64,000 nt of DNA from Pirellulaceae bacterium (GTDB lineage: Bacteria > Planctomycetota > Planctomycetia > Pirellulales > Pirellulaceae): the NCBI GenBank assembly GCA_022448315.1, contig JAKVCA010000022.1:1-64000 (forward strand), given 5' to 3'. Position 1 is the first letter of the stretch. Every line of letters begins with the position of its first letter. A program made the translations under genes and the position numbers. The notes under the pieces are model-generated. The model saw only the letters and a list, made by a program, of their open reading frames with translations, ran no database searches and was not told the origin of the DNA. Positions 1 to 64,000 of this stretch are shown here, piece after piece.

Positions 1-2626
1 AGTTCATCGGATCGCGGCCAAGATGGCCGGTGCCAACCGTGTTGCAAGGGCAGCTCATGCCGCCACCCATACCGCCACCGCCTGTGTTGCACGGCTCGGT
101 GCCAGTCGGGCCGCAGTTCATCGGATCGGTACCGCCGGGCATCTGCAGCCTTCTACCAAAACCGCCTGCATTGCCGCCCGCGCCGCCGCCTGTGCCGCAG
201 TAGCAACACTCGCTCATAGTCGGGCCGCAGTTCATTGGATCGGCGCCCATACCGCCGCCGCCCATGCCCATGCCGCCGCCCATGCCGCCAAGCCCCATTC
301 CGAAGCCTTGGCCGATCGGCACAACAAGGTCACCGACGTTGTAAACTTTGGTCACGAGATACTCTTCAGCGGTCTGCTTCGAGGTCACCACGACTTCACC
401 GTTTTTGACGATGTAGGTCACTTCGCCTGGAAGCGAATCCAGCACTCGTCGCAAGCCTTTCCGCAAAGACGTTTTGCGGACCCGCTTGGTGATCTCTGTG
501 TCAGTGCTAACGCCTTCAAGATCCAGGCTGTCCTGATCGATGGACACGTCAATCCCGTATTGGCTTTGAACATCATCCACCCAATCTTGGAGGGGTGTAT
601 CGAAAAGGTCGAATTCGTCAATCATCTCACCGTTCAGGGCGTCGAGAAGAGCCGAATCGCTTTCATCGGTACCGGCAAGATCAACTGACTTGTACTTCTC
701 ACGAAGTCGAGTGATCTTTTCCCAGAACTCAGGGTCCGGGTAGACGATGGGTGGTTCATCAGGAAATGGAATCATCGCTCTCTCAACCTGCAACATGGCC
801 AGCAGGTAGTTTCGCCGACGTTTGCGGAGCAAATCGCGATTCGCTTCCATATTTTCCGTGTATTGTCCGGTCGCCTTGGTGCTCTCGGAGATCGATTCGT
901 ATTGCCCCAGTTCGCGGATCTCAGGAACCACGGTTTCACTGGCTTCGAAGAAATTCCGTTCGTCGAGCAAAGCGGAAAATCGCTTGACCAACTGACCCAC
1001 TCTTTCTTCTCGGATTGAGGCCTCGTCCTGGAGTCGTGCCGCTTCGAGGCGAGTTGCCTCGCGTTGCTCGAGTTCGGCTCGCTTTTCATCCATCGACACT
1101 CGCTTGACTTCCGCTTCTTTCACGGCCGTCACGATTTTGTCGCGAAGTTCGAGTCGCACATCCGCATCCAGATCGGCAGCCGCGTTGATCGTTTCGAGCA
1201 ACGACTTCAATGACTGGATTGCGGTACGAGGGTCTTCAATGGCTTGATCTCTCGCAGCTCGCAAAGCCGCTTGGACTTCGGCGCGAGTCTTCTGATTCAA
1301 CAAATCCAGATCGGACTCGGCTTGTTCGAGGAAACGACCTCGATCATCAACCTTCTCTGTTTCGTCCTGAGGATTGTTCAGCAAAACCAAGCCAGCACCG
1401 GAATTGGCTGGGGCCCGCGTCAGTGCACCTTGAAGCAACTCGGCTTCGTTATTGTTCGGATCCGCAGCCAGAGCCGCGTCTGCAAGTTTCTGGGCACCAT
1501 CACGATTACCCATCGCCAAAGCCTGGCTTCCGAGTTGGGCAAGACGACCCGCGTTTAAGTCAATCTGAGCTCGGACTTCAGCAAGTCCTTCGGAACCCAC
1601 GGTCGGCAAGGAGACGCCTTGGTCAGGTCGAGCCAATTCGATCAAGCGAGGCAGGAAAGCAAAGTCGTCGCTTGAATCTTCGCTCGCAACAGGCCAGTTA
1701 AGATCAACAACTTTGCCATTCACACGACCTTTGAGTGACACTTCAAATTTACCCGCTTCAGCCATCGTGCCAACGACAATGGTGTCGCGATCGGTTCGAA
1801 GGGGTGGAACGTTTGCAGGAAAAACTTCGGTCATGGTGTTGGGCAATGCCACGTTTTCCGGCCAGATCACCGCATGACGAACCGTATCGATCAGCGACAA
1901 CGCCGCAAGCTCAGCGGAGTTGGGCTGGTCGGAATCGGCGAAAAGGTTTCCACCCGTTCGGTTCGCGATCGCTGCCATTAGAGGGATGTTTCTTTCCGGA
2001 CCAATGACGAAGCTGGAAAATGCGACTTGGCTACTCGCCAAACTTTCGGTTGCTTTGCCGAAGGTGTCGCTTTGAAGGAACTTTCCTTTGCTGACACCGT
2101 CACCCAGGTAGACTGCATTGCGGGCAGCAGAGGAGTCAGCATCGAATGCTGATTGGGAGTAGGCGAGGACGCCCCCCATGTCTGTTGAACCAAGAGGAAC
2201 TCGACGCTCGAGTGCGGCAACTGCCTGGTCAAGGTCAACTGATTTCGGGGAAACAAACCCCTCGGTCAGCTCAACTGGATCAAGATCAACGGCCACAAGT
2301 TTGACACGGTCCTGATCACCCAGACCGTTGATAAGCGTTTTCAAGGCAGCAAGGCTGCCCTCTCGAAAAACGCCGGTCTGGCTGGCTGACGTATCAACCA
2401 TGATGACCACATCTGTCGAACGATTTGTTTTTGCTTCGACTTCAGGAAAGAGACTCAAAGCAAAGCTCGTTTGGCCTGATTCACTTTGGAAGGTTGCCAG
2501 TCGAGCCGCCTCTTTACCCGATACCACGCCTGCCCAACAAACCGCTGCTGCGGTGAGAGCAAACGCAAAAGCTTGACTCTTGGACAGCCTTACTGAAAAG
2601 GCCGACAACAAGCAGCGTTTGGACAT
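1..2626 (-). CDS. exported von Willebrand factor A domain protein, C-terminus off the left edge
   Basis: The frame is open from an ATG at 2626 to the window edge (875 codons), with no stop inside the window. Residues 1-38 look like a signal peptide with a long n-region. A VWA domain follows: the MIDAS motif DTSAS is at residues 78-82. The middle (about 430-640) is rich in Glu, Arg and Ala and probably helical or coiled. Residues about 674-755 resemble a secretin/TonB short N-terminal (STN-like) module, followed by a YNVGDLVVP motif common in planctomycete proteins. The last visible part is Gly/Met-rich with repeated DPMNCGPT blocks and Cys clusters. Likely an envelope adhesion or scaffold protein; the exact role is unknown. 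The plus-strand ORF at 23-688 is a shadow of the low-complexity end. Confidence 0.85.
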   Translation of the reverse strand, partial: MSKRCLLSAFSVRLSKSQAFAFALTAAAVCWAGVVSGKEAARLATFQSESGQTSFALSLFPEVEAKTNRSTDVVIMVDTSASQTGVFREGSLAALKTLINGLGDQDRVKLVAVDLDPVELTEGFVSPKSVDLDQAVAALERRVPLGSTDMGGVLAYSQSAFDADSSAARNAVYLGDGVSKGKFLQSDTFGKATESLASSQVAFSSFVIGPERNIPLMAAIANRTGGNLFADSDQPNSAELAALSLIDTVRHAVIWPENVALPNTMTEVFPANVPPLRTDRDTIVVGTMAEAGKFEVSLKGRVNGKVVDLNWPVASEDSSDDFAFLPRLIELARPDQGVSLPTVGSEGLAEVRAQIDLNAGRLAQLGSQALAMGNRDGAQKLADAALAADPNNNEAELLQGALTRAPANSGAGLVLLNNPQDETEKVDDRGRFLEQAESDLDLLNQKTRAEVQAALRAARDQAIEDPRTAIQSLKSLLETINAAADLDADVRLELRDKIVTAVKEAEVKRVSMDEKRAELEQREATRLEAARLQDEASIREERVGQLVKRFSALLDERNFFEASETVVPEIRELGQYESISESTKATGQYTENMEANRDLLRKRRRNYLLAMLQVERAMIPFPDEPPIVYPDPEFWEKITRLREKYKSVDLAGTDESDSALLDALNGEMIDEFDLFDTPLQDWVDDVQSQYGIDVSIDQDSLDLEGVSTDTEITKRVRKTSLRKGLRRVLDSLPGEVTYIVKNGEVVVTSKQTAEEYLVTKVYNVGDLVVPIGQGFGMGLGGMGGGMGMGGGGMGADPMNCGPTMSECCYCGTGGGAGGNAGGFGRRLQMPGGTDPMNCGPTGTEPCNTGGGGMGGGMSCPCNTVGTGHLGRDPMN

Positions 2627-3264
2627 AACGAAAACTCCAAGCATCGCTAAAGGTCGCAATCTTGCTTTCCTGTTCCGGCACGAAAGCAACAAATTGCCAG
2701 GGAGAACCCCGTGAAATATTCCGATTCACAATAGTTTATTTGCGCGTTTTACAACACGCTAGGAAAAAATGACGCCTGCGTCGTGCTGAAGGGCACCAAA
2801 TCCCCCCTTCATTCGCTTCAACCAGATCTGCTGGAAAGATCCGTCTGGTGGAGGCCGAATGGGGCTTCCATATGCCAATCAACAGTTGTACGCAAGCACC
2901 ATGCCGTAATTCAAAAATCTTGGTCACGAACACGAATTGTCCAGCTGATTGTAAGAAATCCACCAATACAACCAACGAGGATCATCGCCAAACTTTTGCA
3001 CACATGAATCAATTCGCAATCAGAATCTACCTTGAAATACTAGGTTTTCGGGAAGCTGGGGCGATAGCAGTCGACCTCAAATGCCCAGAATCTTGCCAAG
3101 ATCGCCTAGTGCGATCCGCGTCGAGTTGGTCAAATTTAAACGATTGGATGAGCCAACTTATTTAATTAGCGGCCCGAAAACATGAGCATGAACCGATTTT
3201 CGACATGTTCAATCTTGATACACCTGTTCGGTTTTAATTCACGCCATTGCAGGAGTGGCTTTCC
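2627..3264. other. gene-free stretch between divergent genes
   Basis: This 640-bp region lies between the divergently transcribed VWA gene and the DUF1571 gene, so promoters for both should be here. The short ORFs in it have no recognisable domain or good ribosome binding site. I see no RNA gene, repeat or clear promoter. Confidence 0.5.
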
Positions 3265-4296
3265 GTGAATCGCACTGAAATCATCCTGAAAGAACCTGAC
3301 ACCCCCCCAAAAAAGCTTTGGCTGGCTTTGGGAAGCTTTTTTTTCCTGGCTGCAGCGATCTTGGCGACCCGTGGGTACCTCGATGCCCCAGGGCCAACGG
3401 AACCGATCCCCGATGCCGAGATCGTTTCTCAAACCCCAGAACCGCGGTTCGCTCCTACAACACAGCAAGGACGTTCTGGCAACGCAATCGTCGTCCTCGT
3501 GGAACCGACGGCAGACCGAAAAGCCGACCTCTACCCCAACGCCATCACAAATTATCTAGAAGCTCCTTCGAGCACCTTGCCGACGGATCCGCTGGATCCC
3601 GCTCTTCACGTTGCCCGACTTGGTCTGGAAAGATTGAAGTTGATTCAGAGCTACACGGCAAAGATCACCAAGCGGGAAAGAATCAGTGGCAAGCTTGGGG
3701 CCTCTGAGATCCTGAACGCCAAGATTCGCCGTCCAATGTTCAACGAAGGGAAGGCGACGGCCCCATTCTCCGTTTATCTGAAATTTGCCCACCCAAGATC
3801 TGTCGCAGGCCGAGAGGTGCTCTGGGTTGAAGGTCGCGAAAACAACAAATTGCTCGTCCGTGAGGCGGGATTTTTGGGACTAATACCCATTTTTCTCGAT
3901 CCTGAAAGCAAACTGGCAATGTCAGACAGCCGCTACCCGATCTGGGAGATTGGATTTGATTCACTCATCGAGAAGATGATCGAAAAGGGGGAAAGAGATC
4001 AGAAAATCGGGAGAAGCACCGTGGAAGTGAATCGATGGGTAGAGCTGGACCAAAGACCCTGTACCGAAATCGTGATCGCACATCCCGAGTTTCAGGAAGG
4101 CTTCGACTTTCATCGGGCAGAAATCGTGATTGACGACGAACTGAATATTCCAATCCATTACGCGGCCTACGACTTTCCCGAGACTCCGGGCGGCAAGCCC
4201 CGACTCCTCGAGCAGTACACTTACCGTGAAGTTGATCTGGATGCGAACCTGACGGAGGAGGATTTTCAGCGTTCCAACCCCAACTACAGCTTCTGA
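3265..4296 (+). CDS. DUF1571 family membrane-anchored protein
   Basis: I chose GTG at 3265 because AGGAG (3251-3255) sits 9 nt upstream; the frame is open back to a TTG at 3247. The 343-residue product has an N-terminal membrane segment (about residues 12-32, LWLALGSFFFLAAAI) and then a Pro-rich linker. Residues about 105-340 match the DUF1571 family I recall from planctomycetes: an opening HVARLGLERLKLIQSYTAKI, a central VLWVEGRENNKLLVRE and a C-terminal EQYTYREVDLDANLTEEDF. Members resemble outer-membrane lipoprotein-sorting (LolA-like) folds, but function is not established. Probably periplasmic with a membrane anchor. Confidence 0.85.
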   Translation: MNRTEIILKEPDTPPKKLWLALGSFFFLAAAILATRGYLDAPGPTEPIPDAEIVSQTPEPRFAPTTQQGRSGNAIVVLVEPTADRKADLYPNAITNYLEAPSSTLPTDPLDPALHVARLGLERLKLIQSYTAKITKRERISGKLGASEILNAKIRRPMFNEGKATAPFSVYLKFAHPRSVAGREVLWVEGRENNKLLVREAGFLGLIPIFLDPESKLAMSDSRYPIWEIGFDSLIEKMIEKGERDQKIGRSTVEVNRWVELDQRPCTEIVIAHPEFQEGFDFHRAEIVIDDELNIPIHYAAYDFPETPGGKPRLLEQYTYREVDLDANLTEEDFQRSNPNYSF

Positions 4297-4402
4297 TGCC
4301 CCCCCAAATCGACTAATCAACCTCCTCCTGCCGAGCACCCAGTCACTCCATTGCTCCCCGACGACACAAACACCCGAAACGGACCTATCTTCCCCTGTCC
4401 AC

Positions 4403-4430
4403 TTGACACGCAAAGTCACACTGGTATTCT
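4403..4430 (+). promoter_or_regulatory. sigma-70-type promoter TTGACA-N16-TATTCT
   Basis: TTGACA at 4403-4408 and TATTCT at 4425-4430 are separated by 16 nt. The hexamers and spacing are identical to those upstream of rpsL at 42019-42046. It would drive the small Cys/Glu protein gene at 4651 with a leader of about 215 nt. The rest of the 350-nt gap after the DUF1571 gene shows nothing else recognisable. Confidence 0.7.
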
Positions 4431-4650
4431 GAGGCGGAATTTTCCTAAGCCACGCTGAGTGTCTTAACCCTCAAAACGCGCTATTTTCCCCAAAGCCTCA
4501 ATTAGCCGCGGGTGGAGATTGGCCGTCTGGAGTGTGTTGACTCCCAGCGAGAGTTTGAGTTCAGACGACTTCCCGATGTGAAACGAAGCCTTCCACGGCA
4601 GAGTTCGGGAAAGTCGGGTCAACACATGCAATTGTTTGGAGGGATTGAGG

Positions 4651-5001
4651 ATGAACCGAATTGTTGTTTTGGGTGCTGCTGCGTTTCTCGCGTTGGTCGG
4701 CATCGCGATGATGGGTGGAAGCGGAAGTGCGATCGCTGCGGTCGACAATCACGAAGAAGAAGCTTCCACCGGTGATGATTGCTGCGGCGGTTTGTTCGCC
4801 CGCCTTCGAGCCAAGATGGCTGCCCGATGCAGCGGCGAAGCCGAAGAAGAGGTTGAAGAAGAGGTTGAAGAAGTAGAAGAGTGCAGCGGTCGTCGTTCGC
4901 TCTTCGGTTGCCACGGTCGCGAGCGACGCATGGCGGGCTTCATGTCCAAACTTCGTAATCGATGCAGCGGTGAAGAAACCTGCAGCGGCGAAGAAGAGTA
5001 A
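4651..5001 (+). CDS. small exported acidic Cys protein with CSGE repeats
   Basis: ATG at 4651 is preceded by GGAGG (4638-4642). The 116-residue product starts with a signal peptide (MNRIVVLGAAAFLALVGIAM, ending near SAIAA). The mature part alternates Cys-containing basic blocks (LFARLRAKMAARCSGE, FMSKLRNRCSGE) with a Glu/Val run. CSG occurs four times, three of them as CSGE, and there is a CC pair. It has its own promoter and a strong terminator, so it is a monocistronic, probably well-expressed gene. I do not recognise the family. Metal binding or disulfide crosslinking are possible but only inferred. Confidence 0.8.
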   Translation: MNRIVVLGAAAFLALVGIAMMGGSGSAIAAVDNHEEEASTGDDCCGGLFARLRAKMAARCSGEAEEEVEEEVEEVEECSGRRSLFGCHGRERRMAGFMSKLRNRCSGEETCSGEEE

Positions 5002-5066
5002 GTCCCTGAAGGACCAGACTGATCCAAGGCTTGGGCCACAGGCGGCCCCTTGGAAGTCAGAAGATC

Positions 5067-5103
5067 AAGACCGACGAATGAAATCATTCGTCGGTCTTTT
5101 TTT
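5067..5103 (+). terminator. intrinsic terminator of the CSGE gene
   Basis: A perfect 14-bp stem (5067-5080 with 5085-5098) has a 4-nt AAAT loop and is followed by seven T residues (5097-5103). Confidence 0.92.
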
Positions 5104-5304
5104 GCGCCCCTAGTTCTCTGACCGCGTGAAGCTCTCCCTCTTCGTCAGAGGACTTGAAAAACATGTCGACTCCTCCCGTCCCATTCCCGAGTCATTTGCG
5201 TCGCATTTTCGATTGTGTTGCAGAATCGTTGAACCATAATCAAAACATCCTTTAAAACGTCTGAGGTTAAACCGGCTTTTTGACACCGCAGGCTGAGTGA
5301 CGAC

Positions 5305-5970
5305 ATGCGTTCCCCCGAACAACCGCCGCGATGCCTGTCGTCGAATCTCCGATCGATCATCAGCCTGCTATTGTTCATGCACCTGTTCTGTGTCTTCTTC
5401 TGCATTTTCTCCGTCTACCCACCCTCGAGATTTCAACAGCGACTGCTCTCGGTCTTGTCACCCTACGCCCAGTTAACAAATATCGATCTGGACAATGCAC
5501 CGTATTATTTGACGCGAGAAATCCTGCTTGAGGAAACGTTTGATCAGTTCCGGGAACGGGAATATCGAGCCGAAGTTTTACCGCAGGGCAACGATCCCTC
5601 AGACCCCAGCGGCTGGATTCAACTCGGTTCATCCTGGTGGGCCACAGGGCCCGCATATCGGCGGCTGCAACAGCTTGCCCAGCTGCCTGCCCGCACTTCT
5701 CTGGAAGAACGACAGTCCGTGATCGCCATGAGTTTGGCGCGGCTTGGTGAGCAGGAAACAGGGCGTCCCATCGCCCGTCTGCGAATTCGCCAGCACGTTC
5801 CCGTACCCCAGATTTACGTCGAAGAAGGGGTCCCTCACAACCCGAATGACGAAGGGTGGTTCAAGCTCGCTTACGAGGCCCTCATCGTTGGAAATTCGGT
5901 ATTGCCCATCGTGCCTGACGCGGAGGCAGCTCCCCTGATTCCTGACCTGCAAAGCGGGAATGTGGATTGA
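5305..5970 (+). CDS. membrane-anchored protein paired with an HTTM protein
   Basis: A 221-residue protein with one N-terminal membrane segment (about residues 16-38, IISLLLFMHLFCVFFCIFS) and a soluble remainder that should lie outside the cytoplasm. Residues 65-110 include a YYLTREILLEETFDQFRERE stretch and later a Trp-rich WIQLGSSWWATGPAYRRL. I do not recognise a named domain. Its stop overlaps the next start (TGATG at 5968-5972), so it is translationally coupled to the HTTM gene and probably works with it. Confidence 0.8.
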   Translation: MRSPEQPPRCLSSNLRSIISLLLFMHLFCVFFCIFSVYPPSRFQQRLLSVLSPYAQLTNIDLDNAPYYLTREILLEETFDQFREREYRAEVLPQGNDPSDPSGWIQLGSSWWATGPAYRRLQQLAQLPARTSLEERQSVIAMSLARLGEQETGRPIARLRIRQHVPVPQIYVEEGVPHNPNDEGWFKLAYEALIVGNSVLPIVPDAEAAPLIPDLQSGNVD

Positions 5971-6953
5971 TGTTTTCGAGTGTCAAAGCGTTTCAGAAAA
6001 ATGCAGCCGAGTATGGCAGGTCGCTGATCCTCGACGCCGGTGAGGGCTGGAACCAGTTTTGGTTCACTCCGTACCAGGGACCCGCGATTGCCTGGCTACG
6101 AGTGGCAACGGGAGTCATCAGCCTCCTGTGGTGGCTTTCATTCCTGCCAGATCTCTCTCTTTGGTTTGGCGAAAAGGGCGTGTTGCCTCTCTCCACGCTC
6201 GAAACGCTGATTGGAACTGGTAGTCGAAGCGTGTATCGATTCTCGTGGTTTTATCTAGGTGAGTCACTGTTACTAACATCCTGTTTGTGGATGCTCGGCC
6301 TGATTGCCATCCTCCTTCACACTTTGGGAATTTTTGGACGACTCTCCACTTTGATCTCCTGGTCGTTTGTAATCTCGACGGTCCATCGCATGCCAATGCT
6401 CACCGGCTTGATGGAACCTGTCCTGACCATGTCGCTCGCCTATCTGGCGATTGCCGCACCACAACTCAACACCAAAAAACTCAACACCCAAAAACGTCTC
6501 CTCTGGCGGGGCAAGCAAACTCCGACAACTCCTTTGGATCTCAGCTTGAATCGCTTGGCAATCCGACTCCTTCAGGTGCACGCGCTCTTTTTCTATGTCG
6601 TGATGTTCAGCACTCAGTTGAGGTCCGATACCTGGTGGGAAGGTGAGGCGATTTGGACACTCATGGCTTCAAGCGAAACGCGAACCCTTGATCTGACCTT
6701 ACTCGGCAAAACCCCGTGGTTGCTTAACCTGTTCACGCACGGCGTATTGATCTTCGAAATTATCTTTCCAATTTTGGTCTGGAATCAAAAGCTCCGCCCC
6801 CTGTTGCTGACCCTCAGCACCATCTTCTGGCTCTTCCTCGGCCTGACATCAGGCCTTCTGCTGTTTTGCCTTGCCATGCTGTCGCTGAGCTTGGCCTTTT
6901 GGCCGGAGACCTCCACAGAATCGGGTCAGCAAAAGATTCCCGACCCCGCATAA
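5970..6953 (+). CDS. HTTM-domain multipass membrane protein
   Basis: ATG at 5970 overlaps the upstream stop by one base. The 327-residue product has about seven or eight hydrophobic segments and the layout of the HTTM family, related to vitamin K-dependent gamma-carboxylase. Features include an opening AIAWLRVATGVISLLWWLSF, a periplasmic WFGEKGVLP turn, a conserved VHRMPMLTGLMEPVLTMSLAYLA helix region and a second half FEIIFPILVWNQKLRP. Catalytic ability cannot be judged: bacterial HTTM proteins are mostly uncharacterised. It ends just before a bidirectional terminator shared with the convergent DUF4254 gene. Confidence 0.85.
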   Translation: MFSSVKAFQKNAAEYGRSLILDAGEGWNQFWFTPYQGPAIAWLRVATGVISLLWWLSFLPDLSLWFGEKGVLPLSTLETLIGTGSRSVYRFSWFYLGESLLLTSCLWMLGLIAILLHTLGIFGRLSTLISWSFVISTVHRMPMLTGLMEPVLTMSLAYLAIAAPQLNTKKLNTQKRLLWRGKQTPTTPLDLSLNRLAIRLLQVHALFFYVVMFSTQLRSDTWWEGEAIWTLMASSETRTLDLTLLGKTPWLLNLFTHGVLIFEIIFPILVWNQKLRPLLLTLSTIFWLFLGLTSGLLLFCLAMLSLSLAFWPETSTESGQQKIPDPA

Positions 6954-7030
6954 TCGGTTGGAGCAACGAGTTTTGAGCGACGACGGCGATCGGGACTCAG
7001 GCGGTCCACCAGCTCTTCGGCCCGCCAATA

Positions 7031-7078
7031 AAAAAACCGTGCGTTCCACTTCCCGTCAGGAAGTCGAGGCACGGTTTT
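7031..7078. terminator. bidirectional terminator
   Basis: AAAACCGTGC (7033-7042) pairs with GCACGGTTTT (7069-7078), and an inner pair ACTTCC/GGAAGT (7048-7053, 7059-7064) extends the stem. A- and T-tracts flank it, so it can serve both convergent genes (ends 6953 plus, 7101 minus). Confidence 0.85.
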
Positions 7079-7100
7079 CTGGTTCGTTGAACTTCGCGAA

Positions 7101-7703
7101 TCAAGCAGCCTCACGAGCCTTTTGATAGAGGTAAGGATTGAGTGCTGGATCGTTGTACATTTTGAATTGCCGATAGGTGCGATGCCTCTTGCGTCCACAA
7201 CGAATATCGTCCAGCAACTCTTCGAGTGATTGACTCAGATCGGCTTGCTGTAACCGGCAAACGGCGATCTTGTGCTGCACCGACTCGATATGAGCAGGAT
7301 CCACATCCTTCCGTTCCATTTGTTCTTGGAGATGATACAGACGCAACGACATGATGGATAACCGATCCATGGCGCTGCCGGGGGTTTCAGTATTGAGTGG
7401 AGCCGTTTCGTCGGCTTGCATCCCAATTTCCTCGAGCCAGTGAGAAATGGCGTCATCGATTTTCTCGATCCAGTCATTCCGATTTTGATTGTATCCATCG
7501 ATGGCTCGCTTGACGGCCGCAATCCTTTCGTCGCCAACGTCAGGACTTCTGGCGATGTCTTCTTCATGCCATAGCAGAAAATTGAAGGCATGCTGCTGGC
7601 ATATGGTCGCCTTCACACCCTCATACGGATTATCAACCTCTTGCTTGTGCCAGCGGTCAACGAGAGATTCGTGCATTTGACGCAATTCTTCAACGTCCAG
7701 CAT
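7101..7703 (-). CDS. DUF4254 family protein
   Basis: A 200-residue, mostly helical cytoplasmic protein starting at ATG 7703 with an AAGGAAG-type ribosome site. It matches the DUF4254 pattern I recall: an N-terminal [11 protein letters not shown], then [43 protein letters not shown], and a basic C-terminal [13 protein letters not shown]. This family is found in planctomycetes and Bacteroidetes, often near glycosyltransferase genes; a family 2 glycosyltransferase lies 5 kb away here but not in an operon. Function unknown. Confidence 0.88.
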
Positions 7704-8111
7704 CTTTCACTTCCTTGTGAAGTATTTCGAATGGAAACCGAGAGGTCTGTTCTGCGGCGCCGACCGAGGATTTCACTCCACCTGCCAAGCCTTCCCGAAC
7801 GGAGAGGAAAAGGTTACCGAACGCGGCCGACAGCCGGCAAGAGAAAATGGGACGAATAAACAAAACAGGGAGACACCATCACAAAAAAGAGTGATTGGCG
7901 CCGATTTCCATATCGCTTTGGAGGTTTTGCCCTCTATTTCGCTTGATCATCGTTGTTCCCGTATGAAATTGTTGGGATTCAACGCCATAATAGTGAAGCC
8001 GCTGGCCATTTTCGATTTTGGTCAAAAGATGCCCCCCTAGCATTAATGCTCAGATCTCTTGAAATTGAAATGCTGCTAGGACGCCTCCATTGTTCTTACA
8101 AGGATGACAAT
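7704..8111. other. gene-free stretch between divergent genes
   Basis: About 400 bp upstream of both the DUF4254 gene and the HEAT/TPR gene. The plus-strand frame of the latter stays open back to 7953, but the residues before ATG 8112 look like random translation. No promoter or RNA was recognised. Confidence 0.45.
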
Positions 8112-11039
8112 ATGATCCGGAATTGGTGCGTTGAGCCCCAAGTGATTGGTCGCATTTCTTCTGCCACTTGTTCCTTGGCCTTCGCATTGTTTTCATGGAT
8201 TTCTCATCCGTGCCCGGCCTTCCCTCATCCGGCGTTCCGTGATGATGTCCAGTCGGAGCAAACGAAAGAAACACCGGCGGTCAATGAAGAGGTCAATCGC
8301 TGGATCCAACGCCTTGGCAGTTCTGACTTTTCAACCCGAGAGGCGGCCACTCAGAAATTGTGGGAACTCGGCCTGGACGCCAAACCCGCACTCGAACGCG
8401 CCAGCTCAAGTGGTGATCGGGAAATCCGCTTCCGCGCTCGAGCCATCCTCGAGAGATTTCGTCTCGGGATCTTTGTGGATACTGCCCCAGAACAGATTCG
8501 CCTGATTCGAAGGTACGCTGAAGCAAACGATCGGGAAAAGCAGAACCTGATTCGATCGATGATTTCAGAGGCAAATATTGAAGACATCATTTTCCTCCTC
8601 TCCAGGGAAGCAAACGAAGAGCTTCGCAAACAACTCAGCCAATACGTCGCAGGAGCTCTCGATAACCTGTTGCCACGACTTCAGGACGCTGGCAAAGAGG
8701 AACTGATTGAGAGGGCACTTCTACAGTTCAGCACGACACCGACCAGTCAATTCCTTCTTGCATCTTACGCCGTGTCTCAGGGCCCCAACAAATCGGAGCA
8801 GCTGTTGAAATCGGCAACGACCGAGTGGGCTGAAGAGGAACCGGTTCGGCTGGCTCGCCAGAAAGTTTTGATCTTATTGCTCTCGGGAGAGGTGGACGCC
8901 GCCATCGCTGAGTTGGATCAATTTCCAGACCCGATCGAGGGACGCGGCTGGAAGAATTCAATCTTTCTTTCAGAGCATCGATTCCAGGATCTTCTCTTTC
9001 ATCTGACTTCCGAACAGACCCCCGAGTCATTCGACGTCGTGCCGGAAGACTGGCTCCCGCAAGATCTCGTATTGGCCGTCTGGTGCGCACGAGTGACGGA
9101 AAACGCCGAGTGGCAAAGGGCCTTGGAACCCATCCTGACGGAGTGGATTAAGACAGAGAAGCTTTCACACAATCAGAGGATCAAACTGAACCTGCTGACG
9201 GATCGGGTCAACGAAGGATTTGAGGAAGCTGCCGAAACCGACGAGCTGCTGGCCTTTTCCATGCTTTGCTACCGAGACCAGTTCGAACGAGCTTTCGACC
9301 AATTCGGCTTGGGCCTGACACCAGAAGCGAGAAATAAATGGTACGAGACATACAGCGACGAACTCAAAGAACTGAGCAAGGGCAACCAAAATCGGCGGCA
9401 AATCACGACGGATGAAAGCCAACTCCGCATTGCTATCGAAGCTGCAGGCTGGTTAGCAAGCCTGGGGGAACAGGAAGAAGCAGCCAAGTACTTCGATTTG
9501 ATCTTCCAAGCGATCCCCAGTCGCCTAGCCAACGCCCGCATGTATCAATACCGGATCATGGGATTAGAATTTCGCCACCAACTGGATGAAATGCTCTGCA
9601 AGCATGTTGAAAAGATCTTCAGCAAGAGCCGCTTCGATCAGAGCTTTGCCCAGCTCGGGCGAATCGACCATGAGAAGTATCGATTTTGGTGGTGGGTCCT
9701 TGAGACGGAAGCGGAGGAGCCTGTCCAACGTTTGAAGATCATTCGTTCTCTCCTCCACAACCCCTACAACGTGGAAACGACCTCGGATCAGATCGATGCC
9801 TATTTGAGTCTCGCAGAAGAATACACCGAATCGCGAAACCCCAACATTCTTCAGGTCGGCAGTCCCGAAGTGGCATTAGCCGAAACTTGTTTTGCCAACG
9901 GGCTTGAGGAACGGGGCATCGCTTATCTCGCCAGAGCAATTGAGAGTGGGCTTTCAGACACAAACCAGAAGGCCTCCTCTTCGGCCAATCAAGCGGCCCG
10001 CCGACTTGCGGAGTGGCACGCAGAGCAGGAGCGATGGGAAGAAGCGCTGCGTGTCACCAACCAGTGGGCCACGCTGAATCCCTCCTCTGTGGACACTCCC
10101 CCGATTCAGACACGCGTGATCAATGCCGTGCGGGTCTCCACACAGAGAACCTCGCGAGTGGATTGGGGCCGAGTTCACCGGATCAAATGCCTCAGAATGC
10201 TGGAAAGGAACAGCGAAGCTGATGCGTTGCTCAAGGAAATCCGCTCCGTCTCTTACTCCGCTTCACAGCTCACCGGTCTGGCACGCATGCTGGACGAAGA
10301 AGGCCTTTCTGAGGACAGCACCCCGATCTGGAAAATGCTTTGCTACCAACCAGGTAAAGACTCTCGCCCACTCGCAGCCTACTCCTACCCGGCCTATTCC
10401 GGACTTGCGAATATCGTTTTTCGGGACGCCCAAAAAGGAGACCCGGGCTGGGTCGAGAGCTTTCTGGGTTACATGCTCGCGGACAACAACGATTGGTACC
10501 TGCGAGGTTCCGTCAATTCGATGCATCCGGTTTCATTACTGCTTAACTTTCGAGAGCAGGTCAATCAGTCAAAGGCTCATCGAGCCTTCAAGGACGGCAA
10601 GCCGGCGGTGGCTGTCCGTTACCTGGAACGAGCGCTAAGGGCTCGCCCGGGCAATGTCGACAACGTCGTTGCTTTTGTGGAGCAGCTGACCTCGGCCAGT
10701 GCGGAAGATGAAATGGACGTCCTTTTCGACATTTCACGACAACTTCACGTCGACGTCTTGAATACCTTCCCCAAGAGCGCGATGCATCACAACAACTTCG
10801 CCTGGCTCTGCGCTAAAGCCAACAAAAATATCGGCGAGGGTCTCTCCCACTCCCTCAAGGCAACCGAACTCCGCCCTCATGAAGATACGTACTGGGATAC
10901 GCTCGCCGAAGTGTATTTCCAAAAGGGTGACTACCAAAAAGCGTTGGAGCTGGCAAAACGATGCGTGCTGATGGATCCCTTGTATCCACACTATCGCGAA
11001 CAATTGAAGAAATACGAAGCCGTCATTTCAGCTCAGTAG
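8112..11039 (+). CDS. large exported HEAT/TPR repeat protein
   Basis: I chose ATG 8112 because an AAGGA site lies just upstream and the product then begins with a signal-like segment (SATCSLAFALFSWISHP). The 975-residue protein has a HEAT-like unit near residues 60-115 (FSTREAATQKLWELG, IRFRARAILERF), a style common in planctomycetes. It then has long helical repeats and clear tetratricopeptide repeats at the end (about 800-960: AVAVRYLERALRARPGN and DTYWDTLAEVYFQKGDYQKA). These repeats are protein-protein scaffolds. Probably periplasmic; the partner is unknown. No adjacent co-transcribed gene. Confidence 0.85.
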   Translation: MIRNWCVEPQVIGRISSATCSLAFALFSWISHPCPAFPHPAFRDDVQSEQTKETPAVNEEVNRWIQRLGSSDFSTREAATQKLWELGLDAKPALERASSSGDREIRFRARAILERFRLGIFVDTAPEQIRLIRRYAEANDREKQNLIRSMISEANIEDIIFLLSREANEELRKQLSQYVAGALDNLLPRLQDAGKEELIERALLQFSTTPTSQFLLASYAVSQGPNKSEQLLKSATTEWAEEEPVRLARQKVLILLLSGEVDAAIAELDQFPDPIEGRGWKNSIFLSEHRFQDLLFHLTSEQTPESFDVVPEDWLPQDLVLAVWCARVTENAEWQRALEPILTEWIKTEKLSHNQRIKLNLLTDRVNEGFEEAAETDELLAFSMLCYRDQFERAFDQFGLGLTPEARNKWYETYSDELKELSKGNQNRRQITTDESQLRIAIEAAGWLASLGEQEEAAKYFDLIFQAIPSRLANARMYQYRIMGLEFRHQLDEMLCKHVEKIFSKSRFDQSFAQLGRIDHEKYRFWWWVLETEAEEPVQRLKIIRSLLHNPYNVETTSDQIDAYLSLAEEYTESRNPNILQVGSPEVALAETCFANGLEERGIAYLARAIESGLSDTNQKASSSANQAARRLAEWHAEQERWEEALRVTNQWATLNPSSVDTPPIQTRVINAVRVSTQRTSRVDWGRVHRIKCLRMLERNSEADALLKEIRSVSYSASQLTGLARMLDEEGLSEDSTPIWKMLCYQPGKDSRPLAAYSYPAYSGLANIVFRDAQKGDPGWVESFLGYMLADNNDWYLRGSVNSMHPVSLLLNFREQVNQSKAHRAFKDGKPAVAVRYLERALRARPGNVDNVVAFVEQLTSASAEDEMDVLFDISRQLHVDVLNTFPKSAMHHNNFAWLCAKANKNIGEGLSHSLKATELRPHEDTYWDTLAEVYFQKGDYQKALELAKRCVLMDPLYPHYREQLKKYEAVISAQ

Positions 11040-11139
11040 CCTTGAAATTCCAAGCCCTTGAAACCAACGTCGAACAAAGACGCCGATCAGGGCAGGCACG
11101 TGGACCGAGGGGGAACGGACCAAGACCGGTGACTCGCGG

Positions 11140-12255
11140 CTAACGCCTCGCTCTGGAGGTGATCCAGAGGAACGGCACGTCATTTTCATCCATGCGCACC
11201 TCATAGGTCATTCCAGGCCGAGATTGCGACAACACCCGTCTCAGGATGTTGCGATAGGGCGCACTCTCATGTTCGTAAGAAACTTTCACCGCCGTAAGAT
11301 CGATCCCCAAACCGGCCAGCGTATTCTGGTCGTAGAAGAAACGGAGACCGAGTTTGCTTTCGATGGCGTCCAAGGTCGGCTTCAAGGTGAAGTCATTGAT
11401 CTCAACCTTGATGCGTTCTGAGAGTTCGGGCGCAACTTGATCTGGATTATTTTCAACGGGCCAACCGATCGGCCAAAACTCATCGGCGTCTTGCGAACCC
11501 ACAATCTGCATGACCGTCTTTCCATCCGAGCTCTTTGAAATTTCGGCGACGAGCCCAAGAGGTCGGAGAATGGCTGCGAGTGACGTGCCAACGCTCACAT
11601 CCTGATACTCTTCAGAGACCCTGTTTTGCTTGGAGAACGCACGCTTTGCTGCGGAAGAAAAGTTCACCGGTGTCGAAATGAGCTCGGTCAGTTTTTTGAC
11701 GACCAAGGCAGTCTCTTGCCCCTGTGTCGAATCCTCGACTCGTGTCGAAAGGTCTTCATGCAAACCGAGCAGCTCACGGGAGGTCAGGCCAAAGGCGAGT
11801 TTCTCTTCCAGAACGCCTTCAATCCCATTTTCGCGAAGTTCCTTGACCCAACTCGCCAGGCCTTCCATCTGGGTCATCCTGAACGTGCTTCCCGGCACAC
11901 GTAAGGTTTGCGTGCCAAGGAGCTCTCCGTACACCACATAGACCGGTCGAGATTCGGTACCACGGTTCTTGATCTCGACCCGGTCCGTCGCATTGACGCG
12001 ACGAATCTTGATGTCGTCCGCCTTCGATTTCCCGAGAACGCGGAGCCACTGGTGAGCATCTGCCGGCTCGAAGCCCGGGCCCATGATCAGCTCCAGACGA
12101 ACCATGGCCGACTGAGCCAAGGCCTGAGAGGATGCGACAGTCGGCCAACAACTTGCCCATACCAGCAGAAACAGGGCCGGGACGCTAAAACGAAACACCG
12201 CCGCAGGGAAACCGTTTTGGCTTTTCCAGGAACAACACCGAGAGCTTTGCAGCAT
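11140..12255 (-). CDS. exported protein with C-terminal STN-like module
   Basis: ATG 12255 is preceded by AGAGGA. The 371-residue product has a signal peptide (FSVPALFLLVWASCWPTVASS). The C-terminal 90 residues (from EINDFTLKPTLDAIESKLGL to the end) resemble secretin/TonB short N-terminal modules and the end of the VWA protein at 1-2626. The middle, with VKKLTELISTPVNFSSAAKRAF, looks like a conserved planctomycete domain of unknown function. I infer an envelope protein; no enzyme motif is seen. Confidence 0.78.
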   Translation of the reverse strand: MLQSSRCCSWKSQNGFPAAVFRFSVPALFLLVWASCWPTVASSQALAQSAMVRLELIMGPGFEPADAHQWLRVLGKSKADDIKIRRVNATDRVEIKNRGTESRPVYVVYGELLGTQTLRVPGSTFRMTQMEGLASWVKELRENGIEGVLEEKLAFGLTSRELLGLHEDLSTRVEDSTQGQETALVVKKLTELISTPVNFSSAAKRAFSKQNRVSEEYQDVSVGTSLAAILRPLGLVAEISKSSDGKTVMQIVGSQDADEFWPIGWPVENNPDQVAPELSERIKVEINDFTLKPTLDAIESKLGLRFFYDQNTLAGLGIDLTAVKVSYEHESAPYRNILRRVLSQSRPGMTYEVRMDENDVPFLWITSRARR

Positions 12256-12404
12256 GAATTTTTGTCCTCTCCGATCCGTGTAAAGACATGAGCCTGCCCG
12301 AGCATCCCCGTAAACAAACTATATCAGGGCCGGGGCCATAGACACAGCAAAATGCTTTGGGTCGTCGAAGCAAATTGGAAACACCTTGCCTCAATGGAGG
12401 CCTT

Positions 12405-13280
12405 CTAGCTCATCCAGCCATAACGGAACACGCAGTAGAGCTTTGCGATCAAGTCACGCAACCGGGGCCGCTCTCGCTCTTGATCCTCACTCGACTTACA
12501 GGAAATCGGCACTTCCAAAAACCGCGCCTGTAACTGAGCCAGCCTCGCTGTAATCTCGGTTTCAAATCCGACACGGGCCTGTTCCATGGGAACGCCCAGC
12601 AAGATGTCCCGGCAGAAGGCTTTTTGACAGGTTTCCACATCCGTCAACGTCAACCCTGTCGTCCAGTTGCTCAAGCGGTTCAGGGCACCCTGACTCCAGC
12701 GAGCCCAAACCGACGCACTAGCATCCTCTTCCAGAAATCGGGAACCGTAGACCACCTCGGCAAGCCCTTCTCGAATCGGCTGAATGAGTGCTGGAATCGA
12801 AGAGATATCGTAGTCGAGGTCGACATCCTGAATCACGACAATTTCACCCGCAGCCTGCCGATAACCTGTGCGAACAGCAGCCCCTTTCCCCAAGTGAACG
12901 GGCAGGGAGATCACATGGATTCTTGGGTGAGTGTCCAAGCACATCAAACGATCCACCGTGCCGTCTGTGCTGGCATCGTCGACCACCACCACCTCAAGAT
13001 TGAGGGGCAAATGCAGAAGATCTTCCAGAATACGAAAGACCGCGTCGTGCTGATTGAAAACCGGGACAACCACGGAGACCTCGGGATCTGCCAACTGGGG
13101 CAAGTCCCCACGAGGTTGAATTTCGGCTGGATCAACCGCTTCTTTGAACGCCTGATTTAAGAGCCTCTCCGCTCGTTGAAGTTCCGCCTCCATCTGCTGG
13201 TACTTGGAATTTCTGGCCGAGTTGGGAAAAGCTTTCGACGGATTTTGCTCCGCGACGTTCACAGGCCTCTTGTTGGACAT
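12405..13280 (-). CDS. family 2 glycosyltransferase
   Basis: A 291-residue protein starting at ATG 13280. After about 65 N-terminal residues that look linker-like comes a GT-A fold: VSVVVPVFNQHDAVFRILED, then VVVVDDASTDGT (nucleotide-sugar site), GAAVRTGYRQAAGEIVVIQDVDLDYD with the metal-binding DVD-type motif, and VVYGSRF. The end (VPISCKSSEDQERERPRLRDLIAKLY) is typical of dolichol-phosphate-mannose-synthase-like enzymes. It likely transfers a sugar to a lipid phosphate or glycan on the cytoplasmic face. No membrane segments are visible. The sugar is not predictable. Confidence 0.9.
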   Translation of the reverse strand: MSNKRPVNVAEQNPSKAFPNSARNSKYQQMEAELQRAERLLNQAFKEAVDPAEIQPRGDLPQLADPEVSVVVPVFNQHDAVFRILEDLLHLPLNLEVVVVDDASTDGTVDRLMCLDTHPRIHVISLPVHLGKGAAVRTGYRQAAGEIVVIQDVDLDYDISSIPALIQPIREGLAEVVYGSRFLEEDASASVWARWSQGALNRLSNWTTGLTLTDVETCQKAFCRDILLGVPMEQARVGFETEITARLAQLQARFLEVPISCKSSEDQERERPRLRDLIAKLYCVFRYGWMS

Positions 13281-13525
13281 AAACTCCCCAGTACGTGAAA
13301 CCCAATGGTGACGGATGGCGTGCCACTCGGAAGGACAGGGCGAACCGAAAGACGGAACAAAACTCAGTTGACGCAGAAAGTCTACTGTCTGGGTTGAGTT
13401 TTGGTCTGAATCTAGAAGATCTCAACGCCTGAATTTGACAGACGTTGTCGCGAACGAGACCGTCGTTACGGTCGTAGCGAATTTGCCCGAGATCTCGTTT
13501 CTGATGACGCAAGGGAAAAAATGGA

Positions 13526-13777
13526 TTACCTTTTTGCCGTGGCCGTCGATTCATTCCCAGAGCCCAACGAAGAATCCTCGGTGCTTATCGTTCGAGAGGT
13601 TACGGGGCCAATTGCAACCAGGGTGTTCCCCGCGGACTCGGGGCAGGCCCGGCAACCATGACAGCCACTGGACGATGGGACGTCTGCCTGAAAGACTCGC
13701 CGCAACCGCCGAAGTACATCCCAACAGGCGTACCCAACAACGAGGACCACGAGAACGAGCTGTAGATCAGGAATCAA
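13526..13777 (-). CDS. FeoB-associated Cys-rich membrane protein
   Basis: I chose TTG 13777, which has AAAAGGGG 6-10 nt upstream. The 83-residue product has one membrane helix (LQLVLVVLVVGYACWDVLRRL) followed by a Cys cluster GCHGCRACPES. That order is typical of the small FeoB-associated Cys-rich proteins encoded directly after feoB. It begins 20 nt beyond the feoB stop. Since the feoB copy beside it is a remnant, this gene is probably a leftover too, although its own frame is intact. Confidence 0.7.
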   Translation of the reverse strand: MIPDLQLVLVVLVVGYACWDVLRRLRRVFQADVPSSSGCHGCRACPESAGNTLVAIGPVTSRTISTEDSSLGSGNESTATAKR

Positions 13778-13796
13778 GTCTTGCCCCTTTTTGCTG

Positions 13797-13999
13797 TCAG
13801 GCACCAAGCAGGTTGCCAATCTGGTAAGTCATGAAAGCAGCCACATATGCCAGGCCCGTCATGTAGCCGAATGTAAACAGGGGCCATGCCAACTCGCAGT
13901 CTCACGCCAGATCACGACAAGGGTTGAAGAACATTGGGCACAAAGTGCAAAAAACACCATGATGGAGAGGGCTACCGGGACGTTGAACACGGGCGCTCC
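13797..13999 (-). pseudogene. feoB: feoB 3' remnant (ferrous iron transporter C-terminus)
   Basis: Reading leftwards from 13999, the translation gives APVFNVPVALSIMVFFALC, then QCSSTLVVIWRETASWHGP. After a one-base shift near 13880-13883 (a GGGG tract on the plus strand) it continues as LFTFGYMTGLAYVAAFMTYQ and reaches a stop at 13797-13799. Both pieces match the last 65-70 residues of FeoB, the membrane GTPase for Fe(II) uptake. The GTPase domain and most of the membrane part are absent. The fragment stops abruptly where a divergent PepSY remnant begins, so a deletion probably removed both 5' ends. The frameshift could also be a homopolymer sequencing error, but the truncation would remain. 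Confidence 0.8.
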
Positions 14000-14059
14000 G
14001 GTCGTTTTTCGACGGCAAGCTTGGCAATTTCGCCGAGGATCACCGATCTATAAGGAGAA

Positions 14060-14476
14060 TTGCCGACTCGGTTGTTGTCCGAACCGGTCGACAAGTTGGA
14101 AGTCGCCGAGTTTCTTCACGCGGAACATCGACTCAAGGGCAACGTCGTCGAGTTCGAGATCGATGAGTTAGAATTCTTCATCGTATTCAAGGGCCCCGGC
14201 TACGCAGCGGACGTGTTTATCAGACGCGACAACGGTCGCTACTCGATCGCCGAAACCACGACGAGTGCGATGGCCGTTCTCAATGATCCTCACAAGGGTC
14301 GTGACAGCGGCAAGGCGTGGTTATGGCTGATCGACATCAGTGCCGTGGTCATGCTGCTAATGTCGATCTCGAGATTCGGACTGCTTCTGTACATCAAGAA
14401 GCGTCGTAATCCCGGACTGCTGGCGGCCTTTTCAGGCACCGTTGCACTCGTTGTCTTCTGGTGGGTTTGGGTGCCT
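14060..14476 (+). pseudogene. PepSY-associated membrane protein, 5'-truncated remnant
   Basis: The translation contains FKGPGYAADVFIRRDNGRYS, LNDPHKGRDSGKAWLWLID, a membrane helix ISAVVMLLMSISRFGLLLYI, KKRRNPGLLAAF and a final helix ending WWVWVP. This is the second half of PepSY_TM-like proteins found with iron uptake genes. The N-terminal helix and the first PepSY part are missing. In relatives the protein ends at the last Pro; here the next codon is TGG (14477-14479), so the stop seems lost and the frame runs on for 150 codons of unrelated sequence into the ferritin-like gene. Confidence 0.7.
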
Positions 14477-14547
14477 TGGACACGTAAGCGTTTCCATCTA
14501 TCAAGCCAAGCCGCGGAGGTCGTGGCGAGCCGGGATAAGGCACCTGA

Positions 14548-14614
14548 AAATCCGACGCGTAAGCGAGGGACAGCGCGATATCCTTGGCGAGTCACTCGCT
14601 TACACGTCGTGTTT
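14548..14614. repeat. imperfect palindromic repeat, 24-nt arms
   Basis: Positions 14548-14571 and 14591-14614 are inverted copies matching at 20 of 24 bases (core GCGTAAGCGAG versus CTCGCTTACAC), with a 19-nt centre. It looks like a REP- or MITE-type dispersed element; related GTAAGCGAG palindromes are, as far as I recall, common in planctomycete intergenic DNA. It lies between the PepSY remnant and the ferritin-like gene. Confidence 0.6.
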
Positions 14615-14926
14615 CCTCGATACGAGTTGTGTCATCCGCGAGAGTGTCCGAATCTATTGACACTCTGCGGGAATAAGCTGCACGCCTGGTTGTTGATATC
14701 GAGACTCAATTTGGCCGTTCTGGCTCGCGAAAACTGTTTCCGTGATTCAATTCTCAATAGGCGTTTTTGTTCTTGCTTCGCACTTCCACTATCCCTAAAG
14801 TTCCTCGGTAGTCGATATTCGATGAACGGTCCGAGTTGCGCATTGCAGCGTTGCTCGGTTGTTGACCCGCATCGGCGAATCGAACTAAGCACCCAAGTCA
14901 CGCGAAATCATAGAAGGAGAGTCAAG

Positions 14927-15385
14927 ATGGATACGCAGGCTGTCATTGCTCATTTGAACGAAATCCTGAAGCACGAGTGGACAGGTGTTGCGCAGTATTC
15001 TCAGGCGTCATTCATCGTTGAGGGGATTTGGCGAGAGGTTTTCGCCGAGAAATTTGAGGGGGATGCCAAGGAGTCTTTTGGGCATGCCAAATTGATTGGC
15101 GACAAGATCGTCGCACTCGGTGGAGTACCCGTGGCCCAACGGAACGAGATCAAGCAATCCCGAGACCTCAGCGAGGTATTGCAGTTCAGCCTTGACTTTG
15201 AGTCGAAAGCCGTCGAGATGTACACTGAAGCGCTGAGGCTTGCAGAAGGTAATCGGCCACTGGAAGTCTTTCTGGAAGACATCCTGCTTTCGGAGCAGGA
15301 AGGTGTGGAAGAGTACACGAAGCTGCTTCGCGATACGAAAGCTGCCGCCGATTCATCGACAGCGAGAATTGCTGAGTCCGCATAA
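14927..15385 (+). CDS. ferritin-like diiron-fold protein
   Basis: ATG 14927 has AAGGAGAG (14914-14921) upstream, which separates it from the 441-codon open frame that begins at 14060. The 152-residue product is all helical like bacterioferritins: helix A with EILKHEWTGVAQY (Glu17), helix B ESFGHAKLIGDKI (Glu49, His53), helix C FESKAVEMYTEAL (Glu92), helix D LLSEQEGVEEYTKLL (Glu123/125/128). The spacing of Glu49-His53 is E-x3-H rather than the usual E-x2-H, and helix D lacks the expected His. Iron storage or detoxification is likely from fold and neighbours, but ferroxidase activity is uncertain. Confidence 0.85.
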   Translation: MDTQAVIAHLNEILKHEWTGVAQYSQASFIVEGIWREVFAEKFEGDAKESFGHAKLIGDKIVALGGVPVAQRNEIKQSRDLSEVLQFSLDFESKAVEMYTEALRLAEGNRPLEVFLEDILLSEQEGVEEYTKLLRDTKAAADSSTARIAESA

Positions 15386-15518
15386 GGTCTTCGCAGAATT
15401 GCCGGTCTAGAGAAAACTTGCGCGGTTCGTTCCCATGCAGAGAATGAACCGTTTGCATCGTGTTTCTTAGCTTATTCGACGAGCCGCATTGGTGTTCGAA
15501 ATCGAAACTAATTCCACG

Positions 15519-15779
15519 CTAAGCCACTGCGGGGAATTGCAGGATGGCAATTTCGACATCAGCACTTGACGGTTCGCTGGCGTCGGCAGCTTGCCATGCA
15601 GCTTCGCGATTCTTGCCGCCGACAAACCCGAGCGCAGAATAGACACCCGCCAATTGTTGCCGAGATAGCTCGATCTCGCTTTGAACGAACCAGCCAACGT
15701 TTTGGCTGAAGGACTGTTGCTGTAGTGCGAAGACGGATTTTTGAGCCGTAGTCTTTAGGCAGATAACGACACGGCTCAT
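15519..15779 (-). CDS. small protein behind an operator-controlled promoter
   Basis: An 86-residue protein from ATG 15779; the frame is open back to a TTG at 15851. It starts MSRVVICLKTTAQKSVFALQ and has a middle ELSRQQLAGVYSALGFVGGK. I recognise no domain; it looks like a compact alpha/beta cytosolic protein. What supports it as a real gene is a good promoter at 15884-15912 with a perfect palindrome between the -35 and -10 elements, about 100 nt upstream. Given the neighbours, a metal- or stress-induced function is possible. Confidence 0.55.
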   Translation of the reverse strand: MSRVVICLKTTAQKSVFALQQQSFSQNVGWFVQSEIELSRQQLAGVYSALGFVGGKNREAAWQAADASEPSSADVEIAILQFPAVA

Positions 15780-15883
15780 GGTCTCATCGCCTGGAATCGT
15801 TGCTATTTCCAGTTCACTTGGTTGCTTCACTGCGGCCCCTCTCCATTCCAAAATCGGCAGTCGCCCCCAATGGGGTCCAGTAA

Positions 15884-15912
15884 ATGATACTGAGTCTCAG
15901 TAAGGATTGCAA
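15884..15912 (-). promoter_or_regulatory. minus-strand promoter with palindromic operator
   Basis: On the minus strand TTGCAA (15912-15907) and TATCAT (15889-15884) are 17 nt apart. The spacer is filled by the perfect 7-1-7 palindrome TACTGAG-T-CTCAGTA (15888-15902, plus-strand reading). The 7-1-7 form resembles Fur-family boxes, and a repressor there would block RNA polymerase directly. It faces the small gene at 15519-15779. Nothing else is seen in the 350-nt gap to 16132. Confidence 0.65.
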
Positions 15913-16132
15913 ATCGAAACCGGCGATTTTGATCGCTCCTCTTCGTGCTGGGTGCTGATTTAACGCGGGGCCATGTTTGCGTTGATTGAGTACACAGAGC
16001 ACCGGCAATAGCCAGTGGTACCCGAGATTTCAGAGCCTTGCCATTTGTCCAAGTGCACCACAGAACTCCATGTCCTCTGTGCACTCTGTGTTTCAGATCA
16101 TTCGCGACTTCGGATGCGGAGCAAGCTGAGCG

Positions 16133-17047
16133 TTACTCGTCGCTTGGCGGCTTGCGGATGGACAGACTATTGTCCCATTTCAGCTTCTCCGCGAGCCCCG
16201 TCACGTAGCTCCAATCACTCCGCTCTTCTTCATAGACAATCAGCCCAGAGCGTTCCAAGGCCATCGCGATGACCTGAGGCATATCCAAGACTCCCTCCGT
16301 GCCTAAGAGATTTGGCCCTTCCGATAGGGAGTTAGGCGGGTCGTAAAGATCCATGCGATGGACGTCAGGCTCGAAAAGCGATGCAAACAGCATATTTCCT
16401 GCCATGCGACCACCAGCTTGCAGCCAAAGTTGAGTCTCTGGCATATCACCCTCGTCGCGGAGCGCCTGGATCGCTCGGCGAATATCCCAAACTCGCATCG
16501 CATCGAGAGTCTGACCCTTTCCGGCCAACTCCCGTTCGACGAGCTTTTGCTGCTCTGCGTCAAGCTCTGGTTCTCCGATGCCACGAGGAGCGACATAGGC
16601 CATCGACCATTTGAATGAGCGATACATACCTTTCATTTGCAGGAATGCTTCTTCGTCGGCCGGAGGCAGATCCTCGCCCCCCAGTTCTTCTTCGAAACCT
16701 GGTCGCATTGTCGCCAGGAAATCCTCCCAGCCTTCTTCGTCCAAAGGGTTCAGGACGACCAAGTCCGGGGTACGAAGACCTGGGAAGTTGGTGATGTAGA
16801 GCGTCAATTTTGTATCGTCATCACTGACAAATTCGATCGCTCGCAGCTCCACGCCGTTGTGTATCTCTTCGAACACCGTTTTCGCTTCAAGCGGCAAATC
16901 ACCCTTTGGCCAACCCGCAAAAGTTCGCTCCCGCAATTGCTGCATCCACCCGTCACGAGCAACGGCCCAACTCTCCTCCGAATCAGGCAGATCTTGTTGA
17001 GCGAGAGCGCCGGACGGCATGGATGACGCGACACACAAGGCATACAT
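16133..17047 (-). CDS. exported alpha/beta-hydrolase-like protein, N-terminally short
   Basis: The frame is open to 17224, but ATG 17047 gives a 304-residue protein starting with a signal-like segment (MYALCVASSMPSGALAQQ). The longer start would also run through the operator at 17193-17207. The body (LRERTFAGWP, VELRAIEFVSDDDTKLTLYI, DLVVLNPLDEEGWEDFL, MAYVAPRGIGE, DAMRVWDIRRAIQALR, LWLQAGGRMAGNMLFASLFE) resembles the C-terminal half of large planctomycete esterase/prolyl-oligopeptidase-like proteins. A normal nucleophile elbow (GxSxG) is missing: the equivalent reads AGGRMAG. It may be a truncated or non-catalytic relative. Confidence 0.7.
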   Translation of the reverse strand: MYALCVASSMPSGALAQQDLPDSEESWAVARDGWMQQLRERTFAGWPKGDLPLEAKTVFEEIHNGVELRAIEFVSDDDTKLTLYITNFPGLRTPDLVVLNPLDEEGWEDFLATMRPGFEEELGGEDLPPADEEAFLQMKGMYRSFKWSMAYVAPRGIGEPELDAEQQKLVERELAGKGQTLDAMRVWDIRRAIQALRDEGDMPETQLWLQAGGRMAGNMLFASLFEPDVHRMDLYDPPNSLSEGPNLLGTEGVLDMPQVIAMALERSGLIVYEEERSDWSYVTGLAEKLKWDNSLSIRKPPSDE

Positions 17048-17170
17048 CGCGAGGCGCCATTGGCGGATACGCGTAGGCAGAGTCGAAGAGAGTCTTCGTA
17101 GTTGCTGCACGGCTCGATACTCCAAAGACAAAGTTCGGCTTCTTGACGGACTTCCGAGACGACACACCAG

Positions 17171-17227
17171 TTGACACCCAAGCCAACACGGATGAGAATT
17201 ACTCTTATTGAGACTCGAAATCAATAA
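17171..17227 (+). promoter_or_regulatory. promoter with Fur-like box for the metal ABC operon
   Basis: TTGACA (17171-17176) and GAGAAT (17194-17199) are 17 nt apart. A 7-1-7 inverted repeat TGAGAAT-T-ACTCTTA (17193-17207, 5 of 7 positions symmetric) overlaps the -10. A second inverted repeat TTATTGA-N9-TCAATAA (17205-17211, 17221-17227) overlaps the expected transcript start. This arrangement suits repression by a Fur/Zur/Mur-type regulator when metal is plentiful. The leader to the ATG at 17266 is about 60 nt. Confidence 0.6.
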
Positions 17228-17265
17228 GCATTTTAGCGAATCCTTACGAACGATGGCAGATTACC

Positions 17266-18225
17266 ATGCAAAGAATAGCCGTTCTGGCCTTTTTCTCGCT
17301 GACGCTCCTTGCGGCAGGCTTTCTCTTCACCGGCTGTGGGGCCACCGATTCATCGTCGGGAGGCTCGGGCGACGGTCAGAAATGGGTCGCCACCACCGGA
17401 CATGTTTATGATGCGTTGTCCCGAATCTCGGAAGGGACGGAGGTCGAAATCAAGCTGCTTTGCGGGCCCGGGATTGATCCGCACTCCTACGCGGCAAGCA
17501 CATCAGATGTAAAATCGATGGCCGGTGCTGACGCGATCTTCTTCAATGGTTTTCACCTCGAGGCAAGATTGCACGAGCTGCTGCATCATGAATTCGCTGA
17601 CAAGTCGTGGTCAATGGCAAGCGTCTTTCCCAAAGAAGCTCGCCTGGACTGGGTCGAGGATGGCGAGATCGATCCCGAAGCGCCATTCGATCCACATATC
17701 TGGAATCATCTTCCAGCTTGGGCGACCTGCGTCGAAGAATTGACTGAGAAGGTTGCCGAAATCGACCCCAAGAATGCGGACACCTACAGCAAGAATGGCG
17801 AGAAGTATGTTGCTGAAATCAAAGCGATGCACGAAACTGCCAAAGCGAAATTCGAGTCGATTCCGAAAGAGACACGTGTCCTGGTAAGCGCTCACGACGC
17901 TTTCAACTACTTTGCCAAGGTCTACGGTTTCGAAACGGTCGCAGTGCTGGGCATCGGTAATGATGCGGAAGCGGATGTAAAAACGATGCGAGACGTTTCC
18001 AAAACGATTTGCGATCGCAAGGTCCCGGTGATCTTCTTGGAAACGATCACCAATCCGAAAGTGACCGAAGCACTGCAAGAATCGTGTGCCGCACGCGATT
18101 GGTCGGTTAAGATAGCCGAACAGCCTTTGTATTCGGATGATCTTGGAAGCGAAGCTCCCCAGAATACGTTTCTTGGTGCATTCGAATCGAACGTGAATCT
18201 GATTGCCGAGTCACTTGGGGAATAG
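17266..18225 (+). CDS. metal ABC transporter substrate-binding lipoprotein (TroA/ZnuA class)
   Basis: A 319-residue lipoprotein: signal peptide with lipobox LFTGC (Cys24). The cluster A-I metal site is complete in the order His73 (DPHSY), His144 (FDPHIWN), His210 (VSAHDAFNYF) and Asp291 or Asp292. An HHHD set like that of TroA fits Zn or Mn rather than the HHED set of Mn-only proteins. There is no long His-rich loop of the ZnuA kind. It delivers the ion to the permeases encoded next and is probably regulated by the box upstream. First gene of a four-gene operon. Confidence 0.93.
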   Translation: MQRIAVLAFFSLTLLAAGFLFTGCGATDSSSGGSGDGQKWVATTGHVYDALSRISEGTEVEIKLLCGPGIDPHSYAASTSDVKSMAGADAIFFNGFHLEARLHELLHHEFADKSWSMASVFPKEARLDWVEDGEIDPEAPFDPHIWNHLPAWATCVEELTEKVAEIDPKNADTYSKNGEKYVAEIKAMHETAKAKFESIPKETRVLVSAHDAFNYFAKVYGFETVAVLGIGNDAEADVKTMRDVSKTICDRKVPVIFLETITNPKVTEALQESCAARDWSVKIAEQPLYSDDLGSEAPQNTFLGAFESNVNLIAESLGE

Positions 18226-18243
18226 CGGTTGGTGCTGGGTTAA

Positions 18244-18978
18244 ATGGACATTGCAATTGAGACTCAGCAGTTGACGGTTGCCTATGGCGCTCAGCCTGCG
18301 CTGTGGAACGTCAACGTCGAGATTCCCTCGCTTGGCATCACGGGCATCATTGGCCCCAACGGGGCCGGTAAGAGTACTCTTCTAAAAGCCATCCTGGGCA
18401 ACGTTCCTAGGCTTTCGGGCCACGTTACCTTGCACCGAACCGATGAGGCCGGTTCGGCCGCGATTGGATATGTCCCGCAACGTAGCGCGGTCGACTGGGA
18501 TTTCCCAACCACGGTTTTCGATCTCGTGATGATGGGAACGTACGGCCGCTTGCGTTGGTTCCAGCGGCCCGGCAAGCGGGAACGCGAACAAACGCGACAA
18601 GCTCTTCAGCAGGTGCACATGGAAGAATTCGCTGATCGGCAGATCGGCGAGTTATCGGGTGGCCAACAGCAACGAGTTTTTCTGGCGCGAGCATTCGTGC
18701 AGCGAGCGTCCATTTATCTGATGGACGAACCGTTTGCCGGCGTGGATGCAAAGACGGAAAACATGTTGATCGAGATTCTTCATCAGCTTCGCGATGAGGG
18801 AAATACAATCGTCTTGGTCCATCACGATCTGACAACGGTCAAAGACTACTTTGATCACGTTGTGCTGTTGAATCGCAAGCTGGTCGCTTGTGGTACGACT
18901 CCCCAAACCTTCACCGCGGAAAACATCGAGCTCGCATATGGCGTCGCGGGCAAGCAACTGTTGAGTCGAATATCGTGA
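18244..18978 (+). CDS. metal ABC transporter ATPase (ZnuC/MntB class)
   Basis: A 244-residue nucleotide-binding subunit: Walker A GPNGAGKST (residues 37-45), Q-loop YVPQRSAVDWDFP, signature LSGGQQQR, Walker B IYLMDEP, D-loop and switch His (LVHHDL). The VDWDFP sequence after the Q-loop is typical of Mn/Zn/Fe chelate-type importers. It starts 18 nt after the binding-protein gene, and its stop overlaps the GTG start of the first permease (GTGA, 18975-18978). Cytoplasmic side of the importer. Confidence 0.95.
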   Translation: MDIAIETQQLTVAYGAQPALWNVNVEIPSLGITGIIGPNGAGKSTLLKAILGNVPRLSGHVTLHRTDEAGSAAIGYVPQRSAVDWDFPTTVFDLVMMGTYGRLRWFQRPGKREREQTRQALQQVHMEEFADRQIGELSGGQQQRVFLARAFVQRASIYLMDEPFAGVDAKTENMLIEILHQLRDEGNTIVLVHHDLTTVKDYFDHVVLLNRKLVACGTTPQTFTAENIELAYGVAGKQLLSRIS

Positions 18979-19862
18979 GCGAATTTTGGAGTGACTACAC
19001 GGTACGCGTTGTTGTCTTCGGCAGTGCGCTCATTGGAGCGGTCAGCGGAGCGCTAGGTTGCTATGCGTATCTTCGTCGCCAAAGTCTGATTGGTGACGTT
19101 GTTGCTCACTCCTCACTTCTTGGAATCGTGAGTGCTTTTTGGGGCGCCTTTTTGTTGACCGGGTCCGGCAACAAATCTCTGTGGGTTATCATTCCCGGCG
19201 CGATCGTCGCAGGGTTGGCGGCACTCTTATTGACTCGAGCTGTCACCGGTCTGACGCGCATCAAAGAAGATGCTGGATTGGGCGTGATGCTCGCCATTTT
19301 CTTTGGGACCGGCATGATGTTGCTTCGCTGGCTACAACGAGCGCAACCACCGATTCCAGGCAGGAGCAGTCTCGATGGCTACCTATTCGGGATGTCAGCG
19401 GCGATGACAAGTCAGGATTTATGGATGATTGGATTAATAGGTGCGGCCGCAGTGATCACGATGCTGCTGTTTTGGTCGCGACTGAAGATTCTCACGTTTG
19501 ATCCGGAGTACGCGGCCGGCTTGGGTTTGCCGGTTCGCCGACTCGAATTGCTCTTGCTCTGCTTGATGGTGATTGGAATCGTCGTCGGTCTGCAGATCGC
19601 CGGTGTGGTGCTGATGATCTCGCTGCTGGTTGCTCCTGCCGCGGCGGCGAGACAGTGGACGCATCATCTTGGAAAGATGGTTGGACTCGCTTCGACGATT
19701 GGCGCGATTTGCGCTGCCGGCGGAGCGCTCCTAAGCGCTGTGTTCAGCCATTTGCCGACGGGGCCGGTCATTGTTGCCTTGGTGACATTGGCATTCGTCG
19801 CGTCTGTCCTCTGTTCGCCAAGTCGCGGCCTCCTATTTAGGAGACGGTTCGTTGTGGATTGA
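18975..19862 (+). CDS. metal ABC transporter permease 1 (ZnuB/TroC class)
   Basis: I chose GTG 18975, overlapping the ATPase stop; the frame is open to 18888. The 295-residue protein has about eight membrane helices and the family marks: LGCYAYLRRQSLIGDVVAHSSLL (cytoplasmic coupling and first helices), LTRIKEDAGLGVMLAIFFGTG, LKILTFDPEYAAGLG, and VVLMISLLVAPAAAARQWT. With permease 2 it forms a heterodimeric channel, as in TroC/TroD systems. Confidence 0.93.
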   Translation: MSEFWSDYTVRVVVFGSALIGAVSGALGCYAYLRRQSLIGDVVAHSSLLGIVSAFWGAFLLTGSGNKSLWVIIPGAIVAGLAALLLTRAVTGLTRIKEDAGLGVMLAIFFGTGMMLLRWLQRAQPPIPGRSSLDGYLFGMSAAMTSQDLWMIGLIGAAAVITMLLFWSRLKILTFDPEYAAGLGLPVRRLELLLLCLMVIGIVVGLQIAGVVLMISLLVAPAAAARQWTHHLGKMVGLASTIGAICAAGGALLSAVFSHLPTGPVIVALVTLAFVASVLCSPSRGLLFRRRFVVD

Positions 19863-20922
19863 AGCCTGGACACTAGCGATTGCTGTCGTGACGGCCGTCA
19901 GTTGCGCGCTGTGTGGAAGCCTGCTGCTCGTCGCGAGGAAGTCGATGGTCAGCGAAGGGTTAAGTCACGCCGTCTTGCCCGGACTGGTGCTCGCCTTCGT
20001 GTTGACTCGCGACTATAACTCGCCTTGGCTCATTCTGTCGGCCGCAGCCAGTGGAATGATCATGGTTTGGCTTACGCAGGTTGTAAGTCGGTCTGGGTTG
20101 GTCGACGACGATGCGGGCTTAGGAATTGTCTTCGCCGGAATGTTTAGCTTGGGCATTTTGCTGGTTAGCGCAAAACTCCGAAACACTCATTTTCACGCTA
20201 GCTGCATTATCGACGGCAATCTCGCCTTGGCGGCCTTAGATCGGCTGGAAGTCGGGGGCTATGATCTAGGGCCTCGTTCTTGGATTGTGATGAGCGTTGT
20301 GCTGCTTGTCGTTGTGGTGTTCGTCACGATAGCCTACAAGGAACTGAAGATCGGGATCTTTGACCCGATCCTTGCTGGGAGGTTTGGACTCCGTCCGACG
20401 CTACTGCAGGTTTGCTGGCTCGGCGTCGTTTCGATCACAACGGTAGCCGCCTTCGATGTCGCGGGCTCGATCCTGATCGTCGCTCTCATGATTGCCCCAC
20501 CAGCAGCAGCGTACTTGCTTACTGATCGATTGAACCGACTGCTGATCATTGCGTCGATCATTGCGATCCTGAGCTCAATCGGAGGCTTCTATTTGGCCAT
20601 CGCCTTGGATGTGGCACCGGCAGGCCCAATTGCATCCTTTGCCGGCATGGTCTTCCTTTTCGTATTTGCGTTCGCTCCGGGTCGCGGATTCCTGGCAGCC
20701 TGGTTGCGACGCTCCAGGCAACGCACGATCACAAGTGAGCTACTCGTCCTCGAATTTGTTTCGCAAGGCGGAGAAGATCCGCTTGACCAAATCTGTATCC
20801 CTCATCGTGAACGCATTCGAATCTTGAAACGCCTGCGGCAGAAGGGGCTGATTCAAGCTGGTGTCGGAGAACTTACCTTGACCCATGAAGGGAAGCTCCG
20901 CTTAGAGGACGCGTTCAGGTGA
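19852..20922 (+). CDS. metal ABC transporter permease 2 with C-terminal winged-helix-like tail
   Basis: TTG 19852 has AGGAG 8 nt upstream and overlaps permease 1 by 11 nt. Residues 1-280 are a second ZnuB/TroD-type permease (LVARKSMVSEGLSHAVLPG, DDDAGLGIVFAGMF, ELKIGIFDPILAGRFG, GSILIVALMIAPPAAAYLL). Residues about 294-353 form an extra cytoplasmic tail (ITSELLVLEFVSQGG, RERIRILKRLRQKGLI, LTLTHEGKLRLEDA) that reads as a winged helix like the DNA-binding part of MarR/DtxR-type regulators. Such fused tails are, as I recall, seen in other planctomycete permeases. It could sense or tether; DNA binding is not shown. Confidence 0.9.
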   Translation: MWIEAWTLAIAVVTAVSCALCGSLLLVARKSMVSEGLSHAVLPGLVLAFVLTRDYNSPWLILSAAASGMIMVWLTQVVSRSGLVDDDAGLGIVFAGMFSLGILLVSAKLRNTHFHASCIIDGNLALAALDRLEVGGYDLGPRSWIVMSVVLLVVVVFVTIAYKELKIGIFDPILAGRFGLRPTLLQVCWLGVVSITTVAAFDVAGSILIVALMIAPPAAAYLLTDRLNRLLIIASIIAILSSIGGFYLAIALDVAPAGPIASFAGMVFLFVFAFAPGRGFLAAWLRRSRQRTITSELLVLEFVSQGGEDPLDQICIPHRERIRILKRLRQKGLIQAGVGELTLTHEGKLRLEDAFR

Positions 20923-21274
20923 TGGCGGACGAATTGCACGTCAAGGTGCGTCGCGGAATCGAAAAGGCATAGCAAGACTCACTTCTTGAATACCGCGATC
21001 GTGCGCCGTTGATCAGATGGTACCAGGCTACCGCGAATCACTCCGGACCAGAAAACTGTCGCGGACACTATTCGAGCTCTCGAAGTACAAAAAACATCAT
21101 CGTCCGTCGCACGTTGTTGGACTGGGCCGCGTAACACATTCAGGTCGCGCGGACTAATCTTGAAGTGTGGGCAATTGCCTGGCCGAACTTGACATGATCT
21201 CCTCTTCCGGCCTGCCTGCCAGGGATGAACGAATCGACCACTTTGCTCGTAAGCTAAATTCGACTTGTCGACCG
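20923..21274. other. gene-free stretch after the ABC operon
   Basis: About 350 bp with only very short ORFs. It leads into an IS66 scar and looks like decaying sequence. No terminator was found directly after the permease gene. Confidence 0.4.
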
Positions 21275-21420
21275 GTAATATTTCAGCACGCGTTCCGCCG
21301 CGTTGTTCTCCATTGGAACCGCGCCCGATTCGAGGAACCGTGTGAACGATTCCCAGCGATTGAGCATGTAGTTGATCAAGGCGTGACAGCGCTTGATGTC
21401 GCCGGTGAGTTTAGCCGCGT
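21275..21420 (-). pseudogene. IS66-family transposase C-terminal fragment
   Basis: The translation AKLTGDIKRCHALINYMLNR, then WESFTRFLESGAVPMENNAAERVL matches the conserved end of IS66 TnpC (the final catalytic Glu region, NNAAER). Upstream and downstream parts are missing and the frame turns into unrelated residues within a few codons on both sides. It is a scar of an insertion sequence, not an active element; no terminal repeats were seen. Confidence 0.75.
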
Positions 21421-21815
21421 CTCGGAAAAATACGAGGTGGACCGGTATCACTAGTCTCGGCATGCAGTTCCAAGAAGCATCCTTCCAACTCTGGAACGCC
21501 ATTATTGAATAACGCGGACGATGCATCATTTGATACTGCCTCTCGATGAACGCCCGCCCAAACAAACAAAGCATTGCTGGCAATGCTGTATGCCGTTGCT
21601 TTCGAGCGGTCACCTCGGTAACGAGAGTTGGCGACCTGCAATTCCGATCGATTTGCAGCGATGGCTCGTAATGTCTCCATATCTTTTCGAAATGTCGGTT
21701 GAGTACGAGGCAGGTACTTCAGCTCGACCAGATCGATGATCTGGCGAGAATTGCAGATTACGATGTCGGGAACCAAAGTCTTGCTGCCGGAGGAAGTTGT
21801 AAAAATTTGCCCCAC
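21411..21815 (-). pseudogene. fragment of a PD-(D/E)XK-nuclease-like protein
   Basis: A 134-codon frame. Residues 13-125 look like genuine protein: KTLVPDIVICNSRQIIDLVE followed by LKYLPRTQPTFRKDMETLRA gives the D-(x)n-E-x-K pattern of PD-(D/E)XK nucleases, then NALFVWAGVHREAV and LEGCFLELHAET. A full nuclease would need a longer N-terminal region, which is absent. The C-terminus runs into the IS66 scar near 21430. Likely a truncated gene whose remainder was lost with the transposon events. It could still be a short intact protein. Confidence 0.5.
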
Positions 21816-21843
21816 CCCATGCTTTTAGGAACGGGGATTAGAT

Positions 21844-21882
21844 GAAAAAGGGCCAGCTGCCCTTGGAGCAACTGGCCTCTTT
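21844..21882 (-). terminator. intrinsic terminator, minus strand
   Basis: On the minus strand GGCCAGTTGC pairs with GCAGCTGGCC (21877-21851, one mismatch) and is followed by CTTTTT. It lies 170 nt after the stop of the His/Glu-rich gene and probably ends that transcript. Confidence 0.7.
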
Positions 21883-22045
21883 CTAAATTTACCGAATGCC
21901 TGGAAATGTAACTGACTACCCAAACAACAACGACTCACCAAGAGTCAGCTTGTATCGAGTATCGAGTACTCGCAAAGATTCCCGAACGCGTTACCTCTTT
22001 GCGATCGCTTCGAAAACCAGGACTTGCGAGGTTTAACGCAAAAAC

Positions 22046-23272
22046 TTAGCGCCGATCGAACTGCTCCCGCATCCCATGAAGCTGCTCTCTAAGTTCATTC
22101 ACCTCGTTTCGCAGCTCCTCGATGAGCATCATCGCCTCGTGAGGAAACTCATCGTGATGCGTCTCTTCATGATGCTGTTCGTGCCGCTCGTGCATTTCCC
22201 GCTCCAAGGCCTCTGCCTCCTGATGAAGTTGTTCCGACATCTCACCACGTCCCGCCTGAGCCAAGAGCTCAGCCGCTTGATGCAACTTTGCAATCTGGTG
22301 GTCCATCTCATGATTTTCATCCGACTCATGATGCATCTCCTGAAAGTGGTGTTCCCCTTCTGGCGGATGCCCAAGCATCTCATGAATCTCAGGTAGATGC
22401 TCATGGAACGTCCGAGTCAGCTCCTCGGCAGCGTGTCCGAGCTCATCAATGGGATCTCGCCGGGTCTCAATCGCTTCCAGAATCTCCATGGCGCGATCGC
22501 GAAGCTGTCGGACGTGATGAGCGGGTTCCTCGTGCTCTCGATGTGCAAGTTCGTCGCCGACTCGCTCAAGTTCCTGTGACATATGATGAAGGTGTTCAAC
22601 GAGTTGCCCGACTTCACGCGGTCCTTCACGCGGGCCTTCATATGGTCCTTCGTAATGTCCTTCGTAATGTCCCTCGTAAGGTCCTTCATGCCCATGCTCT
22701 CGCGACTCGCCTTCTCGCCTTTCATCGTGGTCGTGTCGCGCCCGCTCCATCTCCTCGCGCTGATTCATCATTTCATGACGCATTCGCTCGGCGCGCTCTA
22801 GCTCATGATCGACATCAAGGTACCTTTCCCCTTCTTCACCATGATGGCCCTCATGCTGCCGCTCCTCGAAATGTCGTCGCATTTCGTCTGCCTCACGACG
22901 CGCTTCGCGTGCCTCAGCTTCCAGATGCTCACGCTCTTCACGATTCCGGTTGAGCTCTTCTTCCATCCTCTGGTTGGCCCTTTCGAGCTCTTGGGAATAA
23001 AGTTGAGCATCCGCGAGTTGACGCTCTAGCTGGCCGAGTCGCTCTCGCACACGCTGCATAAGCTCCTGCTCAGCTCCTCCCTGCCGAGGGCCGTTGTCGC
23101 CTCGACGCTGTGGCGTGGGTTGATCGCGCTCCGGAGCGTCATCACGCTCACGCTCCTGTCGGCGTTCAACTTGAGGTTCGCGTTCGCGATCTCGGTCCTG
23201 AGCCGATGAATCTTGAGATACCTGGCCTCCCATAAAGACGACGGCGACAATCCATAAGCAACTGCGTTTCAT
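22046..23272 (-). CDS. exported His/Glu/Arg-rich coiled-coil protein with EGxY repeats
   Basis: ATG 23272 has GAGGAAAG upstream; the frame continues to 23308. The 408-residue product has a signal peptide (MKRSCLWIVAVVFMGGQ) and then is almost entirely charged. It contains an Arg/Asp/Glu region, a heptad-rich coiled coil (about residues 80-190), a tandem tetrapeptide block of EGHY/EGPY/EGPR units (about 205-235) and a helical His/Glu-rich remainder, ending in another coiled coil (EELRNEVNELREQLHGMREQ). Many His with Glu suggest metal binding, consistent with the metal-transport island to its left, but no named family is recognised. Confidence 0.8.
   Translation of the reverse strand: MKRSCLWIVAVVFMGGQVSQDSSAQDRDREREPQVERRQERERDDAPERDQPTPQRRGDNGPRQGGAEQELMQRVRERLGQLERQLADAQLYSQELERANQRMEEELNRNREEREHLEAEAREARREADEMRRHFEERQHEGHHGEEGERYLDVDHELERAERMRHEMMNQREEMERARHDHDERREGESREHGHEGPYEGHYEGHYEGPYEGPREGPREVGQLVEHLHHMSQELERVGDELAHREHEEPAHHVRQLRDRAMEILEAIETRRDPIDELGHAAEELTRTFHEHLPEIHEMLGHPPEGEHHFQEMHHESDENHEMDHQIAKLHQAAELLAQAGRGEMSEQLHQEAEALEREMHERHEQHHEETHHDEFPHEAMMLIEELRNEVNELREQLHGMREQFDRR
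22618..22690 (-). repeat. 12-bp tandem repeat encoding EGxY units
   Basis: The unit reads GTCCTTCGTAAT on the plus strand, with small variations, and recurs about six or seven times. It encodes the tetrapeptide repeats EGHY, EGPY and EGPR of the gene at 22046-23272, and keeps the reading frame. Confidence 0.75.
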
Positions 23273-23825
23273 GATCTTTCCTCGATTACGATGTGATCTG
23301 TCGGACAATACTCGGCCCCATGGGTCAATTCACGACCGTTGAACGGTCGGTCCACATTCTCGACGCTCGTGGGACACCTCCCAGTTGCAGGACACCCGGA
23401 ATGCCGAGCGGACTTGTCAGCTTCTCGGCTCAGGATGGCAGGGTCTTTGCCATCTCAGCCCGTGATTATTGCAAACGTTGGCGTGCGGACATTTTCTCGT
23501 TGCGGGCACCTTCTCGCGAAGGGCACAACGTCGGGGCTTCACGTGGTCTGCCCATCATAAACACAAGCGTCCCGAGAGAGAAACATCGAACGCTTGAACG
23601 CTGCAAACAAGCGGCACTTTCTAAAGCCCCCGCGGAGTGTGAAAGTACTTTTCCCGTCCCGCTGCCGACCCGAAATTCAGGGACCTGAAGAACGCGATGA
23701 GCCAATCCGCTGACTTCGGATGGAAGATTTGTCTCCCTGAGGCTTGCCAGCGTCTGCAAAATGAACTTGAAAAGAGATCAGGAGTCCGCTTGCGGATGCC
23801 CCGCTTGCCCGATGAGTCGGATTGC
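23273..23825. other. gene-free stretch
   Basis: About 550 bp between two minus-strand genes. The 131-codon plus-strand ORF in it has no ribosome site and no recognisable domain. It should contain the promoter of the His/Glu-rich gene, but I cannot point to one. Confidence 0.4.
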
Positions 23826-25226
23826 TTATTTCTTTTCAACGGATCCGTTTTTTTGAGCCGTCTGGGCATCTGATTTTGGTGGGTTTGCATCGATGATTTC
23901 AAACTGGTCGACCAAAATCTGATCCTCCGCGCCAAATCGATCGACTCGGTCTTGCTCCATCGTAATCACCCATCCGACCCGTCGACCCTGCTTATCGGCG
24001 AGGTGGTAGTAAATCCATTGAATGGGGATCCCAGAAACTTCAGAGGAGACAATCACTCGAAGACTCTGATAGCCTTTGCTGGTTGTGGATTCAGCGACGT
24101 CAACAATCTGTCCTGAGGCCCCTTCAATCGCCTTGGCAACGTCCGACCGATAACGTTTGGCGCTGAACGACACTCCGGCCGGCAAGTCCGCCAGACGAGT
24201 GAGCTGGGCCTGAGCAATCAGTTCACCCGAGGAGACATATCGAAGAATGGCGGCTTTTGCTTGATCGGACACCACCCTCCAACCTTTGCCGTGCTGAAGC
24301 CTGAAACCGTGTCGCTTGGATTCAAACACCAACGTGGGGTCGGAGTCGTTTTGTGACTCCATCACAATCGCCAGCTGGGCTTCATGGTCGGTCGACCATG
24401 AAGCCGGCACGGTCCGAGTCACCTCGATTTTCGTCCGAGCTTCAAAGCCCGGAGTCGCAGGACCGAGTGCTCGCTTTTCGCGAACACTCCAGACGAGGGA
24501 CTCCAGCTCTTCGGTCGAGGGGTTAGAGAGACAGACCCCCGAGAGCGTAATTTCGGTCGCCACACCACTTGCGAGTCCTTGCACCTGCCCCTGCACGGAA
24601 ACATTGACGGACTCTTCTGACCTCTTTTCCAGACGGCACTCGATTTGACCATCGATGATCGCATCAATCGCCAGAGCGGCTGCGACTTTCCAGGCAGGAG
24701 GTTCCCAACTATCGCCAACCTGTCCCTGAAACCCAGGCTCCAGCCATCCGGATAGGGTTGGGCTGATCCCGGGAATGAAAATGAGGTCGATTTCAGAAGA
24801 CTCCAGAGGAAGACTCTGACGAAAAAAATCTTGCCGGATCTTTGTCGAAGTTAACGGCTCGACGCGATGGACGATGATCTCGGAAAGGTCATTCAACCGA
24901 CTCACTGTCGCCCCACGGCCCACCTGCATCTGAGCAGTCGCTCGCTCGAATGCCCGCCCAATCCATAAACAATTCTCAACCTGTCGGTGCCGTTGGACAA
25001 ATTCGAAGTCACCTTCAACCCGGAAGGGCACGGTTCTCACCTGCTTGCTGTCGGGATCCAGTTCAAGATTGCCGCTGGCAGCCATTTCAACCTTGTATTG
25101 AGAGGCGGAGCCCCCAGTCGCGAGTTGCCGATCTTGCATGGAAGCCCCGGACAACGGCTTCGACATTCCAATCCATGGCAAGGCAGCGGTTGCGATGATC
25201 CAGTCGCGTCGGGAGATTTCGATCAC
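23826..25226 (-). CDS. Tat-exported protein of unknown function
   Basis: GTG 25226 has AGGGAA upstream. The 466-residue protein begins ISRRDWIIATAALPWIG, a twin-arginine-type signal. The rest reads as beta-rich, with two halves. Residues about 45-290 include VRTVPFRVEGDFEFVQRHRQ and repeated VSVQGQVQGLASGV-type strands. Residues about 310-450 include a FESKRHGFRLQHGKGWRVVS unit that looks like a periplasmic ligand-binding or PsbP-like fold. No catalytic motif is recognised. Confidence 0.8.
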   Translation of the reverse strand: MIEISRRDWIIATAALPWIGMSKPLSGASMQDRQLATGGSASQYKVEMAASGNLELDPDSKQVRTVPFRVEGDFEFVQRHRQVENCLWIGRAFERATAQMQVGRGATVSRLNDLSEIIVHRVEPLTSTKIRQDFFRQSLPLESSEIDLIFIPGISPTLSGWLEPGFQGQVGDSWEPPAWKVAAALAIDAIIDGQIECRLEKRSEESVNVSVQGQVQGLASGVATEITLSGVCLSNPSTEELESLVWSVREKRALGPATPGFEARTKIEVTRTVPASWSTDHEAQLAIVMESQNDSDPTLVFESKRHGFRLQHGKGWRVVSDQAKAAILRYVSSGELIAQAQLTRLADLPAGVSFSAKRYRSDVAKAIEGASGQIVDVAESTTSKGYQSLRVIVSSEVSGIPIQWIYYHLADKQGRRVGWVITMEQDRVDRFGAEDQILVDQFEIIDANPPKSDAQTAQKNGSVEKK

Positions 25227-25870
25227 GCCAATATTCCCTGTTTAGCTGTTGTCGGAAGACGAGAAGCCATTCGCAGCGATTTGATATGACGGACGGCCTA
25301 GTCAGCACTGACCGTGGCTTAGGTGGGAACTTCGATGCACCCACCGCCCCATGTCAAAATCGGTCATGTTTGACGGTTACTCCAACCTAAACATGCCGGG
25401 CTTGCAACAAGAACCAACAAAGGGGAGAAATGGGCAAACCTGGAAAAATAGGGCCATGTCGAAAACTCGGCAACACCCCAAAGCCTGGACTTCGTATATC
25501 TGGGCGGGAAACCGCAAATCACGGTGGGCCGCCAGCAAACATGGGCGAACACGCCGGCCTCCGACGACCCACCCTTTACGAAAGCCATGCTGTGAACAAA
25601 TTCACAAACGGCAACGTCGAACGATACTCAGCCTTCTTTCTGATTTAAACGAGTGCTTTCTTCGCTTTTATTGTTAAATTGGACGGAGTGAGCGGTCGAA
25701 CGCCCAAGGCAAGGTTCTCCTCAGCGAACCCTGCGAATGGACATAACGTACGAATTAGGGGCCTTTCGACATCGCAACAGGACGTTGTGGATATCTCACT
25801 GGTCGACGACGGGTTGCAGTCTGCCTTGCAGGGATCACACCCGGATAGAGCGTCCGAAGAGGGAGTCATC
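25227..25870. other. gene-free stretch upstream of the sigma factor
   Basis: About 640 bp between divergent genes. The sigma-factor frame is open back to 25679, but those 64 codons do not look like protein. No RNA or repeat was recognised; a promoter must lie here but none is clear. Confidence 0.4.
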
Positions 25871-27541
25871 ATGCACACCGATTACAAAAGCGAGTCGATC
25901 CGACAACTGCGGGATCAACAAGTTCGTTTTGCCCCGAGAGAGAAAAAACTCGAACAGATTTGTCGCGCAGAGAAGCTGATCTCAGAATTGGACCGCAAGA
26001 GAACCTACAGCTACGAATACCTGTGCTTTCGGATCACACAGTTCCGCCCCGAAGTCTCGGGACTTCTGACCCTAAGCGGCACCGACGCCGTGCATGACAT
26101 TGGCCACTTCATTCAGGATGTCTCCGAAGCGGCTGACCTGAGAATCGACGAAATGGCAGAACCGGTTCGCAGCGTCGACGAACTCAGCGAGCAATTGAGC
26201 GTTTCGACGAAGACGATCAGTCGCTGGCGTCAACAAGGACTTGTCAGTCGAAAGTTCATCTTTGAAGGAGGTCGCCGTCGGGTCGGCTTCTTACAGAGCA
26301 GCATCGATCGGTTCATTTCGAAGAACCGGTCCAAGGTCAAGCGTGGCGAACGGTTCACACAACTTTCCGATGCGGAAAGGGACGATATTCTTGAACGAGG
26401 GCGGCGACTCGCCCAAGCGGGAACGAGCCAGTCCGATGTCGCGAGGGAAATCGCGAAAGCCTTGGGACGGAGTGTCGAGACGATTCGATACACGATCAAG
26501 CATCATGATGAAAAGTTTCCGGAGACCGCGTTATTCCCTGATCGTCAAGGAATCTTGGATGAGCAGGCAAAACAGGAGATCAGCGACCTGATGCTGACGG
26601 GTACGCCAGCGGAAACACTCGCCAAGAAACATCAGCGATCCGTGTCATCGATCTACAGGATTGTGAATGAAGTTCGGGCGGGTCGCGTGATGGAACTCCC
26701 GTTGGACTTTATGGACAGCCCAGAATTTCATACCCGAAACGCTCAGGGTCGCATTTTGACTCCGATGCCCATCGAGTCGAACGCGCGGAAAGTCAAACCA
26801 CCGACGGGACTGCCTCACTACCTCGCCTCACTATACGAGGTCCCGCTGTTGAGCCGCGACCAGGAATATCACCTATTCCGCAAATTCAACTTTCTCAAGT
26901 ACAAAGCGGCCAAACTTCGGGACCAACTCGATCCCACACAGGCGACCTCGACCAAGATGGACGAAATTGAGGAATACTACGATCAGGCGGTGCGTGTCAA
27001 AAATCAAATTGTACAATCCAACCTCAGGCTGGTCGTTTCCATCGCAAAGCGACACCTGAACCCCGACGAAGATTTCTTTCAACTGGTTAGTGACGGGAAC
27101 ATGTCGCTGATCCGGGCTGCGGAGAAGTTCGACTACACCCGTGGCAATAAATTCAGTACTTACGCGAGCTGGGCAATCATGAAGAACTTTGCCCGAACCA
27201 TTCCACAGGAATTTCGACATCGCGACCGTTTCAAAACGGTCAACGAAGAGACGTTTCTGGCCACGACGGACGAGCGGGCCGACAATCTACTTCTCGAAGC
27301 ACAACAGTTCCTGAGGAAAAAGCAGGTCGGTCGGATCCTAGACCGCCTGGACGAACGTGAACAAAAGATCATCATCCGCCGCTTTGGCTTGGACCACTCG
27401 CAGGAACCATTGACCCTCAAAGAGGTGGGCGAGGAACTCGGGGTCACCAAGGAGCGTATCCGACAGATCGAGGCGAGAGCATTGACGAAGTTGAGATCCG
27501 CAGCCAAAGACGAAAATATTGACTGGGAAGAAGTGGAATAA
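25871..27541 (+). CDS. sigma-70 family factor with three extra N-terminal HTH units
   Basis: ATG 25871 has GAGGGAG 5 nt upstream. The 556-residue protein ends with sigma region 2 (about 375-447: NLRLVVSIAKRHL, YTRGNKFSTYASWAIMKNF) and region 4 (about 485-545: LDEREQKIIIRRFGLDH, LGVTKERIRQIEARALTKLR). The region-3 segment normally between them is absent; a short linker replaces it. The N-terminal 300 residues hold three helix-turn-helix-like units: 101-125 (MerR/excisionase-like SVDELSEQLSVSTKTISRWR), 184-212 and 242-270. It is not a standard RpoD. It sits just upstream of the tRNA-tuf-rpoBC cluster with its own terminator. Confidence 0.88.
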   Translation: MHTDYKSESIRQLRDQQVRFAPREKKLEQICRAEKLISELDRKRTYSYEYLCFRITQFRPEVSGLLTLSGTDAVHDIGHFIQDVSEAADLRIDEMAEPVRSVDELSEQLSVSTKTISRWRQQGLVSRKFIFEGGRRRVGFLQSSIDRFISKNRSKVKRGERFTQLSDAERDDILERGRRLAQAGTSQSDVAREIAKALGRSVETIRYTIKHHDEKFPETALFPDRQGILDEQAKQEISDLMLTGTPAETLAKKHQRSVSSIYRIVNEVRAGRVMELPLDFMDSPEFHTRNAQGRILTPMPIESNARKVKPPTGLPHYLASLYEVPLLSRDQEYHLFRKFNFLKYKAAKLRDQLDPTQATSTKMDEIEEYYDQAVRVKNQIVQSNLRLVVSIAKRHLNPDEDFFQLVSDGNMSLIRAAEKFDYTRGNKFSTYASWAIMKNFARTIPQEFRHRDRFKTVNEETFLATTDERADNLLLEAQQFLRKKQVGRILDRLDEREQKIIIRRFGLDHSQEPLTLKEVGEELGVTKERIRQIEARALTKLRSAAKDENIDWEEVE

Positions 27542-27691
27542 GATGCCCATCGCGAAGTTTGTTTGAGCGGCAACCGCCATTCATCACCCCCTGGAGAGGG
27601 AACCCCGAGCCGCAGACAGGGGGATCTGGCACACGAAGACGATCGCGAACATGCAAGCAAACATAACAAGGCAAACGGAGCTATTCCCAGC

Positions 27692-27718
27692 AAGCCGCCC
27701 CGACAGGGCGGCTTTTTT
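27692..27718 (+). terminator. intrinsic terminator of the sigma gene
   Basis: AAGCCGCCC (27692-27700) pairs with GGGCGGCTT (27706-27714), 5-nt loop, followed by a T-run to 27718. Confidence 0.93.
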
Positions 27719-27780
27719 CGTTTCAACTCCTGCGGATCGCATGACGGGCGGAATTTTTCCCCAGAGGCATTGATTTCGTA

Positions 27781-27808
27781 TTGCCGTCCAAAGGGAGTTC
27801 GGTATATT
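27781..27808 (+). promoter_or_regulatory. promoter of the tRNA-tuf cluster
   Basis: TTGCCG (27781-27786) and TATATT (27803-27808) are 16 nt apart. The predicted start lies about 20 nt before tRNA-Thr. It is the only good promoter seen before tuf. Confidence 0.65.
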
Positions 27809-27835
27809 AGCCGGTTTTCCCGGACAAGATGATTG

Positions 27836-27908
27836 GCCAGCGTAGCTCAGTTGGCAGAGCAGCTGATTTGTAATCAGCCGGTCGTGGGTTCGAATCCCTC
27901 CGCTGGCT
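27836..27908 (+). tRNA. tRNA-Thr (anticodon TGT)
   Basis: Cloverleaf of 73 nt; acceptor GCCAGCG/CGCTGGC; anticodon loop TTTGTAA reads TGT; T-loop TTCGAAT. No encoded CCA. Confidence 0.97.
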
Positions 27909-27942
27909 CTGGCTGAACACACGCCGCAAAGGCATTACTTCG

Positions 27943-28024
27943 GGGGGGTTTCCCGAGCGGTCAAAGGGGTCAGACTGTAAATCTGATGGCTTCGCCTTCG
28001 CAGGTTCGAATCCTGCACCCCCCA
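27943..28024 (+). tRNA. tRNA-Tyr (anticodon GTA)
   Basis: Class II tRNA of 82 nt with a long variable arm; acceptor GGGGGGT/ACCCCCC; anticodon loop CTGTAAA reads GTA; T-loop TTCGAAT. Confidence 0.97.
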
Positions 28025-28138
28025 CTTTGAACCAAGAAAAGAAATATAGAGAGCGGTAGGAAAGTCGAACCGAATCGTCCCCCCCTTGAATTCAACATCG
28101 ATTCGCAGAAGATATTAGATTCGATGGATTAGAAATTA

Positions 28139-28209
28139 GCGGGTGTAGCTCAATGGTAGAGCCACAGCCTTCCAAGCTGAAGACGAGGGTTCGATTCCCT
28201 TCACCCGCT
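28139..28209 (+). tRNA. tRNA-Gly (anticodon TCC)
   Basis: 71 nt; acceptor GCGGGTG/CACCCGC; anticodon loop CTTCCAA reads TCC; T-loop TTCGATT. Confidence 0.97.
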
Positions 28210-28246
28210 CTCGAGATTTCAGGCTTTGCCTGGGGCTTGACCAGAT

Positions 28247-28319
<73 letters not shown>

Positions 28320-28415
28320 CTGAAAACTTTGATGAACTTGGCCGTCGGCCTGTTCGATTGGTTGTTGGTGTAAGAGTTTTTATCTTCCGGTCTTTACAAG
28401 TAGGTGTTGATAGAG

Positions 28416-29609
28416 ATGGCCAAGGAGGAATTTCAGCGGACAAAACCGCACGTCAATGTGGGTACCATTGGACACATTGACCATGGCAAAACGACGACAA
28501 CGGGTGCAATCTTGGCAGTGCAAGCTGCGAAGGGCTTGGCGGAAGCCAAGGGGTACTCAGACATTGCGAAGGGTGGAACGGTTCGTGACGAGACCAAGAC
28601 GGTGACCATCGCCGTGGCTCACGTCGAATACGAATCCGACAATCGCCACTACGCCCACATTGACTGTCCCGGTCACGCGGACTTCGTCAAGAACATGATC
28701 ACGGGTGCCGCCCAGATGGACGGTGCAATTCTCGTGGTCTCGGCAGCCGACGGTCCCATGCCACAGACGAAAGAGCACGTGCTTCTGGCTCGTCAGGTTG
28801 ACGTGCCTTACATCGTGGTCTTCATGAACAAGTGCGACCTGGTCGACGACGAAGAGTTGTTGGACCTGGTTGAAATGGAAGTTCGGGAACTGCTCAGCAA
28901 GTACAAGTTTGAAGGCGACGATGTGCCCGTGATTCGCGGAAGTGCATTGCCTGCCTACAACAGCCCTGCGGATCCGGAAGCCAGCAAGTGCATTTCGGAA
29001 CTGATGGATGCGCTGGACGCCAACATTCCCGAGCCTGCTCGCGAAGAAGACAAGCCGTTCCTGATGGCGATCGAAGACGTCTTCTCCATTGAAGGCCGTG
29101 GTACGGTGGCAACCGGTCGTATCGAACGGGGAATCATCACCGTCGGCGACGAAGTTGAGATCATCGGTCTTAAGGAGAGCACCAAGACAACCTGTACGGG
29201 TGTCGAGATGTTCCGAAAACTGCTGAATCAGGGTCAAGCTGGCGATAATGTGGGCTGCCTGCTTCGTGGTGTCAAGCGAGACGAAATCGAGCGTGGTCAG
29301 GTTCTGGCCAAGCCCGGTTCCATCACGCCACATGCGAAATTCGAAGCTGAGGTCTACTGCCTGAGCAAGGACGAAGGCGGTCGTCATACGCCGTTCTTCA
29401 GTGGCTATCGCCCTCAGTTCTACTTCCGAACCACGGATGTGACCGGAACCGCCAATTTGGTCGGTGCCGAAATGTGCATGCCGGGTGACAATGTGAAGGT
29501 GGAAGTGGAACTTCACAAGCAGATCGCAATGGACGACGGAGTTCGTTTCGCGATTCGCGAAGGTGGCCGAACCGTGGGCTCCGGCGTTGTGACGAAAATC
29601 ATTGAGTAG
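28416..29609 (+). CDS. tuf: elongation factor Tu
   Basis: ATG 28416 gives the standard start [20 protein letters not shown] and 397 residues, the usual length. The GTP-binding motifs are intact: GHIDHGKTT (G1), DCPGHADF (G3), NKCD (G4). Domains 2 and 3 follow ([33 protein letters not shown]). It delivers aminoacyl-tRNA to the ribosome. It is placed after four tRNA genes and before tRNA-Trp and secE, as in many bacteria, and is apart from rpsL-rpsG-fusA. Confidence 0.99.
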
Positions 29610-29632
29610 TCACCCCAAGTGAGAGTAACGAT

Positions 29633-29670
29633 CAGGATGTCTTTCCATCGCGGGAAGGCATCCTGTTTTT
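29633..29670 (+). terminator. tuf terminator abutting tRNA-Trp
   Basis: A 14-bp stem (29633-29646 with 29652-29665; CAGGATG/CATCCTG at the base, two G-T pairs inside) with a 5-nt loop is followed by TTTTT at 29666-29670. The next base, 29671, is position 1 of tRNA-Trp. Confidence 0.9.
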
Positions 29671-29743
29671 AGGGGTGTAGCTCAATCGGCAGAGCAGCGG
29701 TTTCCAAAACCGCAGGTTGCGAGTTCGAGTCCCGCCGCCCCTG
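29671..29743 (+). tRNA. tRNA-Trp (anticodon CCA)
   Basis: 73 nt; acceptor AGGGGTG/CGCCCCT; anticodon loop TTCCAAA reads CCA; T-loop TTCGAGT. The T stem GCGAG/CCCGC has one A-C mismatch (29722 with 29732). Discriminator G fits tRNA-Trp. Confidence 0.96.
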
Positions 29744-29812
29744 CTTCAGGAGGAAACTGAACACGTCGGACGGGATCCCGCTTGTTCTTTTTAGTTTCGA
29801 TCGGTGGGTTTT

Positions 29813-30256
29813 ATGGCCAAGGACAATGCAGTGACAACCGCCAGTAACTGGCAGTTCCTGTTTTTCGGCTCGTACAAGAAGTCGCAAGGACGTTACGCCC
29901 GTCAGGTCACTGGAGGTGCACTGACGGTACTCATGTTGATCGCAGCTTATCGCTTGTCCCAATGGACGGCGATGGAGGATGTTGTTTTCAGTGGAGGCCA
30001 CTGGGCCATCGGCGGAATCATTGCTGTTTTAGGCGGGTTCGTCGCTTACAGACTGGTTCAGCTCCCTCGGTTTGCGGACTTTTTAATCGCGGTTGAAGCG
30101 GAAATGAACAAGGTTTCCTGGCCAGCTCAGGGTGAACTTGTCAAAGCTTCGATCGTCGTGATTTTTGTAATATTCTTCCTGGCAGGTGTGTTGTTTTCAT
30201 TCGACCTGATCTGGAACACACTTTTCAGGTTGGGCAACAGTCTCTGGCCGTTTTAG
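29813..30256 (+). CDS. secE: preprotein translocase subunit SecE
   Basis: ATG 29813 gives 147 residues. The C-terminal part carries the SecE core: an amphipathic helix RFADFLIAVEAEMNKVSWPA with the conserved SWP, then a membrane helix (IVVIFVIFFLAGVLFSFDLI). Two further membrane segments precede it (about residues 37-52 and 70-88), a three-helix form as in E. coli. It clamps SecY in the protein-export channel. It lies 70 nt after tRNA-Trp and 44 nt before nusG, with which it is probably co-transcribed. No rpmG lies between tuf and secE. Confidence 0.95.
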   Translation: MAKDNAVTTASNWQFLFFGSYKKSQGRYARQVTGGALTVLMLIAAYRLSQWTAMEDVVFSGGHWAIGGIIAVLGGFVAYRLVQLPRFADFLIAVEAEMNKVSWPAQGELVKASIVVIFVIFFLAGVLFSFDLIWNTLFRLGNSLWPF

Positions 30257-30300
30257 TAATCGAGCGTTTAACGAACCAAGACTTGCCGAGGCGTTTAATC

Positions 30301-31125
30301 ATGTCGGAACAAGAGCAACCCTCAGACGAATCAGCGACCGCATCCGAGAGCGCGGACGATACGTTGGTTTCTGAAGCGAACGTTGCCTCGAACGGGGCAG
30401 AAGACGCAGGTCCGGGCACACCGGCCGAAAGTTCTTCGGTTGCTGAAGCAAGCGACGCGGGTCAGGTCGAGTCCAGCGAAGGTGATCACGAGGAAGAGGC
30501 AGCTCAAGAGGAATCCGGAGCGGACGCGAGTCCCGTATTGGTCTCCGAAGCGGAACCCGAGGAACCAGAAAGTGCGATGCAGTGGTACATTCTCAAGGTT
30601 CAGGTGAACCGAGAGTCATCCATCTGCGACGCCCTGCTACGCCGCATCAAAATGGAAGGCCTTGAGCAGTACTTTGGTGAAGTTCTCGTGCCCACGGAGG
30701 ACGTGCGTGAATTCACCAAGTCGGGCAAGCAGCGAATTGTCAAACGCAAGCTCTACCCCGGCTACATTGTGGTGAACATGATCATCAATGATGACACGTG
30801 GTTTCTCGTTCGAGAGACCCCAGGCATCGGCGACTTTACCGGGGCTGTCGGCAAGCCGGCGGCACTTAGCGACGCCGAGATCGGACGCATCAAGCAGATG
30901 GCCAAGATCGGGGAAGAGACTTCCAAGGAAGAGACGGCCGGAATCAAGACAGCGATCAAATTCCGTCCGGGGGATCGAGTTCGAGTCAAAGAAGGCTACT
31001 TCCAAAACTTCGAAGGCGATGTCGAAACCATCGACGAATCGAACGGTCGTGTAACGGTCATGATCAGCATTTTTGGGCGAGCAACACCGGTCGAATTGGA
31101 CCACTGGCAAGTCGAAGACGTTTAA
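30301..31125 (+). CDS. nusG: transcription factor NusG with acidic N-terminal extension
   Basis: ATG 30301 gives 274 residues, about 90 more than E. coli NusG. Residues 1-93 are Glu/Ser/Ala-rich and low-complexity (SEQEQPSDESATASESADD at the start). The NGN domain begins at MQWYILKVQVNRES, with the binding surface LVPTEDVREF, KLYPGYIVVNM and VRETPGIGDFTG. The KOW domain is at about 219-274 (FRPGDRVRVKEGYFQNFEG). It binds RNA polymerase and affects pausing, Rho and ribosome coupling. Start choice is unambiguous because no other ATG fits better and the extension is in frame throughout. Confidence 0.97.
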   Translation: MSEQEQPSDESATASESADDTLVSEANVASNGAEDAGPGTPAESSSVAEASDAGQVESSEGDHEEEAAQEESGADASPVLVSEAEPEEPESAMQWYILKVQVNRESSICDALLRRIKMEGLEQYFGEVLVPTEDVREFTKSGKQRIVKRKLYPGYIVVNMIINDDTWFLVRETPGIGDFTGAVGKPAALSDAEIGRIKQMAKIGEETSKEETAGIKTAIKFRPGDRVRVKEGYFQNFEGDVETIDESNGRVTVMISIFGRATPVELDHWQVEDV

Positions 31126-31238
31126 CACAAGCATGGCGTGGAGAATCGCTCGGACTCTGATTTGATCCCAGAGAAAAGGCCAGGCGAACCCGACTCCAGC
31201 CCAAACATTATTTTAAGAAGTATCGGATAATTGTAGCG

Positions 31239-31664
31239 ATGGCGAAGCAAGTCCTTGGTCAAGCCAAGTTTCAGATCCCGGGTGGTCAGGCCACACCTGC
31301 ACCGCCGGTGGGTACCTCACTGGGTAAGTTCGGCGTGAATTTGGGCCAGTTCGTCCAGCAGTTCAACGATCGGACTAAAGAGTTCAGCGGGACACCGATT
31401 CCCGTGGTGGTTACCTGCTACAACGACCGGTCTTTCGACTTCATCACGAAAAGCCCGCCAGCCGCTGCCCTTCTGAAAATGGCCGCTGGAATTGCCAAGG
31501 GGTCAGGCGTCCCGAACGTGACCAAAGTCGGGAAAGTGACCCGTGAGCAGATCGATGACATTTGCAACAAGAAGATGGCCGACCTGAATGCTCGTGATCT
31601 TGAGCATGCACGCCGAATGATCGAAGGCACCGCCCGTAGCATGGGCTTGGAAGTGACTGAGTAG
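31239..31664 (+). CDS. rplK: 50S ribosomal protein L11
   Basis: 141 residues. It has the conserved opening with LGQAKFQIPGGQATPAPPVG and the C-terminal rRNA-binding signature AGIAKGSGVPNVTKVGKVTR. It forms the GTPase-associated region of the large subunit with L10/L12. First of the rplKAJL block; about 110 nt separates it from nusG. Confidence 0.99.
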   Translation: MAKQVLGQAKFQIPGGQATPAPPVGTSLGKFGVNLGQFVQQFNDRTKEFSGTPIPVVVTCYNDRSFDFITKSPPAAALLKMAAGIAKGSGVPNVTKVGKVTREQIDDICNKKMADLNARDLEHARRMIEGTARSMGLEVTE

Positions 31665-31735
31665 CCTTGCGGCCCACGACCGTGAGTAGAACGACTTATC
31701 CACCCAACGCGGTGTAGATACCAGGAAACAAAAAG

Positions 31736-32413
31736 ATGCCGAAACTTACGAAGCGACTTTCAGAATCCCACAAAAAGCGACCGGAAGAGGCGGTGCCGTT
31801 GGCGCAAGCGATTGAAGTCTTGAAATCGTACAAACCAACGAAGTTCGACCAGTCCGTGGAAATCCACATGAGGCTGGGCATTGACGCCAAGCAGGCCGAT
31901 CAGATCGTCCGGGGTTCCATTGTGCTGCCACATGGAATCGGAAAATCCCAAAGAGTGGTCGTATTTGCAAAAGGCGAATTGGCGAAGGCGGCTGAAGAGG
32001 CAGGTGCCGAGGTTGTGGGCCAAGAAGACCTTGCAAAGAAGATTAAGGATGGCTGGCTGGACTTCGATGTCTGCGTCGCAACTCCCGACATGATGGGCAT
32101 GGTCGGTCCATTGGGGCGGGCTCTCGGTCCTCGGGGACTGATGCCGTCGCCAAAGGCCGGAACGGTGACTCCCGATCCAGCAAACGCCGTGAAAGAGTAC
32201 AAAGCTGGAAAGGTGGAGTTCCGAAATGACGGTGGAGGCAACGTCCACGCCGTCGTTGGTAAGCTCAGCTTCGAGCCCCAGCAACTCGCCGAAAATATTC
32301 AGGCCTTCATCGATCGGATCAATTCGATGAAGCCGATGGCCGTAAAGGGAACTTACGTCAAAGGAATCGTGATCGCGGCGACCATGAGTCCCAGCGTTCG
32401 GGTTGCTGCGTAA
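31736..32413 (+). CDS. rplA: 50S ribosomal protein L1
   Basis: 225 residues. The family signature region [20 protein letters not shown] is intact, as are [14 protein letters not shown] and the closing [20 protein letters not shown]. It binds 23S rRNA at the L1 stalk; in E. coli it also represses its own operon by binding the leader, which I cannot demonstrate here. It lies 71 nt after rplK. Confidence 0.99.
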
Positions 32414-32471
32414 CCGCCCAACTGTCACCCCTGTAACACCATACAGCTCGTCCTTTTTGGTAACGACAATC

Positions 32472-32999
32472 ATGAGTAAGTACCTCAAAGACCAGATCAC
32501 AGCGGATTTAACCCGTCGACTCGACGGTGTCGCGGACTGTGTCTTGGCAAATGTCATTGGACTCGATTCCGAAAAAACATTCTTGCTCCGCAAGCGATTG
32601 CGAGAGAAGGACATTCACGTGTTGGTGGTCAAGAACACTCTTGCCCGCCGCGCCACTGAAGGCACCTCACTTGGTCCTGCTTTCGAAGGCATCGAAGGCA
32701 GTTCTGCGATCGTGTGGGGAGGCGAAGACTTCGTCTCACTGGTCAAGGAAGTGACCGAACTCGATAAGGATGAAGAGTTCGAGGAGTTTTCGGCCTTGGG
32801 CGGTGCCATGGATGGCGAACAGCTGACACCGGACCGTGTGAAAGAAATCAGCAAGTGGCCGAGCCGACAGGAACAACTCTCCATGTTGGCAGGGCAGATC
32901 CTTGGCCCGGGCAGCACACTTCAAGCCCAACTTATCGGCCCCGGCGGGACACTCGCCAGCCAAATCAAGCAAAAATCGGAGGAAGAAGGCGCCGAATAG
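32472..32999 (+). CDS. rplJ: 50S ribosomal protein L10
   Basis: ATG 32472 gives 175 residues; the frame is open further upstream to 32403, overlapping rplA, but the protein clearly begins MSKYLKDQITADLTRRLDG. It has the RNA-binding N-terminal domain (LRKRLREKDIHVLVVKNTLA) and a C-terminal helix region that docks L7/L12 dimers. Only 58 nt separates it from rplA, so no long L10 leader of the E. coli kind is present. Confidence 0.98.
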   Translation: MSKYLKDQITADLTRRLDGVADCVLANVIGLDSEKTFLLRKRLREKDIHVLVVKNTLARRATEGTSLGPAFEGIEGSSAIVWGGEDFVSLVKEVTELDKDEEFEEFSALGGAMDGEQLTPDRVKEISKWPSRQEQLSMLAGQILGPGSTLQAQLIGPGGTLASQIKQKSEEEGAE

Positions 33000-33125
33000 C
33001 CTGGCAAGCTGCAATCAGATCCGACACCTGCCTCGCAGGTTGGTCGATTGCTTCCGGTAGCAGTGAACCGGGTTGGTCTTCGAAAACAACTACACACCTC
33101 AATATGAGTAAAAGGAAACGAGATT

Positions 33126-33533
33126 ATGTCTGACAGCGCAACCATCGAGGTTTCAGCGGAACTCAAAGAACTGGGTGATAAAATCGCTGAATTGACCTTG
33201 AAAGATGCCAAGGGCCTGAGCGATTACTTGAAGGAAGAGCACGGCATTGAGCCCGCTGCTGGTGGTGGAGCCGTTGTAATGGCCGCCGGTGGTGGCGGTG
33301 GCGGTGAAGCTGCTGAAGAAAAGACCGAGTTCGACGTTGTCATGACCGGATTCGGCGACAAGAAGCTCGAAGTCGTCAAAGTGGTCAAAAACTTGACCGG
33401 CGCCTCCCTCATGGAAGCCAAGAAGATGGTCGAAGGGGTTCCCACCACACTTAAGGAAGGTGTGAGTAAAGAGGAAGCCGAAAAGGTGAAAGAAGAAGTC
33501 GAAAAAGCTGGTGCTTCTGTCGAACTTAAGTAG
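33126..33533 (+). CDS. rplL: 50S ribosomal protein L7/L12
   Basis: 135 residues, somewhat longer than the E. coli protein because the hinge is extended and very Gly-rich ([20 protein letters not shown]). The C-terminal factor-binding domain is standard ([32 protein letters not shown]). It recruits translation GTPases. An AAGGAA-type ribosome site lies just before the ATG. Confidence 0.98.
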
Positions 33534-33570
33534 CCGAACGAGTTTAGATGCGATACAACAGATAGGGTTG

Positions 33571-33605
33571 CGTTCCGAGATTGAGTCTCGGAGCGTGCCC
33601 TTTTT
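33571..33605 (+). terminator. rplL-rpoB attenuator
   Basis: CGTTCCGAGA (33571-33580) pairs with TCTCGGAGCG (33586-33595), one G-T pair, followed after GTGCCC... by TTTTT at 33601-33605. The T-run is offset by five bases, so it may be a partial terminator, as between rplL and rpoB in E. coli. A second hairpin CAGCGCT/AGCGCTG (33671-33689) lies farther along the rpoB leader. Confidence 0.65.
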
Positions 33606-33785
33606 GGATTCTGACAAGCCCTCTATCTTACGAATCCTCGCGTGACACAGCGATCCGGTTTTTGCAATGGCAGCGCTTTTAGAGCGCTGAATTTGCGCGC
33701 TGAACGCATGTGCTCCATCGTTCCCCCTGTATTAGGCTCAGTCCACCCAGCAAACGCATTCCCTTGCTAAGGAGAAAGTGCGCTT

Positions 33786-36700
33786 ATGCCTGTTCCGGCC
33801 CAGCGACGTCTTGAACCCACTGAAGTCCGACGTTTTGGATCCTCACGTGATTATTCGGCGATCCCGGATCTAACCCAGATCCAAACCGTCAGCTACCATT
33901 CGTTTCTGCAACTCGGCGGCGATTCGGAAAAACGTAAGGACCACGGGATCGAAGGTGTGCTTAAAGAGATTTTCCCCGTGGAAAGCTACGATAAGCAGAT
34001 CACTCTGGAATACCTCCGCTACGAACTTGGCAAACCCCGTTATACTCCGAACGAATGCCGTCAACTCCGGCTGACGTACGGACGACCTTTCCGAGTCTGG
34101 TTGCGTTTGACCAAAGATGAACCGATTGAGGAAGAGGTTTACCTGGGCGATATTCCCGTCATGCTGGGTGGTGGCGAATTCATCATCAATGGGGCCGAAC
34201 GTGTCGTTGTGAACCAGTTGCACCGAAGCCCTGGAATTGACTTCGTCCTCGAAGCCGAGGGGACATCGGACCGACGCATGCCGTCCTGCCGAGTGATTCC
34301 GGAACGGGGTAGCTGGATCGAAGTCAACGTCACCAAAAAAGATGCGTTGAGCGTTCGCATTGACCAGAGTGGCAAGTTTTCCGCCATGACGCTGCTGCGA
34401 GCGATGGATCCGAAGTTCAGTGAAGATGCTGATCTGATTCGCGCGTTCTACACTTCACAGAAGCAAAAGATTGTCGATGGTCGCAGCGCCGCGAAAATTG
34501 AAGGAAAGGTCGCCGTTGACGACGTGGTCTACCCGAGCAACTCAGATCGGGCGGGCGAGATCATTGTCGAAGCGGGCCAGAAGATCACGAAAAACGCAGC
34601 CGAGCTGATCTGCACCGCCGGTGTGAAGTCTGTCGAGGCCATCGAAGCACCGAAGGCGAGCCTGATCTTCAACTCGTTGGCAGAAGATACGACGAGCAGT
34701 CATGAAGAAGCATTGTTGCGTATCTACCAGCGACTTCGCCCAGGCAATCCTCCACAGCTGGAGAAGGCGCGAACGCTGTTCCACGAAAAATTCTTCGACA
34801 TCAATCGCTATCGGCTGGGTCGCGTGGGTCGATTCCGCATCAATCGAAAGCTGGACCTCAACGTTTCCGAAAGCGAGATGACACTTCGCCCTGAGGATTT
34901 GGTCGCAGCCGTATCGTATCTGCTGGAACTGATGACGCCCGGCTCACCCGCGAGAATCGATGACATCGATCACCTTGGAAATCGGCGCCTGCGTACGATC
35001 GAAGAATTGGCCTCCGACGAACTCCGAAAGGGCTTCCTCAAACTGCGTCGAACTGTTCAGGAACGCATGAGCTTGAAGGATGTCGAGGACATGACGCCTC
35101 GCTCGCTCGTGAATCCCAAGAGTATTTCCGCGGCAATCGAGTACTTCTTCGGGCGTGGTGAACTGTCGCAGGTCGTGGATCAGACCAATCCACTCTCCCA
35201 ACTCACTCACGAACGAAGACTTTCCGCACTCGGACCGGGCGGTTTGAATCGGAAACGTGCAGGTTTCGAGGTTCGAGATGTTCACATCTCGCACTATGGT
35301 CGAATTTGTCCGATCGAAACGCCGGAAGGTACCAACATCGGTTTGATCTCAAGCCTCGCCATTTACGCGGGCGTGGACGACTATGGCTTCCTTGTCACTC
35401 CTTATATGGAAGTGAAAAAGGGCAAGGTTCTCGAAGATATCGTCTGGCTTCGCGCGGATGAAGAAACCGAAGCGTTTGTAGCTCCTGCGGATACGCCCAC
35501 AGACGAGAAGGGGCAGATTGAAGGTTCGAAGCTCATGGCGGGGAATATCATTGCCCGGCACAAAGCGGACTTTGAACTCGTTGATCCCTCCAATGTCCAA
35601 TATATGGACGTGGCACCCAACCAAATGGTCGGTGTCTCGGCCGGATTGATTCCCTTCCTGGAACACGACGATGCAAACCGCGCACTGATGGGTTCAAACA
35701 TGCAGCGGCAGGCCGTGCCGTTGCTCGTGACTGAACCACCCATCGTTGGCACCGGCATGGAAGTCGAAGTTGCCCGCAACTCGGCCATGGTGGTCAAGGC
35801 GAGAAGGGCAGGGACAGTGGACTATGTCGACTCTGAAAAAATCGTTATCGGCAGCGACATGTATCCATTGCAGAAATACGTCGGGCTAAACGAAAGAACC
35901 TGCTTGAACCAAAGACCCGTCGTCGTACCCGGTCAAAAAGTCAAGCGTGGTGAAGTTCTAGCAGATGGGGCAGCGACCCAGAAGGGTGAGTTGGCGCTCG
36001 GCAGAAACGTACTTGTCGGATTCATGTCCTTTGACGGTTACAACTACGAAGATGCGATCATCATCAGTGAAGAACTTGTCAAAAAAGACACCTACACGTC
36101 CATTCACATCGAAGAGTTCGATGTCGAAATTCGCGAAACCAAACTCGGTCGCGAAGAGTTCACTCGAGACATCCCGAATGTGAGTGAAAAAGCACTACGC
36201 AATCTCGACGAGAATGGCATCGTTCGTGTCGGAACCTACGTACGCCCCGGGGACATCCTGGTCGGCAAAGTCTCACCGAAGAGCAAGACCGAGTTGACCC
36301 CTGAAGAAAAACTGTTGCACGCGATCTTCGGTCGAGCGGGCGAAGATGTGAAGAATGATTCTCTCGATGTCCCCTCGGGCATTGAAGGGATCATCATTGA
36401 CACCCACAAGTTCTCCCGTCGGATGGCGTTAACTGACGAAGAAAAGAAGGTCTTCGACAAAGAACTCAAAGACATCGAGTCCGAGGGCAACGAGCAGATT
36501 TCGCTGGTCTTCGGCAAAATGATCGAAGAGATGGAAGGTGTCGTTGGCAAGATCATTGCGGACGAAGACGGTGCTCCTCTGACTCGGGACCAGCACCCGA
36601 AGTTTGTTGCTGAAAAAGCCCAGAACTTCAGGTTGCTTCAGGTCACCGGTTCACTTCGCAGCGAAAACAAGATTTCTGATGTAAAAGCGTTGTACAAAGA

Positions 36701-37523
36701 GCATTGGCCCGCGGTTGAGCAAGCCATCGACGCTCGCGACCGAAAGCTGAACAGCCGACAACGCGGCGACGAACTGCGAAGTGGTGTGTTGCAGATGGTC
36801 AAAGTCTATGTCGCGACCAAACGCGTAATCAGCGTTGGTGACAAGATGGCCGGTCGTCACGGTAACAAGGGTGTGATTTCGAAAATCCTGCCTGTCGAAG
36901 ACATGCCGCACCTTGAAGACGGAACACCCTTGCAGATCCTTCTGAACCCCCTGGGTGTTCCGAGCCGCATGAATGTCGGCCAGATTCTCGAGACTCACTT
37001 GGGATGGGCCGGAGCACATAGCGGCTTTCAGGCGATCACGCCAGTATTCAACGGAGCGAGCGAGGAAACCATCAACGACTGCCTTGAGGAAGCGGGGCTA
37101 CCGCGCCACGGCAAGGCCAGGTTGATTGATGGTCGAACGGGCGAAAGCATGGATCAGGAAACCACGGTGGGCTACATCTACATGTTGAAGCTTCACCATT
37201 TGGTCGATGACAAAGTCCACGCTCGAAGCACTGGACCTTACTCACTGATCACGCAACAACCGCTCGGCGGAAAGGCACGTTTCGGCGGACAAAGATTTGG
37301 TGAAATGGAAGTTTGGGCACTGGAAGCTTATGGTGCCGCATACATCCTTCAAGAATTGTTGACGGTCAAGAGTGATGATGTGGAAGGACGAACGAAAATC
37401 TACGAGTCGATGGTCAAAGGCGAAAATACGCTCGAAGCAGGCACACCCGCAAGCTTCGACGTGCTTTGCAACGAGATCCGCGGCCTTGGATTGAACATTC
37501 AACTCGAGAAACGAAGAGTTTAA
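33786..37523 (+). CDS. rpoB: RNA polymerase beta subunit
   Basis: 1245 residues from ATG 33786, with a ribosome site AAGGAGAAAG. Conserved blocks are present: the rifampicin region ([20 protein letters not shown] then [18 protein letters not shown]), [54 protein letters not shown], and the C-terminal [20 protein letters not shown]. Residues equivalent to E. coli D516, H526 and S531 are retained, so no classic rifampicin-resistance change is evident. It forms the catalytic core with beta'. Confidence 0.99.
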
Positions 37524-37597
37524 TAGTTCCCACCGTCCGTCCTGAACTAACCACAAAATCAACACATCCGTGTTTGCACAAATAAGGAACCTCCCCC

Positions 37598-41932
<4,335 letters not shown>

Positions 41933-42018
41933 ACCCCCAAACCTGTACCTGAAGCTGGCGTGAAATCGGCCCTAAGGCTCCCTGTTTGGCCTTGGACCAC
42001 CTCGTACCATTTCAGGTG

Positions 42019-42046
42019 TTGACAACAATCCCCAAACCGTTATTCT
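42019..42046 (+). promoter_or_regulatory. rpsL promoter TTGACA-N16-TATTCT
   Basis: TTGACA (42019-42024) and TATTCT (42041-42046) are 16 nt apart, 70 nt before the rpsL start. It allows rpsL-rpsG expression independent of rpoBC. Confidence 0.75.
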
Positions 42047-42117
42047 GAGCAGTTTCCAGGTGGCAAAATGATGCCACCTGTGAATCCGTTTGGCAAAACC
42101 ATTTGAGTCTAAAGCCG

Positions 42118-42486
42118 ATGCCTACAATCAATCAATTGGTGCGAAAACCTCGGAAGAAGAAGCGCCAGTTTTCAAAAGCACCCGTCTTGGAGCGTTGCCC
42201 TCAGAAGCAGGGTGTTTGTCTTCAAGTTCGAACGATGACCCCGAAAAAGCCGAACTCGGCTTTGCGGAAGATCACTCGTGTGCGTTTGACCAACGGCAAA
42301 GAGGTGACGGTCTATATTCCTGGAGAAGGTCACAACCTTCAGGAACACTCGATTGTTCTGGTTCGCGGCGGCCGAGTGCGTGATCTACCAGGTGTACGGT
42401 ATCAGGTGGTTCGTGGTGCCATGGATACTCTTGGTGTGAGCAACCGTAAACAGTCACGCAGCCGTTACGGTGCGAAAAAGGGCTAG
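42118..42486 (+). CDS. rpsL: 30S ribosomal protein S12
   Basis: ATG 42118 gives 122 residues starting [17 protein letters not shown]; the frame continues upstream to 42103 only by chance. The decoding-centre loops are intact: [17 protein letters not shown] (with the Lys where streptomycin-resistance mutations occur) and [20 protein letters not shown]. No resistance-type substitution is evident. The ribosome site before it is weak. Confidence 0.98.
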
Positions 42487-42593
42487 ATACGCGTAGCCCC
42501 CGCGAAGGCAGCCGAAATCCTCGCCCATGGTGGCGAACACCGGTTGAAAACTGAGTTAATCCAACGCTTATAAGCAGACAAGATTAGAACAAT

Positions 42594-43064
42594 ATGGGAA
42601 AGATCACCTCGAGTCGTGAGCAACTGAAACCGGACCCGAAGTTCGATTCGTTGCTGGCAAGCAAATTCATCAATTGCCTGATGTTGGACGGCAAAAAGTC
42701 GACCGCTCAGCGAGTATTCTACGATGCCTTGGATGAAATCCAGAAGAAGGTGCCAGATCAACCTTCCATCGAAGTATTCTCTCAGGCCGTTGAGAATGTG
42801 AAACCTTACATTGAGGTGCGATCCAAGAGAGTGGGCGGTGCATCCTATCAGGTGCCAATGCAGGTCAATCGAGCCCGCCAGCAATCGTTGGCGATTCGCT
42901 GGATCCTCAATGCCGTCCGCGAGAAGAAAGGTCGTCCCACCCACCTCAAGCTTTCCGACGAACTCCTGGCGGCGTTCAGGAAAGAGGGAGCTGCCATGAC
43001 GCGTCGTGAAAACACGCACCGAATGGCTGATGCGAACAAAGCTTTTGCTCACTTCGCCTGGTAA
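42594..43064 (+). CDS. rpsG: 30S ribosomal protein S7
   Basis: 156 residues. Family marks include [20 protein letters not shown], the ribosome-binding beta hairpin [20 protein letters not shown], and the C-terminal [20 protein letters not shown]. It nucleates the 30S head. It is co-transcribed with rpsL, and its transcript likely ends at the terminator at 43082-43119. Confidence 0.98.
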
Positions 43065-43081
43065 GCTTCATGTGAACAAGC

Positions 43082-43119
43082 AAGCCGCGTCGATCTTCGG
43101 TCCACGCGGCTTTGTTTTT
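43082..43119 (+). terminator. intrinsic terminator after rpsG
   Basis: AAGCCGCGT (43082-43090) pairs with ACGCGGCTT (43104-43112), 13-nt loop, followed by TTTGTTTTT. It separates rpsL-rpsG from fusA. Confidence 0.88.
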
Positions 43120-43264
43120 GCGCCCACCGCTTATCAGGTCCAACCTGACAACACGAAGTCGATCCGTCAGATCTGGGCACGCCCAATCTGATTCGGTCAT
43201 CGCGTGGCACCCACCTTCACGCCTCGTTTTCGATTCTTGACTGTCTTCAGGGACCCATCTCGCC

Positions 43265-45352
43265 ATGATCCGTCAACCTGAGAAACTACGAAACATCGGT
43301 ATCATCGCTCATATCGACGCCGGCAAGACGACGGTCACTGAACGCATGCTCTTCCTCAGTGGCACCAAGCACAAAGTAGGTCGAGTCGATTACGGAAACA
43401 CCACGACGGATGATGACAAGGAAGAGCAGGAACGCGGCATCACCATCTTCTCGGCCTGCGTCACGTTCCCATGGAATGACATTCGTGTCAATCTTCTCGA
43501 CACCCCTGGCCATGTCGACTTTACCGCGGAAGTAGAGCGATGCCTACGCGTTCTCGACGGAGCCGTGGTGGTGTTCAGCGCCCGGGAAGGTGTTGAAGCT
43601 CAAAGCGAAACGGTTTGGCGTCAGGCAGACAAGTACGAGGTTCCAAGGATCGCGTTCATCAACAAAATGGACCGGGAGGGTGCCGAATTCGAGCGGGTCT
43701 TCGGCCAGATCAATGAGCGTCTGGGCGCGAACCCCTTGGCGATTGAAATACCTGTTGGAGAAGGCCCCTCTCACGTCACGAATCCTTTCCGCGGCGTCAT
43801 CGATCTGGTCCGAATGAAGCTCGTGACATACGAATTGGAATCTGAAGGCAAAGTCTTCAGCGAGCATGATGTTCCAGAAGATCAATTGGAAAACGCGTTG
43901 CTTTGGCGGGAGACGTTGATTGACGAACTCTCCAACCACAGCGAAAAGCTGATGGAACTGGCTTTAGGCGAACAAGAGATTCCAGAAGACTTGATTCATG
44001 AAGTCCTCAGAGAAGCAACGCTTTCGCGGAGCATTCAACCCGTGCTTTGTGGATCGGCACTTCATGGCATCGGAGTTCAACCGCTGCTTGATGGGGTCTG
44101 CCGTTATCTTCCAAGTCCTCTAGATGTTCCGTCGGTCCGTGGTACCAACCCTTTCAAGAAGAAGACCGAAGAAGAACGCAGCCCCTCGGAAAAAGATCCG
44201 TTCTGCGGATTGGTTTTCAAGGTACTGCCCGCCAAAACCGGGGACTTGTACTGGATTCGCGTTTACTCGGGGGCACTCAAGTCAAACTCAAGAATGCTCT
44301 GCCCCGGGAAAGACAAAAAAGAGAACGTGGCACAGTTGTGGCAAATTCACGCGACCAAGAAGGACCGAGATGGTCAGGTGGATGAGGTGGGTTTTGGGGA
44401 CATTGTCGGCGTGATTGGACCCCGATTCGCGATTACTGGGGATACGCTTTGCGACCCCAAAGCTCCGATTGAACTCGAGTCCATTTCCTTTCCCGAAACC
44501 GTTCTTGAGATGGCCATTGAGCCGGAATCAACGGCCGAACGGAAGAAATTGGCCGATACGCTCGAGATGCTCAAGCGTCAGGATCCAACCTTCAAGGCCA
44601 AAGAGAATGAGGAAACTGGCCAAACACTGATTGGGGGCATGGGAGAACTCCATCTGGAAGTCATCAAAAATCGGTTGCTTCGGGATTTCAATCTGGACGT
44701 CAAAGTTCACAAGCCGCGTGTCTCCTATCGAGAAACCATTGAAAATCGCATTGAAGTCACGGGCGAATGTCACCGCCAGATTGCAGGGCAACAACTCTTT
44801 GCCCGAGTCCGCGTCCGCATGGAACCTGCCGCGAACGATACCGCGATCGAGGTCAAAAATGGGGTCGAGCCGGAGGCTTTACCTGCAGAATTCTCGGAGG
44901 CCGCGTTGGTCGAATTGAAGGGTCGATGCGAAGGAGGCGGACCGATCGGCAGCTTCCCGCTGACCCAGTTGAAGGTCACGTTACTCGAAGGCGAAATGAA
45001 TTTGGAGCAATCCAACGAAACCGCATTCACGATCGCTGCCGCTGACGCGTTTGAGAAGGCGTTACACGCAGCGGGCCCTATCCTTTTGGAACCGGTTATG
45101 AAGCTGAGCATCACCACACCTGATGAATACTATGGCGATTTTATCGGCGACCTCTCTCAGAGGCGTTCGAAGATCGTAGAAACCGACAACCGGGGAGGAG
45201 TATCCGTCATCGAGGCTCACGCACCCTTGGCAGAGCTGTTCGGGTACAGCGGTGCAATGAGGAGCTTGAGTCAAGGCAGGGCAGGGGCCTCCATGGAACC
45301 GCTGGAATACGCGGCCGCTCCTCCCAGCGTGGCTTCAACCTTCGCTCTTTAG
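43265..45352 (+). CDS. fusA: elongation factor G (divergent, spd-type)
   Basis: 695 residues, the normal length. G-domain motifs: AHIDAGKTT, DTPGHVDFT, NKMD. Domain IV has SYRETI and a GGPIGSFPL loop, and the end (ELFGYSGAMRSLSQGRAGAS) is typical. Switch I reads NTTTDDDKEEQERGITIFSA, where standard EF-G has DWMEQEQERGITITSA. That points to the spdEFG-type subfamily described for spirochaetes and planctomycetes. A position behind rpsL-rpsG suggests it is the main translocase or its paralogue; another copy may exist elsewhere. A terminator lies before it, so it needs its own promoter. Confidence 0.93.
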   Translation: MIRQPEKLRNIGIIAHIDAGKTTVTERMLFLSGTKHKVGRVDYGNTTTDDDKEEQERGITIFSACVTFPWNDIRVNLLDTPGHVDFTAEVERCLRVLDGAVVVFSAREGVEAQSETVWRQADKYEVPRIAFINKMDREGAEFERVFGQINERLGANPLAIEIPVGEGPSHVTNPFRGVIDLVRMKLVTYELESEGKVFSEHDVPEDQLENALLWRETLIDELSNHSEKLMELALGEQEIPEDLIHEVLREATLSRSIQPVLCGSALHGIGVQPLLDGVCRYLPSPLDVPSVRGTNPFKKKTEEERSPSEKDPFCGLVFKVLPAKTGDLYWIRVYSGALKSNSRMLCPGKDKKENVAQLWQIHATKKDRDGQVDEVGFGDIVGVIGPRFAITGDTLCDPKAPIELESISFPETVLEMAIEPESTAERKKLADTLEMLKRQDPTFKAKENEETGQTLIGGMGELHLEVIKNRLLRDFNLDVKVHKPRVSYRETIENRIEVTGECHRQIAGQQLFARVRVRMEPAANDTAIEVKNGVEPEALPAEFSEAALVELKGRCEGGGPIGSFPLTQLKVTLLEGEMNLEQSNETAFTIAAADAFEKALHAAGPILLEPVMKLSITTPDEYYGDFIGDLSQRRSKIVETDNRGGVSVIEAHAPLAELFGYSGAMRSLSQGRAGASMEPLEYAAAPPSVASTFAL

Positions 45353-45374
45353 CTCACTTCAGGAGTCGTGCCCC

Positions 45375-46244
45375 TCAGCTTTCCGGCTGATGATCCTGCA
45401 GATTGGCGCCGCAGTACTTGCAGTGGATTGCATCGGCGTCATGACCTTCTGCCAAACACGCCGGACACACTTCGGTGGTCACCGAATGTTCGGGTTTGCG
45501 ATGAATGAACTCGGCTGAAACGAAACCGGTGGGAACGATAATCAAGCTGTACCCTAGAAGAATCAGGAGTGCTGAAAGGATCTTCCCGCCCGCCGTTTTA
45601 GGCACCACGTCGCCATACCCGACCGTCGTCATGGTCACCACGGCCCAGTACATGGATTGAGGAATCGAGGTAAATTGATCCTGATTCTGATCCTTCTCCA
45701 ACTGATACATCATGGTTCCCGCAATGGTCACGGCCACAAGAACGGTGGTGAGAAAGACAACGATTTTGTCTCTTGACTCCCAAACCGCCTGCCGCAACTC
45801 GGTCGCTCCATGCAGAAATCGCACCAACTTGAGGATGCGAAAGATTCGGAGCAAGCGAAAAGATCGAATGACGGCGAATGACTGCGCCCCACCGACGAAA
45901 AAACTCAAATAGGTTGGGAGGATCGACAACAGGTCGATGATCCCCAACAGACTCGAGGCGTACTTACGGGGTTTCGGCACGCAGAGTAATCTTAAGATGT
46001 ATTCGATACTGAAAAGAATGGTCATGATCCATTCAATACTGACCAGCAAGCCGTGGTAGTGCTTGTCCACGGACTCCACGGTCTCGAGCGAGATCGCAAG
46101 AATGCTGATCACGATCGCCGCCAAGAGTGCTAAATCAAACCCTCGACCCGCCGGCGTCTCCGCCTCGAAAATGATCTCATAGAGTTTTTGACGCCAGCCC
46201 ATGGGCGGCTTTTCGTTTGACAATTTCGCCGGTCCCGTTTGCAT
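45375..46244 (-). CDS. voltage-gated potassium channel-like protein with zinc ribbon
   Basis: 289 residues, six membrane segments. S4 carries regularly spaced arginines (RSFRLLRIFRILKLVRF, about 127-143). The pore loop has the K+ filter TTVGYGD (206-212). The C-terminal tail holds a zinc ribbon (Cys260, Cys263, Cys275, Cys278) that may assemble the tetramer or sense conditions. Start ATG 46244. It converges with fusA; the 22-nt gap holds no terminator. Inner-membrane ion channel; selectivity for K+ follows from the filter. Confidence 0.93.
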   Translation of the reverse strand: MQTGPAKLSNEKPPMGWRQKLYEIIFEAETPAGRGFDLALLAAIVISILAISLETVESVDKHYHGLLVSIEWIMTILFSIEYILRLLCVPKPRKYASSLLGIIDLLSILPTYLSFFVGGAQSFAVIRSFRLLRIFRILKLVRFLHGATELRQAVWESRDKIVVFLTTVLVAVTIAGTMMYQLEKDQNQDQFTSIPQSMYWAVVTMTTVGYGDVVPKTAGGKILSALLILLGYSLIIVPTGFVSAEFIHRKPEHSVTTEVCPACLAEGHDADAIHCKYCGANLQDHQPES

Positions 46245-47237
46245 CCCCTCGCACTCCTATCCGCTGTCATGGGTCAGCTGTGACTCGGGACGGTACTCCC
46301 GAATTCCCGATTGTGGTTCCCCGAACTTCCATCGTGGGTGAACGAACATCCAGTTTCAAGTCGGCCGTCAAAAGTGCGTTTCCCGCTGTAACGGACTGTC
46401 GGTTCTTACCCATGACGGGCGTCACAACCGCCTACGGGCTTTGGCCCAGAGACGCGGCAACAGCCTGAGACGCATGAAAACGGTCGGATCGGTAGGAAAT
46501 TTCGCCTCCCCAAGAAACGCGAAACGCGACGGGATAGCAGAGGCAAAGAAAGACTGGCACCCAGTATGCCCCGAAGGAAGCACTCGCTTCGGTCGTCTTT
46601 TCTTTAGCTGCGTATTCCCGTCGCGTTTCGACATAAACCGATTTCACTGCAGCCGGTCAAAAACCGCCTGCGGGTCGATCAAAGCCATCCTAACTTATCC
46701 CGACAACCTATCTATCGCCAAGCCCGAAAATTAAATTCACCCAATTACCCATTTCACCCATTACTACCCATACTCTGGGCGATAACTGGGCCGGAAATAC
46801 CGGCTGTGACGGTTACTCGCAGAATTTAGGCGTTTCAGGCCAACATCGCCAGACCTGCCCCGGGCTTCCGGTGCGGCAACCTCGCAACTTCTTAACTTTG
46901 CCGCTCGGGGTGAGCCGCTGGCAAAAATCGATTTCAGGGAAGAGCGAGATGGCAGAGAGAAGGCCCTCCTAAGACCGTTAGGAAAATCCTCTCAGCAAAG
47001 ACGGGTGGGGAGTATTTTTGGCTTGCTCAACTGAATCGTGTCTGCGTTACTCACCTCAGAAACCCGAGGTAACGCCTATGGCGATCGACAAGAAAAGCCG
47101 TACAATACGGCCGTCAGTCGTGTAATCAGGGGTGGAAGCCAAAGTCGCTGTTCACCTCGACACACCGACCGTGGAGAGAGGCGTGCGGTTCGATTTCATT
47201 GCAACCCACGTCGATTGATGCCCTCCACGGATCACGA
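46245..47237. other. 1-kb gene-free stretch with long hairpin
   Basis: No convincing gene. It holds the 110-nt hairpin at 46520-46630, a short run of ACCCATT-like repeats (46738-46772), a small hairpin GCGTTAC/GTAACGC (47043-47075) and GCCGTA/TACGGC around 47098-47113. The last 100 bp must contain the tRNA-Leu promoter; TACAAT at 47101-47106 could be a -10. Confidence 0.5.
46520..46630. repeat. long imperfect inverted repeat
   Basis: The first 15 bases of the left arm (46520-46534) match the end of the right arm (46616-46630) perfectly, and similarity continues with small gaps to 46554/46595. The loop holds a second hairpin CCGAAG/CTTCGG (46571-46576, 46587-46592). It may be a MITE-like repeat or a structured RNA. 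It is not followed by a T-run on either strand. Confidence 0.65.
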
Positions 47238-47320
47238 GGGGATGTGGCGGAACTGGCAGACGCGCTGGATTTAGGATCCAGTTCCTTTACGGAGTGCAGG
47301 TTCGATTCCTGTCATCCCCA
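47238..47320 (+). tRNA. tRNA-Leu (anticodon TAG)
   Basis: Class II tRNA, 83 nt; acceptor GGGGATG/CATCCCC; anticodon loop TTTAGGA reads TAG; T-loop TTCGATT; discriminator A. Confidence 0.97.
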
Positions 47321-47547
47321 CTCTTCAAACGACTTCTTTCATTGCTGACAGCGAACAACGCGCTTGATTAGGTTACGCTTGTTGAGGCGGCACTGGGCAG
47401 TCAACCAGACTGCTTAATCTTCGGCCCACGACCAACCTTTTGGGCTGCGAGGTCTCTTCTTTGGAGGGAGGAATCACCGCCAAAACATTGACACGGCCCC
47501 ACTTCGGACAGGCTCTCCGTGGTGGTGTGTCATGATCCAAAATGCTT

Positions 47548-48759
47548 TCAGATGGCCACTTCGACTGGATCGCCAACTTCCCATTCTTTGGAGGTCGTGC
47601 CGGCCCTCTGGACACGTCGATAAAGGGTGTCCCTCTCAATCGGTTCCCTCCCGGTTTCGGAGATGATCCTCCGAATGTCATCGACAGAAAGAACTTCGGG
47701 AGTGGTTGCCCCTGCGTCATGATAGATCAACTCATGCCGGACCGTTCCGTCCAAATCGTCGGAACCGTAGGCTAGAGCATTTTGTGCCGTGCCGATACCG
47801 AGCATGATCCAGTAGGCTTTAATGTGAGGAATGTTGTCCAACATCAGACGTGAGATCGCCATGGTTCTCAAATCGTCAAAGGCCGTCGGTTTCGGCATGT
47901 GACTCAACCCGGTATTCTCCGGATGAAACGCAAGAGGAATAAACGTTTGAAAACCTTGGGTTTCATCCTGGAGTTCTCTCAATCGCAGCAGATGGTCGAT
48001 CCGATGGTAAGGCTTCTCGATGTGCCCATAGAGCATGGTGCAATTCGACCGAATGCCCAGTTGGTGGGCGGACCTGTGAATTTGCAACCAGTTGTTCGCA
48101 TCGGCTTTGTGCTCGCAAAGTTCATCCCTCACCTCAGGATGAAAGATCTCCGCACCTCCTCCGGGCAAGCTTCCGAGTCCAGCATCCAATAGATCTTTAA
48201 GAATGTCCTCGATAGGACGTTTCTCCATAAACTCAAACCAGTTTAGTTCCACACCGGTCCATGCCTTGAGGTGCAGATTCGGATAAGCATCATGGAGGAT
48301 TTGGACCATGTTGCAGTACCAATCAAACTTCTTTTGGTGATGCAGACCTCCGACGATGTGCATCTCCGTACAACCGTTGTCGACTGCCTCCTGCCCCCTG
48401 CGGAGAATATCGTCGTCACTCATGACGTATCCTTTGGAGCTCCGCAGATCTGAGCGGAAGGCGCAGAAGTTACAACGATAAACACAGATGTTGGTTGGGT
48501 TTAGGTGCGTATTGATGTTGTAGTAGGCATAATTACCGTTGATCCTCTCACGAACCAGGTTCGCGAGTTGTCCCACCTCATTGAGCGGAATCTCTGGGTC
48601 GTAAAGGAGTAAGCCTTCTTCAGCGTTGAGTCGCTCCCCTGCCTCAACTTTCTCGCGGATACCCTTCAACTTGGGATGGATCGTGGAGATCATTCTTTGC
48701 GCTCGTTCGATGGGAGGGACGGAGTATCGAATGTCAGTGAAACCGTCGAGTTTAGGCAT
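47548..48759 (-). CDS. mqnE: aminodeoxyfutalosine synthase
   Basis: A radical SAM enzyme of the futalosine route to menaquinone. It joins SAM's adenosyl part to 3-[(1-carboxyvinyl)oxy]benzoate. The Fe-S motif is CVYRCNFC (Cys92, Cys96, Cys99, CX3CX2C), preceded by NINTHLNPTNI. Other family marks are GCTEMHIVGGLHHQKKFDWY, LKAWTGVELNWF, LGSLPGGGAEIF and SNCTMLYGH. Length 403 from ATG 48759; the protein core matches relatives from about residue 23, so ATG 48693 is an alternative start. No other menaquinone genes are nearby. Confidence 0.93.
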   Translation of the reverse strand: MPKLDGFTDIRYSVPPIERAQRMISTIHPKLKGIREKVEAGERLNAEEGLLLYDPEIPLNEVGQLANLVRERINGNYAYYNINTHLNPTNICVYRCNFCAFRSDLRSSKGYVMSDDDILRRGQEAVDNGCTEMHIVGGLHHQKKFDWYCNMVQILHDAYPNLHLKAWTGVELNWFEFMEKRPIEDILKDLLDAGLGSLPGGGAEIFHPEVRDELCEHKADANNWLQIHRSAHQLGIRSNCTMLYGHIEKPYHRIDHLLRLRELQDETQGFQTFIPLAFHPENTGLSHMPKPTAFDDLRTMAISRLMLDNIPHIKAYWIMLGIGTAQNALAYGSDDLDGTVRHELIYHDAGATTPEVLSVDDIRRIISETGREPIERDTLYRRVQRAGTTSKEWEVGDPVEVAI

Positions 48760-49108
48760 CGATTAACCGGCTGTCTACGGCCACCCCGTCGATCCTCGTC
48801 CAACAGATTCAGCCGGCATATCCAGAGAAAGCATCCCGAAAGGTCGTGTGTTTCGACAGTGCCGAGGGCGCGGAGCCTTAATTCAGACTGAATAGTCCGT
48901 ACATTGAGGTGCACAACCCCGACTTTCCATCCTTATCTGATGGGAACTTTCGGACTTTCATTTGACCGTCTCCTAACCGTCGGTTAGCCTCCACTACCGG
49001 GTCGTGTATGGGGAGTCGGCAGGGCCAGTTCCATGATTGGGCTTTTTTGCGCATTTTTGGTGCACCTCAGCCCTGAATCTATACATCAAACGAAATCAAG
49101 GCTTCACG
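48760..49108. other. gene-free stretch between divergent genes
   Basis: About 350 bp with the promoters of mqnE and the caspase-like gene expected. CTAACCGTCGGTTAG (48977-48991) is a near-perfect palindrome of possible operator type; nothing else is seen. Confidence 0.4.
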
Positions 49109-50659
49109 TTGAATCCCTTCACCTCCAAGCGTGTGAAACTCGTTTTATTCCTGGGTTTGGCGATTTTTCCCGCTCAGGCCTCGTTCCCAAGCCGCGCGGT
49201 TTCACGAGACGTCTTTTTGACGATTGGCGGCGGTTATTCTCCGACAGGAAATCAGATCTCCTTGGAGAAAAATGTCCAATTGTTCTCTTCTTACCTTGTT
49301 GAAAGTTACACCCAGCCCCCCGAGCACTACATCTTTTTCTCGGATGGCAATGGCCAAATGCGCGACCTGCAATACATCCCGACCGATTTCCCTCGCGTGA
49401 ACGAAGTCATTGCCCAAATCAACAACCGCACCTCAGGCCTAAAATACCGATACCGAAACCACGAAGTGCCCAATGTCCGCGGTGGGGCAAATAAAAGCCA
49501 GATCCAGAACTGGTTTCAAAAGGAAGGCAGCGGCCTCGCAGTTGGTGACCGCCTGATCGTTTACGTGACGGCACACGGAGGGAAATCTAACGACAAAGAA
49601 AAGCCTGAAAATTCGAGGCTCCACCTATGGAACGGTCAATCAATCGACGTGAATGAATTCCGCGGTTGGCTTGAACTCATTGATCCCGAGGTCCCCATCA
49701 TCGTGGTCATGGTCCAATGTTACTCAGGCGGATTTGCGAATATGATCCTTGACCCCGAGAAGTCCGGAAAAGCGTCGCTTGAAAGGCCTTGGTGCGGTTT
49801 TTATGCGACGATACCGACGCGAGTCGCTGCGGGATGCACACCGGATACGCGCGAAGAAAACTATCACGAATACACGACTTATATGATGGAGGCGTTGAGA
49901 GGTAAAACCCGTCTTGGGCAACCCGTTGAACGCCCCGACTTTAATGGCGACGGCGTTGTGAGTTTGGACGAAGCCCACAGTTTTGCCTTGATTCAGAGTC
50001 GTACCATCGATATCTCAATGAAGACATCGGACCAATATCTCCGGAAAATTGAGATCTCTCTCCCCGAAGAAGGTGCCCTTGATAAAGACTCCGACATCGA
50101 CATGCTTGTCGAAGCTGCTTCGGTCAATCAGTCTCAGATCATCAATGCATTGTCAGAGCAACTCGAGTTACAGGAGGCTCAACGTGCAACTGCCGCGACC
50201 AAGCTGGCCGAACGGTTGAGTTCGGAAAAGAAGGAAGCCGAGCAAAAACGGCGTCAGTTGATCAAAGACCTTCAGCAAAACGCACGGTCCATCCGGAGTG
50301 GGATCACATTTCGCTGGCCAGAACTCAACAACTCGTGGAATCCGGAATGCCATCGCCTACTTGAAGAGCAGGGAGATCGGATTCTCCGAACCATCGAAGG
50401 CCACCCGAGATTTGGCAAGTTCATGGAACTCCGACAACGGATGACCGAGATTGCCGAAGAGGCTATGGATGCGGATCGCAAATGGGTCAAGTGTCAGCGT
50501 CTCATCCGCACACTGGACTCTGTGGCAAGGGCCTCCAACTTGAGGAAGTACGGATCGACCGAAGAGGTCGATCGATACGAGGCTTTGGTGAGACTCGAGT
50601 CGAGCTTATTAGGCAATTCGGCAGAGCCCACGATCGATTCTGCCGAGGGACAACCTTAA
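49109..50659 (+). CDS. exported caspase-like (clan CD) protease
   Basis: The frame opens at 49037; I prefer TTG 49109, which gives an ideal signal peptide (MNPFTSKRVKLVLFLGLAIF). With that start, the catalytic dyad is His156 in RLIVYVTAHGGKS and Cys204 in IIVVMVQCYSGGF, the C13/C14 caspase-hemoglobinase layout. An EF-hand-like DFNGDGVVSLDEA (277-289) follows, then a long charged coiled coil (about 335-400) and a helical C-terminal part. The EF-hand suggests Ca control. It converges on the small gene at 50656-51057 with overlapping stops. The cleavage target is unknown. Confidence 0.82.
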   Translation: MNPFTSKRVKLVLFLGLAIFPAQASFPSRAVSRDVFLTIGGGYSPTGNQISLEKNVQLFSSYLVESYTQPPEHYIFFSDGNGQMRDLQYIPTDFPRVNEVIAQINNRTSGLKYRYRNHEVPNVRGGANKSQIQNWFQKEGSGLAVGDRLIVYVTAHGGKSNDKEKPENSRLHLWNGQSIDVNEFRGWLELIDPEVPIIVVMVQCYSGGFANMILDPEKSGKASLERPWCGFYATIPTRVAAGCTPDTREENYHEYTTYMMEALRGKTRLGQPVERPDFNGDGVVSLDEAHSFALIQSRTIDISMKTSDQYLRKIEISLPEEGALDKDSDIDMLVEAASVNQSQIINALSEQLELQEAQRATAATKLAERLSSEKKEAEQKRRQLIKDLQQNARSIRSGITFRWPELNNSWNPECHRLLEEQGDRILRTIEGHPRFGKFMELRQRMTEIAEEAMDADRKWVKCQRLIRTLDSVARASNLRKYGSTEEVDRYEALVRLESSLLGNSAEPTIDSAEGQP

Positions 50660-51057
50660 CTCTTCGGTCCTTTGATGCCCGATCCAGAAGTTGGGCGCTC
50701 CCGATAGACGACCTGCCCGTCCACAGCGATCTCAAATTCCTTCAGCTGTGCGAACCGATGGAAACCAAGGCGGACCTGAAGTTCCATCGAACCGGCATCC
50801 GTCTGAACATCGAATTTGAACAAGTCCGTGAGCCAGATCCACGGCAATCGGCAAACCATTAAACGATGGTTAACCCAGATGCGATCGTGCAGCGAAAAAC
50901 CACTGTATTCGAGGATCGCATCAATAGGCGACGTAATGCGGACCTTTCTGTACAAAAACTTTCGCTCGATAAGTTCCGCGTGTGGTCGCTCCGTGGCTCG
51001 GAATTCAATGACCTCGGTACCATCGGTACACCGTGGTGTCATGTAGGGATTTGTCAT
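50656..51057 (-). CDS. small beta-rich protein, FAIM-like pattern
   Basis: Taking ATG 51057 gives 133 residues; the frame is open to 51279, but earlier residues look non-coding. The core has VIEFRATERPHAELIERKFL, YRKVRITSPIDAILEYSGFS, LHDRIWVNHRLMVCRLPWIW and FEIAVDGQVVYRERPTSG. The repeating two-strand pattern with a conserved IWVN turn is like small planctomycete beta-sandwich proteins. Function unknown. The stop codon TAA (50658-50656) interlocks with the protease stop at 50657-50659, so the two transcripts oppose each other. Confidence 0.6.
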   Translation of the reverse strand: MTNPYMTPRCTDGTEVIEFRATERPHAELIERKFLYRKVRITSPIDAILEYSGFSLHDRIWVNHRLMVCRLPWIWLTDLFKFDVQTDAGSMELQVRLGFHRFAQLKEFEIAVDGQVVYRERPTSGSGIKGPKS

Positions 51058-51911
51058 TTTCAGCCGGTTTACGAGTCGGCAGGAAGCAGGGATCTCACCG
51101 GGCGTCAGCATCAATGCCCACGGACCTGACGACCAGATCCGGCTCATGGTTGCCGAAAATAGCACAGCGACCAGCCTTCGATTGGCCAAAACCATGGTTT
51201 TTACTGAAAGACATGGGAAACTAAGAAGTCGGCGGTCCGTGACTTTCGAGCCCCTAGCCATTAAGATCATGCCCCGCACGCACGCTTATTGCGACACGAC
51301 GTTAAGTGATCTCGACAAAGACTTGAAAATATCAACATCAAGACCCGGCCGGGTGAATGTTTCAATGAGTCCGAATCGCTGTGCCGAACGGCGCAATGGT
51401 GCACCGTTGACGACTCGGAGTTTTCATTGTGGACCTCACCTCGGCCGGGCATTTTGGAATCTACATGCGGAATTAAACCCTGCACTTGAATCGTGGTTCC
51501 CATTCACCCAAATTTTCTTCCGCTTTGTGCCCACACCTCTGAGAGTCTGATTTCTGCCATTGGCGAGTCACAGGGATCTCACCGGCAAGCCATACCTGTT
51601 GAGGTAAAACGATCCGACTTGCATTCATCCCGAGGTTTCCGCAGAGCCCTAGGTAACTGTCGACTTTTTGCCACAGGCAGTCCACTTTAGGCAACACATC
51701 TCGCCTCACCAACTCGCTCATGTGGTGGGGAACGTTTCTTTTAACCTCGTCTTTTCCGCATGATTGCGTTGCTTTGAGCAACTCCTCAACGATTGGCGCG
51801 TGACTTGCTTCTCATCGGAGAGCGAGTTTGTCTCTCGATTGTCAGCCGCCCTATTGATCTAGGTCGACGACCCTTCCCTCTCGTCCGGGGCGAACGCGGA
51901 AAGTGTGAAAT
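51058..51911. other. gene-free stretch
   Basis: About 850 bp with several overlapping ORFs of 60-134 codons, none with a good ribosome site or a recognisable domain. A 15-nt stretch CAGGGATCTCACCGG occurs at about 51086 and again at about 51570, which hints at partial duplication or decay. No RNA gene was seen. Confidence 0.4.
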
Positions 51912-52964
51912 ATGAATGACATACAAATCCATCGAACCCCACAGTCGATTCTGGGCCTAAAGTTGGTGTGGAATTCTCTGCTCAGTCAAACGCGGAATGC
52001 GAATTTCACCCAGAGCTGGAATTGGTTTCAGCTGACCAACAAAGTGGTTTCGAACCAATTCGAACCGATCGTTGTGGAAACGCGTTATCGGGGACGCACC
52101 CTTGGGCTTGTCCCCTTCTTCACGAACGTAAGGGCGGAAAGCTGGCACAGTCCGCAAAGTCTTTTAGGATTCGGTAACGCCGCCCCAATTGGACACTCGC
52201 CGACAGCAACCTGGATGACAGCAGCAGCATTCCTCCGTGGCTCTCTTTCGAAATCAATGTCTTGGGAGCTTGGTCCATTCGTCCACGGAACCGGAGCGTC
52301 GACCCGGGTCAAAACGGTCTTCAGTCAACTCGCGTTGCCGTCGCTTGGTCTCTCAAGCCTGAACATGCCAGTCGCTTACCTCAAGAGCAAAAGCTCAGGT
52401 AAAATCCCGGGACAGCGGCCCTTAGCCAGGCCCACGAATTGGGAAACGTTGATTGGCCCACCCAACCGATCCGTTCCCATTGAACGCCGGGTGCGTCAGA
52501 CAGAACGATTTGCAAGCCTGCTTTCAAACATGGATTTGGCTCTCACCAAAAGCGCCGGAACATTTCGTTTCAAACCGAGCGACTTCGATTCCATCTTCGA
52601 GGCGTTTTTTGACCACGGCTGGATTCATTTACTGACGCAACAACGTGACTTTGGCTTTCTCGTTTTAGGGGATCGAAAAACTGCCTACCTGCTCCCTTGT
52701 GGTTTTCGGTCGCTCTCAGAACCCAGCCAAAGCCAAGCTTACGAAGAGGCTCTTATACTCTTGGCGAACGCCGATTTCAGACGAGTCTTCCTTTTGAGCC
52801 CAGATCCCCCTCCCCAGGGTTTATTCCAGAACGAACGCTCCCACTACATGTACCGATATGCTGCGAGGAGAACTCCGCAGACCACATTCTTGAACTTACT
52901 GAGTCGACTCACTGATACGAGCAACTGGACGTTCACTCACCGTCAAAACACGCAACTGGATTGA
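51912..52964 (+). CDS. GNAT/CelD-like acetyltransferase-fold protein
   Basis: 350 residues from ATG 51912. The first 100 residues follow the pattern of the CelD/BioF2-like GNAT family: a helix LKLVWNSLLSQ, FTQSWNWFQLTNKVVSNQFE, then VETRYRGRTLGLVPFFTNVR. The C-terminal half (FFDHGWIHLLTQQRDFGFLV, LGDRKTAYLLPCGFRS) can form the second GNAT unit but is divergent. Relatives act near exopolysaccharide genes; here no such genes are adjacent. Function is inferred from fold only. Confidence 0.6.
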   Translation: MNDIQIHRTPQSILGLKLVWNSLLSQTRNANFTQSWNWFQLTNKVVSNQFEPIVVETRYRGRTLGLVPFFTNVRAESWHSPQSLLGFGNAAPIGHSPTATWMTAAAFLRGSLSKSMSWELGPFVHGTGASTRVKTVFSQLALPSLGLSSLNMPVAYLKSKSSGKIPGQRPLARPTNWETLIGPPNRSVPIERRVRQTERFASLLSNMDLALTKSAGTFRFKPSDFDSIFEAFFDHGWIHLLTQQRDFGFLVLGDRKTAYLLPCGFRSLSEPSQSQAYEEALILLANADFRRVFLLSPDPPPQGLFQNERSHYMYRYAARRTPQTTFLNLLSRLTDTSNWTFTHRQNTQLD

Positions 52965-53325
52965 GGTACGGACGGCAACCTGCTTTACGCGACCAAGCAA
53001 ATCACCGAAGATCTGCCCAAGGAAAGAAATGGAATCTCGCTGGCAACTGTTGCCGCGCCAGCAATTCTGTAAATTAACGCTGCCATACGACGCGAAAAAT
53101 AAGAGGCGAAACTCAAGCTTGTCGACCTGCCAGTAAGCGATCATCCGCCGGGCACGCGCTGACCTTTCGAAGCCGCGAGACACCTCTTTGGCCTGCCCCT
53201 CGTGCAACCTTGCCACCTACGAGGCAAATCCTGCCGTCAAGCTAAACGAAGCGTCTCTGGAAAAGGTAGGATCGAAGGAAAACTCCGCTGGGCGTTCCCA
53301 CTCGGCGATAATCTCTTCAGGTCTT
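52965..53325. other. gene-free stretch
   Basis: About 360 bp. The DUF2071 frame continues back to 53188, but those residues are not protein-like. Nothing else is recognised. Confidence 0.4.
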
Positions 53326-54081
53326 ATGCGTACTTCACCAGCCCTTCGTCATCAGCCTCGTCCGTTCCTGACGGCTCAATGGCGTGACTTGATCATGGTT
53401 AACTATCGGGTCGACCCCGATCTTCTCCAACCCTGGGTTCCGCGAGGGACCTCGCTTGATCTTTGGGCTGGCGATGCGTTGATCAGTCTGGTCGCATTCA
53501 AGTTTCTTGATACCCGAGTCATGGGATTCAATCTGCCGGGTTACCGTAACTTTGAAGAGGTGAACCTTCGCTTCTATGTCCGTAGGGAGGCCGACGGCGA
53601 TCAAAAACGCGGCGTCGTTTTCATCCGGGAATGGGTCCCGAAGCGGATGATCTCATGGGTCGCAAATACGGTGTACAACGAACATTATGCCACCATTCCC
53701 ATGCGTCATTCGGGACGGTATGCCTCAGATAGGACTGATCGCATCTCCTATGAATTCAAAGTGTGCGGAAAATGGAACAGCGTCGCCGTTCAAACCACGG
53801 GTGCTGCGACGATTCCTCAAGAAGATTCGCAACTTTCCTTCATTGCCGAGCATTACTGGGGTTACTCGCAGCAAAGAGACGGTTCCACGATGGAGAATCA
53901 GGTGGAACATCCCCCTTGGGAAGTCGACACTTTGATCGCCTCTGATCTGCAATGCGATGCCACTTCTGTCTACGGCAGTCTCTGGGGCGAAGTCTTTGCT
54001 CAAGGCCCCATCTCATCTTTTCTGGCGGTTGGGTCTGACATCAGTGTTCAGCGAGGCCGAAAACTACAGGACACCCTCTGA
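53326..54081 (+). CDS. DUF2071 family protein (YqjF-like)
   Basis: 251 residues from ATG 53326. Family features: PFLTAQWRDLIMVNYRVDPD, LLQPWVPRGTSLDLWAGDAL, then SLVAFKFLDTRVMGFNLPGY, EEVNLRFYVRREADGDQKRG and FIREWVPKRMISWVANTVYN. The C-terminal part includes FIAEHYWGYSQQRDG and VEHPPWEV. DUF2071 (COG3361) has no settled function. Cytosolic by sequence. Start chosen at the conserved N-terminus. Confidence 0.88.
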   Translation: MRTSPALRHQPRPFLTAQWRDLIMVNYRVDPDLLQPWVPRGTSLDLWAGDALISLVAFKFLDTRVMGFNLPGYRNFEEVNLRFYVRREADGDQKRGVVFIREWVPKRMISWVANTVYNEHYATIPMRHSGRYASDRTDRISYEFKVCGKWNSVAVQTTGAATIPQEDSQLSFIAEHYWGYSQQRDGSTMENQVEHPPWEVDTLIASDLQCDATSVYGSLWGEVFAQGPISSFLAVGSDISVQRGRKLQDTL

Positions 54082-54263
54082 CTTCAAGCATGCGTGCTTT
54101 TGAAATAAGAACACGCCGTTTGAAACATTGGTTGCCCAACACGCTCGTGGGAATGTCCCGCGATTCATTTTTTTGGAGTCTTCAAAGGAACCCTTGGGTA
54201 CTTAATCACGGGTAGGGGCAACCAGCCCCTTCAAGCGAGTTGGTCCCAAAACAAGGAGTTCCA

Positions 54264-54977
54264 ATGTTGGGCGGTAGCCGTATCTCTTCGGTTTGTATTC
54301 TGTTTTGTGTGATCGTTCTGCACTGGCTGAGCCCGCCAAGATCTCATGCTTCCATCCTCGTCGCCTACCCCTCGTTCGAAACGACCTCTTCAATCGAAGC
54401 CTCCGAATTGGCGGAGGGCATGCTTGCCGATCCGTTGCGGCGAGGCTTAGGTCTCCTCCCCGCATCGGGAGGCACGTTCAACTCTCGCAGTTGGTCGAGC
54501 CCGTCGATCGACCAAGCGAATGAGCGGGAGGAGCGACTCACATGGTGCATTCGCGGCAAAAAAGCGTTCCGGTTGGAAACATTACGGATCCGTTACGACC
54601 GTTCTCCATCGGGCCCTCAAAAGCTTGCAATCCAACTGGCGATCGACGGCGGAGTCTTCGAGAACCTCTTCATTGACGATGCGATCCGGGACGACTCGTC
54701 GGAGGACCATCTCATAGAATTGGATCGTTCGCGTCTCCTGACTGTGGCGGCTTTTCGGTTGGTTGCTTGGGACGCGCCACATCTCGCTGGAACTTTGGAT
54801 GTCGAAAACCACACGTTTGAGCCCCTCCGCTCCATCTCGATCAGCGGATCGCTTCTCCCAAAACCGGTTCCAGCCCCCAACGCGTTTCAGACATGGACGC
54901 TTACATTTGTCAGTCTGATCCTTCTCCGGAGAGTTGCCGGACGATTCAACCTCTTCTGGCACGCCCCGCAACTCTGA
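54264..54977 (+). CDS. exported protein with C-terminal anchor (PEP-CTERM-like)
   Basis: ATG 54264 has AAGGAG 5 nt upstream. The 237-residue product has a signal peptide (ISSVCILFCVIVLHWLSPPR region) and a beta-rich body (LRIRYDRSPSGPQKLAIQLA). The C-terminus reads KPVPAPN, then a hydrophobic stretch TWTLTFVSLILLRR. That is the order motif-helix-Arg of PEP-CTERM sorting signals, with PAPN in place of PEP and extra residues after the Arg pair. So it may be an exosortase substrate or a simple membrane-anchored protein. Confidence 0.6.
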   Translation: MLGGSRISSVCILFCVIVLHWLSPPRSHASILVAYPSFETTSSIEASELAEGMLADPLRRGLGLLPASGGTFNSRSWSSPSIDQANEREERLTWCIRGKKAFRLETLRIRYDRSPSGPQKLAIQLAIDGGVFENLFIDDAIRDDSSEDHLIELDRSRLLTVAAFRLVAWDAPHLAGTLDVENHTFEPLRSISISGSLLPKPVPAPNAFQTWTLTFVSLILLRRVAGRFNLFWHAPQL

Positions 54978-54985
54978 CTTCCATT

Positions 54986-55018
54986 AAAAAAACCCGATCG
55001 CCACAGAGGGCGACCGGG
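54986..55018 (-). terminator. intrinsic terminator, minus strand
   Basis: On the minus strand CCCGGTCGCC (55018-55009) pairs with GGCGATCGGG (55002-54993), one mismatch, followed by seven T residues (54992-54986). Confidence 0.88.
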
Positions 55019-55097
55019 CTGTAACTCGACTCGGCTTAGAATCTAAGGAGATTCCAATTCGAGCTGGTGGCTGCCGGTTGGCAACCCGCCAGTTGCC

Positions 55098-55139
55098 TTA
55101 GACGGAGCCACCTCGAAGGCTAGTACAGAAATAATTCAC
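55098..55139 (-). CDS. 13-codon mini-ORF with extreme Shine-Dalgarno site
   Basis: GTG at 55139-55137 begins a 13-residue peptide MNYFCTSLRGGSV, stop TAA at 55100-55098. The site AAAGGAGGTGAT (55154-55143) matches the 16S tail over 12 nt and places GGAGG 7 nt from the start, which is ideal spacing. The last codons (GGT GGC TCC) form the 5' arm of the long stem, so ribosomes would open it. Either a leader peptide or a short functional peptide is possible. Confidence 0.45.
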   Translation of the reverse strand: MNYFCTSLRGGSV

Positions 55140-55142
55140 AGA

Positions 55143-55154
55143 ATCACCTCCTTT
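55143..55154 (-). promoter_or_regulatory. 12-nt perfect anti-16S-tail (SD) sequence
   Basis: AAAGGAGGTGAT read on the minus strand complements the usual bacterial 16S 3' end (AUCACCUCCUUU) without mismatch. A downstream hairpin loop offers CTCCTT (55050-55045), which could pair with AAGGAG of this site. Confidence 0.75.
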
Positions 55155-55361
55155 CTCAAATCGAACCTCCCGCGCCGTCCCTAGTTTAGCCAACAGAAAG
55201 GGACAGCGATCGGGCGTTAAGTTAATCGCACTGCGTTGGTGCGACCCATGACTTTATTGTTTCATAAACAAGAATCGGAGCAAGCGGGAAAACAATATTT
55301 TCGGGCGGCATGATCCGGGTCTCGCGCGGCTTCTGAAGCCTCAGCGAGCCTTGTTCGATGG
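55155..55361. other. leader-side gap before the mini-gene
   Basis: About 200 bp between the LecA-like gene end and the mini-gene. It contains hairpins TCGCAC/GTGCGA (55226-55244) and a longer CTCGC.../...GCGAG (55321-55348) without T-runs. No promoter is clear. Confidence 0.4.
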
Positions 55362-56498
55362 TTAACGGGGCTCAAATTTCAACCGGACCTTGTATTCGCC
55401 CGGAAACTCGTACCCATTGTTGATAAAATTATCCATCATCGCGATGGACAGTTCGACAGTGCCGTCGCGTGGTGCGGTCAAAGTCTGCTCACGACCCACC
55501 AACTGCCAATCCCCTTTGCCGACACGAACGAGCACGGCACCGATCGGAAACTTGCCCATATAAGTCCCATAATCAGCCAGCCCGTCTGGTGTGGCCGTTT
55601 CGTCCCACGGACCGAGGTAAAGCGTGCCATCTACTTTAATCGAAAGCTCGTCACCTCGTTGGACTCGGATCTTGGTGGAAGCGGGGGTGCGCTGCACAAA
55701 ATTCTGGGCGTTCATTGTGAGATTACGGCTAATGGCGTCACGCGTCCCCCATTGTCGGGTGCCAAACTTGACGTCCGCCAGTTGAATCTTCAGATCACCA
55801 TATTTGCTCGCCAATGCGAACTCATCGCTCTGAATCTTCCCAACGATCGTGAAGTCATCGGTCACCACAGTGTCACCAAAAATCCACGGGGGATCCACGT
55901 CGGAATCATCCTCAAGATCCTGAAGTTCCTCCAGCCCTTTTTGGATCGTCTCCAAACGACGCTTGAGCTCTGAATCACCTTCATCCTCAACGGTACTCAG
56001 GTAATTCTTAATGGATAGTCCATACCCCATCAGCTCTTTCTGAGCCTGCTCGCGTTTCTCATAAGCCTCGTCGCCCAACTGCTGGACAAGCTGACCCAGT
56101 TTCTCCAGCAAGACCGGGTAACTCTTCAAACCCGGGCGCACGCTCTTCACTCGGGAAACGGGCACGGTCAGCGGGCCAAACTCAGTGGTCACCAACAACT
56201 CGGAAATCGCAAGTTCTCCAGTCACCACGGAACCGTCGTTGAGGTGCAAGCGGATTTCGTTCGGTTTCACCTTGATCACGGATCTGGGTAGCTCAATGGG
56301 TGCTCCATCATCTTGAACAGCCGCATCGCCACTCTCCTCACTCACAGAGTCCAAGGGCAAACCGCCAGCGATCTGCTCTCCAATACCTCGAAAGATATCG
56401 CGTAGATTGCCCTCATCTTGAGCCGAAAGCTGCGGGATGCAGAAGAGTGTTCCGCATAGAGCGAACGTGCAACACCATAGCCTGAGGAAGAACTTCAT
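55362..56498 (-). CDS. exported protein with LecA-like C-terminal domain
   Basis: 378 residues from ATG 56498 with a signal peptide (CTFALCGTLFCIPQLSAQ). Two similar beta units occur: IRLHLNDGSVVTGELAISEL with GPLTVPVSRVKSV, and TIVGKIQSDEFALASKYGDL with IQLADVKFG; these resemble LSm-like small barrels common in planctomycetes. A helical, acidic stretch separates them. The last 115 residues (RVQRGDELSIKVDGTLYLGP, PDGLADYG, IGAVLVRVGKG, NNGYEFPGEYKVRLKF) follow the beta-sandwich pattern of the galactose lectin PA-IL/LecA. Likely a surface carbohydrate- or protein-binding protein. Confidence 0.75.
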   Translation of the reverse strand: MKFFLRLWCCTFALCGTLFCIPQLSAQDEGNLRDIFRGIGEQIAGGLPLDSVSEESGDAAVQDDGAPIELPRSVIKVKPNEIRLHLNDGSVVTGELAISELLVTTEFGPLTVPVSRVKSVRPGLKSYPVLLEKLGQLVQQLGDEAYEKREQAQKELMGYGLSIKNYLSTVEDEGDSELKRRLETIQKGLEELQDLEDDSDVDPPWIFGDTVVTDDFTIVGKIQSDEFALASKYGDLKIQLADVKFGTRQWGTRDAISRNLTMNAQNFVQRTPASTKIRVQRGDELSIKVDGTLYLGPWDETATPDGLADYGTYMGKFPIGAVLVRVGKGDWQLVGREQTLTAPRDGTVELSIAMMDNFINNGYEFPGEYKVRLKFEPR

Positions 56499-56735
56499 CG
56501 GGAATACCTCAATCCGTCTTGGGGAGCGTGTTTATTCGCATTTCGGTTGAGCGAACCATTCGTGGCATCATTTCCCATAATGACCCTGGCTCGCTTGTCG
56601 GTAGCATTGTGTTCCGAACCCGCAGAAACCAACAGCATTCGTCCAATATTTTTCGAAATTGCCCCGCTGCGTGCGGCAGAGCTGGAAACTTCCCCCGCAA
56701 CCTCAGATTTAACTTTCAAGCGCGGCGAGGCAACG

Positions 56736-58940
56736 CTACGGATTGGGACTTCCCGGTTCTTTCGGTTCGACCTCAAGAGGTTGGCCGGTGCGTTCCGGCC
56801 GCACTTCTAGATAGCGTTCAGAGGCAATCAACATCCGAGGCACTGCGGAGGGGGATTGCTGCCTTAAAGTTGACGCGGACCGGATGGTTGTCTCAGCAAG
56901 ATCCAACCACTCAGGTCGGTCCATCTTTTCACCGAGGTAGATAAGATTCAGTGCTGAAATTGAATTTCCAGAGGGCACGACGTTATCGACCGGGTTTTTT
57001 GCACGTGCGAGCAGGGACTCATGGTCATCCGAAGTGAAATAAAATCCACCGCCGGTCTCATCTAGAAAGAGGTCTACCTGCCGCTCCATCAGATTGGACG
57101 CCTTTTCCAACCACACTTCGTCCCCCGTGCACTCATGCAGAGCGATCAAACCGTCGATCAGGTTGGCATAGTCATCCACATAAGCTCTGAGGACCGGTTC
57201 GTCCTTGCCTTGCGTCCGGTAGAGTCGTCCCTCTTCATCCACCAGTTGATCCAAGACGGCATTCGCGACCCTCTCCGCCAATACCTGGAAGCGGGGCTCT
57301 TGTAGACAACGACTGGCATCGGCCAAGCCACGAATGGCCAAACCGTTCCAAGAGGCCAAAAACTTGGTGTCAGTCAACGGTCTTTCTCGTTGGTTTCTCA
57401 CCTCGAGCAGTTTTTCCTTGATCGGCTGGATTTTATTCAGCCACGCTTCCAGTTCCACGCCTTGTTGCTCCGCCGTTTCGCTTTGCGAGCGAGAAAGCAA
57501 AAGCACGTAGTCTTTCTCCTCAAAATTGGGCTCGCCCCCGACATCCCATATTGCCGCTGCCGTCGCCCATGCCTCGTCGCTGTTGAGCAATGAACGCAAT
57601 TCAGTCTCACTCCAGCGATAAAACTTTCCTTCCTCACCTTCGCTATCCGCATCCAAAGCCGACCAGTAAGCGCCGCAGGCATCCGTCATTTCCGTCTCGA
57701 GAAACTGGACGGTTTCTTCGACGACACGACGATAGTCCGGATTGTTCGTCAGCTGATAAGCCTGAGCGAAGACAGAAATCAGTTGGGCGTTGTCATAGAG
57801 CATCTTCTCGAAATGCGGGATGTGCCAGAATCGATCGACGCTATAACGATGAAACCCTCCAGCGAGCTGGTCGTAAATCCCGCCCTGATAAAGATGATCA
57901 AGGGTCTGGGTCAGCATTTCACGCGTTTTTGTATCCGCTTCATTTTTTCTGAGTTGCTCAAGCAGAAGAATAAGGTTGGAGGGTTCTGGGAATTTCGGTC
58001 GCTGAGATTCACTGGGGTTGAATCCGAACCCACCATGCTCGGGATCAAATTGCTCCGCCAATGCCTCAAGCCCATCCGCGATCGCGGCCTTCTCGAGTCG
58101 AAACAGTGGATTCGGGCGGTTCCCTGCAAGCTGCAACTGAGTCACTTCAGTCACCCGATCTGCATCGTTGCGGAGCGACGTTGGCGACTCCAACCAGACC
58201 GCTTGAATCCGCTTCAGCAGTGTCAAAAAACCAGTTTGAACGCCACGATCGCCATCTCGGGCGGGGAGATAGGTCCCTCCAAAAAATGGTTTCGCCTCGG
58301 GCGTCAGGAACATGGACAGCGGCCAGCCCCCGCCGCCGCCGGCGCCGGAAAGTTCATTGAATACATAAAGACTGGTCATGTAGATCTGGTCGACGTCCGG
58401 CCTCTCCTCACGATCGACCTTGATGCAAACAAAACTCTGATTGAGAAGTTTGGCGATCTCTTCGTCACTAAATGCTTCCCGCTCCATGACGTGGCACCAG
58501 TGGCAACTGGAATAACCGACCGACAGGAAAATGAGCTTGCCCTCCCGTTTGGCTTTCTCTAACGCTTCCGGTCCCCAGGGGTACCAGTCCACCGGGTTAT
58601 GCGCGTGCAACAGCAAGTAGGGACTGGTCTCTTTCGCAAGCCGATTAGGCTCTGTCCTTTCCTTCTGGGTTTTGCCTCCATTCTCGGTCTCCTGAGTCGT
58701 CGCGGGTGTCGCATTGGTCTCTGAGAAATTAACTTCTCGAGGTTGCGGATCCAGAGAAGCCCCTTCGGACGGCTCCGCCTGTGAGGGGGCGTCGTCAGGG
58801 GACGCCTGATTGACAGCCTGCGGATTGCAGCCGCCCGCCAAGATGATGCTCCCAACAACAATGGACCACAGGGCGGAGCAAACAACACGCGTGCGAACCT
58901 CCGAGGACACAGGTATCTCGGAAACAATAAAACGGAACAT
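56736..58940 (-). CDS. YyaL/SPATA20-type thioredoxin-domain lipoprotein
   Basis: ATG 58940 has AAGGA upstream; the frame continues to 59036. The 734-residue product has a lipobox ([11 protein letters not shown]). A thioredoxin-like domain (DUF255) follows: [40 protein letters not shown], the active pair [28 protein letters not shown]. After that come (alpha/alpha)6-barrel repeats like N-acylglucosamine epimerases ([27 protein letters not shown]). Relatives are cytosolic; here it is an exported, anchored version. Substrate unknown. Confidence 0.92.
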
Positions 58941-59389
58941 GACGGATCCTTGGTTGGAAGATCGACTTAGCCTTTGAGGCTTCGTGTGGCCACTAGAGAT
59001 TTGAGCGATCTTAAGTTCAAACGCGGGGGTAGGCAATCAACAGCCACCGAATCTTCACAAAGACATTTGATCTTCACACGGCCACCTGAGCAGCCTCATT
59101 CCCAAAACAGCTCACCGCTCCATCTGAGCGGGAAGAGCCACCCCGAAGGGATTCGTCCCTCCCGAGCCAAAGCGAGTCACTTGGATGCAGTGAAAGGAAT
59201 ATCCCGCGCGTGCATCCGCTTTTTGCCAAACAGCGGCCCCATCCAAACTCGTCGGAGACCCCCGCACGAACGACCTTGTGAACCTCGCCCCTGAGAGGGC
59301 TGAACATGCGGCTCGGGCTCACCGGTTTCGAAGGGGTAATCTCAGTGTGACAACCCTTAAAACTCCGGGAAACGTCTGCAAAGTGGCCC
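58941..59389. other. gene-free stretch
   Basis: About 450 bp upstream of the tRNA-Gly/tig promoter and of the YyaL-like gene. A tetraloop hairpin AGGGA-TTCG-TCCCT lies near 59149. Nothing else is recognised. Confidence 0.4.
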
Positions 59390-59417
59390 TTGCAAAGCGA
59401 ACGACGCCCTTTATAAT
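59390..59417 (+). promoter_or_regulatory. promoter of tRNA-Gly (and tig)
   Basis: TTGCAA (59390-59395) and TATAAT (59412-59417), 16 nt apart, about 95 nt before tRNA-Gly. No terminator lies between the tRNA and tig, so it may serve both. Confidence 0.7.
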
Positions 59418-59515
59418 CCGGTTCTGATTTTTTAGGGTCGAGTGAGGCCGACTTCCTTGCCGAAGGGGTTAACCTCTGGATGGTGCCTAAAGGGTCGTGG
59501 CGAGAGCCAAAATAG

Positions 59516-59587
59516 GCGGGTGTAGCTCAGTGGTAGAGCACAACGTTGCCAACGTTGTTGTCGAGGGTTCGATCCCCTTCACCCGCT
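59516..59587 (+). tRNA. tRNA-Gly (anticodon GCC)
   Basis: 72 nt; acceptor GCGGGTG/CACCCGC; anticodon loop TTGCCAA reads GCC; T-loop TTCGATC. The acceptor and D arm match tRNA-Gly(TCC) at 28139. Confidence 0.97.
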
Positions 59588-59822
59588 CTTTTTATTGCCT
59601 TGAGTCGACCGCACGCAAATACCCACCCATGTGGGGCACACAAGCTGAAGGCATCTTGCTCTGACGCGACCCACGGGATCACTCACTCCCTACTCGTTGC
59701 TGGAATAGGCAACTCTCGATTTGGGGTGCAAAGCGTTTGGCGGTCACCGGCCTTAATCCTTTCGGGTGTTCGCACCACCCCTCAAAGCCTCTTGGGCAAC
59801 CTTTGTAGTAGATGGAAAGTTC

Positions 59823-61337
59823 ATGACCGAGACTGATCAAGAACGCACGGAAAACGATGACGTCGCGTTGGAAGCCGCTTTGGAGCAGGAGAATGCCAAG
59901 GAACCTTTGACCTTGGACATCAAAGTCGATTCCAAGAGCGCATGCGAACGCCATGTGACGGTGACCGTCTCTGAAGCAGACATTCAGCGGTACTTTTCTG
60001 AACAATTCGACGAACTGATGCCCAACGCCTCGGTACCTGGCTTTCGTCCTGGAAGAGCTCCGCGAAAATTGGTTGAAAGTCGATTCCGTAATCAGATTTC
60101 GGATCAGGTCAAAGGCTCGCTGTTGTTAGATAGCATGACACAGGTGAATGAGGAGCAAAGCTTCTCCGCGATCAGCGAACCGGATTTCGATTTCGAGGCC
60201 ATCAGCATTCCTGACAGCGGCCCACTGACTTACGAATTCGACATCGAAGTTCGCCCTGAGTTCGATCTGCCAGACTGGAAAGGTCTGGAACTTGAACAAA
60301 TCTCTCGAGACATCAACGATGATGACATCGATGGCCAAATCCGCCGCTTGCTGAGCTCTCAGTCAACGCTGGATCCAAAAGAGGGGGCAGTCGAGGCAGG
60401 CGATCACGTCGTCGTGAAAATTGGTGTTCAGAAAGACGGGAAGGCGTTGACCTCCTCCGACGAGATCACGGTGCCGGTGGTTCCGAAACTTGTTTTCCCC
60501 GAAGCGACCCTCGAATCGTTTGATGAGTTGGTTACGGGCGTGAAAGCGGGCGAGGAAAAGACGACTCAGGTCACCCTCAGCAACGACATTGAAAACGAAG
60601 AGCTTCGGGGCGAGGAACTGGAACTAACCTTCTCCGTTCTAGATGTGAAGCAGCAAAACACGCCGGAATTGACGGCGGAAGTGCTTGAGTCCTATGGAGT
60701 AGAAAACGAAGAGAAATTGCGGGAAGCAGTTCGATCTTCGCTGGAACGACAGGTCGAATATCAGGCCGGACAGAAACTTCGGCAACAGATCAGCTCGCTG
60801 CTGACGGGCTCGGCCGACTGGGACTTACCTCCCGATCTACTTCGTCGACAGTTCCGTCGAGAACTGGAGCGTTCCATTCTGGAGTTGAGATCGAGTGGAT
60901 TTGACGAGTCAATGATCCGTGCCTACGAGAACGATCTACGTCAGAACACGATGGCCAATACACGGACATCGCTCCAAGAGCACTTCATTCTGGAACGGAT
61001 TGCTGAAGAGGAAGGCATCGAGGACGACCCTCAAGATTACGATCTTGAAATCGCGATGATCGCCATGCAGCAAAACGACTCTCCTCGTCGCGTGCGTGCC
61101 CACTTGGAGCGTCGCGGGCAAATGGATGCTTTGCGAAATCAAATCATCGAACGCAAAGTGCTTGAACGGATCAAAAGTGAAGCGACGTTCAAGGAAGTTG
61201 AATACGAGTTGCCGAACGAAGCGTCCGAAGGTGTCGAATTCTCACTTGTCGGTGCGGCAAAAGACTCAGACATTCCGGAAGCCAAGTACTCGGAGGATGC
61301 TCCCAGCACCCCAGGTGGATCATCCAAGACCTCATAG
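59823..61337 (+). CDS. tig: trigger factor (ribosome-bound chaperone)
   Basis: ATG 59823 gives 504 residues; the frame is open to 59766. The ribosome-binding signature is clear (ASVPGFRPGRAPRKLVESRF, about residues 71-90). A short acidic extension precedes the N-terminal domain. The PPIase-like middle (AGDHVVVKIGVQKDGKAL) is reduced in its binding residues. The helical C-terminal cradle follows (LRRQFRRELERSILELRSSG, NTRTSLQEHFILERIAEEEG). It folds new proteins at the exit tunnel. The usual clpP neighbour is absent; it ends at its own terminator. Confidence 0.95.
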   Translation: MTETDQERTENDDVALEAALEQENAKEPLTLDIKVDSKSACERHVTVTVSEADIQRYFSEQFDELMPNASVPGFRPGRAPRKLVESRFRNQISDQVKGSLLLDSMTQVNEEQSFSAISEPDFDFEAISIPDSGPLTYEFDIEVRPEFDLPDWKGLELEQISRDINDDDIDGQIRRLLSSQSTLDPKEGAVEAGDHVVVKIGVQKDGKALTSSDEITVPVVPKLVFPEATLESFDELVTGVKAGEEKTTQVTLSNDIENEELRGEELELTFSVLDVKQQNTPELTAEVLESYGVENEEKLREAVRSSLERQVEYQAGQKLRQQISSLLTGSADWDLPPDLLRRQFRRELERSILELRSSGFDESMIRAYENDLRQNTMANTRTSLQEHFILERIAEEEGIEDDPQDYDLEIAMIAMQQNDSPRRVRAHLERRGQMDALRNQIIERKVLERIKSEATFKEVEYELPNEASEGVEFSLVGAAKDSDIPEAKYSEDAPSTPGGSSKTS

Positions 61338-61355
61338 GCAAACCGCAACTCATTC

Positions 61356-61382
61356 AGCGGGCGACTCATCGCCCGCTTTTTT
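61356..61382 (+). terminator. tig terminator
   Basis: AGCGGGCGA (61356-61364) pairs with TCGCCCGCT (61369-61377), 4-nt loop, then six T residues (61377-61382). Confidence 0.94.
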
Positions 61383-61498
61383 ATTGCGATTGGCGGTCAG
61401 CGGACCCGCTACGAAGTCTCATACTCCAGTCGCAACCCAAGGCAGCCTGACGAGTCTTCAGATCGCGCTTCCGCTTGTTTCGGCGGGCAAGTCCAATT

Positions 61499-61530
61499 AA
61501 AAAACCCGGCTTACCATGGGTCAGCCGGGC
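61499..61530 (-). terminator. terminator of the SUMF1-domain gene
   Basis: Minus strand: CCCGGCT (61529-61523 side) pairs with AGCCGGG (61511-61505), followed by TTTTTT (61504-61499). It lies 46 nt after the stop at 61576. Confidence 0.88.
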
Positions 61531-61575
61531 TCTTGAAATCGCGATAAATCCCTTGGACTCTTCGGGGCAACTCGA

Positions 61576-62802
61576 TCAGTTTCGCGCCTCGGCTTCCTTA
61601 TCTTTCAATTCTTCCCGGGCTTTTGGCAATTCCAGGTCGACAACGCCCCGCGCGCCACGACCTTCATTGTCAATACGATGGTCGGCCACCCACTCGACAT
61701 ACTCCACTCGAGCCTTCCAGTAAGCCTCTTTCGCCTCGTCAGTCTCTGGTGCGTTGAGGGGCCTCAGAAGCCGAATACCGACACCTGTCCCGGGGTATGT
61801 GGTGTACCACCACGGACTTTTTGGGACGTTGGGGTCATCGGCCTTCCATGCCTCATCATCGGACCCAAGTCGAGCGGCACTGCGACACTCCGCCGCTGTC
61901 ATTTCAAACGAACCTCCCCGAGCAACCAGAGGGTACTCTTTTTCAGGCCAGCGAATCGCTTCTCCCGCCGTCGCCTGATCACTTTTGATGAACCCATAAC
62001 CCTCTGGCGTGTAAGCATCCAATGTCCACTCAGCAACGTTCCCATAAATATCGTAGAGCCCCCAAGGGTTGGGTTTCAGCTCGCCAACGTCATGACGCAG
62101 CTCATCCGAGTTGTCTTCAAACCATGCGTAATCCTCGAGTTCATCAGGATCATCCCCAAAGAAGTAAGGAGTGTCTGTCCCGGCACGGGCTGCATATTCC
62201 CATTCCGCTTCGCTGGGAAGTCGGTAGAAATCTTCGCACAAAATACTGAGCCATTTGGTGTAATGCTTGGCCGCAAACTGGGTCATCGTTGCCGCGGGTT
62301 CACGCGGCCCTTCCCCTGCGGAATAGGTAAACGTCGGATCGTAGAGGTTTGAAGGTGCCGTCACCACATCCGGCCCATGTATGTCTTTGACGGCCCGCAT
62401 CTGAAAGGACTCAAACCCCTTAAAAATATCGTGCAGTTCCATGTAACGCTTGTACTCGTCCCACGTCACCTCGTACTTTCCGATCCAGAAGGGTTCGATG
62501 GAGATCGTCTTTTGAGGTCCCTCGGCTTCGGTCCGATCTGACTCGTCCTCAGGACTTCCCAACTGAAAAGTGCCACCTGGAATCGGAATCATCTCGAATT
62601 CGATCTCCGTCCCCGGAATCGTGGACTTGTAGGGCACCATGTAACCGCGATCCGTTTCAACAAACGGGCCCTCGGCAGGCTTATCTTTGACGAGCCCGGC
62701 AGGATCATCCTTTGCAGTCGCATTACATAGACTTCCCAGGGTCAGAAAACACCCTAACCACATACAAAAATGAAGTTGAGACATTCGAAAAACGACTGAC
62801 AT
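61576..62802 (-). CDS. exported SUMF1/FGE-sulfatase-domain protein
   Basis: ATG 62802 has GAGGA 8 nt upstream. The 408-residue product has a signal peptide (FCMWLGCFLTLGSLCNATA). The SUMF1 domain runs from about 65 to 350: FEMIPIPGGTFQLGSPEDES, FWIGKYEVTWDEYKRYM, RLPSEAEWEYAARAGTDTPY, GLYDIYGNVAEWTLD, VARGGSFEMTAAECRSAARL. The catalytic Cys pair of true formylglycine-generating enzymes is not evident (RGGSFEMTAAEC), so it is probably a structural or sugar-binding member of the fold, which is very common in planctomycetes. Confidence 0.9.
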   Translation of the reverse strand: MSVVFRMSQLHFCMWLGCFLTLGSLCNATAKDDPAGLVKDKPAEGPFVETDRGYMVPYKSTIPGTEIEFEMIPIPGGTFQLGSPEDESDRTEAEGPQKTISIEPFWIGKYEVTWDEYKRYMELHDIFKGFESFQMRAVKDIHGPDVVTAPSNLYDPTFTYSAGEGPREPAATMTQFAAKHYTKWLSILCEDFYRLPSEAEWEYAARAGTDTPYFFGDDPDELEDYAWFEDNSDELRHDVGELKPNPWGLYDIYGNVAEWTLDAYTPEGYGFIKSDQATAGEAIRWPEKEYPLVARGGSFEMTAAECRSAARLGSDDEAWKADDPNVPKSPWWYTTYPGTGVGIRLLRPLNAPETDEAKEAYWKARVEYVEWVADHRIDNEGRGARGVVDLELPKAREELKDKEAEARN

Positions 62803-63158
62803 GGTTTTCCTCGGTTTAGGTCATATTCAAGGTATCGCGATTACTTTAAGCGGTAGGTTCCCGGAACGGGAGGCCATGGATGAAGACGCGATACCGGGGA
62901 AGAGCAGGGTAGAGGACTGGCAGGAGCCCCAATGTCCCCGCAGGTACTATTATGTGCGGAACCTTGCCTCGGGTCCAACCCTGTCTTGCCGAAGCCGCGC
63001 TCAAGATTTTCATGGGATAGGACTTTGCAGGCAAATTTTGCATTCTACTACGGGAATGGCGATACTTTGATAGTCTGATATGGGCAAAACAACAACAACC
63101 TGCCTCAGCAAGGAATCACGGGAATTCCGCGTTCCATTTTCCGAGGAGAGACGAAGAC
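62803..63158. other. gene-free stretch between divergent genes
   Basis: About 350 bp with the promoters for the SUMF1-domain gene and the oxidoreductase expected. No element was identified with confidence. Confidence 0.4.
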
Positions 63159-64000
63159 ATGAGTGGTGCAGATAACCGCAGAACCTTTCTGAAAACCACA
63201 GCCATGGCTGGCCTCGCGGCCCCGATGGCCTCACGAAGTTGGGCGAGGACACTTGGTGCGAACGAATCGGTCAACATCGCATGTATCGGAGTTGGAGGTA
63301 AGGGAAACTCCGATATGATGGAGACCTCGGTGGGCCAGAACATTGTGGCCATCTGTGACATCGATGAGCAACGACTTGCTGCAGCTGGCGAACGCTTTCC
63401 CAACGCGAAAAGGTATACCGATTGGCGGAAGCTCTTGGAGCAAAAAGATATTGAGGCGGTCACCATATCGACGCCCGACCATACCCACGCTCCAGCGACG
63501 TATTCCGCAATCTCTCTGGGCAAACATGTTTACACCCAAAAGCCCCTGACTCACGACGTCCACGAGTCACGCATACTTACTCAGGCTGCTGAGAAAGCGG
63601 GCATCGTCTCGCAGATGGGAATTCAGCATCATTCGTCCGCCCGTCTGAAAATCGCGGTTCAGGTGATTCGCGATGGGGCCATCGGTGAAGTCTCCGAAGT
63701 TCATACTTGGACCGATCGTCCCGGCACCTTTTGGAAGCAGGGTTTGTCCCGCCCCGAATCGGGCGAGCAAGTTCCGAACCATGTCCACTGGGACCTATGG
63801 CTTGGCACCGCCCCCCAGCGTCCTTACGTCAACGGCATGTATCACGGCTTTCACTGGAGAGGCTGGTGGGATTTTGGTACCGGAGCATTGGGTGACATGG
63901 GTTGCCACATCATGGATCCGGTAATCAATGCTTTGGAATTGGGACCGCCAAAAGTCGTGTCCGCAGAAGGCCCCGCACCCCACCCGGAAAGTGGCCCGCT
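63159..64000 (+). CDS. Tat-exported Gfo/Idh/MocA oxidoreductase, C-terminus off the right edge
   Basis: ATG 63159 with GAGGAGAG upstream; 280 codons are in the window and no stop occurs. The start NRRTFLKTTAMAGLAAP is a twin-arginine signal. The Rossmann fold has VNIACIGVGGKGN, then VAICDIDEQRLAAA, VTISTPDHTHAP and the KHVYTQKPLTHDVHESRIL segment with the family's EKP-type Lys. The C-terminal half (HVHWDLWLGTAPQRPY, WDFGTGALGDMGCHIMDPVI) is the planctomycete sugar-oxidoreductase type with its conserved His. It probably oxidises a sugar or glycan unit in the periplasm with a bound NAD(P). Confidence 0.95.
   Translation, partial: MSGADNRRTFLKTTAMAGLAAPMASRSWARTLGANESVNIACIGVGGKGNSDMMETSVGQNIVAICDIDEQRLAAAGERFPNAKRYTDWRKLLEQKDIEAVTISTPDHTHAPATYSAISLGKHVYTQKPLTHDVHESRILTQAAEKAGIVSQMGIQHHSSARLKIAVQVIRDGAIGEVSEVHTWTDRPGTFWKQGLSRPESGEQVPNHVHWDLWLGTAPQRPYVNGMYHGFHWRGWWDFGTGALGDMGCHIMDPVINALELGPPKVVSAEGPAPHPESGP

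Follow-up and report, generated by a model that had tools for sequence, protein, structure and literature searches.

CC2171 (RF01867), an alphaproteobacterial sRNA, has a consensus that begins GAAAGGAGGUGAUCCAGUG and carries a GAAAGGAGGUGAUCC-AGUG block complementary to the 3' tail of 16S rRNA; a short ORF (MSHCH.., MSYSKRCHLAGIAR*) lies directly after this block, and the unit also has hairpins and a terminator. It was listed in a survey of Mesorhizobium (PMC5596092), and its structure was revised in Rfam 15 with one more covarying pair (PMC11701678). Amino-acid operon attenuators likewise contain a short ORF, the end of which joins a stem, as well as alternative stems and a terminator, and they have both a downstream operon and a run of regulatory codons. 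tmRNA is likewise present in one copy and encloses a small reading frame. Dual-function sRNAs, of the SgrS and RNAIII type, are stand-alone RNAs that carry a small ORF.

We analyzed a minus-strand unit located in a 64,000-nt stretch of DNA (the window) from a Pirellulaceae bacterium (assembly GCA_022448315.1, contig JAKVCA010000022.1, positions 1 to 64,000). Like CC2171, this planctomycete element combines hairpins and a terminator with a block that is complementary to the tail of 16S rRNA and is followed directly by a short ORF. Like the attenuators, it has a short ORF whose end joins a stem, with alternative pairing possible within the class, but it lacks both a downstream operon and a regulatory codon run and appears to be an autonomous gene. 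It shares with tmRNA its single copy and small reading frame, but is led by a Shine-Dalgarno sequence (SD) and has no tRNA-like domain. While it stands alone and carries a small ORF, as the dual-function sRNAs do, it is far more widely conserved than they are, and the SD is its most conserved part.

Organization of the minus-strand unit

A promoter-like site, TTGCTC-17 nt-ACAATA (55255..55283, minus strand, as are all features of the unit), was read from the sequence ~10 nt 5' of a hairpin, H0 (TCGCAC..ACGC..GTGCGA; 55226..55244). The site is too degenerate for a consensus promoter scan; in 65 relatives aligned on H0, a TTGC-like box recurs ~40 nt, and an AAT-like box ~15 nt, before that hairpin. 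H0 forms a 5' domain that is present in aligned class homologues, where the letters of the stem change and an NACGC loop recurs. It is followed by a second hairpin domain, H1 (CCCG../GTCCC..TTGGC..GGGAC/..CGGG; 55169..55216), which was also seen in homologues, where the letters of its stem differ and a TCTNTGGC/CTGG loop recurs. Next come the extended SD, GAAAGGAGGTGATTC (55141..55155), which is the site complementary to the 16S tail, and a predicted 13-codon ORF, MNYFCTSLRGGSV* (55098..55139), with a GTG start and a TAA stop, that is kept in homologues. Codons 9-11 of this ORF form the 5' arm of stem B (CGAGGTGGC; 55107..55115), the 3' arm of which is GCCACC..CTCG (55060..55071). Hairpin C1 (55080..55097), with a conserved C-GRCG-G loop, is situated between the two arms, immediately 3' of the stop codon. 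A hairpin with a CTCCTT loop (55039..55055) and an intrinsic terminator consisting of a 12-bp stem and a T run (54986..55020) complete the unit; a terminator-like hairpin was also found 3' of the element in most of the homologues that we read.

The initial annotation of this locus had described a compact structured unit with a 16S-tail site, a mini-ORF, nested stems, a CTCCTT-loop hairpin, and a terminator, and all of these are in place. The segment folds with a z-score of -3.8, and 0 of 200 shuffled versions folded as well. The predicted 3' end of the unit, at 54986, is unchanged; H0, H1, and the promoter-like site move the 5' start ~100 nt further upstream. Similarly, the anti-16S-tail site is present but is better called 13-15 nt than 12 nt.

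In the window, the unit is preceded by a gene that runs in the same direction (55362-56498) and converges with the next ORF downstream (54240-54977). In a set of 84 Pirellulales-type loci, the first ORF 3' of the element was on the same strand in 35 and on the opposite strand in 34, and the commonest neighboring family occurred near only 18 of the 84, at varying places. Further, the 10-kb neighborhoods contained no gene family that recurred beyond close relatives (many families compared, with the element located in 19). The suggestion that no gene follows the ORF is thus borne out family-wide. A short ORF, alternative stems within the class, and a terminator are what one would expect of a leader-peptide attenuator controlling a downstream gene; however, neither MNYFCTSLRGGSV nor the family in common has a run of codons for one amino acid, and together with the even orientations, the unconserved neighbors, and the convergent gene in the window, this makes an attenuator highly improbable. 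We therefore consider the element a stand-alone RNA gene, and a cis-regulatory leader was rejected.

Distribution in the Planctomycetota

With the DNA of this unit alone as query, blastn (E <= 0.01, best 3e-17) detected the element in 45 of 117 relatives besides its own genome, nearly always as a single copy, and the conserved core of these matches began exactly at the anti-16S-tail site. Three covariance models were then used: R1, built from 20 homologues; R2, retrained on 100 sequences from the class; and R3, retrained on 65 sequences from across the phylum. R1 matched 210 of 397 genomes in a draw from the order and 219 of 298 in one from the class, R2 matched 73 of 314 genomes in a phylum draw, and R3 matched 174 of 394 genomes drawn from the phylum (one apiece among the matches listed); with strict filters applied, these counts are likely lower bounds. 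The covariance search that had been suggested for this locus hence returned homologues, and they carry compensatory changes (see below). Among the carriers are Blastopirellula marina DSM 3645, Rhodopirellula europaea, R. rubra, R. solitaria, Roseimaritima, and Neorhodopirellula. When 84,980 species were scanned with a sequence pattern, 87 stretches matched, and every title that named a group was planctomycetal, the pattern being one derived from Pirellulales that remote relatives elsewhere may escape. Judged from these searches, the element is a single-copy small RNA gene kept across Planctomycetota and absent from Rfam: no Rfam family reached its gathering score at the unit or elsewhere in the window, nothing below that score was convincing, and a literature search brought up no account of such an element from planctomycetes.

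One genome gave two equal-scoring matches, each at a contig end (G233:C12:42-141 and G233:C14:211455-211554), which are probably one gene seen twice through an overlap in the assembly.

Other identities were considered and set aside. With one copy per genome, the element is not a repeat or a mobile element. Its exact pattern was found in none of the viral contigs, and a shorter SD pattern matched, in those contigs, only CC2171-like units or unrelated genes, so a phage-borne origin was rejected. Nor is it tmRNA (RF00023) in disguise, which had no match in the window and which was present separately, over the cut-off, in 23 of 30 relatives, or 6S RNA (RF00013), which had no match in the window or in the genome from which it comes. 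That genome (G000) yielded no tmRNA over the Rfam cut-off, as compared with the 23 of 30 relatives; assembly incompleteness is the probable reason.

Complementarity to the 16S rRNA tail

In planctomycetes, 16S genes terminate in CTGGATCACCTCCTTTCT or GTTGGATCACCTCCTTTCT, and we read the tail as ..GGATCACCTCCTTTCT; these ends come from planctomycete genes that matched a search pattern, a set to which the 16S end of the window's own genome does not belong. The sequence GAAAGGAGGTGATCC is a perfect 15-nt complement of this tail, and the copy in the window, GAAAGGAGGTGATTC, is complementary to it over 15 nt with one G-U pair. The site is near-invariant in class alignments as well as in 20 homologues inspected outside the class. 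As predicted from these gene ends, the complementarity of the element goes beyond CCUCC and takes in practically all of the single-stranded 3' tail of 16S rRNA.

Such a complement, at 13-15 nt the most conserved part of the element and in excess of what ordinary initiation needs, might serve a pure binder of the 30S subunit or the 16S tail, one that sequesters subunits or assists maturation of the 16S 3' end, with the ORF being incidental. We consider this unlikely, as a binder does not need an ORF, a frame, and a stop that are strictly kept with free choice among the stop codons.

The reading frame

All 168 distinct members from the class have an ORF of 10-18 codons, and in 112 of these it has 13. 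The starts are GTG (132), TTG (34), and ATG (2), the stops are TAA (63), TGA (54), and TAG (51), and changes in length are mostly of whole codons. Outside the class, an ORF of 9-13 codons was found in 20 of the 20 homologues inspected. The presence of the ORF in every class member, and the roughly equal use of the three stops, therefore suggest translation under selection: frame, start, and stop are, on this comparative evidence, selected features, with translation itself predicted.

Within Pirellulales, the peptide has a conserved C-T-S-Q-R-G-G core. Among the 141 members with the GG core, QRGG varies synonymously (CAG in 55 and CAA in 53 for Q; CGA, CGG, or AGA for R; and the second G too), while two other codons are fixed at the level of nucleotides (102 TGT vs 0 TGC, and 103 AGC vs 0 AGT). 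We therefore conclude that coding and RNA constraints overlap in the ORF. Between families, the peptides diverge strongly (for instance, MNYFCTSLRGGSV, MCSDNQGRLA, MKYDCTKGLRN, and MQCTRRCLT), and in the homologues read from outside the class, a basic residue recurs a few codons before the stop.

These data bear on the idea that the element is a micro-mRNA, the product of which is the 9-18-residue peptide and the stems of which regulate synthesis or protect the message. The constant presence of the ORF, the synonymous changes in the Pirellulales core, and the recurrent basic residue are all in keeping with this idea. Moreover, an ordinary, highly translated micro-mRNA could also have an extended SD and a short ORF, a point that counts against a ribosome-responsive role. 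Yet the peptides differ greatly between families, and the conserved codons make up a stem arm, TGT and AGC being held as nucleotides; on balance, we think a micro-mRNA somewhat unlikely.

A separate observation is a TGTA[CG][CT] motif in the ORF of the window (within 55107-55139) and of relatives, fixed in its nucleotides (at the conserved Cys, TGT and never TGC), that is present also in many members outside the class; no partner for it was found.

Covarying helices

In 100 class sequences, the six tested pairs of stem B and the seven of hairpin C1 were 94.7% paired, and all of them (6/6 and 7/7, or 13/13) had changed on both sides. Double-changed cells numbered 112 in this alignment (vs 36 in shuffles and 14-38 in slid controls), 73 in 20 sequences that come from outside the class and were aligned by a model that excluded them (vs 27), and 157 in the 65-sequence phylum alignment (vs 45 in shuffles); these counts were judged against shuffled or slid controls and not a phylogenetic null, and alignments fitted to a structure lean towards that structure. 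The sequences from outside the class were absent from the training of R2, and their covariation was far above both controls. From this pattern of paired change, the structure formed by stem B and C1 is evidently under selection. When plain RNAalifold was run on MAFFT alignments, the consensus folds were poor. In two members (L030 and L034), an extra small hairpin, CGAC..GTCG, is inserted in the loop that separates C1 from the 3' arm of stem B and leaves the flanking pairs intact.

A further helix, C2, would pair the central GGCTGCC with a downstream repeat. Within the class it had 38 double changes vs 10; outside the class it had 13 vs 16, which gives no support. As a general second fold, C2 was therefore dropped, with its support confined to the class.

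It had also been proposed that the CTCCTT loop could pair with the SD, giving two exclusive states. Complements to the SD of at least 7 nt are indeed enriched downstream, being found in 37 of 164 members (vs 9.5 expected); however, they occur in a minority only, and the CTCCTT loop, present in the window, is not a feature of the family. A general switch between SD and loop was accordingly dropped. The SD core has a predicted unpaired probability of 0.23, vs 0.29 in shuffled context, and this more paired state fits a folded form that hides the SD. From these folding models, hiding of the SD is plausible without one conserved helix that carries it.

CCACC/ACCU-type anti-SD stretches occur in some members. 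Taken with the stand-alone unit and its terminator, they could belong to a trans-acting sRNA of the dual-function kind, in which translation would expose or mask the segment that pairs with the target. Apart from the SD block and the C1 loop, however, we noticed no unpaired seed that is conserved phylum-wide, and we judge such a role quite unlikely.

Proposed mode of action

Across the genomes compared, the alignments establish a family with two covarying helices, a kept frame, a complement to the full 16S tail, and an absence of linked genes. Its geometry is general: the last codons of the ORF serve as one arm of stem B, with C1 just after the stop codon. The element looks like an old, unstudied ribosome-responsive RNA. 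We tentatively favor the reading that it is a ribosome-responsive mini-mRNA, encoded by a stand-alone, ~260-nt, single-copy RNA gene found across Planctomycetota; we regard this as a real possibility that falls short of being probable.

From these features, we infer docking, translation, refolding, and function as follows. A 30S subunit would dock by pairing with the element through its entire single-stranded 16S tail, initiation would take place at the weak GTG or TTG start, and 9-18 codons would be read before termination at the stop codon, which has the 5' arm of stem B on one side and hairpin C1 on the other. Given this geometry, a translating or terminating ribosome would have to melt both stem B and C1. 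The folded or open state of the RNA would then depend on ribosome occupancy, and with it the stability of the RNA or its activity in trans, such that the RNA may report or buffer SD-competent 30S subunits. Counting against the ribosome-responsive reading, the helix that would sequester the SD is not uniform, and the second fold, C2, is unsupported outside the class.

Relationship to CC2171 and implications

Of the families in Rfam, CC2171 comes closest to the planctomycete element. RF01867 scored 12.8 bits in the window against a curated cut-off of 75, and this cut-off was reached in none of 59 class genomes (best 39). Sub-threshold matches were present in 16 of the 59; 12 of these could be compared with R1 or R2, and all 12 fell on the element. 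Two unrelated control genes that share only the SD scored 19-21 bits with RF01867, vs up to 39 for planctomycete members. Conversely, the planctomycete model gave typical CC2171 members 22.5-26.0 bits, vs 24.5-25.4 for the SD-only controls, and gave one divergent CC2171 group 30-38 bits. The GAAAGGAGGUGAUCCAGUG block of CC2171 is matched in the planctomycete element by GAAAGGAGGTGATTCTGTG in the window and by GAAAGGAGGTGATCCAGTG in several relatives, but the ORFs, stems, and loops of the two could not be convincingly aligned. The initial annotation had recognized no matching family, which is correct as regards Rfam membership; nevertheless, CC2171 shares the site for the 16S tail as well as the short ORF and the terminator. 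A design common to CC2171 and the planctomycete element is clear.

A structured, single-copy RNA that is conserved throughout a phylum usually has a basic role, and this one is missing from Rfam. Its most constant part is the complement of the tail by which the ribosome recognizes mRNA, placed ahead of a tiny, kept ORF. We raise, as a doubtful extension, the idea of an ancient housekeeping class of RNA, present in Planctomycetota and perhaps, through CC2171, in Alphaproteobacteria, that would sense or buffer SD-competent 30S subunits via the whole 16S 3' tail and turn its own translation into a change of fold. Were the element to monitor or buffer free 30S subunits, bacteria would be gauging the state of their ribosomes by a new means, and, if true, the alphaproteobacterial CC2171 sRNA would gain a testable function. 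Cultured planctomycetes (Blastopirellula and Rhodopirellula species) carry the element, which makes these ideas directly testable.

Two observations were made on CC2171 itself. Three contigs from a viral collection (L282, L283, and L285) carry CC2171-like units with the ORF MSYSKRCHLAGIAR/MSYPKRCHLAEVAR that score 45-52 bits with RF01867, below its cut-off; in this group, the Cys-His-Leu codons TGTCACCTC are able to pair with the unit's own SD. On a plasmid of Methylobacterium radiotolerans, a CC2171 match that scores above the cut-off (L292, 1501-1674) is located ~0.9 kb before a 16S rRNA gene that runs in the same direction.
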